NCBI GenBank assembly: GCA_015066595.1
Contig: SVNZ01000002.1
Span: 186,001-250,000 of the forward strand
Direction: 5' to 3'
Length of the DNA stretch: 64,000 nucleotides
Origin: Oscillospiraceae bacterium
Lineage (GTDB): Bacteria > Bacillota > Clostridia > Oscillospirales > Acutalibacteraceae
Shown: positions 1 through 64,000 of the stretch, piece by piece
Layout of the letters: the number at the start of each line of letters is the position of its first letter
Position numbering within the stretch: position 1 is the stretch's first letter
Made by a program: the position numbers and the translations under genes
Notes under the pieces: model-generated
Told to the model about the DNA's origin: nothing
Databases searched by the model: none
Seen by the model: the letters and a program-made list of their open reading frames with translations, nothing else

Positions 1-439
1 TAGATGCACTGTGGTTTACAACAAGGTCGATAATAACAGAAATGCCACGCTTGTCGCATTCTGCCATAAATTTGTCAAAAATTTTGAGTGTACCAAACTC
101 AGGGTCAATATCAAAGTAGTCTTCAACATTATACTTATGATATGAATAAGATGGCATCATAGGTGACAGCCAGATACCGTCTATACCCAGATCGTCGCCA
201 CTGTTTGGATCCCCATCGTTGAGATAGTCAAGCTTTGAGATAATACCCTCGAAGTCGCCTGTTTCATCACCGTCCGAGTCACAGAAAGAGCCTATCCAAA
301 TCTGGTAGTATGTCCTGTATTTATCGTTTGATTTAAGCACTTCGTTAGTATCAACAGGGTCTCCTCCTGTGCTACAACCACACAATACACAAGACAATGT
401 AATGCATATTAGCAAAATAGCTGATATTACTTTTTTCAT
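1..439 (-). CDS. GH13 alpha-amylase family lipoprotein, 3' end outside the window
   Basis: Only the first 146 codons are inside the window. They encode a lipoprotein signal peptide ending in a lipobox (LCGC, Cys22), then the start of a GH13 barrel: a YQIWIGSF strand, a GIDGIWLSP segment and conserved region I (DLVVNH) near residue 140. Family members hydrolyse alpha-1,4-glucans, here presumably outside the cell and tethered to the membrane. It lies downstream of the MalEFG-type transporter on the same strand, which fits breakdown of starch or maltodextrin before import. The catalytic residues lie beyond the edge, so activity cannot be judged. Confidence 0.9.
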   Translation of the reverse strand, partial: MKKVISAILLICITLSCVLCGCSTGGDPVDTNEVLKSNDKYRTYYQIWIGSFCDSDGDETGDFEGIISKLDYLNDGDPNSGDDLGIDGIWLSPMMPSYSYHKYNVEDYFDIDPEFGTLKIFDKFMAECDKRGISVIIDLVVNHSAS

Positions 440-499
440 ATTATCAATCCCTTTTATCGCATTTAGTGGCATAAAATCAAAACGCCACCTGACTTCTAG

Positions 500-505
500 A
501 TTATA
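500..505 (-). promoter_or_regulatory. Extended -10 promoter for the amylase gene
   Basis: On the minus strand TATAAT is preceded by TGC, an extended -10, about 60 bp upstream of the amylase start. No good -35 is visible. With the terminator just upstream it suggests the amylase has its own promoter rather than relying on readthrough from malG. Confidence 0.45.
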
Positions 506-540
506 GCATAACTCATAACAAAATAAAAGCATTTTATAAA

Positions 541-569
541 AAGAAAAAGGGCGGATAAATCCGCCCTTT
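541..569 (-). terminator. Rho-independent terminator after malG
   Basis: The stem AAAGGGCGGA/TCCGCCCTTT has a four-base loop and is followed on the minus strand by a T-rich tract. It lies 11 bp beyond the malG stop codon and ends the MalEFG transcript. Confidence 0.85.
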
Positions 570-579
570 AAGGTGTTTA

Positions 580-1434
580 TTAACCCTTTACGCCACCGGC
601 TGTAACGCCCTCGACGTAGTAACGCTGCATGAACAAGAACAATATGGAGATAGGAACAGCAACAACAACGGAACCTGCAAGGAATCGCTTGAAGTAATTA
701 ACCTTAAATTCAAGTGATACCATTGTCTGCAGACCGATAGCAACTGTATAGTTATCACGCATATCGCCCATGATAATCTTAGCGAGGATGAAGTCAGTCC
801 ATGGACCGATGAAAGATGTCAAAACTGTGTAAACTACGATAGGCTTTGACATAGGGAGAATAATCTTCCAGAAAATCTGGTTACGTGTCGCACCGTCGAT
901 AGTCGCAGCTTCGTCGAGCGCACGAGGGATCGTATCAAAGAAGCCCTTAGAGATCTGATAACCAAGACCCGCACCGGCACTGTAACAGATAACAAGTGCA
1001 ACGAGTGTCTGAGTAAGGCCCATAGCCTTTAAGAGGTAGTAGATAGCGATCATTGTCATAAAACCAGGGAACATACCTAAGATCATACCAATGTTGATGA
1101 GAGGCTTTCTGGCTTTAAATCTAAGACGGCTGAAGCTGTAGCTTACCATAAGAACAGCGAGTGTTGAGATAATACAGCTGAATATCGCAACAACAAGTGT
1201 GTTCATAAACCATCTTGGGAAGTTAAGTGTAGCTGTGTCTGTGAACAGCTGAATGTAGTTCTTGAAAGAGTATGTCTTTGGCAAAAGATATGATACTGTT
1301 GCCAAGCCTTCATCTCTAAATGAGTGAAGAACAAGATAAATAAGTGGAGAAATCCAGATAAGACCGAGTACAGCAAGCAATGTGTAAACAAATGCGTTAG
1401 CGAGGCCTCTCTTGAGTTTATAACTTTTAATCAT
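580..1434 (-). CDS. malG: MalG-type carbohydrate ABC transporter permease
   Basis: This 284-residue inner-membrane permease has about six hydrophobic segments and the ABC permease EAA loop (EAATIDGATRNQIFWKIILP, near residues 175-195) that docks the ATPase. Its size and order match MalG. It overlaps malF by four bases (ATGA), which implies translational coupling. No ATPase gene lies nearby, as is common in Firmicutes where one shared MsmK-type ATPase serves several sugar importers. Maltodextrin specificity is inferred from the MalF-like partner and the flanking amylase; another alpha-glucan is possible. Confidence 0.9.
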   Translation of the reverse strand: MIKSYKLKRGLANAFVYTLLAVLGLIWISPLIYLVLHSFRDEGLATVSYLLPKTYSFKNYIQLFTDTATLNFPRWFMNTLVVAIFSCIISTLAVLMVSYSFSRLRFKARKPLINIGMILGMFPGFMTMIAIYYLLKAMGLTQTLVALVICYSAGAGLGYQISKGFFDTIPRALDEAATIDGATRNQIFWKIILPMSKPIVVYTVLTSFIGPWTDFILAKIIMGDMRDNYTVAIGLQTMVSLEFKVNYFKRFLAGSVVVAVPISILFLFMQRYYVEGVTAGGVKG

Positions 1435-2933
1435 GAGAATTCCTCCTCGTTCTTAGCAGATTTTGTAAGGTTGAATGTGACAAGTGAAAGTGTTGCACAA
1501 ACAATAAATACAAGGATACCAACAGCAGCCGCAAGGTTGTAGTCCTGAGAGTTCATAGTCAACTTAAAGAGCCATGTAACAAGAAGGTCTGTGTAGCCAG
1601 CCTGGTACAGGTTTTCTGTTGTTGGACCACCGTTAGTGAGAAGGTAGATAACGTTGAAGTTATTAACGTTACTGATAAAGTTTGTGATAAGGTATGGTGT
1701 TGTTACGAACAGCATATATGGTAGTGTGATACTAAAGAAAGATCTCACCGGACCAGCACCGTCGATAGTAGCACTCTCATAAAGGTCAGCAGGAATGTTC
1801 ATCAAAATACCTGATGTGATGAGAATGGTGTAAGGAATACCTATCCAGCAGTTAATAACAATAACCGTGATTCGAGCCACCAGAGCCGTGGAATTGAGGA
1901 ACAGAATTCCCTTGTCAATAATACCTAGGCTCATAAGTAACACGTTGATAGCACCATCTTCCTGGAGCATCTGGTTCATCAAAAGAAGTGTAACGAACTG
2001 TGGTACAGCTACTGTGATAACGAACAGAGTTCTCCATAAAGCCTTGAGCTTGATGCCTTTTTTATTTATCATAAGGGCTAAAATCATACCGAACAGATAG
2101 TTGAGTACTGTCGCAAAAATAGCCCAGATAATTGTCCATTTTGTAAGTTCAATAAATGTTGCACCCTTTGATGCACCCTCTGTCATAGCAAAAATCTCAG
2201 AGAATGTGTCAAAACCTACCCAAGTGAACAGCTTACCAGGAGCAAGGTGAGCCTTGTTGTAGTTTGTGAATGCAATCAAAATCATAAATATCAACGGCAA
2301 GATAGTAAATGCCGAGATAGTAAGAGTTGGGAATGCAAGCAGTGTGATGTGGAACTTGTGGTCGAGCAGCTCTTTAACTTCATTTTTAAATGAAATTGGT
2401 TTTTCGCCTGCAGCAACCTGCTGCTGAACCTGATAAGCTGACTTTGTGCTTGCAAAGTAAATTGCTAAGAAAATAGCAGTCAATACGATAGTAAGTACAC
2501 CGTAGAGAAGAATAAGCATAGAGTTGTCACCAGCCATAAGCTCGTAACCACCTGTTGCAGGATTCAGACCTAAGCCCTGCTCTACAGTACCGAGTGTTGG
2601 GAATTTCTCTAGATAGCCCCAACCAAAGAATACGATATAGGCTATGTAGGCAATCTCAATAACAAAGAACAGCAGACCTTTTATAACCTGTCCTTTAGCC
2701 ATATTGCCCGCACCCATTATAATGTAAGATACTTTAGTAGCCCAGTCACCTTTGATAAATCTTGATACATAACCGGCAACAGCCTTGCCGATACCCTTGA
2801 AGAACTTTACAAAGAAAGTTCCGATAGCAACAAAGAAAGCCTTGAGCTTTCCAGGGAATGCCTTCATAGCATTAGAGAAATTGTACCAAAATCTCTGGAA
2901 AGGATTGAGCTGCATATAATCAATGTATTTCAT
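1431..2933 (-). CDS. malF: MalF-type carbohydrate ABC transporter permease
   Basis: At 500 residues this is longer than an ordinary sugar permease (about 290-320) and matches MalF-like proteins with extra N-terminal membrane segments and a large extracytoplasmic stretch (roughly residues 110-150). The EAA loop reads ESATIDGAGPVRSFFSITLP near residues 385-405. The first 60 residues are basic and aromatic and look cytoplasmic. It pairs with the downstream malG and receives substrate from the upstream binding lipoprotein. The function is firm as a sugar importer subunit; the exact glucan is inferred. Confidence 0.9.
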   Translation of the reverse strand: MKYIDYMQLNPFQRFWYNFSNAMKAFPGKLKAFFVAIGTFFVKFFKGIGKAVAGYVSRFIKGDWATKVSYIIMGAGNMAKGQVIKGLLFFVIEIAYIAYIVFFGWGYLEKFPTLGTVEQGLGLNPATGGYELMAGDNSMLILLYGVLTIVLTAIFLAIYFASTKSAYQVQQQVAAGEKPISFKNEVKELLDHKFHITLLAFPTLTISAFTILPLIFMILIAFTNYNKAHLAPGKLFTWVGFDTFSEIFAMTEGASKGATFIELTKWTIIWAIFATVLNYLFGMILALMINKKGIKLKALWRTLFVITVAVPQFVTLLLMNQMLQEDGAINVLLMSLGIIDKGILFLNSTALVARITVIVINCWIGIPYTILITSGILMNIPADLYESATIDGAGPVRSFFSITLPYMLFVTTPYLITNFISNVNNFNVIYLLTNGGPTTENLYQAGYTDLLVTWLFKLTMNSQDYNLAAAVGILVFIVCATLSLVTFNLTKSAKNEEEFS

Positions 2934-2957
2934 CAGTTCACTTCCTCAATGTTCGAT

Positions 2958-3041
2958 GCAAGTATTGTGGAAGCAAGTACTTGCATCCAAAACACCACAT
3001 TTTAAAATGTGCGGTCAGACAGCCACGTAGGCTGCCTGACC
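2958..3041 (-). promoter_or_regulatory. Cluster of stem-loops between malE and malF
   Basis: Three inverted repeats sit in the roughly 150-bp spacer: ATGCAAGTA/TACTTGCAT near 2956-2986, CACATTTTAAAATGTG near 2995-3010, and a strong GC-rich hairpin at 3013-3041 (arms GGTCAG.CAGCC and GGCTG.CTGACC). None has an ideal T-tract. Such hairpins often stabilise the upstream binding-protein mRNA and lower permease expression; that role is inferred. Confidence 0.55.
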
Positions 3042-3084
3042 AAATAATTTAAGAAATTAAAGCAAAAAGTAGATTAGACTATGA

Positions 3085-4347
3085 TTATTCGTCTCTGATG
3101 TTCTTGATAGTCTTGTCTAAGAGAGCTGTGAGAGTCTCTGTGTCATACTTAGCGTCCTCTTTGAAGAGGTTGTTACCGAGGTTACCCATTGGATCCCAGA
3201 ATGTAGAAGCAATGTTTACCTGTGCAACAGAGTTAGCTGACTGCTCAAGGATAGCTGAGATAGCTGGGTTAGAAGTAACAACTTCGTTTGCAGCAGCAGC
3301 TGTGTTTGAAGGACCCCAAGAGATCTTTTCTGCACGCTCGAGCTGGCAAGCTTCGCCAGAGAGGTAGTCAGCGAGAAGCTGAGCAGCGTTAGGGAACTTA
3401 GACATAGCGTTTACACCGATGAGCTTGTAACCATGCATAGAGATGATCTGCTTGTCTGTGCCGTTTACGTTGATTGTAGGAAGCTTAGCAGCACCATAGT
3501 TCTCACCAAGGATAGATGATACTGTAGCAGCGTTCCAGCTACCGTCGATACCAGCAGCAACTGTTGATGGATCTTCAGCAAGACCTGCAGAGATCTTAGC
3601 AGGATCTGTTGCAAAGAAGATGTCACTGTACTCGTGGAAGAGCTTAGCGAAAGCTTCGAGAGTAGCAACTACTTCAGCCTCGTCATACTCGTTGAACTTC
3701 TGGATATCGTTGTCCTCGCCCTCAAGACCTTCGATTGTAAGGCCGCCTGTGAATGGGAACATACATGAGTAGAAACCGTTACCAGCGTCTACGATGAACT
3801 TCTTACCAGCTTTACGGCAAGCTTCGAATACGCCCTCAAGAGTCTGAGCATCTTCATCAGATACTAAAGACTTGTCATATACGAGGTAGTAACCGTTGTC
3901 GCCTGTCTCTGGATAAGCGAGAAGGATGTCGTTTAATGTAGCAGCAGCGATTGAAGCTTCAGAGTTTCTCTCTGTAACATCAGCAGCAAGGTTTGTGTTT
4001 ACTGGCATGATAACGCCTGCATCGTTGAGTCTGTTGAGCTGGTCGCATGCAAAGCTGAATACGTCAGCAGCAGCCTCTGGGTCGTTAAGAAGGTTAGTAG
4101 CAGCATCGCCTTCGCCCTGTGCTACAACTTCGATTGTGATGCCAGCATCTGGATACTGAGCAATAAATGCATCACACTGTGTCTTGAATACATCAAGAGC
4201 TGCGTCTGGTGCCCATACTTTAAGAGTAGCACCTGCTTCTGGCTCGAGTGCTGTTGCACCGCCTTTGTTGCCTGCTTCGCCGTTACAGCCTACAAATAAT
4301 GTAGCCATCATAACAACAGCGATAATCATAGCTAAAATTCTTTTCAT
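3085..4347 (-). CDS. malE: Sugar ABC transporter substrate-binding lipoprotein (MalE-like)
   Basis: The start is set at the ATG preceded by AGGAAA; a longer upstream frame lacks a ribosome site. The 420-residue product has a lipoprotein signal peptide with lipobox LFVGC (Cys21) followed by an SBP_bac_1/8-type solute-binding protein. It would sit on the outer face of the membrane and hand oligosaccharide to the MalF/MalG pair encoded next. Alanine-rich helices and the overall length (about 400 mature residues) are usual for maltodextrin binders. It is the first gene of the operon, behind its own promoter and a candidate repressor site. Confidence 0.9.
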   Translation of the reverse strand: MKRILAMIIAVVMMATLFVGCNGEAGNKGGATALEPEAGATLKVWAPDAALDVFKTQCDAFIAQYPDAGITIEVVAQGEGDAATNLLNDPEAAADVFSFACDQLNRLNDAGVIMPVNTNLAADVTERNSEASIAAATLNDILLAYPETGDNGYYLVYDKSLVSDEDAQTLEGVFEACRKAGKKFIVDAGNGFYSCMFPFTGGLTIEGLEGEDNDIQKFNEYDEAEVVATLEAFAKLFHEYSDIFFATDPAKISAGLAEDPSTVAAGIDGSWNAATVSSILGENYGAAKLPTINVNGTDKQIISMHGYKLIGVNAMSKFPNAAQLLADYLSGEACQLERAEKISWGPSNTAAAANEVVTSNPAISAILEQSANSVAQVNIASTFWDPMGNLGNNLFKEDAKYDTETLTALLDKTIKNIRDE

Positions 4348-4409
4348 AGTCGGATTTCCTTTCTTAAAAATTTTTCTTGCCGAGTGTAACTCGGATAGTG
4401 TCAGTAACC

Positions 4410-4428
4410 GTCGCAAATCCGTTTCGAC
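4410..4428 (-). promoter_or_regulatory. Candidate LacI-family operator upstream of malE
   Basis: A 19-bp imperfect palindrome with arms GTCGCAAA and TTTCGAC lies between the predicted malE transcription start and the malE ATG. Its shape resembles LacI/GalR-family (MalR-like) operators. A repressor here would block elongation. No LacI-type gene is present in the window, so this is inferred from symmetry and position only. Confidence 0.4.
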
Positions 4429-4450
4429 AGCACTATATCACTGTACATAA

Positions 4451-4480
4451 ATTTTATCATATGCAAACTGCTTTTTTCAA
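4451..4480 (-). promoter_or_regulatory. malE promoter
   Basis: On the minus strand TTGAAA (plus 4475-4480) and TAAAAT (plus 4451-4456) are 18 bp apart, with TG one base before the -10 (extended -10). The rest of the 523-bp gap between malE and murE is AT-rich. It holds only this promoter, the operator-like palindrome and the opposite murE promoter. Confidence 0.6.
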
Positions 4481-4773
4481 CTCCCTTTGTACTTTTTATC
4501 TAAAACAATAAAATCTTAGACTTGTTTTGGTGATTTTGACAACGGTTTTTCTAACAATTAGATATTATGCACAAACCGCTGTAGTTGTTTTTGTCGATGT
4601 TGCCGAAACCACATTTGTGCAATTTGTCAGTCGAGTTTCTAATTTTTGGGTCGATAGGTTACAGCAAATTCATCTTTTATTCCATTTTAGAATTATAGCA
4701 ACTATTTTTCACAACTTCTCGTTTTTTTAGTGTATTTTTACCAAATCACCTTCTTCCGCTTTCTTTTTTTGGT

Positions 4774-4802
4774 TTGACATAAACTTAAAATTGATATACT
4801 AT
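4774..4802 (+). promoter_or_regulatory. Promoter for the murE gene
   Basis: A perfect -35 (TTGACA, 4774-4779) is followed after 17 bp by TACTAT (4797-4802); TATACT two bases upstream is an alternative -10. The leader is about 60 nt and ends in a GGAGG ribosome site before the ATG. Confidence 0.6.
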
Positions 4803-4870
4803 AACATATAATAATATATATTCTACTATACTCTCAGACATAACTTTGAGATTAACATTGGAGGCAAATT

Positions 4871-6331
4871 ATGAAACTTAGACAACTGCTGTCCCTTTGT
4901 GAATACACTGTACTTTGCGGTGAGCTCGACATCGACATCGCCGACGTTATCTATGACTCACGCAAGGTCACAAAAGGCTGTGCTTTCGTGTGCTTAAAAG
5001 GCTTTAACGTTGATGGTCACAAGTTTATACCGGACGCTCTTGAAAAGGGCGCTACCGCTCTTGTAGTTGAAGACGACGTCACAGCACCACAGGGCATTAC
5101 AGTCATCAAAGTAAAAAACACTCGTGTTGCTCTTGCAAAAATGAGTGTCGAGTACTTCTCTCACCCTGCAGATGAGCTCAAGACTATCGCTATCACAGGC
5201 ACAAAAGGAAAAACCACAACTGTAGCGATGATTCGCTCTATTCTCGAGAAAGCAGGTATCAAAACCGCTACTATCGGTACTTTAGGTATTGTTATTGATA
5301 ACCAGATTTACAAAACTAACAACACCACCCCTGAATCATACGAAATTCAGCAAGCTATGCGTAAAATGGTGAACGAAGGCTGCAAAGCTATGGTTATCGA
5401 AGCTTCCTCCTTGGGTCTGAAATGGCACCGTACAGACGGTATCGTATTCGATTACGGTGTGTTCACTAACTTCTCTAATGACCACATCGGCGAAGCTGAG
5501 CACAAGAATATGGAAGAGTACCTCTACTGCAAGAGCTTACTGTTCAAGCAGTGCAAGGTAGGTCTTATCAACTGCGATGATGACAACTTCAAGAATGTTA
5601 TCAAAGACCACACTTGCGAAGTTGAAACATACGGTTTTTCTCCTGACGCTGATATCGTTGCTCACGATGATACTCTTATCGCAAGACCAGGCTACATCGG
5701 TGTGCATTTTGATACAACAGGAGAGAAAGAGCTGTCTGTTGACGTCGCTATTCCGGGCAGGTTCTCTGTATATAACGCACTCGCTGCTATTTCTGTATGT
5801 CGCCACTTTGATTTAACCGACAAAGATATCTTAGACGGTCTCAACGAAGTCAAAGTCAAAGGCAGAGTAGAGGCTGTCCCTGTTGTAGGCGACTACACTA
5901 TCCTCATCGACTATGCTCACAATGCGCTTTCTATGGAGAACATTCTCACAACTCTCAAAGAGTATAAACCTACTAGACTTGTCACTATGTTCGGCGCAGG
6001 TGGCGACAGACCAAAGGTCCGCAGATATGAAATGGGCGAAGTCTCCGGCAGACTGTCTGATTTGTCTGTTATCACAGAAGACAACTCCCGTTTTGAAGAC
6101 GTTATGGATATTATAGAGGATATCAAGGTCGGCATTCATAAAACCGACGGTGAGTATGTCGTTATTCCTAACCGAGTAGATGCTATTCGTTACTGTATCG
6201 AAAACGCTCAGAAAGGCGACATCATCGTGCTCGCAGGTAAAGGCCACGAAGACTATCAGGAAATCCGTGGTGTCAAATACCATATGGACGAACGCGAAAT
6301 CATCGCTGATATTTTTGACAGCTTAAGCTAA
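4871..6331 (+). CDS. murE: MurE-type UDP-MurNAc-tripeptide ligase
   Basis: This 486-residue Mur ligase has the usual three domains: an N-terminal UDP-binding domain (DSRKVTKG), a central ATPase with P-loop GTKGKTTT near residue 113, and a C-terminal ligand domain. MurE adds the third amino acid (usually meso-diaminopimelate) to UDP-MurNAc-Ala-Glu in the cytoplasm. The substrate-recognition motif reads DNSR rather than the usual DNPR: the DAP-contacting arginine is kept and the proline lost. The P-loop carries Lys instead of the common Asn (GTNGKTT). It is not in a dcw cluster, so it may be a second, divergent MurE. Confidence 0.85.
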   Translation: MKLRQLLSLCEYTVLCGELDIDIADVIYDSRKVTKGCAFVCLKGFNVDGHKFIPDALEKGATALVVEDDVTAPQGITVIKVKNTRVALAKMSVEYFSHPADELKTIAITGTKGKTTTVAMIRSILEKAGIKTATIGTLGIVIDNQIYKTNNTTPESYEIQQAMRKMVNEGCKAMVIEASSLGLKWHRTDGIVFDYGVFTNFSNDHIGEAEHKNMEEYLYCKSLLFKQCKVGLINCDDDNFKNVIKDHTCEVETYGFSPDADIVAHDDTLIARPGYIGVHFDTTGEKELSVDVAIPGRFSVYNALAAISVCRHFDLTDKDILDGLNEVKVKGRVEAVPVVGDYTILIDYAHNALSMENILTTLKEYKPTRLVTMFGAGGDRPKVRRYEMGEVSGRLSDLSVITEDNSRFEDVMDIIEDIKVGIHKTDGEYVVIPNRVDAIRYCIENAQKGDIIVLAGKGHEDYQEIRGVKYHMDEREIIADIFDSLS

Positions 6332-6342
6332 AGGAGCACGCT

Positions 6343-6717
6343 ATGTCCATTCAAGAATCAGGTGAAATGTATCTTGAGTCCATTCTCGTCTTATCAAAAG
6401 AAAAACCATCTGTCCGTGCGATAGATCTGAGCGAATATATGGGGTTTTCCAAACCCAGTGTGAGTCGTGCACTCTCACTGCTCAAAAGCGGGGGGTTTGT
6501 CACAGTATCCGAGCATGGTTTTCTCTCTTTGACCGATGACGGTAAAGCTATTGCAGAGAAAATCTACGAGCGACACACAGTGCTTTCAAACTACCTCACC
6601 CTTATCGGAGTTGACAAAGACACTGCATCTAAAGATGCGTGCAAAATGGAGCACGTCATCTCTGATAAGTCTTTTGAAGCTATCAAAAATCAAATCTGTA
6701 AACTTAACATAAAATAA
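6343..6717 (+). CDS. DtxR/MntR-family metal-dependent regulator
   Basis: The 124-residue protein has an N-terminal winged helix (SVRAIDLSEYMGFSKPSVSRALSLL is the region, near residues 22-47) and a helical dimerisation part with CKMEHVIS near residue 105, the layout of short DtxR-family proteins without an SH3 domain. Members sense Fe2+ or Mn2+ and repress uptake genes. It starts 11 bp after murE with an AGGAGC ribosome site, so it is co-transcribed. Its targets are not evident; mntP lies 42 kb away. Confidence 0.85.
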   Translation: MSIQESGEMYLESILVLSKEKPSVRAIDLSEYMGFSKPSVSRALSLLKSGGFVTVSEHGFLSLTDDGKAIAEKIYERHTVLSNYLTLIGVDKDTASKDACKMEHVISDKSFEAIKNQICKLNIK

Positions 6718-6721
6718 AGAT

Positions 6722-6747
6722 GTGCACCCATAAAGGGTGCACTTTTT
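6722..6747 (+). terminator. Terminator after the DtxR gene
   Basis: A perfect stem GTGCACCC/GGGTGCAC with a five-base loop is followed by TTTTT. It sits between the regulator and the nitroreductase, only 17 bp before the latter's ATG, so it may be partial and tune downstream expression. Confidence 0.8.
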
Positions 6748-6764
6748 GTAAAAGGAGCAAAAAT

Positions 6765-7292
6765 ATGAACTTCTCAGAAATTGCACAAAACCGCCAGTCG
6801 TGCCGAAGCTTTAACCCTCAGAAAGCTGTAGAAAAAGAAAAGCTTGACGCTATACTTGACACTGCTATACTTTCACCTTCTGCGTGCAACGGTCAGCCAT
6901 ATCATCTGACCGTGTGTACAAACAGCACAGCAAAACAGGTCGCAAAAGCAACTCAATCAATGGGTATGAACAAATTCACAACAAACGCACCTGTTATGCT
7001 CGTCATATCCGAAAAGCCATACGTCAAAACTGCCGCTGTCGGTGCAAAATTTAAGAACAACGATTATCGCTCAATCGACATCGGGATCGTGTGTTCGCAC
7101 ATCGTATGTATGGCAACTGAGCTATCACTCTCGACTTGCATCTTAGGCTGGTTTGATGACAAAAAAATCAGAGAGCTTTGCGATTTAGATGAACCTGTTA
7201 GACTTGTAATCGCCTTGGGCTACTGTAGTGACGATGATAAACTCAGAACCAAAAAGCGTAAATCGCTTGACGAAATAGTAAGTTTCAAATAA
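6765..7292 (+). CDS. Nitroreductase family protein
   Basis: The start is the ATG behind AAAGGAG; the longer reading frame runs through the terminator hairpin. The 175-residue product has the family N-terminus (NRQSCRSF, arginines for FMN phosphate), a SPSACNGQPYH loop and a C-terminal LGYCSDD segment, so it should bind FMN and use NAD(P)H to reduce nitro or quinone compounds in the cytoplasm. The physiological substrate is unknown. It is probably the last gene of the murE transcript. Confidence 0.85.
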   Translation: MNFSEIAQNRQSCRSFNPQKAVEKEKLDAILDTAILSPSACNGQPYHLTVCTNSTAKQVAKATQSMGMNKFTTNAPVMLVISEKPYVKTAAVGAKFKNNDYRSIDIGIVCSHIVCMATELSLSTCILGWFDDKKIRELCDLDEPVRLVIALGYCSDDDKLRTKKRKSLDEIVSFK

Positions 7293-7297
7293 AAAGA

Positions 7298-7322
7298 GCT
7301 CCTGTTTTTACAGGAGCCTTTT
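7298..7322. terminator. Bidirectional terminator between nitroreductase and mscS
   Basis: The stem GCTCCTG/CAGGAGC has T-rich sequence on its 3' side in both orientations and lies between two convergent genes. Confidence 0.8.
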
Positions 7323-7330
7323 GCTTTTGA

Positions 7331-8116
7331 TCACTTATTATCAATCATATGAACATCAATGCGCTGAAACGGAATATCTACCTTGTCTTCTTTGAAGCTG
7401 TCACGTATCTTTTCTGTCATATTAAAATATACATCCCAGTAGTCCTCGGTCTTGCACCATACTCGCACAGCTAAATTCACACAGCTGTCAGAATACTCAG
7501 CTACTCTTACAAAAACTTCGCCTTTGTCTAGAGCGATTTTCTCTTCCTTTTGAGCTGCTTTGAGCACAGATTTTTTAGCAAGCTCGACATCGTTATCATA
7601 GCTTATAGGAATAGTAAGATCAACTCGTCTGTACTCTTCCTTTGTATAGTTGATGACATTGTCTGACGAAAGCATACCGTTAGGAATAACAACAGTTTTG
7701 TTGTCAGGAGTGATGAGCGTTGTCTGTAAGATATCAATCTGCTTTACGACACCCGACTTGTCACCCATTTCGATGAAGTCGCCTGTAACAAACGGATGTG
7801 TTATAAGAAGCACTATACCACCTGCTAAGTTTCCCAAGCTGTCTTTTAATGCAAGTGCTACCGCAGCACCCGCAGCAGAAAAGCCAGCGATAAGACCTGT
7901 GGTCGAAATACCCGCAGTAGACAATGCACAAATAAGTATCAGCACTATGCCTACGATGTTGATAGTCTTGACAAAAAACTTCTGCAAGGATATATCAAGC
8001 TTCGTCTTTGACATTGCTTTTTCGACGATTTTTGACACAATAAGCAGAGCTATAAGACCTAAGATAAAAACAGCTACTGCCAGAATTATCGGATGTTCAT
8101 TTAAAAAATCAAACAT
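7331..8116 (-). CDS. mscS: Small-conductance mechanosensitive channel (MscS family)
   Basis: The 261-residue protein has three predicted membrane helices (about residues 12-32, 48-70 and 75-105). The third is the glycine/alanine-rich pore helix (GLIAGFSAAGAAVALALKD). A beta domain follows (GDFIEMGDKSGVVKQID) and then a C-terminal alpha/beta domain. This is the standard MscS layout: it opens under membrane tension and releases solutes during osmotic downshock. It is a single gene, divergent from the repair gene, with an AGGGAGAGG ribosome site. Confidence 0.92.
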   Translation of the reverse strand: MFDFLNEHPIILAVAVFILGLIALLIVSKIVEKAMSKTKLDISLQKFFVKTINIVGIVLILICALSTAGISTTGLIAGFSAAGAAVALALKDSLGNLAGGIVLLITHPFVTGDFIEMGDKSGVVKQIDILQTTLITPDNKTVVIPNGMLSSDNVINYTKEEYRRVDLTIPISYDNDVELAKKSVLKAAQKEEKIALDKGEVFVRVAEYSDSCVNLAVRVWCKTEDYWDVYFNMTEKIRDSFKEDKVDIPFQRIDVHMIDNK

Positions 8117-8166
8117 AAAAAACCTCTCCCTAACATTTTATTCAGTATAGCACATAATAAACTATA

Positions 8167-8195
8167 TTGAAAGTAAAAATCAAGTATGCTATACT
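8167..8195 (+). promoter_or_regulatory. Promoter giving a probable leaderless mRNA
   Basis: TTGAAA (8167-8172) and TATACT (8190-8195) are 17 bp apart. The ATG of the next gene begins six bases after the -10, where transcription would start, and no Shine-Dalgarno sequence precedes it. Confidence 0.65.
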
Positions 8196-8201
8196 GCTTT
8201 T

Positions 8202-8918
8202 ATGGATACAAATGGTAATATCACTATAAACAACACAGAAGATATCATAAGTTTTCTTCTTATCAACAAAGACGAAAAATACAAAGACTTCACATCATCC
8301 CTCATTCCTAGTGTGGACAAAAACTCAGTGATAGGAGTACGCACACCTATACTGCGTGCTCTTGCAAAATCACTCAAGGATACCCACGTGATGTACGACT
8401 ACCTGAGCACACTGCCGCACAGGTATCTTGAAGAAAATCACCTGCACGGTTTTTTGATAGAAAATGTGCGTGATTTTTCACAGACTCTAAAACTAACACA
8501 AGAGTTTTTAACATATATAGACAACTGGGCTACGTGTGACACCCTAAGACCCAAGGTGTTCAAAAAAGATTTAGACACATTATATAAGCATATAAAAGTA
8601 TGGCTCAAATCAAAACACACCTACACCGTGCGTTTTGCAGTAGGACTGCTAAACAGCTTTTATCTCGAGAGTGCATTCAAAGAAGAACACCTATCCCTTG
8701 TATCCTCGATAAAAAGCGATGAATACTACATCAATATGATGATTGCGTGGTATTTTGCTACAGCGCTTGCTAAACAATACGATACCACTATTATATATAT
8801 AGAAAACAAGGTCCTACCAAAATGGACCCACAACAAAGCTATAAGCAAGGCGTGCGAGAGCTTGCGTATCGACAACGATACAAAAGCTTATCTTCGCACA
8901 TTGAAGATAAAACCCTAA
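8202..8918 (+). CDS. DNA alkylation repair protein (AlkD-like)
   Basis: This 238-residue all-helical protein matches the AlkD/HEAT-repeat family: a GVRTPILRALAK segment near residue 45, WATCDTLRPKVF near residue 110 and a MMIAWYFATAL helix near residue 178. Family members remove N3- and N7-alkylated purines without flipping the base; which lesion this one acts on is unproven. The ATG lies directly at the predicted transcription start. It stands 15 bp before the response-regulator gene and may be co-transcribed with it. Confidence 0.85.
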   Translation: MDTNGNITINNTEDIISFLLINKDEKYKDFTSSLIPSVDKNSVIGVRTPILRALAKSLKDTHVMYDYLSTLPHRYLEENHLHGFLIENVRDFSQTLKLTQEFLTYIDNWATCDTLRPKVFKKDLDTLYKHIKVWLKSKHTYTVRFAVGLLNSFYLESAFKEEHLSLVSSIKSDEYYINMMIAWYFATALAKQYDTTIIYIENKVLPKWTHNKAISKACESLRIDNDTKAYLRTLKIKP

Positions 8919-8933
8919 TATGCAGGTGATACT

Positions 8934-9608
8934 ATGATTTATTTTATTGAAGACGATCCCAACATCAGAGAGCTTGTTATTTATACTCTGAATTCACAAG
9001 GCAGTGAAGCTGTTGGTTTTGAACGCCCGAGCGACTTTTACAAAGCACTCGACGAAAAACTCCCTAAGCTTATTTTGCTCGATGTAATGCTTCCTGAAGA
9101 AGACGGTCTGAAAATACTCAAGAAAATTCGCCAGAGTCCTTTGACCAGTCATATTCCTGTCATTATGATTACCGCAAAAGGTTCAGAAATTGACAAAATC
9201 AAGGCTTTCGACTTAGGTGCAGACGACTATGTCCCAAAGCCTTTTGGTATGATGGAACTGCTTGCTCGAATCAAAGCTGTGCTTCGTCGCTCTACTACTG
9301 TTGAAAAGAAAGTCGAGTACGAAATCGACAATCTCTACGTTTGTCCACAGAAACACCGTGTTAAAGTAAACGGAGAAAAAGTCACACTCACATTAAAAGA
9401 GTTTGAGTTGCTTTGCCTTATGCTCGAAAACCGTGATATTGTTTTATCCCGTGACCAGATCCTTGACAAAGTATGGGGCTATGCATTCGACGGTGAAAAC
9501 CGCACAGTAGACGTGCACATTCGTACCCTGCGTCAAAAGCTCGGCGATGCAGGCAACCTTATCGAAACAGTACGAGGCATTGGCTACAAAATAGGTGAAG
9601 CTAAATGA
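8934..9608 (+). CDS. OmpR/PhoB-family response regulator
   Basis: The 224-residue protein has a receiver domain with acidic pocket EDD (6-8), phospho-acceptor Asp50 (LLDVMLPEEDG) and Lys near 103, then a C-terminal winged helix of the Trans_reg_C type (residues 130-222). It overlaps the downstream kinase by four bases, so the two are coupled. Similarity to PhoB/PhoP, and a Pho-box-like array 3.1 kb downstream in front of a phosphate transporter, suggest phosphate sensing; that assignment is inferred. Confidence 0.9.
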   Translation: MIYFIEDDPNIRELVIYTLNSQGSEAVGFERPSDFYKALDEKLPKLILLDVMLPEEDGLKILKKIRQSPLTSHIPVIMITAKGSEIDKIKAFDLGADDYVPKPFGMMELLARIKAVLRRSTTVEKKVEYEIDNLYVCPQKHRVKVNGEKVTLTLKEFELLCLMLENRDIVLSRDQILDKVWGYAFDGENRTVDVHIRTLRQKLGDAGNLIETVRGIGYKIGEAK

Positions 9609-10609
9609 AAAAACGCACTTTAATCAACACATTTTTGATAACACTGTCTGTCACGTTGCTTTGTGTGCTTTTTATTATGGGTGTTGAATATATCACTACA
9701 AAAATCATCACTCACGCATGGGTATATGTCTGTGTCACACTTATCATTCCTGTTGTTGTTACTGCGTTTGTACTACGTGCGGTCACTGTGAACATCATCG
9801 ACCCTATCAACAACATTGATATTGAAAATCCTGATACTTCTGATTTATTCTCAGAGTTTTCTCCACTTGTTCAAAAAATCAGTTCACAGAACAATCGTAT
9901 TTTGCAACAGATGGACGAACTCAAATTTGAGCACCAAAATCGTGACAAGCTCCGCAGAGAGTTCACTGCAAATGTTTCTCACGAGCTCAAAACCCCTCTC
10001 ACGTCAATTTCCGGCTATGCCGAAATCATCCGTGATGGTATCGCAAAGCCTGAGGATACCACTCGTTTTGCGGGCAAAATCTACGACGAGTCCCAGCGAC
10101 TCATCACTTTAGTTCAAGATATCATAAAGCTATCCAGACTCGAAGAAAGCGATATCGAAATAAACACAGAAAACATCGACCTGTATTCGCTGTGCGAAAC
10201 TGTTATCTCCCGACTCGAAACACTGGCTAATAAACGTAACATCACTTTCAGTCTTTCGGGCGACAGATGTATAATAAGCGGTGTGCATCGTATTATCGAA
10301 GAAATGATATACAACCTGTGCGACAACGCTGTGAAATACAACAAAGAAAATGGTACGGTAACTCTATCTATCCGTCAGTTTGTTGATGGTGTTGAGCTCT
10401 GTGTTTCTGATACAGGCATCGGTATAGAGCAAAGCGATATCGGTCGAATTTTCGAACGTTTCTATAGAGTGAACAAAAGCCACTCCAAAGAAATCGGCGG
10501 AACAGGACTCGGACTTTCTATCGTCAAACACGGTGCGCTGTATCACAACGCATCTATCTCTGTTGAAAGCGAACTAAACAAAGGTACTACCATCAAAATT
10601 TTATTTTAG
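9605..10609 (+). CDS. PhoR-like membrane histidine kinase
   Basis: The 334-residue kinase has two membrane helices (about 8-30 and 38-60) with almost no extracellular loop. It then has the HisKA box (VSHELKTPLTSISG, His near 127) and a HATPase domain with N box (DNAVKYN), G1 (DTGIGI) and G2 (GGTGLGLSI). It should phosphorylate the regulator encoded just upstream. The missing extracellular sensor suggests it reads a membrane partner, as PhoR does through the Pst system, but no pst genes are in the window. Confidence 0.9.
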   Translation: MKKRTLINTFLITLSVTLLCVLFIMGVEYITTKIITHAWVYVCVTLIIPVVVTAFVLRAVTVNIIDPINNIDIENPDTSDLFSEFSPLVQKISSQNNRILQQMDELKFEHQNRDKLRREFTANVSHELKTPLTSISGYAEIIRDGIAKPEDTTRFAGKIYDESQRLITLVQDIIKLSRLEESDIEINTENIDLYSLCETVISRLETLANKRNITFSLSGDRCIISGVHRIIEEMIYNLCDNAVKYNKENGTVTLSIRQFVDGVELCVSDTGIGIEQSDIGRIFERFYRVNKSHSKEIGGTGLGLSIVKHGALYHNASISVESELNKGTTIKILF

Positions 10610-10611
10610 TA

Positions 10612-10640
10612 TTGACAACACAGCATTTTAGGTGTATATT
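10612..10640 (+). promoter_or_regulatory. Promoter of the DAHP synthase-tyrA operon
   Basis: TTGACA (10612-10617) and TATATT (10635-10640) are separated by 17 bp. Transcription should start near 10647, about 24 nt before the leader-peptide ATG and nearly 180 nt before the first enzyme gene. Confidence 0.75.
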
Positions 10641-10670
10641 TGATTTAACGCTTTAAATGGGTGAAACATT

Positions 10671-10757
10671 ATGAAACACTTTAACCACTCAGCTAAATAC
10701 TATTATTACTTTTACTATAACAAAATAGTAGAAGAGTTTTTTGCTGCAAGTCTTTAG
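10671..10757 (+). CDS. Tyr/Phe-rich leader peptide for transcription attenuation
   Basis: A 28-codon reading frame starts at ATG with a weak GGGTGAA site. It contains an uninterrupted run of seven aromatic codons (YYYYFYY, residues 10-16), another Phe at 4 and a Phe pair at 23-24. It ends at TAG, 23 bases before a rho-independent terminator. The tail of the frame (about 10738-10748) can pair, with G-U pairs and one mismatch, with the 5' arm of that terminator. This is the arrangement of a ribosome-stalling attenuator: scarce charged tRNA-Tyr or tRNA-Phe would stall the ribosome and allow readthrough. Confidence 0.75.
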   Translation: MKHFNHSAKYYYYFYYNKIVEEFFAASL

Positions 10758-10780
10758 GTGTTTTCCTATATAAACTACAC

Positions 10781-10813
10781 GGGTTCGCAGTGAATTGCGG
10801 ACCCTTTTCTTTT
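10781..10813 (+). terminator. Attenuator terminator ahead of DAHP synthase
   Basis: The stem GGGTTCGCA/TGCGGACCC (one G-U pair) has a six-base loop and is followed by TTTTCTTTT. It lies between the leader peptide and the GGAGGT ribosome site of the first enzyme gene. Confidence 0.85.
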
Positions 10814-10824
10814 GGAGGTATTTT

Positions 10825-11826
10825 ATGATTGCTATTATCAAACAAGGTGTACAAAAAAATCAAATCGATACTCTGGTACAATGGCTTGAAAATCAAAACC
10901 TGACTGTTCATATCTCAAACGGTGAATTCACAACTATCTTAGGTTTAGTCGGAGATACAACAAAAATCGATATCGAGCTACTCGAAAACCTCGACATAGT
11001 CGAAAAAGTAAAACGCATTTCCGAACCATACAAAAGCGCAAACAGAAAGTTTCATCCACAGGACAGTATTATTGATGTCGGCGGTGTAAAAATCGGTGGC
11101 GGTAACTTTGCTGTTATCGCAGGGCCTTGCTCGGTTGAATCGGAAGAACAAATAGTTGAAATTGCTAAAAAAGTGAAAGAAAGCGGTGCAACTCTGCTTA
11201 GGGGCGGAGCATTCAAGCCACGCACCTCTCCGTATGATTTTCAAGGTCTGAAAGCTGATGGGCTTGAGCTACTTAAAATCGCAAAGCAAGAGACCGGTAT
11301 GCCTATAGTCACTGAGATTATGAACGCAAATCATCTCGAACTTTTTGATGATGTTGACCTCATTCAAGTAGGCGCAAGAAATATGCAGAACTTCGATTTG
11401 CTCAAAGAGCTCGGAAAAACAAAAAAGCCTATTCTTTTAAAAAGAGGACTTGCCAACACAATGAAAGAATGGCTGATGAGTGCCGAGTACATAATGTCAG
11501 GCGGTAACGAAAACATCATTTTGTGTGAACGTGGTATAAGAACGTTTGAAACATACACACGAAACACCCTTGACCTGTCAGCTGTGCCTATGCTCAAAGA
11601 GCTCTCTCATCTTCCCGTTATTGTTGACCCAAGCCACGCAACAGGTATCAGTCGTATGGTAAAGCCTATGGCTCTTGCCGCTACAGCTTGCGGTACAGAC
11701 GGATTGATGATAGAAGTTCACAACAACCCTCAAAAGGCATTATGCGATGGTGCACAGTCACTCACTCCTGACGAGTTTTCTGATGTTATGAACAGTGTTT
11801 CAAAAATCGTGGAGGTTATGAAGTAA
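10825..11826 (+). CDS. aroF: 3-deoxy-7-phosphoheptulonate (DAHP) synthase
   Basis: The start is the ATG behind GGAGGT. The 333-residue enzyme has an N-terminal ferredoxin-like regulatory domain (residues 1-65), as in the Thermotoga-type class I beta enzyme, followed by the TIM barrel. The barrel carries [28 protein letters not shown] and a late DPSHATG metal/substrate motif. It condenses phosphoenolpyruvate with erythrose-4-phosphate, the first step to chorismate. The N-terminal domain in relatives mediates Tyr/Phe feedback. It overlaps tyrA by one base (TAATG). Confidence 0.93.
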
Positions 11827-12659
11827 TGGTTATTGGTATAGTAGGTCTGGGACTTATCGGTGGTTCATTGTGCAAAGCTATAAAACAGAATACCGCCCAT
11901 ACAGTATATGGATTCGACCTTGATGACAACATCAACTCTTACGCTTTGCTCGACGGTGGTATAGACAAAAAGCTTTGTGACAGCAACATCGGTGAATGTG
12001 ACTACATTTTGCTGTCAATATATCCGAAAGCAACAGTTGCTTTTCTGAAAGAAAAGGCAGAGCTCATAGGAAAGAGCACTACTGTCATCGACTGTGGTGG
12101 TATAAAGCGTTCTATTTGTGAAAACTGTTTTGAGCTTGCGAATGAATATGGTTTTTCTTTCATAGGCGGACACCCTATGGCAGGTCTGCATTTTTCGGGA
12201 TATAAATATGCAAAGGACGATTTGTTCTGTGGCGCTTCTATGATACTCACTCCACAAAATACTGACGATATAGCTCAGCTTCAAAAAGTCAGCGCATTTA
12301 TAAAGTCACTGGGTTTTTCATCAGTGACCGTCACAACCCCAGATGAACATGACAAAATCATCGCTTTTACATCACAGCTTGCGCATGTTGTGTCAAACGC
12401 CTACGTAAAAAGTCCACAAGCAAAAATCCACAAAGGCTTTTCCGCAGGCAGTTACAAAGACTTAACTAGAGTTGCACGACTCAATGAAAATATGTGGGCA
12501 GAGCTTTTTATGGAAAACAAGGACAATCTGCTTTTCGAAATCGATCATATTATCAACGCATTATCGCAGTACAAAGAGGCTCTTAAAAACGAAGACACTG
12601 CTTCTTTGAAACTACTTCTAAAAGAAGGTAGCGACCGCAAAGCTATGATAGACAATTAA
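11826..12659 (+). CDS. tyrA: Prephenate dehydrogenase
   Basis: The 277-residue protein has an N-terminal Rossmann motif (GLGLIGGSL, residues 6-14). It continues with GGHPMAGLHFSGY near 115 (the catalytic histidine region) and a helical C-terminal dimer domain with SQLAHVVSNAY near 183. It oxidises and decarboxylates prephenate to 4-hydroxyphenylpyruvate, committing carbon to tyrosine. There is no ACT or chorismate mutase domain. Co-transcription with DAHP synthase explains a tyrosine-sensing leader upstream. Confidence 0.93.
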   Translation: MVIGIVGLGLIGGSLCKAIKQNTAHTVYGFDLDDNINSYALLDGGIDKKLCDSNIGECDYILLSIYPKATVAFLKEKAELIGKSTTVIDCGGIKRSICENCFELANEYGFSFIGGHPMAGLHFSGYKYAKDDLFCGASMILTPQNTDDIAQLQKVSAFIKSLGFSSVTVTTPDEHDKIIAFTSQLAHVVSNAYVKSPQAKIHKGFSAGSYKDLTRVARLNENMWAELFMENKDNLLFEIDHIINALSQYKEALKNEDTASLKLLLKEGSDRKAMIDN

Positions 12660-12674
12660 CTTTAAAAATTTTTT

Positions 12675-12706
12675 AAGCAGGCACGTTTTTTGTGCCTGCT
12701 TTTTTG
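12675..12706 (+). terminator. Terminator after tyrA
   Basis: A perfect ten-base stem AAGCAGGCAC/GTGCCTGCTT is followed by a T-run, 15 bp after the tyrA stop. Confidence 0.9.
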
Positions 12707-12733
12707 CAGAAAAACTTACAATATTCTACTGAT

Positions 12734-12787
12734 TTAACATAGATTTAACATTGCGCACTCTTTTATTTAACATACAGTTGCCATAAT
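12734..12787 (+). promoter_or_regulatory. Pho-box-like TTAACA array and promoter for the phosphate cotransporter
   Basis: Exact TTAACA copies start at 12734, 12745 and 12767. They lie on an 11-bp register with one degenerate position at 12756. The likely -10 is CATAAT at 12782-12787 and the -35 is poor, as expected for an activated promoter. Bacillus PhoP binds TTAACA-like direct repeats spaced 4-6 bp apart at roughly -60 to -22, and this array fits that layout. Confidence 0.65.
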
Positions 12788-12844
12788 GAATGTATTGGTT
12801 ACAAAATTTTAACTTTTTACTTCTAATGAGGGGTAGGCGAAATT

Positions 12845-14608
12845 ATGTCAATAATCAATATCATTATGCTGTTCGGCGGACTTGCATTCTTCTTGTATGG
12901 TATGAACGTTATGTCTTCCGGACTCGAAAAAATGGCAGGCGGTAAGCTTGAGTCAGCTCTGTCCAAAATGACAGACAACCTCTTCAAGAGTATGTTGCTT
13001 GGTGCGGGTATCACTATCGCTATCCAGTCTTCTTCAGCGCTGACTGTTATGCTCGTTGGCCTTGTCAACTCCGGTATTATGCATTTTGGCAAAACCATCG
13101 GTGTTATCATGGGTTCCAACATCGGTACCACTCTCACCGCATGGATCACATCTCTTGCAGGTATCGAAAGTGACAACATCTGGATGAGCCTTTTAAAACC
13201 TGCAAACTTCTCACTTGTCTTTGCTTTTGTTGGCATTATTATGATCATGCTGTCAAAACAGCAGAAGAAAAAAGACATCGGTGCTATCCTCATTGGATTT
13301 GCTGTACTTATGGCTGGTATGGGACTTATGGGCGATGCTATGGAACCACTTTCTGAAATGCCTGAATTCCAGGAAATACTCGTGGCATTCAACAACCCTA
13401 TTTTAGGTGTGCTTGTTGGTGCAGCTTTCACAGGTATTATCCAGAGCTCTGCTGCATCTGTTGCTATACTCCAATCATTTGCCATGGCAGGCGGACTATC
13501 CTACGGTATGGCTATCCCTATCATTATGGGTCAGAACATCGGTACTTGTGTTACAGCACTTATCTCTTCAATCGGCGTTTCTAAAAACGCTAAGAAGGTT
13601 GCTGTTGTACACATTTCCTTCAACATCATCGGTACAATCATCTGTCTTGTGCTGTTCTATATAGCAAACTCTATATTCAACTTCGCTTTTGTCAACAGTG
13701 ACATTGACACCTTTGGCATCGCAATGGTGCACACTATCTTTAACATTGCAACATCTCTTATGCTGTGCCCATTCTGCAAACAGCTTGAAAAGCTTGCTAA
13801 CTTCCTTATCAAGGTTGAACCTACTGAGAAAGAAAAGACTCTCGGCGTACTCGACGACAGACTTCTCACTATGCCTGCATTTGCTATCTCAAAGTGCACA
13901 GCTATCACTATCGAAATGGCACAGCTCGCAAACGATAACATCAACCGTGCTATCTCGCTGATGAAACACTACGACCCTAAAGTAGTCGAAAAAATAAACG
14001 CTACAGAAGAGCTCATCGACGGTTATGAGGACAAGCTAGGCAACTATCTCATCAAGCTCTCCAACGCAAACCTCACCGAAGACGAGAACTGGCAGGTCAC
14101 AAAGCTGCTCCACACTATCGGTGACTTTGAGCGTATCGGCGACCACGCTATCAACCTGCTCGACACAGCACAGGAGCTTCACGACAAGAACATCTCGTTC
14201 TCTGCTGAGACAACTCGTGAAATCGATGTCATCACAGAAGCTCTCACAGAGATTTTGTACCTGACTACAGAAGCTTTCTCCGAAGGCGATATCGAACGTG
14301 CAAAGCTTGTTGAGCCACTCGAAGAAGTTATCGACGAGCTCGTGCTCCAAGCTCGTGCTAAGCATACAAAACGTATCCAAAGAGGCAACAGCCCTATGGT
14401 GCTCGGTTTTATCTTAACCGACCTGCTTACAAACTACGAGCGAGTTTCTGACCACTGCTCAAATGTTGCAGTAGTCCTCATCGAAATCGACTCAAAGCAG
14501 CTTGGTACTCACCAGTATCTTGACCGTCTCAAGAGTGCTGATAACGTAGCTTTCGCTGACACTTACAACGAATATTTGAGCCGCTACCAAATCCACACTG
14601 AAGTTTAA
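12845..14608 (+). CDS. Na+/phosphate cotransporter with PhoU-like tail
   Basis: The 587-residue protein has two inverted Na_Pi_cotrans repeats marked by QSSSALTVML (near 59) and QSSAASVAIL (near 200), about eight to nine membrane helices, and a cytoplasmic PhoU-like helical domain (about 350-560). It should couple phosphate uptake or homeostasis to sodium. The TTAACA array upstream and a PhoB/PhoR-type pair 2.2 kb away suggest phosphate-starvation control. The ribosome site GAGGGG precedes the ATG. Confidence 0.92.
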   Translation: MSIINIIMLFGGLAFFLYGMNVMSSGLEKMAGGKLESALSKMTDNLFKSMLLGAGITIAIQSSSALTVMLVGLVNSGIMHFGKTIGVIMGSNIGTTLTAWITSLAGIESDNIWMSLLKPANFSLVFAFVGIIMIMLSKQQKKKDIGAILIGFAVLMAGMGLMGDAMEPLSEMPEFQEILVAFNNPILGVLVGAAFTGIIQSSAASVAILQSFAMAGGLSYGMAIPIIMGQNIGTCVTALISSIGVSKNAKKVAVVHISFNIIGTIICLVLFYIANSIFNFAFVNSDIDTFGIAMVHTIFNIATSLMLCPFCKQLEKLANFLIKVEPTEKEKTLGVLDDRLLTMPAFAISKCTAITIEMAQLANDNINRAISLMKHYDPKVVEKINATEELIDGYEDKLGNYLIKLSNANLTEDENWQVTKLLHTIGDFERIGDHAINLLDTAQELHDKNISFSAETTREIDVITEALTEILYLTTEAFSEGDIERAKLVEPLEEVIDELVLQARAKHTKRIQRGNSPMVLGFILTDLLTNYERVSDHCSNVAVVLIEIDSKQLGTHQYLDRLKSADNVAFADTYNEYLSRYQIHTEV

Positions 14609-14626
14609 TAACAAAAAGCTCTCATT

Positions 14627-14662
14627 TGCCCAAGTGTTCTAAAGGACACTTGGGCAGTTTTA
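14627..14662 (+). terminator. Terminator after the phosphate cotransporter
   Basis: A perfect 11-bp stem TGCCCAAGTGT/ACACTTGGGCA is followed by GTTTTATT. Confidence 0.85.
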
Positions 14663-14675
14663 TTGCCTTGAGGCG

Positions 14676-14754
14676 AGTGATATTGCTTTGCAGTGATATT
14701 TTTCTTACGACAAGTGATATTGGCTTGGGCAGTTTAAAGCGTATAAAATATCAC
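14676..14754. repeat. Short AGTGATATT repeats
   Basis: Three direct copies of AGTGATATT begin at 14676, 14692 and 14713, and an inverted AATATCAC lies at 14747-14754. The motif lies between a terminator and a convergent gene end and resembles the degenerate intergenic repeats scattered through gut Clostridia genomes. Confidence 0.5.
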
Positions 14755-14765
14755 ACAAAAAGAAT

Positions 14766-14796
14766 GGCTGCACCCGAGCGGTACAGCCTGTTTTTC
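14766..14796. terminator. Bidirectional terminator
   Basis: The stem GGCTG.ACC/GGT.CAGCC has T-rich flanks in both directions and ends the minus-strand C39-like gene. Confidence 0.7.
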
Positions 14797-14809
14797 TAAT
14801 TTATCAAGT

Positions 14810-15583
14810 TTACTCAATGACTACTGCTTGCTTAAAAAGTAAATTATAACAGCTCTCAAAAATTTCTCTGTCATAACTTACAACTTCTCCGTAAATAGGA
14901 TCTGCTATCCATACAGCTTCTTGATCATAACCGACCATCACCATACAGTGCTCGGGTGTAATCCAGGTCAAATCCTGTCCATCTACATTCCAAGTAACAC
15001 TATAGTAGCCCTCTTTACAGTCAAGCGTGCCCCATATAATAACAGGCACCTGTATGTTTATATATTCATACAGACTCTCAAGTTCACGTCCCGTTACATC
15101 TGTCGCTTTGAGTTTTGACCCCTGTGATTCAAGATATCTGTTAGCAGCGTTGACAACAACCGGTGCATAACAACCAAAGGAGTTTTCATCCCTCGGATCA
15201 CCTACAAAAGCTTTTCTGAAATCAACACTTCCGACTTCACCTTTATCTAAATAATTGTCCGAGATATCGCACTTGTCAGCATTTAACCCATAGTAATTTA
15301 ACACCATAGTCAAAGATGTCATTTCACAACCGGTAGGCAGGTCAGGATATTGACAAATAGCTTCAAAATTCGGGATAAGCATCGCATCATAAGTGATATT
15401 TTGCAAATCATTCTCCTGTGACTGCGCATCATCTGTATATACCGACTCATCCTTCAAAGCAGACAAGGAGGAACTATCATCAACACTATTGTCAGCATTA
15501 TTATCAACAGACTCTTTATTACAGGAAACACAAAAAATTGCTATTATTGCAACCAGTAATATAGAAAAAATCCTCTTTAGCAT
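14810..15583 (-). CDS. C39-like cysteine peptidase lipoprotein
   Basis: The 257-residue protein has a lipoprotein signal peptide (lipobox AIFCVSC, Cys near 21), an acidic serine-rich linker, and a Peptidase_C39_2-type domain. The candidate catalytic Cys lies in LPTGCEMTSL (near 107), the His in TPEHCMVMVGYD (near 215) and an Asp in WIADP. It would act on the cell surface. It follows the PASTA-SH3 gene by 15 bp and resembles the C-terminal part of the protein at 28962-30608. Its substrate is unknown; no bacteriocin exporter is adjacent. Confidence 0.82.
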   Translation of the reverse strand: MLKRIFSILLVAIIAIFCVSCNKESVDNNADNSVDDSSSLSALKDESVYTDDAQSQENDLQNITYDAMLIPNFEAICQYPDLPTGCEMTSLTMVLNYYGLNADKCDISDNYLDKGEVGSVDFRKAFVGDPRDENSFGCYAPVVVNAANRYLESQGSKLKATDVTGRELESLYEYINIQVPVIIWGTLDCKEGYYSVTWNVDGQDLTWITPEHCMVMVGYDQEAVWIADPIYGEVVSYDREIFESCYNLLFKQAVVIE

Positions 15584-15598
15584 TTATTTCTCCTTAAA

Positions 15599-16516
15599 TT
15601 AGCTTTTATCGTAATTAAGTGGTGCATTTGGATCTGTAGAAAAGAATTTTTTCAAAACATAACCGTATTTTGCTCCATACTTAACACGATAAAACTCGCC
15701 TGATTCTCCGACGTATTCGACAGACTCCCTACAGTAGACCTTGTCCAGAGCAGTCGCACTTCTGGAAGCACTGGCTCTCAAAGTCACATACTGATTCGCA
15801 CAACAGTACATAATCGTAGACTGCTGAGTATTATCATTAACAGCTGGCTTAGATACATTACCCGAGTCGTAGTTCAAAGGAGCGTTCGGGTCTGTAGAGA
15901 AAAAGCTAGCTAATACATAACCTTTTTGGTTTTTATATTCAACATAAATAAACTCACCGGCATCGCCCAGATATTCAACAGCCTCTCTAGAGTAAATACT
16001 GTTCAGCCTGGAAGCACTTCTTGATGGATTTGATCTAAGGGTTACGTATTCACTGGCACAACAGTATAGCTTTCTATTAGAGTCTATCAACTGTGTATTA
16101 GATACATAAACCTTTACTTTAGTACCTTTTTCAGCCTCGCTTCCACTTATAGGAGACTGGCTTATTACATAATCGTAATCGACAGTCTGACTCTCAGTTT
16201 TAACAATATCAGCTTTAAGTCCGGAAGACTTCAGTAAATCCTTAGCCGCCGATGAAGTCAATCCCCCTACATCCGGCACGCCCACCATCTCAGGCTTTGG
16301 CTCAGTTTCTTTTTCAGTAGGAGGTTCAGTGGCCTCAGTAGCTTCTGTAGCTATTTCAGTTTGTATCGTTTCATCAACCTTAGCATTATTACCGGTTACA
16401 ATGAATAAACCTACCACTGCACCGACAGCTATCATAGCTAAAACTGTAATTACAACAGTAATAATGATAATCTTGGTGATTTTTTTATCCGCACTCATAT
16501 TATTGTTTGTATCCAC
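15599..16516 (-). CDS. Membrane-anchored PASTA and SH3-repeat protein
   Basis: The frame starts at GTG behind GAGGGG. The 305-residue product has a short cytoplasmic N-terminus, one membrane helix (about 15-40), a Thr/Glu-rich linker, one PASTA domain (VPDVGGLTSSAAKDLLKSSG, from about 95), then two SH3-like repeats (about 165-220 and 240-300). Both repeats end in FFSTDPNAPLNYD. PASTA and bacterial SH3 domains bind muropeptides or peptidoglycan, so this is probably a wall sensor or scaffold. It is first in an operon with the C39-like lipoprotein. Confidence 0.8.
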   Translation of the reverse strand: MDTNNNMSADKKITKIIIITVVITVLAMIAVGAVVGLFIVTGNNAKVDETIQTEIATEATEATEPPTEKETEPKPEMVGVPDVGGLTSSAAKDLLKSSGLKADIVKTESQTVDYDYVISQSPISGSEAEKGTKVKVYVSNTQLIDSNRKLYCCASEYVTLRSNPSRSASRLNSIYSREAVEYLGDAGEFIYVEYKNQKGYVLASFFSTDPNAPLNYDSGNVSKPAVNDNTQQSTIMYCCANQYVTLRASASRSATALDKVYCRESVEYVGESGEFYRVKYGAKYGYVLKKFFSTDPNAPLNYDKS

Positions 16517-16728
16517 AACTCACACAACCCCTCTTGTTTATTGTATGTATATTTAAAATAAAACAAACAATATAATCCCTAAAAAGCCAAATTATATCTA
16601 TGTTATTATATCATAGCCCAATATGTAAATCAACTTTTTGCACCCTATATATGCACCTTATATTTTATATTTTACAAGCCCGTTTTTTAGCAACTTACTT
16701 GCACAACACGCAATTCACAAAGCACATG

Positions 16729-16748
16729 AACATCAAATTGGGGATAAA
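16729..16748 (+). repeat. Partial copy of the 37-bp repeat found at 18430 and 23372
   Basis: Twenty bases (AACATCAAATTGGGGATAAA) match the 3' half of the longer copies. It lies in the 626-bp gene-free stretch between the PASTA gene and fic, which also holds a terminator and a very AT-rich leader. Confidence 0.7.
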
Positions 16749-16799
16749 TAACCAACCTTATCCAGAATCAATCTTTAAAAAATCAAATACAAACGGAAA

Positions 16800-16836
16800 G
16801 GCTGTACCCTAGTTTTAGGATACAGCCTGGTTTTTT
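16800..16836 (+). terminator. Hairpin terminator, repeated at 23310
   Basis: The stem GGCTGTACCCTA/TAGGATACAGCC (one mismatch) is followed by a T-run. A close copy with the same flanking words (ATACAAAC before the stem) lies at 23310-23343. Confidence 0.75.
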
Positions 16837-16899
16837 GTTCACAGCCTATTCTAAAATTCAAAATTATTATCGAATTATATCAAAAAAACTTTTTGCAGA

Positions 16900-17028
16900 T
16901 TGACAATAATTAAAAAAAAGGTATAATTATTTTAATTAGAGATATTTTCTCTTGTGCAATTAAAATGTAATTTAATTATTTTTCAAAACATGTATTTAAT
17001 TAAAAATTTGTTTAAGTTTTTTTAATTA
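16900..17028 (+). promoter_or_regulatory. fic promoter and TTTAATTA cluster
   Basis: TTGACA (16900-16905) and TATAAT (16922-16927) are 16 bp apart. Downstream lie four exact TTTAATTA copies starting at 16931, 16971, 16995 and 17021, with looser variants up to 17090. The leader before the fic ATG is about 210 nt and almost pure A/T. The repeats could bind a regulator or simply reflect base composition. Confidence 0.5.
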
Positions 17029-17142
17029 GAAAAGTTTTATATGGTTGGAATTAAATTATCGTTAATTTATTTATCTTAATTATTTAAAAATTGAGTTGTA
17101 TTTTTTTATTATTTATGCATATTGATAAAAGGAGAAAACGAT

Positions 17143-18351
17143 ATGAACTTTCGTGATAGAGCAGGTTATTTTATGAAAGGAAACGGATTCAATACGTTTG
17201 TTCCAAATAAACTTCCGCCAAATCCGCCAATTGAATTTGATGCAGAGATGCAGAACCTTTTGTCTTTAGCTGATCGAAAACTCGGCAGGCTGGATGGTGT
17301 GACTCAGATATTACCGAATCCAGATTTATTTGTAGCTATGTACGTCAGAAAAGAAGCCGTACTCAGTTCCCAGATCGAGGGTACGCAAGCATCATTTGCT
17401 GATGTTTTGAGCGCTGAATACAATCAACTGGAAGACCAGCGTAGAGATGATATAGGTGAAATATCAAACTACGTTACAGCAATGAACTGGGGACTACAAG
17501 AACTGTCTCAGTTCCCACTTAGTTTGAGATTGATACGCAATATTCATCAAAAATTACTACAAAACACTCGTGGTTCACATAAAAATCCCGGAGAGTTTCG
17601 AAAGTCTCAAAATTGGATAGGTCCTGCTGGATGTACATTAAATAATGCAACATTTGTCCCTCCGTCTGTTACGGATATGGAAAAAGCCCTCGGTGAATTG
17701 GAACAATACTTTTACGAAGAAGACCAAATGCCTGCGTTGGTTAAAATTGCACTCATTCATGCACAATTTGAATCCATTCATCCATTCCTTGATGGTAATG
17801 GACGTATGGGGCGCTTACTGATAACATTTTGGCTTTGTCAACAAGAAATCCTTACTAAGCCATTACTCTATTTGAGTTATTATTTTAAGCAGAATCGTTC
17901 AGAGTACTATGACCGTCTAATGGACGTCAGGAAAAAGGGTAATTGGGAGGACTGGATAAAGTTTTTCTTACGTGGTGTCGCAGAAGTCTCTGATGAGTCA
18001 ACAGAATCCGCGCGTGAAATACTTCAACTACAGAAAGATTGCTCAGATATATTAATTGGAAAAGACGGAAATAACAGCTATTATCAAAAATTACTAAACT
18101 ATTTATTTGAGTATCCATTTGTTCGTAGAAATGATGTTATGGATTTCTTAAAAGTAACAAATCCTACTGCAGGTTCTATTATAGATGTGTTTTGTGATGC
18201 AAAAATTCTGTATGACCTTACTCCTGATAAAAGCAGAAATAAGCTATATGGTTTTTCAAAATACATTGCTATTCTTAATAAGGGAACTGAATTAGCACAA
18301 GAGGAAGCTTCAGAAAACACTATGATTAGAAACATTGAGGAAACACAGTAA
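17143..18351 (+). CDS. Fic family adenylyltransferase
   Basis: The start is the ATG behind GGAG rather than a TTG seven codons upstream. The 402-residue protein has an N-terminal Fic_N-type region, a complete catalytic motif (HPFLDGNGRMGR, His near 213) and a C-terminal winged-helix-like part. An inhibitory-helix motif SSQIEG near residue 75 fits class II autoinhibited Fic proteins. The enzyme would transfer AMP from ATP to a hydroxyl on a target protein; the target is unknown. It stands alone in a repeat-flanked accessory segment. Confidence 0.88.
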   Translation: MNFRDRAGYFMKGNGFNTFVPNKLPPNPPIEFDAEMQNLLSLADRKLGRLDGVTQILPNPDLFVAMYVRKEAVLSSQIEGTQASFADVLSAEYNQLEDQRRDDIGEISNYVTAMNWGLQELSQFPLSLRLIRNIHQKLLQNTRGSHKNPGEFRKSQNWIGPAGCTLNNATFVPPSVTDMEKALGELEQYFYEEDQMPALVKIALIHAQFESIHPFLDGNGRMGRLLITFWLCQQEILTKPLLYLSYYFKQNRSEYYDRLMDVRKKGNWEDWIKFFLRGVAEVSDESTESAREILQLQKDCSDILIGKDGNNSYYQKLLNYLFEYPFVRRNDVMDFLKVTNPTAGSIIDVFCDAKILYDLTPDKSRNKLYGFSKYIAILNKGTELAQEEASENTMIRNIEETQ

Positions 18352-18429
18352 CAAATCGTAATGTGTAAAATCATAATGATGATCAGTTTTAGTTTGGCTA
18401 AACCAACTATAACAGTTGGTTGTTTACCT

Positions 18430-18466
18430 CCAAATAAACATCAATAAACATCAAATTGGGGATAAA
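18430..18466 (+). repeat. 37-bp direct repeat, copy 2
   Basis: This copy matches 23372-23408 at 36 of 37 bases and contains two AAACATCAA words. In both places an AccGCTTGG hairpin arm follows after about 10 bp. The copy abuts the recombinase remnant, so it may be an attachment or end sequence of an old mobile element. Confidence 0.75.
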
Positions 18467-18547
18467 CAAAAAAAACCGCTTGGGTGTCCGTGTAAAACGG
18501 CTTACCTAAGCGCCAAAATGGGGCCCCCGAAATCTGAGATTTTGGGG

Positions 18548-18802
18548 ACCACACCGACACAGTGGTTCGATAGATTCCAGAAGCGCCACAACCTGCCTCA
18601 CCGCAAGTTCCACGCCCTGCGCCACACTTCCGCTACCCTGCTACTGAGTAACGGTACAAACATCAAGAACGTAGCAAGCAGATTCGGTCACTCACAGCTA
18701 AAGACAACGAATAGATACGTCCACGCCGTCGAACAAGCCGAACGTGAATCGGCAAACCTGCTTGAGAATATTTTGAATAAGAAGGGACAACATACAGCAT
18801 AG
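18548..18802 (+). pseudogene. C-terminal remnant of a tyrosine recombinase
   Basis: About 84 codons encode the end of a phage-type integrase: FHALRHTSATLLL (second catalytic Arg with the His), GHSQLKTTNRYVHA (His and the nucleophilic Tyr). The catalytic core before it, with the first Arg, is missing. The upstream reading frame runs into repeat and hairpin sequence. It cannot be active alone and marks a decayed integration event. Confidence 0.8.
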
Positions 18803-18929
18803 GCAGACAATCAAACCTTAATCTCTCTTACAAAACCTATATTAGGTGAGAGAAAGTTCATAATTATATCCGCATATATTCCAATAAAATGCTTACAAGA
18901 AAGGGATATATTATTTATAAAACGAAAAC

Positions 18930-18971
18930 AACCCGCCCCAAAAGCAGTAAAATCTGCAATTTGGGCGGGTT
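18930..18971. terminator. Terminator after the zinc-ribbon membrane gene
   Basis: The stem AACCCGCCC/GGGCGGGTT is extended by A-T pairs around an AGCAGT hairpin loop. On the minus strand a T-rich tract follows. Confidence 0.75.
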
Positions 18972-18984
18972 GAATTGTTGCATC

Positions 18985-19503
18985 TTACTTCAAGATCTTG
19001 AATTTGCCGATTACAGGTAGCTCTTTTGCTCTTCCGTTAGCGGCATTTATGATGCCGAGAATAGCCAGCACCGCAAATACAATTGAGATAAAGCTGATGA
19101 TGCTTGTGATAAAGTACAATCTCCAAGAAATTGCCAAAATAATCGAATTGAGAATACTCGAAACAATGCTGTACGCCACACAAGCAATTAACAGCACCAA
19201 ACCCTGATTAGCGTGGAAACGAGCAAACTTTGAGTCTTTTGCCGCAAACATTGGAATCAAGCAAAGAGGTCCGAAGTATGCCAAAACAGCCATCGCTTTG
19301 TTTTTGCTAACATCGTCTGCATCGTAATCTGCCGTAGTGTCAGCAGTATCGTTAAGATTGGCAATTTTTGCCGAGAAGTCGTTCTGATCACCTGAGCTCT
19401 GTTCCTGCTGTTGCAGGGTAGGTACCTCCATCGAGTTTCCGCAAGATGGACAAAATTTTGTACCCTCGTCAACTTTCGTTCCGCATTTTTCACATAGTAA
19501 CAT
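18985..19503 (-). CDS. Zinc-ribbon membrane protein (DUF4870/Tic20-like)
   Basis: The 172-residue protein has an N-terminal zinc ribbon (CEKCG...CPSCG, residues 4-21), a charged linker and about three membrane helices (LAYFGPLCLIPMF from about 75, then two more). The linker and helices fit the DUF4870 family of small membrane proteins. Its function is unknown. It is the last gene of a four-gene minus-strand operon with a second zinc-ribbon protein, a lipoprotein and a LuxR-type HTH protein. Confidence 0.75.
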   Translation of the reverse strand: MLLCEKCGTKVDEGTKFCPSCGNSMEVPTLQQQEQSSGDQNDFSAKIANLNDTADTTADYDADDVSKNKAMAVLAYFGPLCLIPMFAAKDSKFARFHANQGLVLLIACVAYSIVSSILNSIILAISWRLYFITSIISFISIVFAVLAILGIINAANGRAKELPVIGKFKILK

Positions 19504-19605
19504 AATTATTTCCTCACTTTCATTTATTTGATAGGCAGGTTTTCAATTCCGCCTTTTTTAACTGTTTGGCAAATCCTTTAGGACTGCCGAGAATAAAGCC
19601 GTTAC

Positions 19606-20325
19606 TTAATTCATATACTCATCTAATGCATCTTTGATCTCGTCTTCATGTTCCTCCAACGCATCTTCCATATCATCCAGTGTATCGTCAAAACTCTTTT
19701 GCAGACCAACGCCAATGTCAAATTTTACGCCGTAAGAATAGAACAGTCTGTCAAGCTCGCTGTCTTTGTCGTTGTCATAAATATCGGACACATATACAGC
19801 CATACTTTTTCCGTCCTTACGGAAGCACCAACCCTGCAAAAAGCCACTCAATGCTTTTTCTAAAGTTGTTTCATCCGCAGGATTTTCGCCCTCGCCGACA
19901 AATTCGTGACCGATGATGTTGTATCCATCGTCAGAAGCGACAGCGGTAACCTTGAATACTTGCTCGTAGTATTCTTTAATCTGCTCGTCAGTCAGCTCTG
20001 ACGAATCGGATGTTTTGAATATAACAACCGCATGACCGCTTCCGCTTGCGGGATCGTCGGCATAAGCGCCGTTTTCACTTATCTCGTACTCCCAATCGGG
20101 TTTCAGTTCTTCATAAGAAATACCATATGCTTTCAGATAATGCTCTACTGCTGCTTCGCTGAATGAATCCAACTCCTCAGCTTCATCAAGCACATCTTTT
20201 GCGATATCTTCAGCATTGGTTTTTTCGCCGTCTTTATTGCTTTTTCCTCCATCTCCTTGCTCACCGCAAGCAACAAGGCTGAATATCAACATTAAAGTCA
20301 GTAATAGCACCAATATTTTTTTCAT
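19606..20325 (-). CDS. Acidic lipoprotein of unknown function
   Basis: The start is the ATG behind GGAGGG. The 239-residue product has a lipoprotein signal (LIFSLVAC, Cys near 21), a lysine/glutamate-rich linker, a globular middle with KTSDSSELTDEQIKEYYEQV, and a strongly acidic C-terminus (DTLDDMEDALEEHEDEIKD). It would be anchored outside the membrane. No family is recognised. It sits between two zinc-ribbon genes in one operon. Confidence 0.75.
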   Translation of the reverse strand: MKKILVLLLTLMLIFSLVACGEQGDGGKSNKDGEKTNAEDIAKDVLDEAEELDSFSEAAVEHYLKAYGISYEELKPDWEYEISENGAYADDPASGSGHAVVIFKTSDSSELTDEQIKEYYEQVFKVTAVASDDGYNIIGHEFVGEGENPADETTLEKALSGFLQGWCFRKDGKSMAVYVSDIYDNDKDSELDRLFYSYGVKFDIGVGLQKSFDDTLDDMEDALEEHEDEIKDALDEYMN

Positions 20326-20344
20326 TGTAATTCCCTCCAATTCC

Positions 20345-21181
20345 TTATTTGAATAAATCCATAAAGCTAGTTTTCTTTTTAGGTTCGGGTTTTACATAGT
20401 TAAAGCCACCTCTAGGCTCTTGGATATTAAATGCAATAGACGGGCTGTCAGGTGAAGCTTCAAAGCACATACCTGTATCTACATGATAACAAACGCCGTT
20501 TTCCATCTTATACAGATGCTCGATACACGGATATTCGCCTGCCTGTCTAAAACCGCCTTGCAAGAGAATTTGTCTGTATTCATCAACCGCTCTGCGTGCA
20601 GCCTGATTGTTTCCGTTGAAATTTGCTCTGAACTCAAAACAGCCGGTATCGTATTCTTCGATATTAAATTCCGATCCTCCGCAATTCCACTTCGGATAAT
20701 TCGATAGGTACTGATCCCACTCTGCCATCACAGCGGCGTTGCGGTCTGCTTGCGCCTGTTCCTCGGCGATTGCTGCGGGGAGCTTGGCGCCGCAGTCCTG
20801 ACAGAACTTGGTACCGATAGGGTTCTGCTTTGAGCAACTTGTGCAGACAGCCCCCTGTGCCACCGTCTGTTCTGGAAGCTGTGCTCCACATTCGGGACAG
20901 AATTTCTTATCTGCCGTGGTCGGCTTGTTGCAACTCGGGCATACTTTCATATTCTTTGCTGCCTCAGTTGCGTAGCCTTGCACCGAGTGCTCCAGATTAG
21001 AAAATGCACCCTCTAGACCTGACGAGCGAACCACCTGCTGCTCGGTATTCTGTGTCGCCTGATCAATAGCGTTTGCCGCCTTGTTTGTCAAATCAGTCAC
21101 GGTCGGCTCAATGGCTTTGCCGATAGCCTTACCCACGGCATCGCTGACACCGCGTCTAATAGCTCTTTCTAAAAAGCCCAT
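20345..21181 (-). CDS. Double zinc-ribbon protein
   Basis: The 278-residue protein starts with an amphipathic region (GFLERAIRRGVSDAVGKAIG). It then has two zinc ribbons (CPSCNKP...CPECG near 82-100 and CTSCSKQ...CQDCG near 113-130) and a C-terminal domain with FRANFNGNNQAARRAVDEYR. No membrane helix is evident. Local GC is higher than in the neighbouring AT-rich stretch. The function is unknown; the operon suggests an envelope or stress module. Confidence 0.72.
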   Translation of the reverse strand: MGFLERAIRRGVSDAVGKAIGKAIEPTVTDLTNKAANAIDQATQNTEQQVVRSSGLEGAFSNLEHSVQGYATEAAKNMKVCPSCNKPTTADKKFCPECGAQLPEQTVAQGAVCTSCSKQNPIGTKFCQDCGAKLPAAIAEEQAQADRNAAVMAEWDQYLSNYPKWNCGGSEFNIEEYDTGCFEFRANFNGNNQAARRAVDEYRQILLQGGFRQAGEYPCIEHLYKMENGVCYHVDTGMCFEASPDSPSIAFNIQEPRGGFNYVKPEPKKKTSFMDLFK

Positions 21182-21193
21182 AAAATAACCTCC

Positions 21194-21457
21194 TTATATG
21201 TCTTTGTATTTTATCAGCAATTGTTTTCTGCTTGATAGTTCGAGTTTTCGATAAATGTTTTTGCAATGAAAATGTACCGACGAATGTGTAATAAACAGCG
21301 TTTCGGCGATTTGTGCCTGCGTTTTGTCTGTAAGAAGCTGGGCGAAAACTTCAAGTTCACGCTTTGAAAGTTTCGTCAGTTCGGGATACTTGGAAAGCAA
21401 CCGTTTATATTCAATTTCTGCTATAGCGAGATAATCAAAGTAATTTAGGTTTTGCAT
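21194..21457 (-). CDS. Small LuxR-type HTH protein
   Basis: This 87-residue protein is almost only a GerE/LuxR DNA-binding domain (LSKRELEVFAQLLTDKTQAQ... with HSSVHFHCKNIYRKL as the recognition part, residues 27-85). It has a strong AAGGAGG ribosome site and is first in the operon. A perfect palindrome lies 77 bp upstream, between it and the divergent membrane LuxR gene, so it may be autoregulated or controlled by that neighbour. Confidence 0.8.
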   Translation of the reverse strand: MQNLNYFDYLAIAEIEYKRLLSKYPELTKLSKRELEVFAQLLTDKTQAQIAETLFITHSSVHFHCKNIYRKLELSSRKQLLIKYKDI

Positions 21458-21533
21458 ATTTTTCCTCCTTTAGTAAATTATATCGTGATGCGAAATATTT
21501 GTAACCTACCCAAAAAGGTGCAAACATCCGTTA

Positions 21534-21555
21534 TAACTACCCATTATGGTAGTTA
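21534..21555. promoter_or_regulatory. Palindromic operator between divergent LuxR-type genes
   Basis: TAACTACC and GGTAGTTA form a perfect 8-6-8 inverted repeat in the 315-bp divergent region. Two genes encoding LuxR-type DNA-binding domains read away from it, so it is a natural candidate for their binding site. Confidence 0.6.
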
Positions 21556-21670
21556 CGCTAACAACAGGTTGAAAAACAGAAAAAATAGTATATAATTTAA
21601 AGACAATAATGTGTATGTTTTTCATCTAAATTATACATTTAACCTATGGTGTTTTCATACCCCTCGTTTT

Positions 21671-21699
21671 GGGGGTTTTTAGGGTAAAGCCCCCTTTTT
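21671..21699 (+). terminator. Terminator-like hairpin in the leader of the membrane LuxR gene
   Basis: The stem GGGGGTTTT/AAAGCCCCC (one G-U pair) is followed by TTTTT and lies 74 bp before the gene's start codon. It could attenuate transcription into the regulator. Confidence 0.55.
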
Positions 21700-21772
21700 G
21701 GGTAGTTTTTTTGAAAAACTAAAAGGCTTTACGATTTTGCGATGCTTTTCGCAGATAAGGAAGGTGTGTTTT

Positions 21773-23242
21773 ATGAACCACTCAATTCTCATAGAAAACC
21801 AGAAAAAGAGGAGAGATATTCCTCTGTGGATGCTCCTCTGCTTCTCCATGTTTTCCTTTTGGCAAATGGGATTTATCTATTATTTCCTTGAACCGTCCTC
21901 GGCGATAGACGGAAAAATCCCTCTTCCCATTAACATAGACTATGGCACTACGCTGACAGCGGTTTGTTACATACTGGGTATCCTTACCATGATTTTTGTG
22001 CCGAAGATCATCGTGTGGACACAGCGAATCGCCACGGGTGTTGCGCTCATTTCGGCAGTCGCTTTCTTTCTCCCTCTGCCGGACGATATCCTGCGCTTTA
22101 ACATTTACCTGCAGATCTTCTGTTGCTGTTTAATGATAGGCTTTGAAACCTTCCTTGTGGTCAACTGCTTTTCCGAAAAAAGCAGTATCAAGTATCTGAC
22201 CTTCGGCTATGGCATAGCGGTATTCTTAATCGCTTTGATTCAGAACGAGGTGGTAGCTATCCCGTTCTCCACCTTCCGTTTCTTGATGGTAGGAGCTCTT
22301 GTGCTTTTATTTATCTTCTTCCTTTGTATGCCTGCGGGCAGTGAGCATCTGCCGCAGTTTGTGAAAAAGAGCGACGGTCTTATCGCGCCGAAGAAGATGA
22401 TGTGGGGGGCTTATCTTATTGCTTTCATTGCTGCGCTGATGGGCGTTGGTGGTCCTGCGGTCGTAGGCAAGGTCGAGCACGGAGTGTCTATTATGTATTT
22501 GGTAGTGGCTCTTTCAAGCTTTACTATGTATTTTCTTCATAAGAAAGCGAACGTTCATCCCTTCCGCATGGCACCCCTGTTTGTCGGACTCGGTGGGTTC
22601 GGTTTTCTTGTAATGCTTGTGTCCGCATACGTTCCCGCACTTTCCTACGTCGCCTGCATACTCATTGGATTCGGTATGACGGTATGTATGCTCGCTCCGC
22701 TTTACGGTGTGCCGATTATGAAAGCCTATCCGTCAAGATACGTAGCCTCCGCAATTATCGGGCTTGCCATCACGGCGGTTCTTATCCATGCGGTTATTGC
22801 CGAGATGTTCCTCGGTGCGCCTATCGCGCTGTATATCTTTTACGCGGTGATCATGGCGGTGCTTGTGTTCGTGTTTACGCAGGTTGAGCCGTTTTTAATG
22901 TTTGCCCTTCGTCGCCGTATTTCCGACGATACCGTTCCTGTTGCAGAGGAAGATGCAAAGAAAGCTCCTATCTTGGAAACGGAAGTAAAACCCGAGCCTG
23001 TGAGCGTTACTGCAGAAATAGACGCTTCGGATGATCCGCTTTTGAAGCTCAGCCCGAAGAAACGCGAGGTTGCACAGCTTATCTGTCTTGGCTATACTAA
23101 CAAAGATATTGCAACTACCCTCTATCTCTCGGAACATACCGTTAAGGGTTACGTGAAGGATATTTATATTACGCTTGATGTTCACAGCCGTATGGAGCTT
23201 GCAGTCCTTGTGAACAACTACCGCTTATCAAACAAGAAGTGA
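21773..23242 (+). CDS. Membrane-anchored LuxR-family regulator
   Basis: The start is the ATG behind AAGGAAGG; an upstream in-frame start lies in the leader hairpin. The 489-residue protein has about twelve hydrophobic segments (from about 20 to 390), an acidic linker, and a C-terminal GerE HTH (LSPKKREVAQLICLGYTNKD onward, residues 425-485). This MFS-like plus LuxR arrangement occurs in gut Actinobacteria and Clostridia as putative sensor-transporters. The ligand is unknown. It faces the zinc-ribbon operon across a palindrome. Confidence 0.82.
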   Translation: MNHSILIENQKKRRDIPLWMLLCFSMFSFWQMGFIYYFLEPSSAIDGKIPLPINIDYGTTLTAVCYILGILTMIFVPKIIVWTQRIATGVALISAVAFFLPLPDDILRFNIYLQIFCCCLMIGFETFLVVNCFSEKSSIKYLTFGYGIAVFLIALIQNEVVAIPFSTFRFLMVGALVLLFIFFLCMPAGSEHLPQFVKKSDGLIAPKKMMWGAYLIAFIAALMGVGGPAVVGKVEHGVSIMYLVVALSSFTMYFLHKKANVHPFRMAPLFVGLGGFGFLVMLVSAYVPALSYVACILIGFGMTVCMLAPLYGVPIMKAYPSRYVASAIIGLAITAVLIHAVIAEMFLGAPIALYIFYAVIMAVLVFVFTQVEPFLMFALRRRISDDTVPVAEEDAKKAPILETEVKPEPVSVTAEIDASDDPLLKLSPKKREVAQLICLGYTNKDIATTLYLSEHTVKGYVKDIYITLDVHSRMELAVLVNNYRLSNKK

Positions 23243-23309
23243 TAAACCGAATTTGCACGGCAGATCGGAGTGACACCGAGTATGTTCTTCAAAATCTCAT
23301 ACAAACACA

Positions 23310-23343
23310 AAGGCTGTACCCTTATTTAGGATACAGCCTTTTT
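23310..23343 (+). terminator. Terminator, second copy of the 16800 hairpin
   Basis: AAGGCTGTA.CCT/AGG.TACAGCCTT with a T-tail, about 70 bp after the LuxR stop. It shares stem and upstream flank with the hairpin at 16800. Confidence 0.75.
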
Positions 23344-23371
23344 ACTACCTAGACACTATGAAGTTTCTGCC

Positions 23372-23408
23372 CCAAATAAACATCAATAAACATCAAATCG
23401 GGGATAAA
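23372..23408 (+). repeat. 37-bp direct repeat, copy 3
   Basis: It matches 18430-18466 with one substitution. Together with the partial copy at 16729 it divides the accessory segment into a fic part and a zinc-ribbon/LuxR part. Confidence 0.75.
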
Positions 23409-23416
23409 TAAAAAAG

Positions 23417-23472
23417 ACCGCTTGGGCAGTCCTTAAAAAAGGGCTTAACCAAGCGGTTTTTTGGAGCTGATA
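23417..23472 (+). repeat. Hairpin followed by a copy of the tRNA-Thr 3' end
   Basis: A terminator-like hairpin (ACCGCTTGG/CCAAGCGGT plus T-run) is followed directly by TGGAGCTGATA at 23462-23472. Those 11 bases equal the end of tRNA-Thr at 23748-23758, which is also preceded by its own hairpin. This looks like a small remnant of tRNA-directed integration. Confidence 0.5.
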
Positions 23473-23500
23473 GCCTCGTCGTCGCAAACGGCACTTGCTT

Positions 23501-23649
23501 GTAGTGGTTTTTTTATAAAAACCGCTACACAGCGCGCTTTAGGCTCCCCTCTCCCCAGCGTCCTCATAAGTTTCGCTTATTATAAATCCTAGTCGGATTT
23601 ATCTATCGCTACGCTACTCGTCCTTTCTCCAAAATCTCAGATTTTGGAG
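23501..23649. other. Hairpin-dense gene-free stretch
   Basis: Three inverted repeats follow each other: GTAGTGGTTTT/AAAACCGCTAC (23501-23527), ATAAATCC/GGATTTAT (23582-23602) and a perfect CTCCAAAATCT/AGATTTTGGAG (23627-23649). No reading frame is credible. A piece near 23663-23683 is the reverse complement of a piece near 18527-18540 (around AATGGGG.CCCCGAAATC), linking it to the recombinase remnant. Confidence 0.6.
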
Positions 23650-23707
23650 CCTCGTTGCAGATTTCGGGGACCCCATTTTACATCGAATCCTGCCCTACAA
23701 CACACAT

Positions 23708-23746
23708 AAAAAGGCAGTAATCCCAAAACGAAATCACTGCCTTTTT
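23708..23746 (-). terminator. tRNA-Thr terminator
   Basis: AAAAAGGCAGT/ACTGCCTTTTT forms an 11-bp stem directly after the tRNA CCA end on the minus strand. Confidence 0.8.
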
Positions 23747-23747
23747 C

Positions 23748-23823
23748 TGGAGCTGATAACCGGATTCGAACCGGTGACCTCGTCCTTACCAAGGACGTGC
23801 TCTGCCTCCTGAGCCATATCAGC
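23748..23823 (-). tRNA. tRNA-Thr (anticodon GGT)
   Basis: The 76-nt cloverleaf has acceptor GCTGATA/TATCAGC, a five-base anticodon stem CGTCC/GGACG with loop TTGGTAA (anticodon GGT), T arm GGTTCGAATCC and an encoded CCA. It reads ACC and, by wobble, ACT threonine codons. A partial copy of its 3' end lies 285 bp downstream. Confidence 0.95.
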
Positions 23824-23927
23824 ATATTTTTATATAAACTAATGCATTATACATCTGTATCAGCATACTTTTGCGTACCACAGTATAATAACACACCTTA
23901 GAGCAAATTTCAATACCTATTTTGCAC

Positions 23928-23965
23928 ACAAAAAAGCACCCGCTACATAGCCGGTGCTTTTATTA
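23928..23965 (-). terminator. Terminator after the AGCS symporter
   Basis: AAAGCACC/GGTGCTTT stem with a T-run on the minus strand, 66 bp after the symporter stop codon and before the tRNA. Confidence 0.75.
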
Positions 23966-24030
23966 TGTAATATTAGTTTTTAAAAAGTTTTGAGCCTAAC
24001 TCTTAAAAAAACATCACGCATACTAGGCGC

Positions 24031-25587
24031 TTAGTCTTCGTAGCTCATAACCTCTTCTGCTACTTCAGGATAAGCCGAGAGCATCGGTCTGACGTCTTTG
24101 CCTTTGATTTTACGATCGATGTAATTCTTTGTGATTTTTACAACCAAGCCTGAAAGTGTGATAACACCGATAAGGTTAGGAATCATCATTAGACCGTTGA
24201 AAGTATCGGAGATATCCCAAGCGATAGATGATGTCATCATAGCGCCTGACATAATCATCAGTACGAAGATAATCTTGTACACAACAGTAGCCTTTGTACC
24301 AAAGAGGAACTCAAATGCTTTTGTGCCATAGTGTGACCAACCAAGTACTGTTGTAAATGCAAACAAGAAGATAGCCACAGCAATGAACATTGAGCCTACA
24401 TTAACAGAGCCGAATGTGAACACGGTGTCAAACGCAGATGCTACGAGTGTAGCTTCACTACCTGCACCTTGTGCAACTGTACCTGTAGCAAGGTCATAAA
24501 CGCCTGATGTAAGAATAACAAGAGCTGTCATAGTACATACAACGATAGTATCAACAAACACCTCGAAGATACCCCACATACCCTGCTGAACAGGCTCTTT
24601 AACCTTTGAGTTAGAGTGAACCATAACAGAAGAACCAAGACCGGCTTCGTTAGAGAACACGCCACGCTTGAAGCCCTGTGTGATAACAACACTGACAAGA
24701 TAGCCAAATGTACCACCTGCTGCTGCAACAGGCTTGAACGCTGTCTTGAAGATAGAAACAAAAGCAGCACCTACTGAGTCAATGTTCACGCCGATAATAA
24801 CAATTGAGCCAAGTACAAACAAAACTACCATAAAAGGTACGATTTTCTCGGCAACAGCGCCGATACGCTTAACACCACCTAATACGATAAGAGCTACAAG
24901 CACAAGGATAACTACGCCGATGATTACAGAATACAGCGATACAGCAGCATCACCCTCACCGTAGAGCACGATATTTGACAGGGCATCAATCTTGAACGCT
25001 GACTGAACATTAGCAACGATTTTGTTGACCTGACCCATGTTACCTATACCAAATGATGCAAGCAACGCAAAGCACGCAAAAAGCACAGCAAGTGTGTTTC
25101 CTATCCATTTGCATCCCTTTTTCTTGCCAAGACCATCTCGAAGATAGTACATAGCACCACCACTCCACTCGCCCTGTGGGTTCTTACGTCTGTAGAAGAT
25201 ACCAAGAACGTTTTCAGAGAAGTTTGTCATCATACCAAAGAAAGCAGCGATCCACATCCAGAACACCGCACCTGCACCACCTGTAGCAATAGCAGATGCA
25301 ACACCTGCGATATTACCAACACCGACTGTAGCAGCTAGTGCTGTACACATGGACTGGAACTGCGAAATAGATTTGTCTTTCTTTTCTGTGTGACCGGAAA
25401 TGCTTTTCTTAAACACACTACCGATAGTCTGTTTAAACCAATGACCAATGTGTGTTACCTGAAAAAACTTTGTAAGCACTGTCATCAAAATACCTGTACC
25501 AACAAGCAGCACAAGACCGAATGTACCCCAAACAAAACCGTTTACGACATTGTTTGCGGCGGTGAGATTCTCAAAAAATTTCTCCAT
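24031..25587 (-). CDS. Sodium:alanine/glycine symporter (AGCS family)
   Basis: The start is the ATG after GGGGTAT; an upstream in-frame start lies in the riboswitch expression platform. The 518-residue protein has about ten to eleven membrane helices and AGCS signatures (VGNIAGVASAIATGGAGAVFWMW is the conserved stretch near 88-110; GGAMYYLRDG near 143; FSNEAGLGSS near 302). It imports alanine or glycine with sodium. The glycine riboswitch in its leader favours glycine as a physiological substrate. Confidence 0.92.
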   Translation of the reverse strand: MEKFFENLTAANNVVNGFVWGTFGLVLLVGTGILMTVLTKFFQVTHIGHWFKQTIGSVFKKSISGHTEKKDKSISQFQSMCTALAATVGVGNIAGVASAIATGGAGAVFWMWIAAFFGMMTNFSENVLGIFYRRKNPQGEWSGGAMYYLRDGLGKKKGCKWIGNTLAVLFACFALLASFGIGNMGQVNKIVANVQSAFKIDALSNIVLYGEGDAAVSLYSVIIGVVILVLVALIVLGGVKRIGAVAEKIVPFMVVLFVLGSIVIIGVNIDSVGAAFVSIFKTAFKPVAAAGGTFGYLVSVVITQGFKRGVFSNEAGLGSSVMVHSNSKVKEPVQQGMWGIFEVFVDTIVVCTMTALVILTSGVYDLATGTVAQGAGSEATLVASAFDTVFTFGSVNVGSMFIAVAIFLFAFTTVLGWSHYGTKAFEFLFGTKATVVYKIIFVLMIMSGAMMTSSIAWDISDTFNGLMMIPNLIGVITLSGLVVKITKNYIDRKIKGKDVRPMLSAYPEVAEEVMSYED

Positions 25588-25629
25588 AATTATACCCCTT
25601 TCAATACTAAAATCCGACAACTTTGCAAC

Positions 25630-25657
25630 AAAAAAGAGTATCGCTCACGCAATACTC
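25630..25657 (-). terminator. Expression-platform terminator of the glycine riboswitch
   Basis: On the minus strand GAGTAT/ATACTC with an inner GC pair is followed by TTTTTT. It lies between the aptamers and the symporter ATG. Confidence 0.75.
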
Positions 25658-25693
25658 CCACAAAGTCAAACACTACTCCTGTTAAGAAAAGTA

Positions 25694-25850
25694 GAAATCC
25701 GTCCTTTTGCCTGAGAGATTAAGCCACAGCCTTTGCACCTTCGGCATTCTGATAATCAGAACTTCTCCGGAATTTCCGTCCACCAACAGTCCTCGACAGA
25801 TGTCACCTGAGAGTATTACTCCTTCGGAAAGAGCCGACGCTCTAATTTCC
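25694..25850 (-). ncRNA. Tandem glycine riboswitch
   Basis: Read on the minus strand, two aptamers follow one another. The first has CCGAAGGAGTAA and CTCTCAGGTGACA with GGACTG. The second has GCCGAAGGTGCAA and CTCTCAGGCAAAAGGACGG. These are the conserved gcvT-motif words, twice. The promoter would lie above 25850. Whether glycine switches expression on or off cannot be read from sequence; transporter-linked glycine switches are often off-switches. The 515-bp gap to the next gene holds only this leader and the opposite promoter. Confidence 0.93.
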
Positions 25851-26043
25851 TGTTGGCTTCATACGGACATATAAAGTTATCAAATTTACTAGCATATCAT
25901 ATAATGAAACTCTATAAAAATCAAGGCTATTTCGGCATAATAGTCTTTTTGACTAAAAGAGTGTTGCACTCTTGTATTATGTATGTGCTATTTTATGACT
26001 TTAGCACACAAAAGCAGGAGCTAAAGCGTGAATTTGCACCGAT

Positions 26044-26072
26044 TTGAAAATTTTTCCAATATATGGTATAAT
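26044..26072 (+). promoter_or_regulatory. Promoter of the 248-residue membrane protein gene
   Basis: TTGAAA (26044-26049) and TATAAT (26067-26072) are 17 bp apart, 30 bp upstream of the start codon. Confidence 0.75.
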
Positions 26073-26102
26073 GATTTTCAACAGAGGGGACGGTGCTTTT
26101 GT

Positions 26103-26849
26103 ATGAGCTTTAACAATCTGTTTGAAATTTTTAAAGAGAGATGCGTTACAGTCAAAGGTTTTGTGCGTACAAAAAAGGGCAGAAACCTGTTTTTAGTTGC
26201 GTGTGCGGTGTTTGTGCTACTGTTTTTAGCTCCGCTGTTTCAGGGCTCGGTGGGCGCAGCTCTCATTTCGTGTGTTGCAGCTCCGCTGACGGTTATGATA
26301 TGGCGTAGATACGACAGGCGTCACGCTATAGTGCCAGCTGTGTTTTTCTCTATAGCGATGATACTTTGTATGTTCATCTATCACACACTGAGTACTGCTG
26401 CGTGTCTTTTGGTGGCTATTGTGTGCACTCTTGCGGTTGCTATCCACCCTGTATTTGATTTTGTTTTCAGTATTGAGGATAATATGTATGCATATTTATC
26501 AGCAGGTGGAGTGTGTGCGTGTATCGTAGTACTCGCTTCTCTTTTTATACTTTTAGTATCTATTGCGTGGTGGATATTCTGCCTGCTACTGTTTTTAGCG
26601 GTTGTTGCGATATTTTTCACCGTAGTGCTTTCCACTGCGGCATACACTGCTACCGACGCTAAACGTCAGGCAAGAAAAAAGCAAAGACGAGAAGAAAACT
26701 TAGATGATGACAGCTACGACTTCGACACCTTTGCACAAGACATCGGTCTGAAAAACGAAACAGACCCGTATGCTCAACAACGTACCGGCTATTCAAAAAG
26801 AAGACGTCGTTCAGAAAAAGATGAGCCACTGTTTTACGACGCAGACTAG
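26103..26849 (+). CDS. Membrane protein of unknown function
   Basis: The ATG is chosen because the promoter lies just upstream; the longer frame would start before it. The 248-residue product has about five hydrophobic segments (residues 35-185, one run FILLVSIAWWIFCLLLFLAVV) followed by a basic, then acidic, cytoplasmic tail (RQARKKQRREENLDDDSYDF and KRRRRSEKDE). No family is recognised. It is a single gene ending in a strong terminator. Confidence 0.7.
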   Translation: MSFNNLFEIFKERCVTVKGFVRTKKGRNLFLVACAVFVLLFLAPLFQGSVGAALISCVAAPLTVMIWRRYDRRHAIVPAVFFSIAMILCMFIYHTLSTAACLLVAIVCTLAVAIHPVFDFVFSIEDNMYAYLSAGGVCACIVVLASLFILLVSIAWWIFCLLLFLAVVAIFFTVVLSTAAYTATDAKRQARKKQRREENLDDDSYDFDTFAQDIGLKNETDPYAQQRTGYSKRRRRSEKDEPLFYDAD

Positions 26850-26862
26850 AAGAAGAAATAAC

Positions 26863-26892
26863 AAAAGGGCGGTTTTTTACCGCCCTTTTTTG
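26863..26892. terminator. Bidirectional terminator
   Basis: AAAAGGGCGGT/ACCGCCCTTTT separates two convergent genes. It has T-runs on both strands. Confidence 0.85.
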
Positions 26893-26898
26893 TACATA

Positions 26899-27999
26899 TC
26901 AGTATAAAAGCTTTTTGCACATATCGAGATATCTTAAAACCTGATCTTTGTTTAAATAGTAGTAGCGTCTTCCGCCTGTGTACTCATAGTCAACTAGATC
27001 CGCATCCTGAAAACGCTTGTTGAATATTCTCAGCCTTGCCGGAGCAATATTAAGCTCACGTGATAACTCCTGCAGATAATGCGGACGCTTTGCGTAGCTC
27101 ATAAGTATCTGCATACATTCCTTGTCGCCAATAATCGACAAGAAATTCTCGATAGAATGCTGTTCGATTTTTACAGCGAGATATTCATCGCACAAGAATC
27201 CGTTTAATAAGAACACCCCGCCGGTATCATACTCTTTACAGAAGTAGCTGACAGGGAACATATAGCTGATATACAGCTCTACACGCTCGTTTCTGTTAAT
27301 AGCATCAGTAATTTCGTCGATTTTCAATATCTGGCAAAAATAATCGTAGTCGATTTCGATGAGATTTGCATAGCGTTTTTGTTGTCTTTTTGCAAGCTCC
27401 ACTGAATCGCTCTCAAATCTTTTGAACACCTCATACATACTGCTGATGATGTGTCTTATACGCATTTTTGTTTCAAATGGATAAGCATAGAGATTGAGCA
27501 CTTGAGTTTTGACATTTTCATCTACCTCAATAAGCTCTGCGATGTACTTTCTCATATTATCAAGATCGCTTTTCGGCCAGTCCTCACAGTTTGATTGTGC
27601 GTGCTCATTGATAAAGCAACCGCCGATAAAATCAAACAGACCTTCTATGTCGTAGCTATCGTACTTTTTGAGCAGTGCATCAAAATTGTTGATGTTCTGA
27701 AAATCAAACAAAAAAGCTTTTAAGACACTCTGCAGAATATTAGAGAAAGAAAACGCTTTTATCTCTTCTTTTACAAAAGGACTCAGCTCGCTGTCAAACG
27801 CAGTCATAACCTCGCTGTATAGCGCCTGCTTTGATGCAAGTGCGTTGATTTTCGGATCGTTTTTGTTGAGTCCGTAGCAGCTATCCAAAAAGTTTACATA
27901 AGCTCCACAAAACTCAAACATCGGCTTATTCACAAACTTGAGTTTCTTTTTGAGCTCTATGTAATCTACTCTGTTTTTTGTGTTAGGCACGGTATTCAC
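26899..27999 (-). CDS. Winged-helix protein of unknown function
   Basis: The 366-residue protein is soluble and helical. Its last 70 residues form an ArsR-like winged helix (RPHYLQELSRELNIAPARLR, then a beta wing YEYTGGRRYYYLN). The N-terminal 290 residues have no recognised family and could be a sensor. The divergent upstream gene at 28148 is a plausible target, since the two share a 148-bp intergenic region with back-to-back promoters. Confidence 0.65.
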   Translation of the reverse strand: MNTVPNTKNRVDYIELKKKLKFVNKPMFEFCGAYVNFLDSCYGLNKNDPKINALASKQALYSEVMTAFDSELSPFVKEEIKAFSFSNILQSVLKAFLFDFQNINNFDALLKKYDSYDIEGLFDFIGGCFINEHAQSNCEDWPKSDLDNMRKYIAELIEVDENVKTQVLNLYAYPFETKMRIRHIISSMYEVFKRFESDSVELAKRQQKRYANLIEIDYDYFCQILKIDEITDAINRNERVELYISYMFPVSYFCKEYDTGGVFLLNGFLCDEYLAVKIEQHSIENFLSIIGDKECMQILMSYAKRPHYLQELSRELNIAPARLRIFNKRFQDADLVDYEYTGGRRYYYLNKDQVLRYLDMCKKLLY

Positions 28000-28080
28000 C
28001 CCACTATCTAAGTGAATAATAACAAGAGGTTAAGTTGTTGTCAACTAACACGCAGATTTTCACAAGTAATCTACATCAAT

Positions 28081-28109
28081 TAGACATTTTTTGTTTTATG
28101 TGTTATAAT
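28081..28109 (+). promoter_or_regulatory. Promoter of the acidic membrane protein gene
   Basis: TAGACA (28081-28086) and TATAAT (28104-28109) are 17 bp apart, 38 bp before a GGAGGT-led ATG. Confidence 0.65.
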
Positions 28110-28147
28110 AAAAAAGTCGATATTATACTTGATTTTGGAGGTATATT

Positions 28148-28837
28148 ATGTCTGATAATAACTACAAGAATTATGACCTTGATAATTTTTCAGAGCCTAA
28201 AATACAGGGCAAGCATTTCAAGGAAGAGCCTTCTTACTTTGACTCATACGATGACAACTTCGACGACCCTGTTGACAAGTCAGCTTCATCAAAAGAGAGT
28301 ATCGCTGACAACACACCGTCTACTTCTGACTATGGTGATGATTTTTACACAGATAGCTCAAACTTTGAAGCAGAGGAAGAAACAAAAGTTTTCGACCCTT
28401 TAGAAGACGACTTTGACTACTCGTACAGCTCAAAGCAAAGCTCTCCTTCAAACGAAATGAAAAAGAAAAACATAGCTATCATTGTGCTGTCAGTAACGTT
28501 GGCACTGGTTATCTTTGTTTTTTCTTTGGTTTTCTTTTTAGGTTCTGACAAAAAAGATAAGAAAAAAGAAACCACCGCAACAACCGCTTCACAAACAGTA
28601 GAAAAAACCGAAGCTACTGATGCGCCTGCTGATATCCCTGCTGATATCCCAGACGATAATATTGACGATTTCTATGATGATACTCCTGAATATGAACCTG
28701 AGGATGAACCAGTGGATGACCCTGTTGATACACAGACACAAGAACCTGCTCAAGAATTGACTGAGGCCTTGTCTGACACCCCTACAGACCCCCCTGTAGA
28801 AGAAAACGCTGAAACCACAAACTTTGTGATAGAATAA
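28148..28837 (+). CDS. Acidic single-pass membrane protein
   Basis: The 229-residue protein has an acidic, serine-rich N-terminal half (about 1-100), one membrane helix (IAIIVLSVTLALVIFVFSLVFFL is its span, residues 108-130) preceded by KKKN, and an extracellular Thr/Pro/Asp/Glu-rich tail (130-229). The composition suggests a disordered linker on both sides. No enzymatic domain is seen. It may be a wall-spanning partner of the exported proteins encoded next. Confidence 0.7.
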   Translation: MSDNNYKNYDLDNFSEPKIQGKHFKEEPSYFDSYDDNFDDPVDKSASSKESIADNTPSTSDYGDDFYTDSSNFEAEEETKVFDPLEDDFDYSYSSKQSSPSNEMKKKNIAIIVLSVTLALVIFVFSLVFFLGSDKKDKKKETTATTASQTVEKTEATDAPADIPADIPDDNIDDFYDDTPEYEPEDEPVDDPVDTQTQEPAQELTEALSDTPTDPPVEENAETTNFVIE

Positions 28838-28841
28838 AAAT

Positions 28842-28871
28842 AAGTCCGCTGTATGTCGCAGCGGACTTTTC
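28842..28871 (+). terminator. Terminator
   Basis: AAGTCCGCTG/CAGCGGACTT stem followed by TTCTGTTTTTT. Confidence 0.85.
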
Positions 28872-28961
28872 TGTTTTTTCTGTGATAATTTCTTTTTTGT
28901 GTGGAAAATTTCAAAGAGATATAATATAATCTATATATATTAAATTTTGCAGGTATGATAT

Positions 28962-30608
28962 ATGGAAAACGAAAAACCTAAAAAAGTTGTAAAACGGATA
29001 TTCTCCTCAATTATTGTGATTTTGATTATAGGCTTGGTTTTTGTTGGTATGTATGCTTACTCGCTTATTAACAATCCTGATATAATCACTATCGGTGTAG
29101 AAGAAAGCTACACCTTAAAGCCCAGAGAAGCTGACTTTTCTGTACGCTCATATAATGCCGATATTGTTACCCCGACTTTCGGTAGCACCGTAACCGGAGA
29201 GACTTTGGGAGACGCAGTCGTGTGTGTAAAATACACGTACTTTGACCGTGATTTTTATCGTTTCAGAGTTGTTGATGCTCCAAAAAGCGTTGTGCTCAAT
29301 ATGGAAGATGTTCATATGGGTTTGGGCGAAACAAAAACACTCAAAGCAACGTGTGCTCAAAACAACCATGATTTTGCTGTGAGCTTCAAGAGTGATAATG
29401 AAAATGTAGCTACCGTAAATAAGCACGGTGAAATCACCACAAAAAACGTGGGCAAATGCAACATCACAGCATCTTCATACAACGGTATCACTGACAAGTG
29501 CAAAGTCACAGTATCAGAAGCTGTGACAAAGTTTTCTTTGAGTGAAAGCTCAATCACCTTGGGCGAAAAGGAAAAAGCGGCACTGACACCACAGTTTGAA
29601 AAAGGAGAGCACTCAAGCGCTGTAAAATACCTGTCAAGCAATGAGGAAATCGCACAAGTGAGTGACGGAGTCATCACCGCAAAAAGTGTGGGCAAATGTA
29701 CTATCACAGCTTCAACCTACAACGATGTGACAGCAACGTGTGATGTTGTTGTAAAAAAGCTACCTGACAAAATCGACCTTCTCATACTCGACAAATACGA
29801 CATCGACACCGATATCAACATCATAACCGATATGGAAAAAGACTGTTATGCAAAAGACATAGAAGTCAGCATATCTGATGAGGATATCTTAGAAATCGAC
29901 GAAAATAATCCGATGGTCATTCACCCTAAAAAAAAGGGCACAGCCACAATAACCCTAAAACTCAAAAACAAAGTCACTGCTCAAAAGCAAATCACCGTAG
30001 ACGAATACAAAAAGAACTCCTTTGATTTCAAAATACTCAACCAGTTCCCGACTCTGCCGACAGGGTGCGAGGTGGTATCGCTCACAAGTGTTTTAAATCA
30101 CTACGGTATGGACGTTTCTATGACCACTATGGCTGAAAAATATATGCCGAAAAAAGAATACGACTACTACTCTGTCAGCCCACACGACTACTTTTTGGGC
30201 ACACCGTATTCTTTTAAAACCGGTATGGGATGTTTTTCCGGCTGTATAGTCAAAACAGCAGAAAACTATTTCAAGGACAAAAAAATCGATGACTACATCG
30301 CTTTGGACATCTCAGGTTGCTCCACTGATGAGTTGTACAACTATCTTCAAAACGATATCCCCGTCATCACGTGGGTCACATCAAGTTTTGTTACCCCTAC
30401 AGTTGACGGTAGCTGGGTGGTTGATGGTAAAACAATAAACTGGTGTAACCACGAGCACTGCCTTGTCACAACAGGCTATGACAAAGTCGCTCAGACCGTT
30501 ACTGTCGCTGATGACTCCGGTGGCTACAGCTACACAGTAGAGATGGCGCAATACGAAAAGGTGTTCAAAGGTATGGGCAGTATGGCTGTCGTAGTACTTA
30601 AAAAATAA
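28962..30608 (+). CDS. Membrane-anchored Ig-like (Big2) plus C39-like peptidase protein
   Basis: The 548-residue protein has an N-terminal membrane anchor (about 13-33), two bacterial Ig-like type 2 domains (about 110-180 and 188-265, each ending in VGKC.ITAS.YN), a third Ig-like stretch, and a C-terminal C39_2-type domain. That domain has Cys in LPTGCEVVSL (near 370), His in NHEHCLVTTGYD (near 508) and VADDSGG. It is a paralogue of the lipoprotein at 14810. It starts a three-gene run with a lipoprotein and a YjdF-type membrane protein. The substrate is unknown. Confidence 0.82.
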   Translation: MENEKPKKVVKRIFSSIIVILIIGLVFVGMYAYSLINNPDIITIGVEESYTLKPREADFSVRSYNADIVTPTFGSTVTGETLGDAVVCVKYTYFDRDFYRFRVVDAPKSVVLNMEDVHMGLGETKTLKATCAQNNHDFAVSFKSDNENVATVNKHGEITTKNVGKCNITASSYNGITDKCKVTVSEAVTKFSLSESSITLGEKEKAALTPQFEKGEHSSAVKYLSSNEEIAQVSDGVITAKSVGKCTITASTYNDVTATCDVVVKKLPDKIDLLILDKYDIDTDINIITDMEKDCYAKDIEVSISDEDILEIDENNPMVIHPKKKGTATITLKLKNKVTAQKQITVDEYKKNSFDFKILNQFPTLPTGCEVVSLTSVLNHYGMDVSMTTMAEKYMPKKEYDYYSVSPHDYFLGTPYSFKTGMGCFSGCIVKTAENYFKDKKIDDYIALDISGCSTDELYNYLQNDIPVITWVTSSFVTPTVDGSWVVDGKTINWCNHEHCLVTTGYDKVAQTVTVADDSGGYSYTVEMAQYEKVFKGMGSMAVVVLKK

Positions 30609-30619
30609 AGGAGAATATT

Positions 30620-31198
30620 ATGAAAAAACTACTTGCTTTAATTTTAACACTACTTATGTGTATGACATTACTCACAGCGTGCAAAGACGAAAGCTACACA
30701 TTGAATATCGATAATCTTTCTGACATCACTCCTGCTGACAGCGAGTGTTCAGAGCTCGAAATCAGACAGCTCATGGAGAAAAACCTCGACTGCTACTATA
30801 TGTTCTATGTAGCTCCTATCGCTGCAACAGATGAAGAATTAGAAAAAGGATACTACAAAGCAGAAACCACCTTTTTTGAAGATTACGAAGATTTCTACGA
30901 CTTTGTCACTGATACATATATCATAGAAAAGGCTCGAGAATTGCTCAAATATCCTGACAAAGACAAACCTTTGTACAAAGATATTGACGGTACCCTATGC
31001 GTAAACCCAAAAGCCGCAAATCCTACTCAGTACGAGGTTATGTGGGACGACAGCTATACTGTTGAATTCACAGACAACTCCACCACACAGTGTAGTTTTA
31101 TACTCACAACTACCGACTTTGAATCTAATGAATACGTAGCAAGAGGCAACGCTGTGTGTCAGGACGACGAGTGGGTGCTCGTAGATATCGTATTTTAA
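30620..31198 (+). CDS. Small lipoprotein of unknown function
   Basis: The 192-residue protein has a lipoprotein signal (TLLTAC, Cys near 21) and an acidic aromatic-rich globular part (TTFFEDYEDFYDFVTDTYII). It follows the Ig-C39 gene by 11 bp with an AAGGAG site. No family is recognised. Confidence 0.72.
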   Translation: MKKLLALILTLLMCMTLLTACKDESYTLNIDNLSDITPADSECSELEIRQLMEKNLDCYYMFYVAPIAATDEELEKGYYKAETTFFEDYEDFYDFVTDTYIIEKARELLKYPDKDKPLYKDIDGTLCVNPKAANPTQYEVMWDDSYTVEFTDNSTTQCSFILTTTDFESNEYVARGNAVCQDDEWVLVDIVF

Positions 31199-31221
31199 TT
31201 ATACAAGGGGAGTAAACACCT

Positions 31222-32028
31222 ATGAAAGGTAAAGTAAAAGCACACATCAAATCAAAAAGTGTCGTAAACCTTGTTTTGAGCATCATAGTAGCGCTTGTTT
31301 TAGTGGCACGTTTTTTGCGTGGCGACTACTACTCGGTGTTCTTGTGCTTACTGACATTATTGCTTTTTAACATTCCGCTTTTTGTTGACAAAAGACTTCA
31401 CATCTCTCTGCCCAAAGAGCTCGAAGCTATCATACTGCTATTCATATTCTCAGCAGAAATATTGGGCGAAATCGGCTCATTTTACACCCACATTCCATGG
31501 TGGGATACTATGCTACATACCATAAACGGTTTTTTGATGGCAGCTATCGGTTTTGCTCTGATTGACATACTCAACAACTCACCGAAATTCCACTTCAATA
31601 TGTCACCTCTCTTTGTAGCCTTTGTTGCGTTCTGTTTTTCAATGACAGTGGGTGTTGTGTGGGAGTTCTTTGAGTTTTCGATGGATTATTTCACTCTCAC
31701 CGATATGCAAAAAGACAGAATGATAGCAGACATCTCATCAGTGCTTTTGAACCCGACAGGCTTAAACGACGAGATAGTCATCAAAGGTATCGAAAGCACC
31801 ACGCTGACCTTATCTGACGGATCAACATATCTTATACAGGGTGGATATCTTGACATCGGCATCATCGATACGATGAAAGACCTTCTCGTAAATTTAGTCG
31901 GCGCAGTAGTCTTCTCTGTCATCGGCTACTTCTACATCATTGGCAGAAACAAAGGCGTTTTCGCAAAGAAGTTCATCCCTCAGCTTAAAGAAAAAGAAAC
32001 TGAAAAAGCCGAAGAAGAGAAAGAATAA
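31222..32028 (+). CDS. YjdF/DUF2238-type membrane protein
   Basis: The 268-residue protein has about six membrane helices. The family signature is present: IPWWDTMLHTINGFLMAAIG near 95 and VGVVWEFFEFSMD near 143, with a basic/acidic cytoplasmic C-terminus. The family's function is not established. It is the last gene before a terminator. Confidence 0.78.
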   Translation: MKGKVKAHIKSKSVVNLVLSIIVALVLVARFLRGDYYSVFLCLLTLLLFNIPLFVDKRLHISLPKELEAIILLFIFSAEILGEIGSFYTHIPWWDTMLHTINGFLMAAIGFALIDILNNSPKFHFNMSPLFVAFVAFCFSMTVGVVWEFFEFSMDYFTLTDMQKDRMIADISSVLLNPTGLNDEIVIKGIESTTLTLSDGSTYLIQGGYLDIGIIDTMKDLLVNLVGAVVFSVIGYFYIIGRNKGVFAKKFIPQLKEKETEKAEEEKE

Positions 32029-32039
32029 GCAACAAAAAA

Positions 32040-32063
32040 GCAGTCCGTTTTGGACTGCCTTTT
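32040..32063 (+). terminator. Terminator
   Basis: GCAGTCC/GGACTGC stem with a short loop and CTTTTC after it, 12 bp past the YjdF-type gene. Confidence 0.8.
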
Positions 32064-32149
32064 CTCTATTCAACCGCTGGATTTAAATATAGTCAACCGA
32101 TATCTAGCTGAGATTCTTATCTTCACGCAATAAACAGGTTGTGCAACTC

Positions 32150-33619
32150 TTATTCCTGCGGGTTGACTGTGAGTACATAGAACTCATATGGATTGTATGT
32201 CTTGTTCTTGAAATCTATACTCTCTACAGCGTAGTCCTCAGTATTAAGTGTCGTACCATCATAATGCATAACACAAGTTGCGTTATCAAAGCTGAGCTCG
32301 ACGCTTGCGTCCGTGATCTCTTCGAAGTAAAGGTTAGCGACATAGATAACAGTGTTATCTCCGCTTGTTCTTGAAAAAGCAAAGACGTGCGTATTGCTGA
32401 CATCTAAAAACTCAATATCTGTGTTTGTAGAAGCGAGTGCTTTGTTTTCACTTTTGAGTGCTGACAGCTCTGCGATGAAAGGTTCGTACTTTTTCTGTTC
32501 TTCCCATACCACCGCATCTTTTTCAAAGAACTCGATTTCGTGATCATATCCTTGCTCATTGGATGTATAAATCAGTGGAAATCCAGGGGATAAGAACGAG
32601 AGTGCAAGCAGTGGTTCGTATGCAGTATCAAACAGCGTGACGATACTGCCATCGTACGAATTCTTATCGTGATTATCGAGGTAGTTCATCGGGAAACTTC
32701 CCTGTATATAATTTGAGTTGAGCTCCATGCCTTGCTGTATGGTGGAAGTAGCGACACCACCTTTTATCATACGAGCCTGACCGTACAAAGCATCGTTGTA
32801 GCAGGTATCAAAAGCATACTTTGTCAGACTTTCTGTTGCTGACACCTCAGCGAGCATCATGATTTCGCTGTTGATAGACTTGAGCTTGTACACAGCCGCA
32901 TTCCAGAAAGACGCAGGAACGCCGATAGCGTGGTCGCATCGAAAACCGTCAACTCCAACTTCTTCCACCCAGTACTGCATACACTTAATCATCTGTGCAC
33001 GCATCTCGTAGTTGTCGAAATTCAGCTCTGCTGTATCCGTCCAATCGTAAGGAGATGTTATCTCTCCGCTATCAGAATGCATATACCAGTCGTCGTGCTC
33101 TTTGACCCAAGCATTGTCCCAGCCTGTGTGGTTAGCAACCCAGTCAAGAATAACCTTGAAACCCATATCGTGAGCCTTATCAACAAGGTGATGGAAATCT
33201 TCGATAGTACCAAACTCAGGATTTACAGCCATATAGTCATCAACTGCATAGTATGAGCCCAGTGTACCTTTGCGCTCAGTTTTGCTGATTGGGTGAATAG
33301 GCATAAACCACAGTGTGTTGATGCCCATACCTTTGAGTCGCTCCAGATGCTCTTCAAACGCTTTGAAAGTACCCTCTTGTGTATATTGGCGTACATTCAC
33401 TTCGTATAGCACGCAGGTATCAAGCCATGTGGCAGTAGTCTTCTCAAGTATAGGGTCACTTCCCTGTATGTCGGTCATAACACCGTCGATAACACTATCT
33501 TTGTCAACCTCATCAGACATAGTGTACTCATTTCGTTTCACTTCTTTGCTTACAAAAGCACAGGAAGCAAGCGATAAAACCATTATCAAAACGAGCAAAA
33601 ACGAGAGAATCTTTTTCAT
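32150..33619 (-). CDS. GH13 alpha-amylase family lipoprotein
   Basis: The 489-residue protein has a lipoprotein signal (LSLASC, Cys near 20) and a full GH13 barrel. Region I is DWVANHT (near 160), region II GFRCDHAIG with the nucleophile Asp (near 225), region III LAEVS with the acid Glu, and region IV LDNHDKN. A C-terminal beta domain completes it. It cleaves or rearranges alpha-glucans on the cell surface. Together with the amylase at 1-439 and the MalEFG-type importer it points to starch or maltodextrin use. It has no carbohydrate-binding or dockerin module. Confidence 0.92.
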   Translation of the reverse strand: MKKILSFLLVLIMVLSLASCAFVSKEVKRNEYTMSDEVDKDSVIDGVMTDIQGSDPILEKTTATWLDTCVLYEVNVRQYTQEGTFKAFEEHLERLKGMGINTLWFMPIHPISKTERKGTLGSYYAVDDYMAVNPEFGTIEDFHHLVDKAHDMGFKVILDWVANHTGWDNAWVKEHDDWYMHSDSGEITSPYDWTDTAELNFDNYEMRAQMIKCMQYWVEEVGVDGFRCDHAIGVPASFWNAAVYKLKSINSEIMMLAEVSATESLTKYAFDTCYNDALYGQARMIKGGVATSTIQQGMELNSNYIQGSFPMNYLDNHDKNSYDGSIVTLFDTAYEPLLALSFLSPGFPLIYTSNEQGYDHEIEFFEKDAVVWEEQKKYEPFIAELSALKSENKALASTNTDIEFLDVSNTHVFAFSRTSGDNTVIYVANLYFEEITDASVELSFDNATCVMHYDGTTLNTEDYAVESIDFKNKTYNPYEFYVLTVNPQE

Positions 33620-33823
33620 AATATTACTCCTAAATCTTTTTATATATTATATCATACCGCTTTTATAAACACAACATAATCTCGCCACACAATGCGCATC
33701 GAGAATCAACTCTCTCGAAACAAAAACGTAGGGTTGCGGATATTTTACTGGTGAAGCGGTTTGATATACAATAAAATACACAATAAAAACATTTTCAATA
33801 GCACAAACGATTAGTGACTAAAA

Positions 33824-33939
33824 CCACAACGGTAACTCAAAAGCCACAACGGTTACCCCGATAACCGCAACGATAGGTTTTAGGTAAAAAAGAGAAAATC
33901 CCTGTAATCTGAGCTTAAAACACTCTTTTTACAGGGATT
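33824..33939. repeat. Tandem 20-bp repeat and hairpin in a 467-bp gene-free stretch
   Basis: CCACAACGGTAAC, CCACAACGGTTAC and a looser CCGCAACGATAG start at 33824, 33844 and 33865. A hairpin AATCCCTGTAA/TTACAGGGATT (33897-33939) follows. No gene is seen between 33620 and 34086. The rest holds a second hairpin (about 33990-34018), a 31-bp repeat and a terminator. Confidence 0.6.
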
Positions 33940-34022
33940 ATTATTTTATAAAAATGCTCGAAAACGGCTTTGTTATGCGAAAAATAAAGGAGTAAAGCAT
34001 TGTATCAATACTCTACTCCTTA

Positions 34023-34053
34023 TTTGGCAAAGGTGTAGGGTTTTGATACAAAA
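34023..34053 (+). repeat. 31-bp direct repeat, left copy
   Basis: It matches 36363-36393 with one substitution; both contain TTTGGCAAAGGTGTA and TTTTGATACAAAA and both sit just after a hairpin. The pair bounds the two-gene nuclease cassette. Confidence 0.8.
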
Positions 34054-34082
34054 GGGCCCATTTATTTATTGGCCCTTTTTTG
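34051..34082. terminator. Terminator of the nuclease cassette
   Basis: AAAGGGCC/GGCCCTTT with T-runs on both sides, just beyond the stop codon of the second cassette gene. Confidence 0.8.
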
Positions 34083-34086
34083 TAAT

Positions 34087-34653
34087 TTATTTATCTATAA
34101 AGTCTGGAAGTTTTCCGCCTGCTTTTACTGACAATAATACATATCCGTATTCACTGCAGACGTAAGATCCACTACATTTTTTTAATGGTGTACCGGTTGC
34201 TTGGGATAAGTAGTGTATTAAGATGTGTAGAGCTGATATAGCGGTTACAGCATTCAGATAAGTTGCAAGCCTAAAATATTTATCTCTGCTGTGCTTAACT
34301 TTTTGATATGCGTCCCACCAACTTAATTTGCCTTCACCCCAGTATTCGAACGGCTTAATACTTCTACCTAATCTTTTAATACTAACAGTAGCCTCAATTA
34401 TTTTGGGGTATTTTCCCAAGATAGTTTCTTTGTATTTGCTCATATCTTGGGGTGGCTCTTTTCCACATACAGTTCGACAAATCTCTTTAAAAACAGCCTC
34501 TATTTCTATACAGGTTAAAACTAATAGTTTTGCAAACTCAAAAGAATATACGCCTTCCTGTCCTCTAGGCTCTATATATCTAGAGGTGTTTGACAAATCG
34601 TCTTCTAAACTTATGTAATAATCCCAAATTCCATTTAATGTAATTTCATCCAC
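34087..34653 (-). CDS. Helical protein, HEPN-like, in a nuclease cassette
   Basis: The 188-residue protein is mainly helical. A first helix pair (YSFEFAKLLVLTCIEIEAVF, about 35-58) and a later WWDAYQKVKHSRDKYF segment (about 112-127) followed by an alanine-rich helix (YLNAVTAISALHILIHYL) resemble the helical fold of HEPN proteins. A canonical RxxxxH motif is not clear, so HEPN is only a suggestion. It starts 20 bp after the nuclease-type gene and is co-transcribed with it. Its function is unknown. Confidence 0.6.
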   Translation of the reverse strand: MDEITLNGIWDYYISLEDDLSNTSRYIEPRGQEGVYSFEFAKLLVLTCIEIEAVFKEICRTVCGKEPPQDMSKYKETILGKYPKIIEATVSIKRLGRSIKPFEYWGEGKLSWWDAYQKVKHSRDKYFRLATYLNAVTAISALHILIHYLSQATGTPLKKCSGSYVCSEYGYVLLSVKAGGKLPDFIDK

Positions 34654-34673
34654 GATAATACCTCTTGCGTTAA

Positions 34674-35861
34674 TTATGATTTGTTACGTAAATCAACACC
34701 GACTCGTTGGATAATAAGGTCTGGTGTTATGTCTTCCCAGTAATTTATGTATACAAGTTTTATCCCATTTTCTTTGCTTAGTCTTAATTTGAGTTTATCT
34801 CGTTCTACCTGTTTTTCATAATGCTCCTTACCGCCAAAGTATTCAACAGGCTCGAAGTGTTGCTTACCTTGATATTCAATAGCTATATTTAGACCACATA
34901 TATAGACATCGTATGACATATTACCGGTTTTTGTTTTTAAATAGTGTGGTCTGTATTGGTATATAACTTTGTATTCTTTGTATATTTTTCTTACAGTATT
35001 ATATACTAGTTCTTCCGTTTTCCATCTGTTAAGAGGTTTTTTATACTGTCCCCTCTCCAGATGGTTATGTTTTCCTAATTTTGCGTCAGCGATTATAGTG
35101 GCAGGCAAACTATATAAGTCTGTATCTTCTTTGACAAAGATATCTATATAATAATAGGTTAACTGTGTTTCTAGTCTCCATAGTTTCTTTTTACCCTCCC
35201 AAGAAAGAAAGGCTTTAATAAAATCTTTACTTAATATAAAATCAAGACTGCTGGAACCATTTAAAACTAAAGTGCGTGAATTCTTAGTTGCTAATTCTGC
35301 TCCTACCTTTAAAACAAATTTGTGGACACTGTTTTTTGAGAATCCTATGCCTAAACCAGTATTACCATTAATATCTTTCATCTCAAATATTATAAAATGA
35401 TATAATTGGCCAGGATAAGCATAATATCGATCGATCATATTTAATTCGGGGCAAAGTTTGTTAACAATCGAAAATCTGTCAATTTCTTTTCTATACGAAT
35501 TAATCCCTCGGAATTTTAGAAAATCAATATTGCAACCAGCAAAAATAAAAAATCTTCTAAATGCAGAATAATTGAATTTAAACAATAAATTCGGTGTGAG
35601 TTCTTGAATTATAATGGTTTTGTGATCTGTAGTCTTTTCTTTGTTCTCGGCAAGTATTAGTTCTCCTAAACTGTAGTCTGACAAATAGAAATCCACAACT
35701 AAATCATTTTCAATAATTAATAGTACCTCATTTTCTGAGAGTTGCTTTTTTTCTACGGAACAGTTATGAAGATACACCTCTTCATAAGCAGTTATTATAG
35801 TAGTAAATGCTTGTGTATGTGTCATTCCTGTTAAATCAATTTTTGTTTCATTCTTATTCAT
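34674..35861 (-). CDS. Protein with C-terminal PD-(D/E)XK-type nuclease domain
   Basis: The 395-residue protein has an unrecognised N-terminal 270 residues and a C-terminal restriction-endonuclease-like domain. In that domain Asp of YDVYI (near 317) is followed after nine residues by IEYQGKQHF (Glu and Gln/Lys positions near 327), then EYFGGKEHY, a basic RDKLKLRLSKENGIKLVYINYWE helix-strand unit. The layout matches Vsr/homing-type PD-(D/E)XK nucleases. It is first in a two-gene operon between 31-bp direct repeats; an anti-phage or self-mobilising role is inferred. Confidence 0.72.
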   Translation of the reverse strand: MNKNETKIDLTGMTHTQAFTTIITAYEEVYLHNCSVEKKQLSENEVLLIIENDLVVDFYLSDYSLGELILAENKEKTTDHKTIIIQELTPNLLFKFNYSAFRRFFIFAGCNIDFLKFRGINSYRKEIDRFSIVNKLCPELNMIDRYYAYPGQLYHFIIFEMKDINGNTGLGIGFSKNSVHKFVLKVGAELATKNSRTLVLNGSSSLDFILSKDFIKAFLSWEGKKKLWRLETQLTYYYIDIFVKEDTDLYSLPATIIADAKLGKHNHLERGQYKKPLNRWKTEELVYNTVRKIYKEYKVIYQYRPHYLKTKTGNMSYDVYICGLNIAIEYQGKQHFEPVEYFGGKEHYEKQVERDKLKLRLSKENGIKLVYINYWEDITPDLIIQRVGVDLRNKS

Positions 35862-36148
35862 AGCATATTTTCCTGTGCAAGTGATGTTGAATAAATATGG
35901 CTATATTATACCATGAATTTCAAAAAAATCTATAGGTTATGTGTTTGTGTTTTGTAATGTAGCTATCGTTGCCGATTGTGGGTGTTTTTGTAACAATTTG
36001 CTTGAAACCGCAGTCTATAATGCGACATAAGAATTATAATCTGATTGTACCGCAGTTAATACTGTAACAAAAACCTGAAAATCAGGTCAAAAATTGATAT
36101 AAAAATAAAAAAGAGCACTGTATTTGTATCAATACAGTACTCTTAATA

Positions 36149-36168
36149 TGGCAGGGGCAGAAGGACTC
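36149..36168 (-). repeat. 20-bp copy of the tRNA-Trp 3' end
   Basis: These 20 bases are identical to 41023-41042, the last 20 nt of tRNA-Trp including CCA, and lie directly after a hairpin as the real tRNA end does. This is the pattern of an attachment-site duplication left by integration into a tRNA gene. Confidence 0.75.
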
Positions 36169-36362
36169 ACCCGTTTGCGGTACCCAAAACGGTGTAATCT
36201 CGCTTTGCTTGCACTGTTTTGACCGCGGCACCCGCTTTTGCCTCGTTTTATCCGCCACTGGCGGCTCTCGGCAACGCGCCCCACGCCACGCTCCGCGTGC
36301 CAAGGTAGAACTACTTCTCTTGCAAAATAAAAACGACCATCCGTTTGGATGGTCATCTTTAT

Positions 36363-36393
36363 TTTGGCAAAGGTGTATGGTTTTGATACAAAA
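36363..36393 (+). repeat. 31-bp direct repeat, right copy
   Basis: This copy matches 34023-34053 at 30 of 31 bases and lies 2340 bp from it, following a GACCATCC hairpin. Confidence 0.8.
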
Positions 36394-36608
36394 TGTAAAT
36401 GGCTTTCTCGTTTACATTTTTGCCTTCTTGTTGAGTATATTCTCAAGCAGGTTTGCACTTTCGCGTTCGGCTTGGTCTGTTGCGTAAGTTTACAAATCGC
36501 ATAAAAATAAAAGTGTATTGTGTTTTTATACCCTTCATGCTAAAATAGTTATGCTACTTATCTGAATAATATATCTGATATCGGGTTGATGGTCGGAGGT
36601 GGGGAAAT

Positions 36609-37343
36609 ATGATTAAAATGGCAATTTGTGATGATGAAGTTTCTGTTTTAGAGAAACTTGCCGGATATACTGAAAAATACCGACAGCAGTGTAACCGTGA
36701 AATTGAATATCTTTCTTTTCGTAGCCCTTTCGACCTGTTGTTTGAGATTGAAAAAGGCACACGATTTGATATTATTTTTCTTGATATCATTATGCCCGGC
36801 GAGAATGGAATTGATGTGGCGGCAGAGATACGGAAATTTGATAAGGAAGTCAAAATTATACTTTTGACCTCTTCTGCTGATTATGCGGTGGAATCATATA
36901 GAGTAGGGGCATGTTTTTATCAACTCAAACCTATCAGCGATAAAGCCTTTTTCAATCTGATGGATTCCACTATGCTCTCTTGTGAAAAAGAGCAGGCTGA
37001 CAGTATAATTCTGCGTTGCAAAGGCGGAATCACACGCATAAAGTTACAGCATCTGGAATATTGTGAGGTTATCCACCGGACTTTATTGATGCATCTGGTA
37101 AATAAAGAAGTTCTGGAGTGTAGCGGAAGTCTGGATGAGTTGAGCAGGCAACTTGAATCTCACGGTGGATTTCTTCGTTTTCATCGCTCCTATCTGGTGA
37201 ACCTGGAACATATCAGGCAACTTTCCTACAAATCTGTCACAATGGCGAGTTCCGTACAGCTTCCTGTTCCAAGAGGAAAATACCACGAAGTAAAAGATGC
37301 TTATCTTGAATATATGTTTAAAAAGAATCAGGTGATGATATGA
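36609..37343 (+). CDS. LytTR-family response regulator (AgrA-like)
   Basis: The 244-residue protein has a receiver domain (acidic pocket CDDE at 7-10, phospho-acceptor Asp59 in FLDIIMPGENG, Lys near 112) and a LytTR DNA-binding domain (about 135-240, with SHGGFLRFHRSYLVNLEHI). LytTR proteins bind 9-bp direct repeats 12 bp apart. It overlaps the kinase gene by four bases. Two repeats of that spacing occur in promoters 1.3-1.8 kb downstream. It lies in the tRNA-Trp-bounded interval. Confidence 0.92.
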   Translation: MIKMAICDDEVSVLEKLAGYTEKYRQQCNREIEYLSFRSPFDLLFEIEKGTRFDIIFLDIIMPGENGIDVAAEIRKFDKEVKIILLTSSADYAVESYRVGACFYQLKPISDKAFFNLMDSTMLSCEKEQADSIILRCKGGITRIKLQHLEYCEVIHRTLLMHLVNKEVLECSGSLDELSRQLESHGGFLRFHRSYLVNLEHIRQLSYKSVTMASSVQLPVPRGKYHEVKDAYLEYMFKKNQVMI

Positions 37344-38611
37344 GCAACTGGTTGTTTTTATTCGATGGAATTGTTGTGAGTGTTTTCGGTAGCGTGTTGT
37401 CGGCGTCGTTTTGTGATTGTCTGAGCTTACGACGAAAGCGTTTGTTGCTTTACTGCTATATGATTGTGACTTTGTTGTTGCAGGGGTTGATTAGCTTTTT
37501 CTACGGATTTGATTTGTTGCGATTGCTTTATCCGTATGTTGTTCATCTGCCGTTGATACTGTTACTGTATATGCTGAGCAAAAAATTTTTATGGTCTTTG
37601 GTATCAGTGCTTTTAGCATATCTGTGCTGCCAGTTGAGAAGGTGGATTGCGCTGTTAATTACCACTATACTCTCAGGGGATGAAAAGTTACAGAGTGCTA
37701 TCCAGCTTATTATTACTTTGCCGCTTTTAGTGCTTGTGATATATTTGGTAGCACCATCGGTGAGAAAGCTTATGGACCAACCATTAAAGCTTTGTGGACT
37801 TTTTGCAATTATTCCTGCCTTGTATTATGTTTTCGATTATTCAACTGTAATATATACCGATTTTTTACATAGCGGTAACCCTGTGGCAGCTGAATTTATG
37901 CCTTTTGTATTTTGTTTAGCATATTTGCTGTTTTTGGTATACTACCACAATCAGCAACAAAAAGAAGCACAGCACCAGCAGGTACAAAATACTCTCAGTA
38001 TCCAACTGAATCAGTCAACTCGCGAAATAAACACATTGCGGGAATCACAGGAGTTGACACGACAGTACAGACACGATTTTCGTCATCATCTGCAATATAT
38101 TTTTCAGTGTATAGAAGATGGTTGTCAGGAACAGGCTCAACAGTATATTGCTACTATATGTGAACAAATCGATGCGCAAAAGGTGCAACGCTACTGTGAA
38201 AACGAGGCGGCAAATCTGATTTTATCGGCTTTTGCCGGACGCGCACAAAAGCTTGGTGTTACAATGACGATTACAGGCAGACTTCCTGAAAAGATTATCG
38301 TATCGGATAACGATTTGTGCGTGCTGCTTTCAAATGCACTGGAAAATGCAATCAACGCCTGTAAGCCTCTTGTTGCAAAAGATACAGATTGCGTTATTGA
38401 TGTTCAATTTTATGAAAAGGATGAAAAACTCTTTTTACAGGTGATAAATCCTTGTGGCGAAGAAATACAATTTTACAAAGGTATTCCTGTGTCAGAGCAC
38501 CTGGATCATGGCATCGGAGTACAAAGTATTTGTGCCATTGTGAAACGCTACAAAGGCGTATATACCTTCACATTGCAGGAAGGGAAGTTTGTTTTTCGTG
38601 TTTCAGTGTAG
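37340..38611 (+). CDS. AgrC-like GHKL histidine kinase
   Basis: The 423-residue kinase has about six membrane helices (1-195), a coiled-coil linker rich in glutamine (about 200-235), an H-box YRHDFRHHLQYI (near 245) and a GHKL ATPase with NALENAINAC (near 335) and a DHGIGVQSI motif. The layout is that of AgrC peptide sensors. No agrB or agrD homologue is in the window, so the signal is unknown. It acts with the LytTR regulator encoded upstream. Confidence 0.9.
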   Translation: MSNWLFLFDGIVVSVFGSVLSASFCDCLSLRRKRLLLYCYMIVTLLLQGLISFFYGFDLLRLLYPYVVHLPLILLLYMLSKKFLWSLVSVLLAYLCCQLRRWIALLITTILSGDEKLQSAIQLIITLPLLVLVIYLVAPSVRKLMDQPLKLCGLFAIIPALYYVFDYSTVIYTDFLHSGNPVAAEFMPFVFCLAYLLFLVYYHNQQQKEAQHQQVQNTLSIQLNQSTREINTLRESQELTRQYRHDFRHHLQYIFQCIEDGCQEQAQQYIATICEQIDAQKVQRYCENEAANLILSAFAGRAQKLGVTMTITGRLPEKIIVSDNDLCVLLSNALENAINACKPLVAKDTDCVIDVQFYEKDEKLFLQVINPCGEEIQFYKGIPVSEHLDHGIGVQSICAIVKRYKGVYTFTLQEGKFVFRVSV

Positions 38612-38614
38612 CAA

Positions 38615-38686
38615 ACTGTCGATTCGGTGCAGTATGCGTGCGATTTAGGTCGATTATCTTCACTTTTAGTATAAATGTTTTATAAT
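38615..38686 (+). promoter_or_regulatory. LytTR-type activated promoter 1
   Basis: CGATTCGGT (from 38620) and CGATTTAGG (from 38641) are direct half-sites with a 21-bp period. The -10 TATAAT is at 38681-38686 and the -35 is poor. The element starts with ACTGTCGATTC, exactly 66 bp before the -10, as in promoter 2. Confidence 0.65.
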
Positions 38687-38749
38687 ACATTTAAGTCATA
38701 TGATAGTGTAAAAAGTCAATGACTACATATTAAAACGGAGGGTAAAATT

Positions 38750-38950
38750 ATGAGTAAAACAGTAGCTATTCTTATCACATTCTTCTTGGGTGGATTAGGT
38801 GTTCATCGTTTCATGGCTGGCAAAGCAGGTACAGGTATTGTATGGCTTCTGACAGGCGGTTGCTTCGGTATTGGCTGGTTAATCGATCTTATCCAGGTTT
38901 GCACAGGCAAATTTGCGAAAAAAGACGGCACACCTTGGATCACAGAGTAA
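38750..38950 (+). CDS. TM2-domain small membrane protein
   Basis: This 66-residue protein is a complete TM2 domain: two membrane helices around FFLGGLGVHRFMAGK and GGCFGIGWLIDLIQV, with a GGAGGG ribosome site. TM2 proteins occur in many membranes with no fixed function. It is controlled by LytTR-type promoter 1 and is thus a likely output of the adjacent two-component system. Confidence 0.88.
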   Translation: MSKTVAILITFFLGGLGVHRFMAGKAGTGIVWLLTGGCFGIGWLIDLIQVCTGKFAKKDGTPWITE

Positions 38951-39075
38951 TATCTACTCAGAGTGTTTTAAGTATAATTAATATGTATATATGTAGTGGC
39001 TGATTAAAAAACTCAGCCACTATATTTTTTCTTTATAAAATAATAAAAAACTCAGAAAAGTACTTTATTTATCAC

Positions 39076-39147
39076 ACTGTCGATTCAGTACGTTTTCGGT
39101 ATGGTTTAGACAGTGCAAATCCTTTTTATGACAAATAAGCGTATAAT
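39076..39147 (+). promoter_or_regulatory. LytTR-type activated promoter 2
   Basis: ACTGTCGATTC begins at 39076 and TATAAT at 39142, again 66 bp apart. The second half-site (TGGTTTAGA, from 39102) lies 21 bp after CGATTCAGT. The -35 region is poor. It drives the small lipoprotein gene. Confidence 0.65.
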
Positions 39148-39193
39148 TTTAACAAGCTAAAAGGCTAAAATATTTTTTAGGAGGATGAACTAA

Positions 39194-39526
39194 ATGAAAA
39201 AATTAGTTGCTCTTTTACTCGCTGTTATTATGTGTTTTGCTCTGGTAGCTTGTGGTGGTCCTGACAGACAGCCTGCAATTGATGCATTCAATGAAGCTAG
39301 TGCTGCGTTTGATGCTTTAGCAAACGAGGTTAACGCTAATCCTGATGCATACTCACAGGAAGTTTTTGACACACTCAACGAGATGGCAGATGTAATGATA
39401 CAGCACAAGGAACTCCTTGAGGGTGATGAAGAGATCAGCCAGGAAAAACTCGACGAGATGATCGCTTGGTATGGCGAAGTTAATGATTGGGTTGCATCTG
39501 TTGAAGCAGAGTTAGCAGCTCAGTAA
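39194..39526 (+). CDS. Small lipoprotein, output of the LytTR system
   Basis: The 110-residue protein has a lipoprotein signal (CFALVAC, Cys near 17) and a single acidic helical domain (AIDAFNEASAAFDALANEV and later ISQEKLDEMIAWYGEVNDW). It would form a surface-attached helical bundle. No family is recognised. Its promoter shares the element found before the TM2 gene. Confidence 0.78.
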   Translation: MKKLVALLLAVIMCFALVACGGPDRQPAIDAFNEASAAFDALANEVNANPDAYSQEVFDTLNEMADVMIQHKELLEGDEEISQEKLDEMIAWYGEVNDWVASVEAELAAQ

Positions 39527-39593
39527 TATCATTTTGATACATAAAATTTAAGGCGGATGCGTGATAAGCATGTCCGTTGTGTGCGGAGTGAAT

Positions 39594-40463
39594 TTATTTT
39601 TTATTTAACTTTTCTATTATCGCGTCGTGATGTCCTTCAATTAAATACTTCGGTAACACTCCGGTGTTTGGAGCTGTTTTACCGGAGAAGTAGTCTGACA
39701 CATAAGTTTTCTGTAATAATACATCACCGTAATATTTCTCGTTGTTAAGGATTTTGCGGATAGTCTCAATGTGCCAGACATCACCGCCACGAGGAGCTTT
39801 GATGTTCATATCAGATAACCGGGCAGAAATTTCTCGCAGAGATACATTCTGTCGGTGCCAACTAAAAATAAGTTTTACAATTTCAGCCTCCGGTGTAAAT
39901 GGCACAAGTTCACCGGTGGCTGATTTTTTATATCCATAACATTCTCGGTCAGCAAACTTTGATGTGCCCGCCTGAAATCTTGAGCGTACGCCCCAAGTTG
40001 TCGCAGAGCTTTTTTCTACACTTTCTTGTTGATATAGGCTGGCGTAGATTGTTAACATACGCACAGCTTGTGGGTCGCTGATATGTAGTTTTTCTATCTC
40101 AAAATACACATCAACATTCAGCCTCTTGAACTCATCACACGCCTGTAAAAATTGTAGCGTGTTTCGACCCATACGGCTAATAGACTTAATCAGTATTATG
40201 TCGATTTTGCCGTTGCGACAATCTTCGAGCATTGCCTGAAAGTTTTTCATTTTAAGATTGTGTCTGCCGGAGGTTTCGTCTGCGTATATGCCGACAAATT
40301 CCCAGTCAGGCCTTTGAGATATATATTTTTTGAAATAATCCTGTTGAGCTTCAAGGCTATGGTGCTGTATTTCTTGTAGTGTGCTGACACGGCAATATGC
40401 AGCAACTTTTTTACGAAATACATATTCAGGCATTTTAATAGCCGGTATTTTTGTTATTTTCAT
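39594..40463 (-). CDS. Serine recombinase, C-terminally short
   Basis: The 289-residue protein has a resolvase catalytic domain (AAYCRVSTLQEIQ with the nucleophilic Ser near 26, then SISRMGRNTLQFLQACDEF) and a recombinase domain (YKKSATGELVPFTPEAEIVK to NEKYYGDVLLQKTYV). It stops soon after, so the zinc ribbon and coiled coil of large serine recombinases are missing. It lies inside the tRNA-Trp-bounded interval with a companion fragment gene. It may be a short family or a truncation. Confidence 0.85.
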   Translation of the reverse strand: MKITKIPAIKMPEYVFRKKVAAYCRVSTLQEIQHHSLEAQQDYFKKYISQRPDWEFVGIYADETSGRHNLKMKNFQAMLEDCRNGKIDIILIKSISRMGRNTLQFLQACDEFKRLNVDVYFEIEKLHISDPQAVRMLTIYASLYQQESVEKSSATTWGVRSRFQAGTSKFADRECYGYKKSATGELVPFTPEAEIVKLIFSWHRQNVSLREISARLSDMNIKAPRGGDVWHIETIRKILNNEKYYGDVLLQKTYVSDYFSGKTAPNTGVLPKYLIEGHHDAIIEKLNKK

Positions 40464-40598
40464 AAGAAGACCTCCATTTTAGTTACTATGTATTACCATA
40501 GGTTCCTGTAAAATGGAAGTCTTTTTTGCTTATATGTCATACGGAAAGAGTAATCGTTTCGGTTTGTCCTACCAATCGTTGTGGTTGTCGTTTGTATT

Positions 40599-40922
40599 TT
40601 ACTTATATGTTTTGCTGGCTTTTATTTTTTGTACTTCTTCAAAATCCTCCGGCGTAATAATCTGTGGATAGCCGTCAATGCCGGTATAATGCGGATTTGA
40701 GAGTATGTTAGCAATTACCTGCTTGCCCCATTTTGGTCTGTTTAGTGGGGAAGGAAGGCCCATGCTTTCTAAAACTTCCTTTATATTGCTAATGCTTCGT
40801 CCCTCAAGGTAAAACATAAATATTAGTTTTACGCACAAAGCTTGTGTTTTATAACAAACAATTTTACCGTACTCTCTGTTATAACCGAATGCTATTCGTT
40901 TTTGCTCAGAATTTGGGTTCAT
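40599..40922 (-). CDS. Recombinase-domain companion protein
   Basis: The 107-residue protein is only a PF07508-type recombinase domain (AFGYNREYGKIVCYKTQ, KWGKQVIANILSNPHYTG, YPQIITPEDFEEVQ). It has no catalytic serine domain. Short proteins of this kind commonly accompany serine recombinases in Clostridia. Together with the 289-residue neighbour it may form a split recombinase. Confidence 0.75.
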   Translation of the reverse strand: MNPNSEQKRIAFGYNREYGKIVCYKTQALCVKLIFMFYLEGRSISNIKEVLESMGLPSPLNRPKWGKQVIANILSNPHYTGIDGYPQIITPEDFEEVQKIKASKTYK

Positions 40923-40983
40923 ACTGTGACCTCCTTACATATATAATTATAGCACATATGTTCGAAAAGCACAATATAAAAAC

Positions 40984-41018
40984 GCAAAAAAAGAGTGGAC
41001 ACCCTACGATGTCCACCC
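40984..41018 (-). terminator. tRNA-Trp terminator
   Basis: On the minus strand GGTGGACA/TGTCCACT forms a stem followed by a T-run, just beyond the tRNA 3' end. Confidence 0.8.
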
Positions 41019-41022
41019 GACG

Positions 41023-41098
41023 TGGCAGGGGCAGAAGGACTCGAACCCTCGGCACGCGGTTTTGGAGACCGCTGCTCTACCAACTGAGCTATACCCCT
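41023..41098 (-). tRNA. tRNA-Trp (anticodon CCA)
   Basis: The 76-nt cloverleaf has acceptor AGGGGTA/TGCCCCT, D arm AGCTCAGTTGGTAGAGC, anticodon loop CTCCAAA (anticodon CCA), T arm GGGTTCGAGTCC and encoded CCA. Its last 20 nt are duplicated at 36149. It is the sole tryptophan tRNA in the window and lies beside a tryptophan-responsive operon. Confidence 0.96.
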
Positions 41099-41204
41099 AT
41101 ATTTTTCTGCGGAAATTATTCTATCACTTTAAAGCAAGGATGTCAAGCGTTTTAGTGATATAAAGCTTTATTGCCGGCTTTTTCAAATCTATTTGTAAAA
41201 TTTT

Positions 41205-41244
41205 CAAACAAATGTTTGATTTTTTTGTCGAAATATGTTATGCT
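41205..41244 (+). promoter_or_regulatory. LexA box and lexA promoter
   Basis: CAAACAAATGTTTG (41205-41218) is a perfect palindrome resembling the Gram-positive SOS box CGAAC-N4-GTTCG with both outer CG pairs changed. It overlaps a -35 (TTGATT, 41216-41221) paired with TATGCT (41239-41244) at 17 bp. A related CAAAT.ATTTG palindrome is at 41184. Autorepression of lexA is expected. Confidence 0.6.
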
Positions 41245-41263
41245 TTGTTATAGAGGTGATATT

Positions 41264-41872
41264 ATGAAACCACTTAGCAAAAGCCAACAGAAAGTTTATG
41301 ACTATATATTAGGCTGTAGTGAACAGGGTCGTGTGCCATCGGTTCGTGAGCTTTGCGAAGCTACAGGGTTTAAATCGACTTCCACTGTACACCTGCACTT
41401 AAAGACGCTTGAAGAGCGTGGGCTTATTGAGCGTGAGAGCGGTCTTAACCGCTGTATCCGCATCAAAAACGACGAGCCCACAAGCAAAGTCCCACTACTC
41501 GGACGTGTTACCGCAGGTGTGCCGATACTCGCTGTTGAAGAAGTCGAGAGCTACGTTCCTATCGCTCAGTCGGTGACTCGAGGTCGTGAGATGTTCGCAC
41601 TGCGTGTCGTCGGTGACAGTATGATAAACGCAGGTATTTTCGATGGTGATATCATCGTGGTGCACCGCACTCCGACCGCATATAACGGTGACATCGTTGT
41701 CGCTATGGTCGAGGACGAGTGCTCCGGCGAAGCATCAGCCACCGTCAAGCGTTTTTACAAAGAAAACGGTCACATCCGACTCCAACCTGAAAACGACGAC
41801 TACGAGCCTATCATCGTTGACAAAGCTGTGCTACTGGGCAAGGTCGTTACCCTTATCCGTAATTTTGAATAA
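41264..41872 (+). CDS. lexA: LexA repressor
   Basis: The start is the ATG behind GAGGTG; the longer frame begins upstream of the promoter. The 202-residue protein has a winged-helix N-terminus (VRELCEATGFKSTSTVHLHL), the cleavage site TAGVP (near 88), and the S24 peptidase domain with catalytic Ser in GDSM (near 121) and Lys in TVKRF (near 160). It represses SOS genes until RecA-stimulated self-cleavage after DNA damage. Confidence 0.95.
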   Translation: MKPLSKSQQKVYDYILGCSEQGRVPSVRELCEATGFKSTSTVHLHLKTLEERGLIERESGLNRCIRIKNDEPTSKVPLLGRVTAGVPILAVEEVESYVPIAQSVTRGREMFALRVVGDSMINAGIFDGDIIVVHRTPTAYNGDIVVAMVEDECSGEASATVKRFYKENGHIRLQPENDDYEPIIVDKAVLLGKVVTLIRNFE

Positions 41873-41885
41873 TTTTTGCATAAGA

Positions 41886-41922
41886 AAGCTCCCCTTGGAT
41901 ATTCCAAAGGGAGCTTATTTTT
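41886..41922. terminator. Bidirectional terminator between lexA and trpB
   Basis: AAGCTCCCCTTGGA/TCCAAAGGGAGCTT stem (one mismatch) with T-runs; it separates convergent genes. Confidence 0.88.
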
Positions 41923-41932
41923 GTGCAACTTG

Positions 41933-43150
41933 TTATCTGATTCCATACTTCTCGATAACATAATCCATATCTTTGTCGCCACGGCCTGAAAGGTTGACAA
42001 GGATAGAGCCTTTGCCCATCTTTTTAGCAAGCTTCATAGCGTAAGCGACAGCGTGAGAGCTCTCAATCGCTGGGATAATACCCTCAAGACGAGAAAGCTC
42101 GAAGAACGCATCGATTGTATCATCGTCGCCGATGACGTCGTAGTTTACTCGACCGAGCTCGTGCAAGAATGCGTGCTCAGGACCACTTGATGGATAGTCA
42201 AGACCAGAAGCGACTGAATAAACAGGAGCAGGATCACCGTTCTCGTCTTTGAGCATGATGGAGTTAAAACCGTGCATAACGCCCTCTTCGCCATACTGCA
42301 GTGACGCTGCATGGTCGCCCAGAGTTGTACCACGACCGAGTGGCTCGATACCGTAGATATCAACAGGGTCATTCAAAAAGCCTGCGAAGAAACCTGCAGC
42401 GTTAGAACCGCCACCAAGACACGCAACGATAGCATCAGGAAGCTCGCCTGTCATCTTTGTGAACTGATCTCTCGCCTCAATACCCACAACGCTCTGGAAA
42501 TCACGTACCATCATCGGGAACGGATGCGGACCAACAACAGAGCCGATGCAGTAGATAGCGTCTTTGTACCCTTTGCAGTATGCGTCAAAAGCCGCATCGA
42601 CAGCTTCTTTGAGAGTCTGCAGACCGTGAGTAACCTCGACAACATTTGCGCCTAATATCTTCATTCGTGCTACGTTAGGAGCCTGTTTTTTGATATCGAC
42701 AGAGCCCATATAGATGTCACATTCAAGGCCGAAATATGCCGCAGCAGTAGCGAGAGCCACACCGTGCTGGCCTGCGCCTGTTTCTGCGATAACTTTCTTT
42801 TTGCCCATGTATTTTGCGAGCAACGCCTCGCCCATACAGTGGTTGAGTTTGTGCGCACCTGTGTGGTTTAAGTCCTCACGCTTTGCGTAAATCTGCACGT
42901 TGCCAAGCTTGTTAGAAAGTCGCTCAAGGTGAGAAATCGGAGTTGGACGACCCTGAAACTCCCTACGGATACGACGCAGCTCGTCGATGAACTTGCGTGA
43001 TTTGCAGATAGTGAAGTAAGCCTCAGTGATTTCTTTCATCGCCTTTTTCAGCTCAGGCGAAACATACGCACCACCGTACTTGCCGAAATAACCGTCTTCG
43101 TTCGGATAGTTTTTAAAATAAGTGTCAAAATCAATATTATTAAATACCAT
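41933..43150 (-). CDS. trpB: Tryptophan synthase beta chain, orphan
   Basis: The start is the ATG of MVFNNIDFD, as the longer frame overlaps the upstream gene. The 405-residue PLP enzyme has [14 protein letters not shown] (PLP Lys near 95), [14 protein letters not shown] (phosphate loop near 240) and a late SGRGDKD. It joins indole and serine into tryptophan. No trpA or other trp genes adjoin, so it probably uses indole from outside or from another source. It follows the ECF S gene, under the Trp T-box. Confidence 0.95.
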
Positions 43151-43187
43151 AGTGTACCTCTCAAAAAACAATAGTATAAGTATATGA

Positions 43188-43688
43188 TTAAAGTTTAATT
43201 TTGTTCTTCTCAAACAGCTTAATAAGCAATATGCCAAGAATAACTCCTGCGGCACCCTGCACTGCGTTTGCCGGAATATTCACAGCAGATGGAACAAATC
43301 CATACATAAGTCCTTCAAATACGAAATATCCTGCAATCATCAGTATTTCGGCAAGCACCGAGCTGACAATTCTGGACGGTAACTGTGGGATTTTCTTGTG
43401 CGCAAGCTTAAACCCAAAGTAAGCAACCAGCGCCATCAATCCCTTGATCACAAAGGTCACAGGAGCGTAAATCACATAGCCCGAAAACAAATCTGCGAGT
43501 GCCGACCCTATGCCTGCCGCCAAAAAGCCATACATAGGAGACAATATCCAGCCCGCTAGCAAAACGATACAGTCACCTAAATTTATGTACCCCTTCAGTG
43601 GTGATGGAACTTTGATTAACATTGTGGCTACACACACAAGAGCAGCCAGTAAAGATGCTATTATGATTTTTTGAGTTGTAGTTTTCAT
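43188..43688 (-). CDS. ECF transporter S component, probably for tryptophan or indole
   Basis: The 166-residue protein has about five to six membrane helices and the S-component N-terminus ([21 protein letters not shown], with ALxxA-type packing), [18 protein letters not shown] and an NAVQGAAGV end. It would bind a small substrate and dock on a shared ECF energy module not encoded here. Its position between a tryptophan T-box and trpB suggests tryptophan or a precursor such as indole, as for TrpP-type S components; this is inferred from context. Confidence 0.82.
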
Positions 43689-43811
43689 ATTTTCACCTCA
43701 TCATAAAAGTTTTGCTACACATAACAATCATCTATTATCAGTTCGATACAAAAACACGCCATCGTTTTGTCAGTAGTATCATAATTGCCTCCAAATAAAA
43801 ACCAAAACTTT

Positions 43812-44204
43812 TCAAGGCTTCCCCTTGAGGGGAGGCTCCGCCGTAGGCGGTGGTGAGGTGCGAATATGATTCCATATGTCTTCACAAACACCATTAAAAT
43901 TAGTTTTCACTTCAAGATTTGAATATCGTAAAACAGTTAAACCTAAACCTTTTAAAAATTCATCTCTGATTATATCTTTAGCTTCGCCTTTAATATCAAA
44001 ATGTTGTGAGCCATCAAGTTCTATCACAACCTTGGCACTTGAACAATAAAAATCGACAATATAGTCACCAACGACCTTTTGCCTATTCACTGTAACTGGT
44101 AAATTTTTGAGAAAATCGTACCACAAGTGACGTTCTTCTTTGGTCATGTTTTTCCGAAGAGTCTTCGATAATCCTGTAAGTTTTGGATTGCTTATTTCGT
44201 TCAT
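43812..44204 (-). CDS. DUF559/Vsr-like endonuclease domain protein
   Basis: The 130-residue protein has a PD-(D/E)XK fold of the DUF559 type: EERHLWYDFLKNLPV near the start, DYIVDFYCSSAKVVIELDGSQH (catalytic Asp, Glu and Gln, near 46-66), and LRYSNLEV. Its ribosome site GAGGTG and its last 14 residues (SPPPTAEPP...) are both encoded by the cassette's inverted ends. It lies inside the palindrome-ended cassette and may promote the cassette's spread. Confidence 0.82.
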   Translation of the reverse strand: MNEISNPKLTGLSKTLRKNMTKEERHLWYDFLKNLPVTVNRQKVVGDYIVDFYCSSAKVVIELDGSQHFDIKGEAKDIIRDEFLKGLGLTVLRYSNLEVKTNFNGVCEDIWNHIRTSPPPTAEPPLKGKP

Positions 44205-44257
44205 TATGACACCTCATCCACCACAAGTGGTCCCCCTTCCCCTCAAGGGGAAGGCTT
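43814..44257. mobile_element. 444-bp palindrome-ended DUF559 cassette
   Basis: The two ends are inverted copies of about 47 bp. Each reads inward as AAG.CTTCCCCTTGAGGGGA, then a second hairpin (GCTCCGCC/GGCGG on the left, GGACCAC/GTGG on the right), then TGG.TGAGGTG. One gene fills the inside. It separates a T-box leader from the ECF S gene the leader should control. Confidence 0.75.
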
Positions 44258-44263
44258 AGTGCT

Positions 44264-44565
44264 TTGCAAAAAATAACGCCCTCGACAGTATTGCTACTGT
44301 CAAGGACGAATAAAACTTATCCGCGGTGCCACCTTGATTCACCAAATCGGTGCGCTTTACAGGATACTGACATATCCGTGACAACTGACGTATGCCCCAC
44401 GTTGCAGAATACTCTGCGAGTTTTCAGAAAAAACGTCGCATTTGACTGCACCCTCAGCGGTCCATTTGACAACCTGTATCTTACCCGACTTTCAGCACCA
44501 CGGGCTCTCTGTAAAGGCATTTGCTGTCTTTATCTCCGCGTCAACGGTTTGAAAACTTAATTTAT
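44264..44565 (-). ncRNA. T-box riboswitch, specifier UGG (tryptophan)
   Basis: On the minus strand the conserved T-box word AAGGTGGCACCGCGG is followed by a terminator (CGTCCTTGACAGTA/TACTGTCGAGGGCG, then TTATTTTTT). Upstream, stem I has GCGGAGATAA opposite AAATGGACCGC, which places the codon UGG followed by A in the specifier loop, and an AGAGAGCCC element. UGG reads tryptophan. Uncharged tRNA-Trp should stabilise the antiterminator and allow transcription. Confidence 0.9.
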
Positions 44566-44571
44566 GTAGGC

Positions 44572-44600
44572 ATTATACACCCAAGGAAAAAAAGTGTCAA
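44572..44600 (-). promoter_or_regulatory. T-box promoter
   Basis: On the minus strand TTGACA and TATAAT are both perfect and 17 bp apart (plus 44595-44600 and 44572-44577). Confidence 0.88.
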
Positions 44601-44632
44601 GGGGTGCGCTGTGCGTAATAGTTTATTCACTA

Positions 44633-45253
44633 TCAGTTTTTATTTATGTAGTCTTTTATATCATTAACAAAAAATGATAGCAACTCACCTTTTCGAGTAC
44701 GTTTTAAACCTAAATCTCTTCTCATCTCATTTATTATCTTCTCTATAATGAACATATTGTCATATGCTGTATCAGGGTTTGCACCATTGAGCCTAAACTG
44801 AATCCAATTCTTAACAACTTTTTTAGATCCCCACAGTGATAAGTCTTTAGAAAAGCTATGTATATCTTTAATCATATCACTTTCTGTATAGCTTCCTGGA
44901 TTATTAGTATTTTGCTGAACTTTATATATCATATCAATAAACTCTTTATAAGGTTTCTCTCTTTTTTGTGCTAAGTACTCCTGTCTATTTTTTCGATAAT
45001 CAATAAATTTAGATACTACAGAACTAAAAATAACACCTATTATAGAAACCCCACCTGTAATTAACGCAACTATCACAACAGCATCTAATTTAGATGCTAT
45101 TGTAGCTAGCCAGTTAATAAATTTATCTCCTACATACCACAAACCCATCAAAAGACCTATAACCAATCCAATTGCTATAAGTATAATAAACCATGCTAAA
45201 ACTATGCTCGATACAGGTTGTTTGTTGACGGGTTTAGTTTTTTCGTTATCCAT
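44633..45253 (-). CDS. Two-helix membrane protein in the restriction operon
   Basis: The start is the ATG behind GAGGAG. The 206-residue protein has two membrane helices (about 20-45 and 55-82, VVIVALITGGVSIIGVIFSS) and a basic, helical cytoplasmic part with YRKNRQEYLAQKREKPYKEF. No family is recognised, though membrane proteins with long cytoplasmic helices are frequent in defence operons. It lies 33 bp after a 52-codon gene and belongs to the restriction operon. Confidence 0.68.
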   Translation of the reverse strand: MDNEKTKPVNKQPVSSIVLAWFIILIAIGLVIGLLMGLWYVGDKFINWLATIASKLDAVVIVALITGGVSIIGVIFSSVVSKFIDYRKNRQEYLAQKREKPYKEFIDMIYKVQQNTNNPGSYTESDMIKDIHSFSKDLSLWGSKKVVKNWIQFRLNGANPDTAYDNMFIIEKIINEMRRDLGLKRTRKGELLSFFVNDIKDYINKN

Positions 45254-45286
45254 GAATATACTCCTCACATTTATTTGCCTGTAATG

Positions 45287-45445
45287 TTATGTTGATAGAT
45301 CTTTCAACATCTCTTTTATTACCTCTATTTTGCTTACCTCGTCAAGCACCTGAATCCTTTGTAATGGTGTTAGATTATTAAAAGAATCTATAGCTTGTTT
45401 TATATCATTTATTGCTTTTATGTAGTTATATTGTTCTTGTGTCAT
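45287..45445 (-). CDS. 52-residue protein in the restriction operon
   Basis: A short reading frame starts at ATG behind GGGGAG, 14 bp after the restriction-modification gene stop. The product is helical and charged (YIKAINDIKQAIDSF, LDEVSKIEVIKEML). Good ribosome site, tight spacing and strand support a real gene. It could be a control or accessory factor; no match is recognised. Confidence 0.6.
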   Translation of the reverse strand: MTQEQYNYIKAINDIKQAIDSFNNLTPLQRIQVLDEVSKIEVIKEMLKDLST

Positions 45446-45458
45446 ATATACTCCCCTT

Positions 45459-48209
45459 TTATTTCGTAAGTTCCTGATACATTTTCATTAGTTCGGCTAC
45501 TATTGCGGATTCAGACATATCATTCTTAAAACCGTATGCTTTCATTACAGCCAAATCATTTGCTTGGTGTGCTTTGCGAAGTTCAGGTGGCATTGTTAGT
45601 TCATCATACAAATCAGCTAAACTACAATCAGGGTAAAGTTCTCTTGCATCGAGTATAGTCTGTGCAGTCTTTTCGATTTCTGCCCTTTGCTGTTCAGTAG
45701 GCTCAGGCCACGGGAAGTTGTTATATAGAGCAGGCGAATATCTATAATCGCTTTTTAATCTTCCACAAAGAGTTCTTACCCATGACATATGAACATTCGA
45801 CTCTAATATGCCGAACATATGTAAATCAGCATTTTCAGCAGTCATTACTGAATTACTCGCTATAACTTCTTTATTCATAAAACCCATAGGAATATATTTT
45901 CTAGAAGCACCTGAAGTTTCTGGTATTAAAATATAATCACTTTGTGGTTGTCTAATTTGTGAAAACAACGTTGGGGTATCTGCCTGTTTTTGTACAACTA
46001 AAGTTGGAGATGCTAATCGCTTATTTATTACCTTTTGTAAACGCTCTCTAACTTCAGGTATATTTCTATAGTCACTAGGATTAGCACCGATAAACCAAAA
46101 ACAATAACGCTCTATATTGTTTATAAAATCTCTTGATCCCATATATACTTTTATGTATTTTTTTAAATATGGATATTTAGTTACAAAATATATACGTTCT
46201 TCAGGAGTAAGAATTAAGCCTCCGTCATCCCAAGGTTTATTTCCTTGTGTTAATTTAGGTAAATTATTAGGAGCTTTACCCCTAGAAGTTATATAGAAAT
46301 CAGGAGCGTCAACCAAATATCCATTTATATGAGAAACTACTTTTTTTCTATTGTTTTCTGATATAAATTTTTCTTTTAGGTTATCTCTACTAAAACCAAT
46401 AATAACACAATGAACCGCTGCCTTTTCAGTAGCTTCGCTATCCCATTGAAAAGTTCTATATGCAAAGTTAATATAGTTATTGGTCAAAATATCTTCCCAC
46501 AATGGTCTAACTTGTTCACCTTGAGTAATTGAGTTAGTTGAAACAAACGCTACTCGAATATGTGTATTTTCTATATAGTTAGATGCTTTTTTATACCAAC
46601 ACGCTACATAGTCTAACTTGCCCGCCTTATTATTACTAAAGACCAAAGCTTTATCTTCTTTTTGCTCTTCAGCTCTAATGCCTATTGAACTACCCACAAA
46701 CGGTGGGTTGCCCATGATGTAGTTGAGCTTGTCTTTTTCTACAATATCTTCCCAATCGATACGCAGGGCGTTGCCCTCGACGATGTACGCATTCGATTTC
46801 AGCGGTAAAAAGTCGAGGTCTTTGTGGATGATATCTTCGGTTTCTTTCATCATCTGGGATTCAGCTATCCACAGGGCTGTTTTTGCGACTGTCACTGCGA
46901 AGTCGTTGATTTCGATGCCATAGAACTGGTCGATGGTGACTTTGATTGTGTCGCCCATATCGAGTAGCATCTGGTCGCCTTCTTGGAGCTTTATCGCTTC
47001 GTTTTCAAGTCTGCGAAGGCTCAGGTATGTTTCGGTCAGGAAGTTGCCCGAACCGCACGCAGGGTCAAGGAAGGTGAGTGTGCCGAGCTTTTCTCGAAAC
47101 TCACAGAGCTTTTTCTCTCTTGTTTTGCCGAGCTTTATCTCTTTGATTTCGCACAGCTCTGCTTTCAAGTCATCTAAGAAAAGTGGGTCAATAACCTTGT
47201 GGATATTTTCGATAGAGGTGTAGTGCATGCCACCACTACGTCTTGTTTCAGGGTTGAGCGTGCTTTCGAACACAGCACCAAAAATAGTCGGCGATATATC
47301 CGACCAGTCAAAGTCAGCCGATGCCTTGTTCAAAAGTATATCACGAATAGCATCGTTCATCTGCGGAATCACTATGTCGCTGTCAGAGAACAGTCCACCA
47401 TTAACATATGGAAACGCAAGCAGAGCTTCGTCTTCATACTCGTCACGGTCTTCTACCTTTGTATCGAGTATGCGGAAAAGGTCTAAAAGTGCTTTTCTCA
47501 TATCCTTGGCAGAATACATATTGATGTAATTGTAAAACTTTCCGTGTCCGTCGAACACCCCTGCGTCTTCTGCATAAAGACAGAATACAAGACGAACACA
47601 AAGCATATTAAGACTCTGCAGTGTGTGGGGGTCAGTAGGGTCGTGATATTGCTTCAGAATCTCGTCGTAAAGCAAACCGACCAAGCGACCTGCTTTTATC
47701 GACACTTCCATCTCACGCTTTATATTCTCGTCGCCTGTATCAACCAAAAACTGCAGTCGATAGTACTCTTTGTGCAAATTTTTGAGCAGAATGCTCTCAG
47801 GCTCAGAGTTCGGCTTTTCCATATCATAAACTAGAAATTCCTCAAAATTGCAGGTCACTATCCAACGAGGTCTGAGCGAATACGGTAAATCTGCGGAGTA
47901 ACGCTGTGCTTGCTGAAACGGTGTGAGCAATGTACCGTCAGACTGCTTTATGGCTTTTTTCAGGTCTTTGCCCTTGCCTTTTTGTTCTATCAACACGTGA
48001 GTAGACGCAATATATCCGTCGATAAAGCTCGTGTGGTCAATCTTCTTGACCTGCTCTTCAAAACTGATGAACTTTTCAGGCTGTTCAACTTCCAAAACAT
48101 CTCTCAAAAGTGAGAGCCAGAATGGTTGAGATTCACCCTTTTCGTAGCCTTTATCCTTCCAGTATTGTGCAAATTCTTTTGCTTTTGTGCGACGCTGTGT
48201 ATCTGTCAT
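45459..48209 (-). CDS. MmeI-like fused restriction endonuclease and DNA methyltransferase
   Basis: The start is the ATG behind AGGAG; an earlier start lacks a site. The 916-residue protein has an N-terminal nuclease motif (DGYIASTHVLIEQKG, catalytic EQK near 73-75, close to the position in MmeI), a helical connector, an adenine-N6 methyltransferase with motif I DPACGSGNF (near 380) and motif IV NPPF (near 499), then a target-recognition region ending in a helical C-terminus. Type IIL enzymes cut and methylate with one polypeptide. The key residues look intact. It heads a three-gene operon. Confidence 0.9.
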   Translation of the reverse strand: MTDTQRRTKAKEFAQYWKDKGYEKGESQPFWLSLLRDVLEVEQPEKFISFEEQVKKIDHTSFIDGYIASTHVLIEQKGKGKDLKKAIKQSDGTLLTPFQQAQRYSADLPYSLRPRWIVTCNFEEFLVYDMEKPNSEPESILLKNLHKEYYRLQFLVDTGDENIKREMEVSIKAGRLVGLLYDEILKQYHDPTDPHTLQSLNMLCVRLVFCLYAEDAGVFDGHGKFYNYINMYSAKDMRKALLDLFRILDTKVEDRDEYEDEALLAFPYVNGGLFSDSDIVIPQMNDAIRDILLNKASADFDWSDISPTIFGAVFESTLNPETRRSGGMHYTSIENIHKVIDPLFLDDLKAELCEIKEIKLGKTREKKLCEFREKLGTLTFLDPACGSGNFLTETYLSLRRLENEAIKLQEGDQMLLDMGDTIKVTIDQFYGIEINDFAVTVAKTALWIAESQMMKETEDIIHKDLDFLPLKSNAYIVEGNALRIDWEDIVEKDKLNYIMGNPPFVGSSIGIRAEEQKEDKALVFSNNKAGKLDYVACWYKKASNYIENTHIRVAFVSTNSITQGEQVRPLWEDILTNNYINFAYRTFQWDSEATEKAAVHCVIIGFSRDNLKEKFISENNRKKVVSHINGYLVDAPDFYITSRGKAPNNLPKLTQGNKPWDDGGLILTPEERIYFVTKYPYLKKYIKVYMGSRDFINNIERYCFWFIGANPSDYRNIPEVRERLQKVINKRLASPTLVVQKQADTPTLFSQIRQPQSDYILIPETSGASRKYIPMGFMNKEVIASNSVMTAENADLHMFGILESNVHMSWVRTLCGRLKSDYRYSPALYNNFPWPEPTEQQRAEIEKTAQTILDARELYPDCSLADLYDELTMPPELRKAHQANDLAVMKAYGFKNDMSESAIVAELMKMYQELTK

Positions 48210-48612
48210 AGCTATACTCCTAAAATAATCTGATTTTATTATATGACGGAATGCGACATATTGCAACGATTTTTAAAAAATATCACAGCTATGGACGCTT
48301 AGGACATCACGCCTCGCTCACCTACGCACCTCAACGCACAAAACAAAAAGCACTAAGCCTTGCGGAAGCTTAGTGCCTTTGTTTTTGTTTTGGATTTTTA
48401 TCCATATAAAAATGAGGGGTACAATGATAGACTTTCGCCTACATTGAGGAGGGTAGAACAATACAAAATCAAGTTGCGGTCCTTAACTTTGTACAACTAT
48501 ATTATAACAACTAATTTTTGAAAAATGTGAATTAGCTATGAACTGAAATTGAACTTTTTGAGTATTTTGTGTGAAAAGTTTGTCACAGTATGCGGCATAC
48601 CGCTCTTCGTGT
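48210..48612. other. Gene-free stretch with one terminator
   Basis: Between the restriction gene start and the mntP end lies AT-rich sequence with one strong hairpin, GCACTAAGC/GCTTAGTGC (48350-48376), followed by CTTTGTTTTTG. The stretch at about 48400-48480 has no recognisable gene or riboswitch. Confidence 0.6.
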
Positions 48613-49197
48613 CTAAAAAACTCCTGTGACAAAAATCTCGATGCCGATAAACAACAGTATCGCTCCGCCCAAGAGTGACGCTTTTGACGAAAGCTTTGTA
48701 CCAAAGGTACGTCCAAGCATAATACCGCCCATACATATAAAAAACGTAACTAAAGCAATAATCAGCGCACACACAAGCGCCATAGGCAGCTCGTAGTCAG
48801 ATATCGTGAATCCCACCGACAGCGCATCTATTGAAGTCGCTATACCCTGCACAAGCAGTGCAAGCGGTGTGAGCTTTATATCTTTCTTTTCTTCGTCTTT
48901 GTTTTTGATGCCATCTATCAGCATCGATATGCCGATATACGAAAGCAGTGCAAGCGCAATATACGGAATGAACTTTTCAAACGACTCAAACTGCTGTACC
49001 ACTGTGTGTACGCACACCCACCCGATAAGTGGCATCAATGCCTGAAAAAACGCAAATGTAGTTGCTATACAGCACATCTTGAGCTTGCGCATTTTCGGCT
49101 CGTTCAGCCCGTTTGCAAGCGACACTGAAAATGCATCCATAGCAAGTCCTACACCGAGCAACATACTATTAAAAAAGAACATAAAGTTGTAGTCCAT
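48613..49197 (-). CDS. mntP: Manganese efflux pump MntP
   Basis: The 194-residue protein has six membrane helices and MntP marks: GVGLAMDAFSVSLANG (near 16-31, with the conserved Asp) and the repeat-related QGIATSIDALSVGF (near 113-126). It exports Mn2+. No Mn riboswitch is visible in its 100-bp leader. The DtxR-type regulator at 6343 is a possible but distant controller. Confidence 0.93.
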   Translation of the reverse strand: MDYNFMFFFNSMLLGVGLAMDAFSVSLANGLNEPKMRKLKMCCIATTFAFFQALMPLIGWVCVHTVVQQFESFEKFIPYIALALLSYIGISMLIDGIKNKDEEKKDIKLTPLALLVQGIATSIDALSVGFTISDYELPMALVCALIIALVTFFICMGGIMLGRTFGTKLSSKASLLGGAILLFIGIEIFVTGVF

Positions 49198-49274
49198 TTT
49201 TCTTCCACCTTTGTTTTATGTTCGTATTTTATCACATTTATTTCTTTTGGTAAACACAGATTTTGTCACAAAAA

Positions 49275-49296
49275 ACAGGCTGTATAAAACAGCCTG
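49275..49296 (-). terminator. Terminator after the DUF554 gene
   Basis: CAGGCTGT/ACAGCCTG stem with a T-run on the minus strand. Confidence 0.8.
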
Positions 49297-49300
49297 CGTT

Positions 49301-50068
49301 TTAAATCAAAGTCATAATAAAATCAGCGAGCGGACAAAACAGTATCGGCATAAAAATAGCCGGCACGTAGTTCATCACCTTGAGCTTGGTGATACCTATC
49401 ATATTAAGCGCAAGTCCTACGATGATGATATATCCCGCACAGTTCATAGTGTTCACCGTCACCATAAACGGTGTAAGCTGTGATGTTTGTGCGAGCATAT
49501 CCGCTGAGCCTGAAAAAAAGCTACCGATGAGATATGCCCCAAAGGACATCACACCCTGATACATAAACACAAAAATTGCGGAAAACAACACACCTACTCC
49601 CAAGGAGCTTGCAAAAATAATCGCCGCAACAAAGTCTAAGATGCTTTTTGTAAAAAGCGTTGTGTGGTCGTTAGCAAGACCGCTTTGCAATGAGCCGACT
49701 ATCGTCATCGCTCCGACACAGAAAAGCAGAGATGCCGACACAAACCCCTGTGCGATGCTAATTTTGCCATTTTCGTTTTCGTTTTTATTAAACTTGTTTT
49801 CTATCCAATTACCCAGTGTGTTGACTCTTTTGTCAAGGTCAATCGCTTCGCCAATGACCGCACCCAAAACCACTGACATAATTACAACGAGTGTGTTCAC
49901 TCCGTCCTGAAACACACCGGTTATACCAATGAAAAGTGTGCACAGTCCAAGCCCCTTGAACACCGTATCCGACAGCCTTTTCGGTATCGCTTTTTTAAAG
50001 AGCAAACCCAGTGCTCCACCAACTAGCACCGCTACCGTGTTGACTATTGTTCCTAACATACCAAACAT
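49301..50068 (-). CDS. DUF554 membrane protein
   Basis: The start is the ATG after GCAGGT. The 255-residue protein has about seven membrane helices and family features (GTIVNTVAVLVGGALGLLF near 6-24, VVLGAVIGEAIDLDKRV near 70). The family's function is not established, though it is often called a possible transporter or operon partner. It is divergent from asnB. Confidence 0.82.
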   Translation of the reverse strand: MFGMLGTIVNTVAVLVGGALGLLFKKAIPKRLSDTVFKGLGLCTLFIGITGVFQDGVNTLVVIMSVVLGAVIGEAIDLDKRVNTLGNWIENKFNKNENENGKISIAQGFVSASLLFCVGAMTIVGSLQSGLANDHTTLFTKSILDFVAAIIFASSLGVGVLFSAIFVFMYQGVMSFGAYLIGSFFSGSADMLAQTSQLTPFMVTVNTMNCAGYIIIVGLALNMIGITKLKVMNYVPAIFMPILFCPLADFIMTLI

Positions 50069-50193
50069 AATTTTACCTGCCTTTTTGGTACAAAACAATC
50101 TCTATTTTTCCGTTTTGCACCTGCAATACGCATTATACATCATATTTTTTTGCTTATCAACCGTGGTATTGTAATTTTTTTGTAATAATTATA

Positions 50194-50222
50194 TTGCAGT
50201 TTTTGAGATAATGTGTTATTAT
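50194..50222 (+). promoter_or_regulatory. Promoter of asnB
   Basis: TTGCAG (50194-50199) and TATTAT (50217-50222) are 17 bp apart, about 70 bp upstream of the ATG. Confidence 0.55.
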
Positions 50223-50294
50223 AAAGTTAATTATAATGTAGTATTATGATTATTTTTGAAATACACGTGTTTCACACGAAAGGAGTTTTGCTGT

Positions 50295-52529
50295 ATGTGC
50301 GGAATTTGCGGTTTCACCGGCCAAATAGAACAGCGCGAAAACACCATACAAAAAATGACGGAGGTCATCACCCACAGAGGTCCTGATTCAGACGGTTTTT
50401 ACCAGGATGATTTCATCTCTATGGGCTTTCGACGACTGAGCATCATTGATCTCGAAGAAGGCCACCAGCCTATCTACAATGAGGACAAGACCCTTGTGCT
50501 CACCTTCAACGGCGAGATCTACAACTACAAGGAGCTCAAAAAAGAGCTCGAAGAACTCGGTCACAAGTTCTCGACCTCTTCTGACAGCGAAGTACTCGTT
50601 CATGCTTTTGAACAGTGGGACGAAGAAATGTTTGAACATCTGCGTGGTATGTTTGCTTTTGCTATCTACAACAAAGAGACAAAAGCTGTGTTCCTTGCTC
50701 GTGACTTCTTCGGCATCAAACCACTTCACTACACAATGATTGGTGACAACTTCTGCTACGCTTCTGAGATCAAGAGTATTTTGGAGCATCCGCAGTTTGT
50801 AAAAGAGTTCAACGACAAGGCTCTTGACCACTATCTTTCTTTCCAGTACTGCCCACAGCCTATGACATTCTTCAAAGATGTCTTCTGTCTGCTTCCGGGT
50901 CACTTCATGTGGTATCGTGACGGTGTTGTTGAGACTCAGCGTTATTTTGAAGCTAAGTTCCGTCCTGATAATGAAATGAGCGAAGAAGAAGCTGTCGACC
51001 AGATCGAAGCTGTTTTCGAAAACTCTGTCAACGCTCATAAAATCGCTGACGTTGAGGTTGGTTGTTTCTTAAGTAGCGGTGTTGATTCAAGCTATGTTTC
51101 AACATACTTCAAAGACCAGAAAACATTCACTGTAGGCTTTGACTTTGGCGAGAGATACAACGAAATCAGCTGGGCTGAAAACCTTTCTAAAGAGCTTGGT
51201 GTTGAGCACCACACAAAGCTTATATCATCTGAAGAATTCTGGGCTGCTGTGCCAAAGGTACAGTACCATATGGACCAGCCACTTGCTGATCCTTCTTGTA
51301 TCGCACTCTACTTTGTGGCAAAGCTTGCGAGCGAATATGTAAAGGTTGTTCTCTCCGGTGAAGGTGCCGACGAGTTGTTCGGCGGATACACTTGTTACAA
51401 CGAACCTAGAGTTTTCAAGATTTATCAGACTATCGTGCCTTACTGCATCCGCAGAGCTATCGCTGCTGTGTGCAAGAAGCTTCCTGATATCAAGGGCAGA
51501 GATTATCTCATCCGTGCTACTCATCCGCTTGAGAAGCGCTTTATAGGTAACGCATATATGTACGACCAGAAACAGAAGAAAGCTTTGCTCAAAGATTCTT
51601 CTCTTGCTACTGATCCTACACGACTCGTACGCAGACTTTACACTCGTGCAAGACGTTATGATGAAGTCACAAAGATGCAGTATCTCGACATCAATATGTG
51701 GATGGTTGGCGACATTCTTCTCAAAGCTGACAGAATGAGTATGGCTAACTCTTTGGAGCTTAGAGTACCTTTCCTTGATAAAGAAGTATTCAAGGTTGCG
51801 TCTACTATCCCGACTCACCTTAGAGTAAACAAAGAGAACACCAAATACGCTATGCGTCAGGCAGCGCTGAGACATCTTCCACAGGCTACTGCTGAAAAAG
51901 AAAAGCTCGGCTTCCCTGTACCAACTCGTGTTTGGCTTCGAGATGAGCACTACTATTCAGTAGTTAAAGATATGTTCACCTCACCTACTGCAGAGAAGTT
52001 CTTCAACACAAATATCCTCGTTGACTATCTTGACGAGCACTTCATCGAAAAAGAAGACAACTCACGTAAAATCTGGACTATCTACGTGTTCCTTGTATGG
52101 TATCAGATTTACTTTGGCGCTGTTGAAGTAGCTGAAAATTCACAGGAAACACAGACTCCTATAGCTGACTCACCGTTCGAAGACGCAGAAGCTTCTGATG
52201 AACCAACCGATGGTGCTACAGATGGTGCTACAAGAGTGTTCCAGCCGGTAGATGAAAACTCCCCACAGCCTGCACCACAGGTTGATGAGGAAGATGATTT
52301 CGTTGAAGAAGACAGTATGGATATGGAAGAAATCTACTCCGCTTCTGAAGGAAAAACTGCTACTCACGTCAACCTTCAGTCCATTGCAGAAAATGAAACT
52401 ACTGAAGTTGAAAATGACAGTGATGTAAAAGTAAAACCATCCTTCAAACCTACACTTGAAAATCACAACGACTTCTTCGAAGGCTTAAAAGACAAACTCA
52501 AGGATTTTGATAACTTCGACGAAGACTAA
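50295..52529 (+). CDS. asnB: Glutamine-hydrolysing asparagine synthetase with acidic tail
   Basis: The start is the ATG followed by Cys2 (MCGICGF), the glutaminase nucleophile. The glutaminase domain (1-200, THRGPDSDGF, FNGEIYN) is followed by the synthetase domain with PP-loop SSGVDSSYV (near 258) and GEGADELFGGY. Ammonia from glutamine converts aspartate to asparagine. AsnB usually ends near residue 610-640; here about 135 acidic residues follow (from about 608), rich in Glu, Asp, Pro and Thr. The tail is probably disordered and is atypical. Confidence 0.93.
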   Translation: MCGICGFTGQIEQRENTIQKMTEVITHRGPDSDGFYQDDFISMGFRRLSIIDLEEGHQPIYNEDKTLVLTFNGEIYNYKELKKELEELGHKFSTSSDSEVLVHAFEQWDEEMFEHLRGMFAFAIYNKETKAVFLARDFFGIKPLHYTMIGDNFCYASEIKSILEHPQFVKEFNDKALDHYLSFQYCPQPMTFFKDVFCLLPGHFMWYRDGVVETQRYFEAKFRPDNEMSEEEAVDQIEAVFENSVNAHKIADVEVGCFLSSGVDSSYVSTYFKDQKTFTVGFDFGERYNEISWAENLSKELGVEHHTKLISSEEFWAAVPKVQYHMDQPLADPSCIALYFVAKLASEYVKVVLSGEGADELFGGYTCYNEPRVFKIYQTIVPYCIRRAIAAVCKKLPDIKGRDYLIRATHPLEKRFIGNAYMYDQKQKKALLKDSSLATDPTRLVRRLYTRARRYDEVTKMQYLDINMWMVGDILLKADRMSMANSLELRVPFLDKEVFKVASTIPTHLRVNKENTKYAMRQAALRHLPQATAEKEKLGFPVPTRVWLRDEHYYSVVKDMFTSPTAEKFFNTNILVDYLDEHFIEKEDNSRKIWTIYVFLVWYQIYFGAVEVAENSQETQTPIADSPFEDAEASDEPTDGATDGATRVFQPVDENSPQPAPQVDEEDDFVEEDSMDMEEIYSASEGKTATHVNLQSIAENETTEVENDSDVKVKPSFKPTLENHNDFFEGLKDKLKDFDNFDED

Positions 52530-52541
52530 CCAACAAATACG

Positions 52542-52573
52542 AAACGCACCGTATCTTCACGGTGCGTTTTGAA
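52542..52573 (+). terminator. Terminator after asnB
   Basis: AAACGCACCGT/ACGGTGCGTTT stem with T-tail. The same stem recurs after the next gene at 54587. Confidence 0.85.
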
Positions 52574-52595
52574 ATTTAACTGGAGGTAAATAAAA

Positions 52596-54572
52596 GTGTT
52601 CCAAAAACGCATTATCTCAATGCTGATTGTGCTTGTGATGCTTTTCTCTCTGACTACTGTCAGTGCTTTGTCTGCAGACGCTGCTTCTTACAAAAATACA
52701 TATAAAAACACCGGTAATCAAAGAGTCGACATCGTAGAAGTTGCGAAAACTCAGATCGGATACAAAGAAGGCTCAAACAACGACACAAAATACGGTGACT
52801 GGTACGGTATGCCTCACGCACCGTGGTGTGCTATGTTTGTAAGCTGGTGTGCAAGACAAGCAGGCGTTCCAACCAGCGTAATAAGAAATTCTGCTGTTGC
52901 CAGCGCCCGTTCTTATTCATTCAATCTCAAATATCGTAATGGTTACAGCTATACTCCAAAGCCAGGCGACATCTTTTTTGCAAAGGACTGGTCCCACGTA
53001 GGTATTGTCGCTTCCGTTAAGGGAGATTATTTTTACTCCGTAGAGGGTAATTCGAACAAAAACGGTAGCAACGAAGGCGTTGCGGTTGTTTCTTTGCGCA
53101 GAAGAATCGCCAATAACTATTTCGGTGTTCCAAAATATATTAACAACTCAAAATATAAAGTAGACACAAAATTTCCAACCTTCATTAAAGCGCAGACACT
53201 GTCCACAAAAACCACAAAGGTGTACAGCGCCCCGAAAGGTAAAGCTCTTTCTAATAAGATTTCCGGCAACACTCAGTGTACTATACAAACCATCTACACC
53301 AACGGTTGGTGCAATGTCACGTTTCCGCTGAAAACAGGTGGCTATGAGTCAGGCTATGTAAAAACCTCCGCTTTCTTAAAGCCGACCTATGATATATTTA
53401 AAGTAAAGACTAGCAAAGCCCTTACACTTTATTCTCGTCGCAATCTCAAAAGCTCATTAGGAAACTTAGCAAAAGGCAAATCTATGTATATCATAGGACA
53501 CACTTCATCAGCTGTACAGCTTATTTATTCACCCAAAAGCGGAGAATACAAAATAGCCTGGGCCCCTATTTCTAAGTTTGTTTACAATATCAAATATAAG
53601 CCAAACGGTGGCAGTGGCAGTATGAAAAGCTCCACAGTAAAGTACAGAAAAGCCTTCAAGCTCGCATCAAACAAATTTACAAAAACCGGATATACCTTTG
53701 CCGGCTGGAACTCTTACAGAAGCTCAGACAAAACATGGCATGTAAAAGGTGTCGGATGGAATACATCAAGTAAAATCAGTTCCAAAAAATATACAAAGCA
53801 TTTATATAAAAACGGTGCATCATACAGCCTCAAAAAAGCCTGGATGAGTGGCGGAACAACAAACGACACTCTGACCTTCTATGCTAAGTGGAAAGTGAAC
53901 AACCTAGACGTCTGCTACAATGCAAACGGTGGTAACATCGAGTCAGAGTCATACAAATTATACGATGGTCTTGTATATAATACAGACGACAGTGTTTACA
54001 CACAAACCTTCTCATATAACAAGGCAACAGGTGGTCTGATAAGTGATGAAGCTTTAGGCTTGACAAAAGACGGTTATACCTTCAGCGGTTGGAGCACACA
54101 AGCTGATGGTGGCACAATATTTAGCCATAATGATACAGAGCTATTGCCGACAGCTATTAACAATAACATCAAAAAAAGCAGTTGCACATCAACACTATTT
54201 GCTGTTTGGGAGCCTAATACTCTTAATATAAATTATAACGCTAACGGTGGCACTATCACTTCAGGCAACTATGTATTGGCTGATGACTATATCATAAACA
54301 GTGATAACTCCAAACTCACAACTGTGCTCAAGTACAACGAAGCTTCTTCGGATATTCTTTGTGACGTTTCGGCTTTTGGTTTATCAAAAGAGGGATTCAC
54401 TTTCCTTGGTTGGTCAACATCACCTGACGGTGAAGCTATCATTACTGAAGGCACAACCACACTTACTGCAAAAGACATCACCACTGCAATCAACCATTCA
54501 AATTGTACTGTCGATTTGTACGCTGTCTGGAAAGCAGAAGAAACTGTTAAACCTACACAGGCTCAAGAATAA
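52596..54572 (+). CDS. Secreted CHAP-domain protein with Listeria-Bacteroides repeats
   Basis: The frame starts at GTG behind GGAGGT. The 658-residue protein has a signal peptide (cleaved near ADA, about 28) and a CHAP-type amidase domain (about 40-190) with Cys in PWCAMFVSWC, His in WSHVGIV and Asn in EGNSN. A SH3-like region (about 205-320) and three Flg_new (Listeria-Bacteroides) repeats (KPNGGSGSM, NANGGNIES, NANGGTITS, each with a G..F.GW) follow. It should cleave peptidoglycan peptide or amide bonds at the surface. It lies between two copies of the same terminator. Confidence 0.88.
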   Translation: MFQKRIISMLIVLVMLFSLTTVSALSADAASYKNTYKNTGNQRVDIVEVAKTQIGYKEGSNNDTKYGDWYGMPHAPWCAMFVSWCARQAGVPTSVIRNSAVASARSYSFNLKYRNGYSYTPKPGDIFFAKDWSHVGIVASVKGDYFYSVEGNSNKNGSNEGVAVVSLRRRIANNYFGVPKYINNSKYKVDTKFPTFIKAQTLSTKTTKVYSAPKGKALSNKISGNTQCTIQTIYTNGWCNVTFPLKTGGYESGYVKTSAFLKPTYDIFKVKTSKALTLYSRRNLKSSLGNLAKGKSMYIIGHTSSAVQLIYSPKSGEYKIAWAPISKFVYNIKYKPNGGSGSMKSSTVKYRKAFKLASNKFTKTGYTFAGWNSYRSSDKTWHVKGVGWNTSSKISSKKYTKHLYKNGASYSLKKAWMSGGTTNDTLTFYAKWKVNNLDVCYNANGGNIESESYKLYDGLVYNTDDSVYTQTFSYNKATGGLISDEALGLTKDGYTFSGWSTQADGGTIFSHNDTELLPTAINNNIKKSSCTSTLFAVWEPNTLNINYNANGGTITSGNYVLADDYIINSDNSKLTTVLKYNEASSDILCDVSAFGLSKEGFTFLGWSTSPDGEAIITEGTTTLTAKDITTAINHSNCTVDLYAVWKAEETVKPTQAQE

Positions 54573-54586
54573 AACTAGTATATACT

Positions 54587-54619
54587 AAAACGCACCGTAG
54601 CTTTTACGGTGCGTTTTTT
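54587..54619 (+). terminator. Terminator, second copy of the 52542 hairpin
   Basis: AAAACGCACCGTA/TACGGTGCGTTTT with a T-run. It also lies at the end of the convergent carboxypeptidase gene. Confidence 0.85.
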
Positions 54620-55503
54620 GTTGCATATTCAACTATATACCACAGCATTTTTGAGACCTTTTCATACTCAGTCACAGCAACTCTTGGGTCAAGCGGATTT
54701 TCTCCTAAACCTACTTCAAGTGTAAAAGCAGGTCTACAAAACCGCTCAATGAACCAGTCCTTGAAGCCACCACCCACAGCAATGTCGCTAGGGTGTGACA
54801 CTTTATAGCCTGACAAAGCCGACATAGCGTTTGCCATACTCAAGCTCTCTTTAGGAGTATTTTCTCCAAAATCATAGTAAATCTCACGTCCTTGGGTATG
54901 CAGCGCTACAGCTACTAAAAATTCATACTGCCGACACAAATCGCACAGCGCCTTGGTTTCTTTTTCACTTTCAGCATACTTCCCACCGTAACGAGTGGGT
55001 GACGGAGCAGTTATGCCAATTTTCTTCTCTTTCTCTTTGACCTTTTCATAACCTGCATCAAAATTGTGGTTGATATCTACCCCTCTTGCGTTTGCCTGCC
55101 ACTTGGTGTGGGGGAGTTGTGCTACGCAAAGGCTCTCGCTGACTAATTCGCTATATTTGTGGGCAGTACACACACCGTTGACACTTATCTCAACACCATC
55201 AGGGTTTATCATCGGCACTATAGTAAGCCCTGTGCTTTTTATGCTTTTTGCAAACACTTCGTCTTGCTCTGCCTTTGTGCATACATCATCTAAAAATCTA
55301 TAGAGTATTTCGGCAGTGAGTCGCTCCATTGAGTGAAAAGCCCCACACAAAAGCACTCCACCGACTTTACCTAACGTGTATGCATTGATATCACGACACA
55401 GTGCGGTTTTTGAAATAACGAATTTTTTAATATTTTTATGAGCACTCAAAATCTCTTTTTCTAATTCTCTGCATTTTTTTACATCGCATTCACTATAATA
55501 CAA
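54604..55503 (-). CDS. M14-family zinc carboxypeptidase
   Basis: The start is placed at TTG behind GGGGTG; a GTG nine codons upstream is the alternative. The 300-residue protein has the M14 zinc motif HSME (near 60), an arginine/asparagine substrate stretch (RGVDINHNFD near 165), a zinc His in ALHTQG and the catalytic Glu in LEVGLGENP near the end. There is no signal peptide, so it is probably cytoplasmic and may trim gamma-glutamyl or muropeptides like MpaA/DL-endopeptidase relatives. Confidence 0.85.
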   Translation of the reverse strand: MYYSECDVKKCRELEKEILSAHKNIKKFVISKTALCRDINAYTLGKVGGVLLCGAFHSMERLTAEILYRFLDDVCTKAEQDEVFAKSIKSTGLTIVPMINPDGVEISVNGVCTAHKYSELVSESLCVAQLPHTKWQANARGVDINHNFDAGYEKVKEKEKKIGITAPSPTRYGGKYAESEKETKALCDLCRQYEFLVAVALHTQGREIYYDFGENTPKESLSMANAMSALSGYKVSHPSDIAVGGGFKDWFIERFCRPAFTLEVGLGENPLDPRVAVTEYEKVSKMLWYIVEYATKNAP

Positions 55504-55517
55504 ACATCTCACCCCTG

Positions 55518-55546
55518 TTGCAAAGAACACATTTTTGATTTATAAT
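55518..55546 (+). promoter_or_regulatory. Promoter of ribF
   Basis: TTGCAA (55518-55523) and TATAAT (55541-55546) are 17 bp apart, just upstream of an AGGAG-led ATG. Confidence 0.75.
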
Positions 55547-55573
55547 CAATATATATTATTTTCAGGAGTTATT

Positions 55574-56491
55574 ATGCAGATTTTTGACACTATCAAAAAA
55601 ACTGAATATGATACATCTGTTGCGCTCGGTTTTTTTGATGGAGTGCACAAGGGACACCAAGATGTTATACGCAAGGCTGTGGCTGCGTCTTCAGATGCTT
55701 GTCCTGCGACTGTTGTGACTTTTAAAAACAGCCCTGCAGCAGCAACAGGAAAAAACAAGCCCCTGCTGACGACAAACGAGCAGAAATTTGAGCTGTTTAA
55801 AAAGCTTGGCGTAAAAGTTGTTTTCTGTATTGATTTTAATGATGTTAAGGATATGTCCGCGCAGGAGTTTGTACACGATGTTTTGTATCAGACACTAAAC
55901 GCAAAGTGTGTTGTCACAGGCTTTAACTACCATTTTTCAAAAGGCGGCAAAGCTACAGCTGATGATATGCAAAAGCTTTGCGAGCCTCTCGGAATTGATG
56001 CTATCAAGTGTGCCCCTGTGATGTATAACAACGAGCCTGTGTCGTCTACTAGAATTCGCAGGTGCATATCAGATGGTGACATTGAGAGTGCAAATGATAT
56101 GCTCGGCTACAACTTTTCTATTGACAACCTTATTGTTAGCGGAAACCACCTGGGCACTACACTTTCATCTCCAACTATCAACCAAAAGCTTGATAAAGAT
56201 ATCGTCACTCCACGTTTTGGAGTATATGCTACAAAAGTCACTGTAAATGATACAACATACATCGGTGCTACCAACATCGGTGTGCACCCTACTGTTGGAA
56301 AAGTGTCAGCTGTGTGCGAAACTCATCTTCTTGACTTTTTTGGCGAAAGTCTGTACAACAAAAGAGCTTGCACAAAACTGCTAAAATTTATAAGAGCGGA
56401 GAGAAAATTTGAAAGCATCGACGAGCTCAAAGCTCAAATCGAAAAAGACAAAAAAGCTATAATCAGATATTTTGATGAACAAAGCCTTTGA
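55574..56491 (+). CDS. ribF: Bifunctional riboflavin kinase/FAD synthetase
   Basis: The start is the ATG behind AGGAG. The 305-residue protein has an N-terminal adenylyltransferase domain (GFFDGVHKGHQ nucleotide motif near 18-28, SSTRIRRCI near 157) and a C-terminal flavokinase domain (SPTINQKLDK, GVYATKV, NIGVHPTVG). It converts riboflavin to FMN and FAD. Its size is normal for RibF. No riboflavin riboswitch is seen. Confidence 0.93.
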   Translation: MQIFDTIKKTEYDTSVALGFFDGVHKGHQDVIRKAVAASSDACPATVVTFKNSPAAATGKNKPLLTTNEQKFELFKKLGVKVVFCIDFNDVKDMSAQEFVHDVLYQTLNAKCVVTGFNYHFSKGGKATADDMQKLCEPLGIDAIKCAPVMYNNEPVSSTRIRRCISDGDIESANDMLGYNFSIDNLIVSGNHLGTTLSSPTINQKLDKDIVTPRFGVYATKVTVNDTTYIGATNIGVHPTVGKVSAVCETHLLDFFGESLYNKRACTKLLKFIRAERKFESIDELKAQIEKDKKAIIRYFDEQSL

Positions 56492-56540
56492 CTACATTTT
56501 ATGTTATCAGGGCTTTTTCTTTTTTTGCTGAAATACAGTG

Positions 56541-56569
56541 TTGCAAATTGTCGGCTTTTCATATATAAT
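56541..56569 (+). promoter_or_regulatory. Promoter of the sugar transferase gene
   Basis: TTGCAA (56541-56546) and TATAAT (56564-56569) are 17 bp apart, about 33 bp before the ATG. Confidence 0.75.
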
Positions 56570-56602
56570 GTATTTGTATTATTGTGAGAAAGTGGGGGTT
56601 AT

Positions 56603-57304
56603 ATGACTAGTACAACGGTTGAACAGTTAAATAAACAAGTTAATACTGTCACTACTCGTAACCTCATACTTGATCGTAACAAGATAGATGACGATAAAAA
56701 GAGTTTTCTTATAGTAAAACGTATCACAGATATCCTTTTGTCCGTTATCGGTATGATTGTACTTTCTCCGGTTTTCATTATCACTGCACTTGTGGTGTTC
56801 TTCGAGTGTCCTAAAGCTTCCCCTATATTTGTCCAAGACCGTATCGGTAAAGACGGAAAACGCTTTCGATTTTACAAATTCCGTTCTATGATTCCCGGTG
56901 CTGAAGACAAGCTTGAAGACCTTTTGCACCATAACGAGATGGACGGTCACGCATTTAAAATCAAAAACGACCCTCGTATCACAAAAGTCGGCAAGTTCCT
57001 GCGTAAAACCAGCATCGACGAGCTTCCACAGCTTTTTAATGTGCTAAAAGGCGATATGAGCATAGTAGGGCCTCGTCCGCCTCTGCCTCGTGAAGTGAAG
57101 CACTACGATGACTACGAGCTTCAGCGACTTTATGTTACTCCGGGTCTTACATGCTACTGGCAGACAACGCCTAACCGCAACGATATGACCTTTGACGAGT
57201 GGCTGAAAATGGACCTTGAGTACATAGAAGACCGTTCACTGAAAACCGACTTCAATATTATTTTATCTACATTTATTGCTATCGTTGGTATGAACGGAGT
57301 ATAA
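56603..57304 (+). CDS. Initiating sugar transferase for surface polysaccharide
   Basis: The 233-residue protein has one N-terminal membrane helix (about 38-62) and the Bac_transf catalytic domain: [39 protein letters not shown] and [10 protein letters not shown]. Members transfer a sugar-1-phosphate onto undecaprenyl phosphate to begin capsule or exopolysaccharide units. It faces the rest of the polysaccharide genes across a shared terminator. The sugar cannot be told from sequence. Confidence 0.92.
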
Positions 57305-57325
57305 ACATAATATTATAACAAAACA

Positions 57326-57358
57326 CCCCCGAGTGACAGCCACTCGGGGGTTATTTTT
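57326..57358. terminator. Bidirectional terminator
   Basis: CCCCCGAGTG/CACTCGGGGG stem with T-runs; it separates the convergent sugar transferase and LCP genes. Confidence 0.88.
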
Positions 57359-58340
57359 ACTTTTTAGTATAGAACATTTTGAGTATCAGCTCATCAAGAG
57401 CTTCTTCATCAACGTAAAACTCCATATATTTATCCGTGAGTTTGTTCTCACCATCAGGGGTCACAATCTCTCTGAGCTCATAGTCAGCGTATCGATTGAG
57501 CATAGCGCTGAGCGAATTAAACGAGCAATCAGAAACAATATACGGTGCGACCTTTTCGTAAGTCTTCAGTATAAATGTGTCGCTCTCTTTAACCTTTTCG
57601 CTGAAAGCTGTAACAAAGTTCTCCATATACTCTTTGTGTCGGTCCATACGGGAGATGTTCATCTGGTCCGAAACATCTTTACGAGTGTGAACATACACTA
57701 GTGCTTGCTCACCGTTTAGAGTGACTTCGCCCATAGGGATAGTGCTATCAATCTGAGAAAAATCATCGACAACATTGACAGCAACTCCGCCGACAGCATC
57801 ATTCAATATTGCGATAGCATCCATATTCATAGACAGGTAGTAGTCAACAGTGAGTCCTGACAAAAAGTCAGATACTGTGCGTACAGTATTCTCACAGCTA
57901 TCCTCAAGACCGCTACCATAGGTATGCGCAAGTGCAAGCTGAGCAAAAATAGTTCCGGCAGGATTGCCGCCTAAGCCGAGCACACCTATATCCATCATAG
58001 TATCACGGTTAAGCGTCAACACGCTGTAAGACTTATCTATCTCATCAAACACAGCGAGTGCGACCATATCCGCCTCACCTGTATTTGTGTAAGATTCACT
58101 TGCTTTGACTTCCCCTCGCTCATCAATACCCATAAGCATCAGCACGGTGATATCCTGTCGTGGAAAATAATCCACTCCGTCTACTGTCACAGTCTTGTGT
58201 GATGATGTGGTACCAACCGAGGTCTTTTGATTCTTCAAAACAGAATCTATGATTTTAAAGCCTGAAAATGCTACGACAACAACAAGAATAACTATCAGCA
58301 CTGTTGTGATAGCAGAAGCTTTCGTAGTTTTTTTAGCCAT
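57357..58340 (-). CDS. LytR-CpsA-Psr (LCP) family protein
   Basis: The 327-residue protein has an N-terminal membrane helix (about 12-32) and an extracellular LCP domain: LMLMGIDERGE, ADMVALAVFDEI, LTLNRDTMMDI, VDYYLSMNMDAI and VYVHTRKD with the basic ISRMDRHKEYM stretch. LCP enzymes attach polysaccharide or teichoic chains from lipid carriers to peptidoglycan. It is the last gene of the minus-strand polysaccharide block and would finish the pathway. Key arginines are present. Confidence 0.92.
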   Translation of the reverse strand: MAKKTTKASAITTVLIVILVVVVAFSGFKIIDSVLKNQKTSVGTTSSHKTVTVDGVDYFPRQDITVLMLMGIDERGEVKASESYTNTGEADMVALAVFDEIDKSYSVLTLNRDTMMDIGVLGLGGNPAGTIFAQLALAHTYGSGLEDSCENTVRTVSDFLSGLTVDYYLSMNMDAIAILNDAVGGVAVNVVDDFSQIDSTIPMGEVTLNGEQALVYVHTRKDVSDQMNISRMDRHKEYMENFVTAFSEKVKESDTFILKTYEKVAPYIVSDCSFNSLSAMLNRYADYELREIVTPDGENKLTDKYMEFYVDEEALDELILKMFYTKK

Positions 58341-58344
58341 ATAA

Positions 58345-59103
58345 TTAACCGTTTACTCTACGACGGTACATAACAAGAGCCATAATAGCAACAAGTGAAA
58401 CAAGCATTACTGCACTCCACATAATGATGCCTGAAGCATCGTTTGTTGTTGGAGAAACTGTGCTCATATTAACACCGCTACCAGGTACTAAGAAAGCAAC
58501 AGGGCAAATCTGATCAAATTTAACAGTTACTGTACCGTCACCGTTGTTGATACAATCAACTACAGGAACCCACTTGCCATCCACATAAACCATAGCAGTT
58601 ACAAAAACACCTTTGCCGATGCCTAAATCAAATGTAAGATCAAGTATCGCACCATCCTTGAGATGCTCTTTAAGATCATCACAGTAATCTGTAAGATCAA
58701 AAAGGTCTTTAATTACGAGATCATCAGCTGTTTTGTCCTTGCCCCACTTTTCTTTTACGATATCTGTAAGCTCAGGACAAACCTCTGACAGCTTTGTACC
58801 CGGTTTGTTGAGCTCTTCGTAAACCTTAAGGAGCTCTTCTTTTGCATCTTCAGGAATATCAGGGTCTGTTGGTGCTTCAGAAACTGATGTAATGATAAGG
58901 CAGTCTAAAAACTCTGTTGAGAGTCTGTCTCCGTCAGGACCAGTGATAAAACCTACAACGTCCTTACCGTTAAGCTGGTCGATAACAACAAGCTCAGGCG
59001 CACCTTTGTTTGTGATACTTTCAACAAAGTCTGCAGCTGATGCAGAAATAGTAATAGTAAGCATCAGAATAATTGCAATAATCAATGTGAGTAGTCTTTT
59101 CAT
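58345..59103 (-). CDS. Secreted protein with C-terminal membrane anchor
   Basis: The start is the ATG of MKRLLTL, with GGAG upstream. The 252-residue protein has a signal peptide (cleaved near ASA, about 23), an extracellular part of unknown fold, and a C-terminal SPTTND motif followed by a hydrophobic helix and RRR. The ending resembles SPxTxD-type sortase sorting signals, but no sortase gene is present. It sits four bases before the LCP gene. Confidence 0.72.
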   Translation of the reverse strand: MKRLLTLIIAIILMLTITISASAADFVESITNKGAPELVVIDQLNGKDVVGFITGPDGDRLSTEFLDCLIITSVSEAPTDPDIPEDAKEELLKVYEELNKPGTKLSEVCPELTDIVKEKWGKDKTADDLVIKDLFDLTDYCDDLKEHLKDGAILDLTFDLGIGKGVFVTAMVYVDGKWVPVVDCINNGDGTVTVKFDQICPVAFLVPGSGVNMSTVSPTTNDASGIIMWSAVMLVSLVAIMALVMYRRRVNG

Positions 59104-59184
59104 TTGAACCATCTCCAATAAAATTTATAAATAAAAGTGTACTATATTAACCTTACTGATTTTGTCAAAAATTAAATCAGCAGT

Positions 59185-60741
59185 TTATTTTATATCCGTT
59201 TTGTCATCGGTGCTTTGCGCCCTTCTGTCAGCTTTAGCATAAGCGGACTCATATGACTTACTATACCTATACTTCGAGTAGTAGCCCCTACCGTAGCGTG
59301 TATATTTACCGGTGATTTCTCCAACACAGTTCATCACAATACCCAAAATTCTAGTTTCAATGAACTCAAACTGAGATACAGCAGAAGACAGTGCAATAGT
59401 GTTACAGTAGTCTTGCCTTACTACGAGCAAGATACCATCAACAAACTTAGCAGCAACCATCGCGTCAGACACCTCGCCGACAGGTGGTAAATCCACAATA
59501 ATATAATCATATGCACTTTTAAGCTCTGCGAGTATCTTTTCCATTTTCCTCGAGCTTAAAAGCTCGATAGGGTTAGGCGGGTTATCACCAGATGCGATAA
59601 CATCAAAGCTCGACTCATTATCAAGAGAGCATCTTTGAACCACCATGCTTATGTCGCTGTAACCGGTAAGGTAGTTGGAAAGTCCCGGAACCTTACTGAT
59701 AGGAAGCTTTGAAGCAAGTGACGGACGTCTCATATCACAGTCTATAAGCAACACTCTCTTATCAAGCTGAGAAAGTGAATACGCAATATTAACAGATGAA
59801 AGGCTCTTGCCTTCACCGGTGAGTGCTGATGAAACGCCGATAACCGGACAAGTGATTTCGTCAACAAAAGAGAATTGAAGCTTAGTACGCAAAAGCTTGT
59901 ATGCTTCAGATGCCATAAAGCTGATATTCTTTCCGACAAGGTTGACTTTTTTGTTGGAACTTGCAAGATGTCTTGTTGCCTTTTTCTGTCCGTATCCGTA
60001 GTACTCTCCACCTGTGTGGCTAGAGTTAAGCATATCAGGCACAGATGCCAGAACAGGGTGATTACAACACTGTTCAATATCTTCGCTTGTACGGATAGTC
60101 ACATCGAACATCTCTCTGAGAGCGACGATAATTGTCATCAAAAGTAAGCCAAACAAAAATCCGATAAGCGCGTTAGTTGTATAGCTAGGCGAGCTCGGTT
60201 TTGTAGGAATAACAGCATAATCAACAATGTTAGCTGATGTGCCTTCAACTATGCTTGAAATACGCTTAGGCAAGATGTAAGCTATAGCGTTAGCGAGCAA
60301 CTCTGCTTGCTGCGGATCTTCGCTTGTGACCTTAACTTCAAAAATCTCCGTCGCATTTACCGCAGATGCGGAAATCATATCTTTTAAGTCTTCATATTCC
60401 AAGTCGACACCCGCATAGTCTATAACATCATTTAGACAAGCTCGTGAGTCTAGAATAACTATATATGTGTCAACCAGGCTCTTCGCTGCGATGATATCAC
60501 CCTGAGATATACTAAAAGAAGTATCGCCGACAGACAAAGAATTGTTATTAACATAAAACATAGCTGACGATTCGTATTTTGGTGTGATCAAGAAATAAGT
60601 ACCTGTTATTGTAATAACAGCACTTAAAACAGACACAATCAAAATAAGCCAGATTCTTTTCCAAATTGCTTTGAAAATTCGACCGAAATCTATTTCTATT
60701 ATTTCGTTAGCATTATTGTTCAAGTTCACCTTATCTTGCAT
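59185..60741 (-). CDS. Polysaccharide co-polymerase/tyrosine autokinase (Wzz-BY-kinase fusion)
   Basis: The start is the ATG behind GGAGAG. The 518-residue protein has two membrane helices (about 30-50 and 180-205) flanking a Wzz domain and a cytoplasmic BY-kinase with Walker A LTGEGKSLSS (near 305), A' LLIDCDMRRP and B YIIVDLPPVG. It ends in a tyrosine-rich tail (YTRYGRGYYSKYRYSKSY) that is autophosphorylated in relatives. It controls chain length and export. The fused form is common in Clostridia. Confidence 0.92.
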   Translation of the reverse strand: MQDKVNLNNNANEIIEIDFGRIFKAIWKRIWLILIVSVLSAVITITGTYFLITPKYESSAMFYVNNNSLSVGDTSFSISQGDIIAAKSLVDTYIVILDSRACLNDVIDYAGVDLEYEDLKDMISASAVNATEIFEVKVTSEDPQQAELLANAIAYILPKRISSIVEGTSANIVDYAVIPTKPSSPSYTTNALIGFLFGLLLMTIIVALREMFDVTIRTSEDIEQCCNHPVLASVPDMLNSSHTGGEYYGYGQKKATRHLASSNKKVNLVGKNISFMASEAYKLLRTKLQFSFVDEITCPVIGVSSALTGEGKSLSSVNIAYSLSQLDKRVLLIDCDMRRPSLASKLPISKVPGLSNYLTGYSDISMVVQRCSLDNESSFDVIASGDNPPNPIELLSSRKMEKILAELKSAYDYIIVDLPPVGEVSDAMVAAKFVDGILLVVRQDYCNTIALSSAVSQFEFIETRILGIVMNCVGEITGKYTRYGRGYYSKYRYSKSYESAYAKADRRAQSTDDKTDIK

Positions 60742-60900
60742 AAGCTCTCCTCTATATAACCGGAACACAAATCACTCTTTTATAGTAAAAATGGTCACAA
60801 ATACTTATAGTAAACCATTTTAATATCCCATAATAATGTATCACATTTGTAGCACATAGTCAAGAAAACCACTAAAAAATATGAGTGTGGCACATCTTTT

Positions 60901-61899
60901 TTACAGCTCAAACGCAGATTTATCGGGAAGTATTTTCTCAAACGCTTCCACTACCATTTTTTTGTGTAGTTCAAAATTCTCCTCTTTCTCTGTATCGTTG
61001 AGGCAAATGACCTTGCCTTTTTGTTTTTCAAGATACTCTATCGCTTCGTTGCTAAAGCTCAGAGTATCTGTGTGATACAGCTTACCTATTGGCTTTTTGG
61101 GATAAAAATTGCCACTGAGTAAGTTCCAGTATCTTGCAGACCAGATGTTTATATCTTCTTTTGTTCTGATCTTATTTTGACACACTTTGTGTAGGGTATC
61201 GTATTCTTTTTCCCACAGTGTTGCCAAAGTAGATTTTTTATGCGGACAATGGATATGATAGTCACGCATACCGTACAGATACGGTTTTCTTCCATATAAG
61301 ATGTTCTTGAAAACGCCCATAAAAGACTGTGCTTTCAAAAACTTTTTGTAGTGTTTTTTGAGAGCATCTTTCACTGAAAAATGACGATTTATCATCTGGT
61401 AGTTGTTAAATAAAGTGTAAGCAAAAAAACCTTCCGGAATTATGGGCTCAAGCATAACATTGTCACATGGCAGTCCATCTACAAAAAAGTCTTCTTGTTT
61501 TGTATCTTTTATCAAAAAAACATCATCGTTGAAATAAACGAAGTTTTCGGACAACCCCTCTATCCGATGAAGATTCAGCTCAATAGGATTTACGTTGAAA
61601 GTCGGAAGATATTCTTTTGGTATAAAATCGGTATGCTTGACCCACCTGAGCTTTTTATGCTCAAGGTTTAGCCACTGAGGCTTTTGGTCATCGGTAACAA
61701 AGTACACATAGCGTACCCAAGGAGCAAACTTTTCAACCCCTCGAAACCAGTACCTAAGCGTATCCCAGTCACGGTATCGGGCATCTTCTGCGCCTTGTAC
61801 AGGCTTTACTCCTGTGTGTTGAGCTTTCTTTTTTTGCCACTGCGAATCCTTATCGTCAACCCACAAAACAACAATATCTATCTCGTTTTTTTGGCCCAT
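60901..61899 (-). CDS. Stealth-family capsular phosphotransferase
   Basis: The start is the ATG behind GGAGGAG. The 332-residue protein has Stealth conserved regions: CR1 IDIVVLWVDDKDSQW, CR2 YRDWDTLRYWFRGVEKFAP to FVTDDQKPQW, CR3 YFNDDVFL and a C-terminal CR4. Stealth proteins move hexose- or GlcNAc-1-phosphate to build phosphodiester-linked polymers. Its place between kinase and flippase suggests a phosphate-containing surface polymer. Confidence 0.9.
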   Translation of the reverse strand: MGQKNEIDIVVLWVDDKDSQWQKKKAQHTGVKPVQGAEDARYRDWDTLRYWFRGVEKFAPWVRYVYFVTDDQKPQWLNLEHKKLRWVKHTDFIPKEYLPTFNVNPIELNLHRIEGLSENFVYFNDDVFLIKDTKQEDFFVDGLPCDNVMLEPIIPEGFFAYTLFNNYQMINRHFSVKDALKKHYKKFLKAQSFMGVFKNILYGRKPYLYGMRDYHIHCPHKKSTLATLWEKEYDTLHKVCQNKIRTKEDINIWSARYWNLLSGNFYPKKPIGKLYHTDTLSFSNEAIEYLEKQKGKVICLNDTEKEENFELHKKMVVEAFEKILPDKSAFEL

Positions 61900-61940
61900 T
61901 TTCTCCTCCAAATAAAACATCGGTAAAAGTACAAATAGTT

Positions 61941-63227
61941 TTACTTACTGATTGCATCTAAAAGCAGTTTGGGGTTCAATCCTTTAAGTAAAATCCGATT
62001 GTTTTCCCTGAGCGGTTTTACAATAAAACCTAAAATAAAATTAGTAAATATCTGTGTACAAAGCGAAGCAATCGCTGCTCCCATAGCTCCGCACAAAGGA
62101 ATCAGTACAGCGTTGACAATCACGTTCATCACTGCACCTGCTAAGTTGATCTTCCATAGCATGCTTTGTTTTCCCTCTGCAAGTATCCAGATGTTGCGCA
62201 CAGAGCCCATATAGGAAAAAGCAACATACCATACCAGCACCTGTAGCACAGGTACTGATGGAAGATATTCTGCTCCAAACAGAATTTTTATGATTAAATT
62301 TGCAAATATAGTAAATCCGACAGCCTGTCCCAGACCCATATAGGTGATGACACAATAAAGCCGCGATATGTTTTTGTCGTAGTCAGAATTGCCCTCTTTT
62401 TTGCAGGCAAGAATCACCGGACGCATAGAATCTATGATAGCAACATAAACAAACTGTACTACTGCTGCAGAAGTTATCGCAGCTGTATAGAATCCGTTTT
62501 CAGCGTCACCGGATATGAGTTTCAACATGATGTGATCGATGTTTTGAAACAGCGTCACCATCATTGATGCAAGTATGTAGTACTTACTTCTACTAAAAAG
62601 GCTTTTTACTAAGCCAAATGAAAATTCAAGCTTCTGATTTGAGATTTTGTTATAAATTACAAGAAGAGATATGCCGATAATTCCGTAGTCAACGGAGTTT
62701 ACGACAGCGAACCAAAAAACGTTTTTGGAAGTTACAAGTAAAAATATGCGGTATAGTGAAACCGCCAAATACGCACACAGCATTACAATAGATGGAAACT
62801 TGGACTGCAGTTTATACTGGAACCAACATTGCAACAGCTCAAATGCGCGGAAAATCAAAGATATACTAAAAAGCAAACAAACTACGATAGTTTGAGGTTC
62901 ACCGTAATTTGCAACCGATACAAAGGCACCAACCATCATTATACACAATACGCTGGACACCAAATCCATCACAAGCGCAGTTCCCATGATCTTGCCTTCA
63001 TGCTCAGGTTTTTCAGTGAACTCTTGTACCAATGTAGATTGCAGACCAAGCTGCATAATAGGCAACACAAAAGCTACGATAGAGGAAGCATAGTTGATGA
63101 TACCGTAGTTTGCAGGTCCTAAATAACGTGCACAGAGCATTCCTATAACTAACTGCAGTAACGACTGTATTACTTTGCAGATTATTATCCACTTTGCATT
63201 TTTAACAACCTTTTTTTTCGTTAGCAT
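61941..63227 (-). CDS. Polysaccharide flippase (Wzx/MATE-like)
   Basis: The 428-residue protein has about twelve membrane helices and features of the polysaccharide_synt family (GMLCARYLGPANYGIINYASSI is the N-terminal stretch; a C-terminal GAMGAAIASLC repeat). It would flip lipid-linked oligosaccharide across the membrane. It begins the minus-strand polysaccharide run of Stealth, kinase, surface protein and LCP genes. No polymerase gene is in the window. Confidence 0.9.
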   Translation of the reverse strand: MLTKKKVVKNAKWIIICKVIQSLLQLVIGMLCARYLGPANYGIINYASSIVAFVLPIMQLGLQSTLVQEFTEKPEHEGKIMGTALVMDLVSSVLCIMMVGAFVSVANYGEPQTIVVCLLFSISLIFRAFELLQCWFQYKLQSKFPSIVMLCAYLAVSLYRIFLLVTSKNVFWFAVVNSVDYGIIGISLLVIYNKISNQKLEFSFGLVKSLFSRSKYYILASMMVTLFQNIDHIMLKLISGDAENGFYTAAITSAAVVQFVYVAIIDSMRPVILACKKEGNSDYDKNISRLYCVITYMGLGQAVGFTIFANLIIKILFGAEYLPSVPVLQVLVWYVAFSYMGSVRNIWILAEGKQSMLWKINLAGAVMNVIVNAVLIPLCGAMGAAIASLCTQIFTNFILGFIVKPLRENNRILLKGLNPKLLLDAISK

Positions 63228-63247
63228 AGAAACCTCTTAGTAGTGTC

Positions 63248-63284
63248 GCCCTCCGATGCACAAAAGTACATCGGAGGGCAATTA
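63248..63284 (-). terminator. Terminator before the flippase gene
   Basis: GCCCTCCGATG/CATCGGAGGGC stem. On the minus strand it lies after the repeat-protein gene and isolates the flippase transcript. Confidence 0.8.
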
Positions 63285-63300
63285 TTATAACAATAACAAA

Positions 63301-64000
63301 TTATGCGATAATCTGACCAAGTTCGTTGAATGTATAGTCTTTTTCGATCATAAGACCGTTTGTTTCCCATACGTAATATACTCTGTCAGTGATGAGCTTA
63401 CCGCCGTAATTTACGAAGTAGAAGTAGCCGTCAATCTTTGTGAGACCTAAGAACTCGCCCTTACCGTTTGTATAGTAATAGCGACCATCGTCCTTAGTGA
63501 TAAAGCCGTCCAGCATCTTACCTTCTGCATCAAATTCGTACTCGCCCGCCGGACGATCACAGTAAGAGTTAGATACATAGTACTTGCCTGATGTCTTGAT
63601 TACGCCACCCCAATATACATAGTAGTAGTCGCCATCAATGTTGAACAGACCGCTTGTGCTTGTCTTACCATTTATATAGTAGTACTTTGCACCGTCTTTT
63701 TCTACGATACCGTTGAGCATCTTACCGTCTGCACCGAACTCGTACTCGCCTGCTGGTAAATCACAGTAAGAAGTAGATACATAGTACTTGCCGCTATCCT
63801 TGACTACGCCACCCCAATATACATAGTAGTAGTCGTTGTCAAACTTGTACAAACCGCTAGCTGCTGTTCTACCGTTTACGTAATAGTACTTTGTACCGTC
63901 TTTTTCTACAACACCTTGGAGCATCTTACCGTCTTCGCCAAACTCGTACTCACCAGCTGGCAAATCACAGTAAGTTGTTGATACGTACTGTTTGCCTGTC
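63301..64000 (-). CDS. Cell-wall-binding repeat protein, 5' end outside the window
   Basis: The last 233 codons are inside. They hold repeats of about 68 residues (204 bp) containing GKML.G...KDG.KYYY.NG, YYYVYWGG and YC.LPAGEYEF. This is the glucan/choline-binding-type aromatic repeat, here with long spacing. Such repeats tether secreted proteins to the wall or bind polysaccharide. The functional N-terminal domain lies beyond the edge. Confidence 0.78.
   Translation of the reverse strand, partial: TGKQYVSTTYCDLPAGEYEFGEDGKMLQGVVEKDGTKYYYVNGRTAASGLYKFDNDYYYVYWGGVVKDSGKYYVSTSYCDLPAGEYEFGADGKMLNGIVEKDGAKYYYINGKTSTSGLFNIDGDYYYVYWGGVIKTSGKYYVSNSYCDRPAGEYEFDAEGKMLDGFITKDDGRYYYTNGKGEFLGLTKIDGYFYFVNYGGKLITDRVYYVWETNGLMIEKDYTFNELGQIIA

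Follow-up and report, generated by a model that had tools for sequence, protein, structure and literature searches.

A leader peptide rich in Tyr and Phe codons as a probable transcription attenuator of aroF-tyrA in an Oscillospiraceae bacterium and its relatives

The peptide-leader attenuators of enterobacteria include those of pheA, pheST, trp, and his, and T-boxes are the amino-acid sensors usually described for Firmicutes. The leader described here lies in a window (the whole stretch of DNA analyzed, 64,000 nucleotides) of an Oscillospiraceae genome. It resembles the enterobacterial attenuators in its leader open reading frame (ORF) with regulatory codons, its 1:2, 2:3, and 3:4 pairings, its intrinsic terminator, and its biosynthetic operon, but differs in that its regulatory codons mix Tyr with Phe and precede aroF-tyrA, in a genome of the Clostridia type. 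The general mechanism of peptide-leader attenuation is described in PMC9413887, which also places his-leader attenuators in the Bacillus cereus group, Eubacteriales, and Erysipelotrichales; hisS and hisZ peptide leaders are described in bacilli (PMC2965389), and an ilv-leu attenuator peptide of S. aureus is supported by mutants (PMC5794164). As these sources present them, the Firmicute his leaders are peptide attenuators replacing T-boxes, like the one in the window, although their codons and genes concern histidine, and the S. aureus case is likewise Firmicute peptide attenuation, but with Leu and Ile codons and a branched-chain operon. The initial annotation had called a tyrosine version of such a leader unexpected in a phylum that mostly uses T-boxes for aromatic genes. 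The contrast is real, as T-boxes occur elsewhere in the source genome, but peptide attenuators in Firmicutes are not new.

The closest described systems involve the same or related genes. Attenuation has been hypothesized for E. coli aroF-tyrA (cited in PMC8632094), and Shewanella aroF is listed as "attenuator sensing tyr-tRNA" (PMC2659441). Compared by description only, these Proteobacterial cases share with the window the gene and Tyr-tRNA as the proposed signal, but belong to another phylum. The uORFC-13-1 motif upstream of aroF is described in PMC8632094 from Acholeplasma and environmental sequences of unknown origin only; by description, it is like the window leader in having an upstream ORF (uORF) with a promoter, at least one Phe codon, a terminator, and aroF downstream. 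A study of five genomes, Clostridium novyi among them, mentions two uORFs that contain Phe and Tyr and precede shikimate genes (PMC6429828, Fig. 6b). Their Phe/Tyr content and shikimate genes are shared with the window leader, and they may belong to the same family; that description names neither their genome nor the gene behind them. A terminator and antiterminator have also been predicted before aroA(I-beta)-tyrA, e.g., in Thermus thermophilus and Thermoanaerobacter (PMC1173090, Table 7); unlike the window's leader, these attenuators from a terminator database are tabulated with no leader peptide named. Our searches of the open literature brought up no Tyr/Phe leader family before aroF-tyrA in Clostridia, which is weak evidence of absence.

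The aroF-tyrA leader of the window is laid out as a promoter, a 28-codon ORF, and an intrinsic terminator followed by both genes, all on the plus strand (Table 1). These parts lie where the initial annotation had placed them, and aroF and tyrA are now identified by NCBIfam, tyrA with a best score of 170.8 bits, which is under the cut-off of 295 for that prephenate dehydrogenase model. The aroF gene is the sole DAHP synthase copy detected in the source genome with the query used. The promoter has 11 of 12 consensus matches and is the top-scoring of 8 promoter-like sites within 10000-13500; shuffles of that interval yield 8.5 such sites, so the promoter by itself is not significant. Transcription would start at about 10647. 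The terminator stem has 10 pairs (-14.6 kcal/mol), and this intrinsic terminator, together with an ORF predicted to be translated, gives the leader two defining elements of a peptide attenuator.

Table 1. Coordinates of the aroF-tyrA leader and operon in the window
Feature	Position	Strand	Details
Promoter	10612-10640	+	-35 TTGACA 10612-10617, 17-nt spacer, -10 TATATT 10635-10640
Shine-Dalgarno-like GGGTGA of leader ORF	10659-10664	+	By sequence; ATG 6 nt downstream
Leader ORF, 28 codons	10671-10757	+	MKHFNHSAKYYYYFYYNKIVEEFFAASL; stop TAG 10755-10757; predicted translatable
1:2 hairpin	10687-10751	+	5' arm 10687-10718 with aromatic codons; 3' arm 10725-10751 hiding segment 2
Sensor, seven consecutive aromatic codons	10698-10718	+	TAC TAT TAT TAC TTT TAC TAT (YYYYFYY)
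Segment 2, antiterminator 5' strand	10740-10753	+	Pairs with 10781-10794
Segment 3, common to antiterminator and terminator 5' arm	10781-10794	+	
Intrinsic terminator	10781-10813	+	Stem 10781-10804, T-rich tail 10805-10813; TTTTCTTTT
aroF ribosome-binding site GGAGG	10814-10818	+	By sequence
aroF, 3-deoxy-7-phosphoheptulonate (DAHP) synthase	10825-11826	+	NCBIfam PRK08673, above cut-off
tyrA, prephenate dehydrogenase	11826-12659	+	Start overlaps aroF stop

We consider it very likely that this leader is a ribosome-mediated (peptide-leader) transcription attenuator. The ribosome would travel through the leader together with RNA polymerase. If charged tRNA-Tyr and tRNA-Phe are ample, the ribosome would reach the stop codon (10755) and cover segment 2, whereupon the terminator (10781-10804) would form and aroF-tyrA would be off. 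If either tRNA is scarce, the ribosome would stall on the aromatic codons (10698-10718) and open the 1:2 hairpin; the freed segment 2 (10740-10753) could then pair with 10781-10794 before the 3' arm of the terminator is made, and transcription would continue into aroF-tyrA. With no translation at all, the 1:2 hairpin would hide segment 2, and transcription would terminate.

Folding simulations in the window are consistent with this scheme. The leader region folds better than its shuffles (z = -3.55; 0 of 200 shuffles as good). Without a ribosome, the transcript up to the terminator loop forms a long 1:2 hairpin in which the aromatic codons lie opposite segment 2. When a ribosome occupies one of the seven aromatic codons, whichever it is, the free RNA downstream of it forms an antiterminator of 10740-10747 with 10787-10794 plus 10749-10753 with 10781-10785; these folds total -10.8 to -16.1 kcal/mol, and a separate upstream hairpin contributes to the stronger values. 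If the ribosome sits at the stop codon (10755), segment 2 is covered, no antiterminator forms, and the terminator appears when its 3' arm is transcribed. The footprint calculations thus bear out the initial annotation, in which stalling on the run frees segment 2 and a ribosome that reaches the stop codon covers it; its antiterminator, 10738-10748 with 10783-10793, was essentially right and is refined by folding to 10740-10753 with 10781-10794. Once the complete leader has been transcribed, the terminator is preferred in every state tried, even behind a stalled ribosome, and the choice must therefore be kinetic, made during transcription.

Some tests on the window alone are weak, and the statistical support for the attenuator comes from relatives, many of which are mutually related. 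The sample comprised 150 DAHP synthase loci, 70 from the source genome and relatives of its order (70 of 98 genomes matched; the window locus is itself among the 70 loci) and 80 from named contigs (the best 80 of 593 matches). A leader was defined as an ORF of 8 to 60 codons that lies no more than 330 nt upstream and has 5 or more Tyr/Phe among 9 residues. Such an ORF is present at 87 of the 150 loci (28/70 in the first set and 59/80 in the second), compared to 162 of 3000 dinucleotide shuffles (5.4%) and 11 of 150 antisense sequences (7%), so the aromatic codon run recurs before aroF far above chance. Examples of runs are YYYYFYY in L001-L005 and YFYYFYFF in L006, L007, and L012; L092 has MKRNIFAAEYFYFYFINKS, and Oscillibacter valericigenes (L124), from the ATG of its leader, MSTFTFAAEYRYFSFTYYFGKAYFGLAENECV. 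Cultured species that carry the leader include O. valericigenes, Angelakisella massiliensis, and Bittarella massiliensis. A hairpin of -8 kcal/mol or stronger before a T-rich tail occurs at 85 of the 87 leader loci versus 29 of the 63 others, and ends within 130 nt of aroF at 82 versus 18 of them. Some of the 87 leaders look false (L133, L143, and L153). The family-level tests below use 80 loci, i.e., the 85 hairpin-bearing leaders minus L009, L110, L112, and L139 (distance filter) and L116 (a duplicate); L133 is still within this set.

Eight places from the search of relatives fall outside the 150 loci (G089:C1, G068, G095:C44, G048, G051, G091, and weak second places in G067 and G075). Among the first three, one passes the leader threshold but looks false, and none is convincing. 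In a phylum sample, 16 of the 29 best-matching loci pass the threshold, about 13 of them convincing by eye (L226 in this sample repeats L064). Three leaders (L122, L094, and L146) lie in metagenome-assembled genomes (MAGs) labeled Treponema, Lentisphaerae, and Kiritimatiellae, perhaps as a result of mis-binned contigs or of transfer. No Rfam family, amino-acid leaders included, reached its gathering score in the window leader, where seven weaker matches were seen, or in 10 related leader loci; a model of the Tyr+Phe leader family would therefore aid annotation of the genomes that carry it. These Tyr+Phe peptide attenuators are real and widespread, ordinary in mechanism, and, as far as our searches reached, undescribed as a set.

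Ribosome masking was also simulated across the 80 loci. The mean sequestration of the terminator 5' arm is 0.69 with the ribosome on the run, 0.59 at the start, 0.53 with no ribosome, and 0.50 at the stop; in 54 loci the run value is over 0.1 higher than the stop value, and 6 loci show the opposite. For the window itself, the arm is sequestered at 0.40-0.60 with a ribosome on the run versus 0.53-0.77 on early non-aromatic codons, and also (0.61) with a ribosome on one later codon. As the scores of early codons equal or surpass those of the run, the model discriminates mainly the run from the stop codon or no ribosome, and not the run from earlier codons.

The pairings themselves appear to be under selection. 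Segment 2 pairs with segment 3 at a mean energy of -14.6 when the terminator arm is its own versus -10.9 when the arms are taken from other loci. The own arm beats the median swapped arm in 73 of 80 loci and is among the best 5% in 23; against shuffled spacers, the pairing reaches p<=0.05 in 40 of 80 loci (median p, 0.054). The swap rank of the window itself, 0.42, is unremarkable. In an alignment of the 13 loci with a UUUGUG segment 2 (A2), 95.7% of antiterminator cells are paired, and 4 of 11 pairs have changed on both sides, a count reached by 5 of 500 shuffles. Doubly changed cells number 11, compared to 2.8 in shuffles that keep relatedness (0/500 as high), and sliding the partners by 1 to 3 columns leaves only 30-55% paired. 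The terminator, built with the common arm, has 88.1% paired cells and double changes in 9 of 13 pairs. The antiterminator and terminator are thus predicted to be mutually exclusive via that arm. The 1:2 hairpin is modeled as more stable than synonymous-codon redraws (mean z, -1.65; 36 of 80 loci at p<=0.05 and 76 at p<=0.5), which suggests that it belongs to the device at the family level; for the window alone, the comparison gives a z of -1.0 and a p of 0.15. Leaders, exclusive pairings, and masking in the family, and covariation in a subgroup of it, support on computational grounds the ribosome-stalling attenuator of the initial annotation.

Both Tyr and Phe are present in 75 of the 80 runs; the aromatic-codon sensor of the initial annotation stands, but its tyrosine attenuator is better named a Tyr+Phe one. 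Among the 76 leader loci with 600 nt or more of downstream sequence, 56 have a tyrA gene that starts no more than 100 nt past aroF. Within the set of 80 loci, the mean Tyr share of the run is 0.575 where tyrA is next (n = 53) versus 0.35 otherwise (n = 16, with pheA, aroB, or an unidentified gene next), a difference with a Mann-Whitney p of 0.0003 when loci are treated as unrelated. At L023, where a pheA-like gene is next, the run is FFNGFFDF, without Tyr. With its mixture of codons for Tyr and Phe, the run should serve as an OR sensor, and such a sensor would suit this first-step enzyme, as DAHP synthase in this genome seems to supply Phe and Tyr alone. A chorismate-binding enzyme (PF00425; TrpE/PabB) was not found in the source genome, although all 14 control genomes match, and TIGR00564 was likewise not found there. 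The pheA gene lies in a separate run, aroE-aroK-aroB-aroA-aroC-pheA (gene identities by eye). No second aromatic leader with a convincing terminator was found in the rest of the window or upstream of that run. A Y/F cluster at 40581 was considered as a second leader and rejected, having only a -9.3 hairpin 82 nt downstream.

These patterns bear on what makes the ribosome stall. Like TnaC, the nascent leader could itself sense free Tyr or Phe inside the ribosome and stall, operating the same RNA switch. Such an arrest peptide would give the same RNA anatomy, and the swap, masking, and covariation tests are blind to the cause of the stall. However, outside the aromatic run the peptides vary in their residues and in run-to-stop spacing, and Tyr and Phe are freely mixed in proportions that track the next gene, which fits codons and not a fixed motif. 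We consider an arrest peptide improbable. Less probable still is a small ORF that acts by translation alone, through its general rate or through coupling to aroF, without amino-acid specificity. A uORF near a gene can act in this way, but the aromatic content is far above chance, the Tyr share tracks gene content, and a terminator with an exclusive antiterminator lies between the ORF and aroF. Chance, i.e., an AT-rich ORF with TAT and TTT codons before an ordinary constitutive terminator, is scarcely credible: the promoter count is not above that of shuffles and the window-alone pairing tests are weak, but the family-level leader, hairpin, swap, covariation, and synonymous-codon tests oppose it, and L002-L005 share the run and segments of the window.

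The attenuator may also have been adapted to another amino acid. A covariance model (R1) built from the 13 loci of the A2 subgroup was run on 295 genomes of the order and hit 91 at E<=0.01, many weakly; several of the 13 founding loci apparently come back among these matches. Thirty of its loci were examined, with 13 before DAHP synthase, 4 before TrpB-like genes, and 13 before neither; the best 13 of these 30 (E<=5.4e-6) all precede DAHP synthase or TrpB-like genes, and a stronger place in G217 lies outside the 30. R1 finds no match in the source genome (0 in G000), the window leader included. The TrpB-like genes behind L164 and L171 belong to TIGR01415. Among the leaders before TrpB-like genes, at about 1380-1660 of the oriented loci, that of L164 reads MNASNHVAFIWWRFTVSNGKVDL, and those of L168, L171, and L174 include AKYWRYF, with only one Trp, beside Tyr and Phe. 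Judged by sequence, the leaders of the TrpB-like genes (IWWRF and KYWRYF) are predicted to be the same antiterminator device with Trp codons. For a published trpB motif, a riboswitch was proposed, with classic attenuation not excluded in that description (PMC11109978).

T-boxes occur in the source genome and, in relatives, before the same enzyme. No T-box (RF00230) match was found in 10550-10900 even at E<=10, whereas the same model finds 9 elsewhere in the genome, 5 of them over the cut-off; these precede cysE-, pheS-, alaS-, thrS-, aspS-type, and other genes (downstream ORFs identified by eye). T-boxes above the Rfam cut-off do precede DAHP synthase at L068, L069, and L070, from the same order, and at L147, from a MAG labeled Erysipelotrichaceae. 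Read by alignment, with the source genome's own T-box upstream of a pheS-like gene (UUC, L073) as reference, L068, L069, and L070 carry the specifier UUC (Phe), and L147 carries UAC (Tyr). We lean slightly toward the view that the leaders form an undescribed family of peptide attenuators, spread across the lineage and taking two inputs, in which a Tyr/Phe OR gate has its mix tuned to the operon (tyrA versus pheA or aroB), is re-coded with Trp before TrpB-like genes, and swaps with single-tRNA T-boxes on the same enzyme.

The window contains a T-box of its own at 44299-44553 (minus strand), with a score of 80.3 bits, under the cut-off of 93, and a specifier read as UGG (Trp). It begins a unit at 44553-41933 (minus strand) that continues with DUF559, an ECF transporter S component, and trpB, so that trpB probably lies behind a Trp T-box. 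In a genome without a detected TrpE, this unit perhaps serves indole or tryptophan salvage. The DUF559 gene between the T-box and trpB is odd. W-rich leaders before trpE were considered and rejected, as a T-box motif occurs instead in 24 of 30 trpE loci (by regular expression); 5 of the 20 candidates put to Rfam reach the cut-off. A single 64-kb window thus places Tyr/Phe synthesis behind a peptide leader and trpB behind a probable Trp T-box. One T-box reads one tRNA, whereas a codon run could read two. The contrast raises a testable question: is a codon run favored where two amino acids need reading together?

The leader varies even among close relatives. In an alignment of the window leader with its nearest relatives, L002-L005 (A3), the window is five bases shorter past the run, and its frame bypasses their UAG stops and ends about 29 nt later. 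The ATG, the aromatic run, and the RNA segments are kept across L002-L005; the C-terminal tail is not, their stops falling just after the run. The tail, IVEEFFAASL, is probably incidental, since the run, the start codon, and the RNA segments are what is kept; it also leaves segment 2 well covered when a ribosome sits at the stop codon. In the genus of the window, leaders occur at 15 of 42 DAHP synthase loci examined, 9 of them Tyr-rich and 6 of an FSFTFSFT type, 4 of which fall just under the threshold. Among the other 27 loci of the genus, 19 are also without a hairpin.

Loss of the reading frame or its Tyr codons with terminator and genes kept, which the initial annotation had named as evidence against the attenuator, was examined by hairpin counts over the 63 sub-threshold loci, 34 of which have no hairpin of -8 or stronger. 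Among the 29 with such a hairpin, 6 are judged near-threshold leaders (L027, L039, L048, L051, L064, and L154) and 4 are T-box loci (L068-L070 and L147); in the remaining 19, the hairpin ends within 130 nt of aroF in eight (L035, L037, L052, L106, L114, L129, L142, and L148), which are the candidates for such a loss. Genome G045 has one locus of each kind, leader-bearing and leaderless. The leaderless loci L025, L026, L028, L029, and L038, from the genus of the window, have in common a promoter-like CTTTAAAGTGCTAAAAT directly upstream of aroF.

Elsewhere in the window, a tandem glycine riboswitch was observed at 25695-25862 (minus strand; 53.4 and 41.2 bits), and the ORF behind it (24031-25620) is sodium:alanine/glycine symporter-like, an identity assigned by eye.
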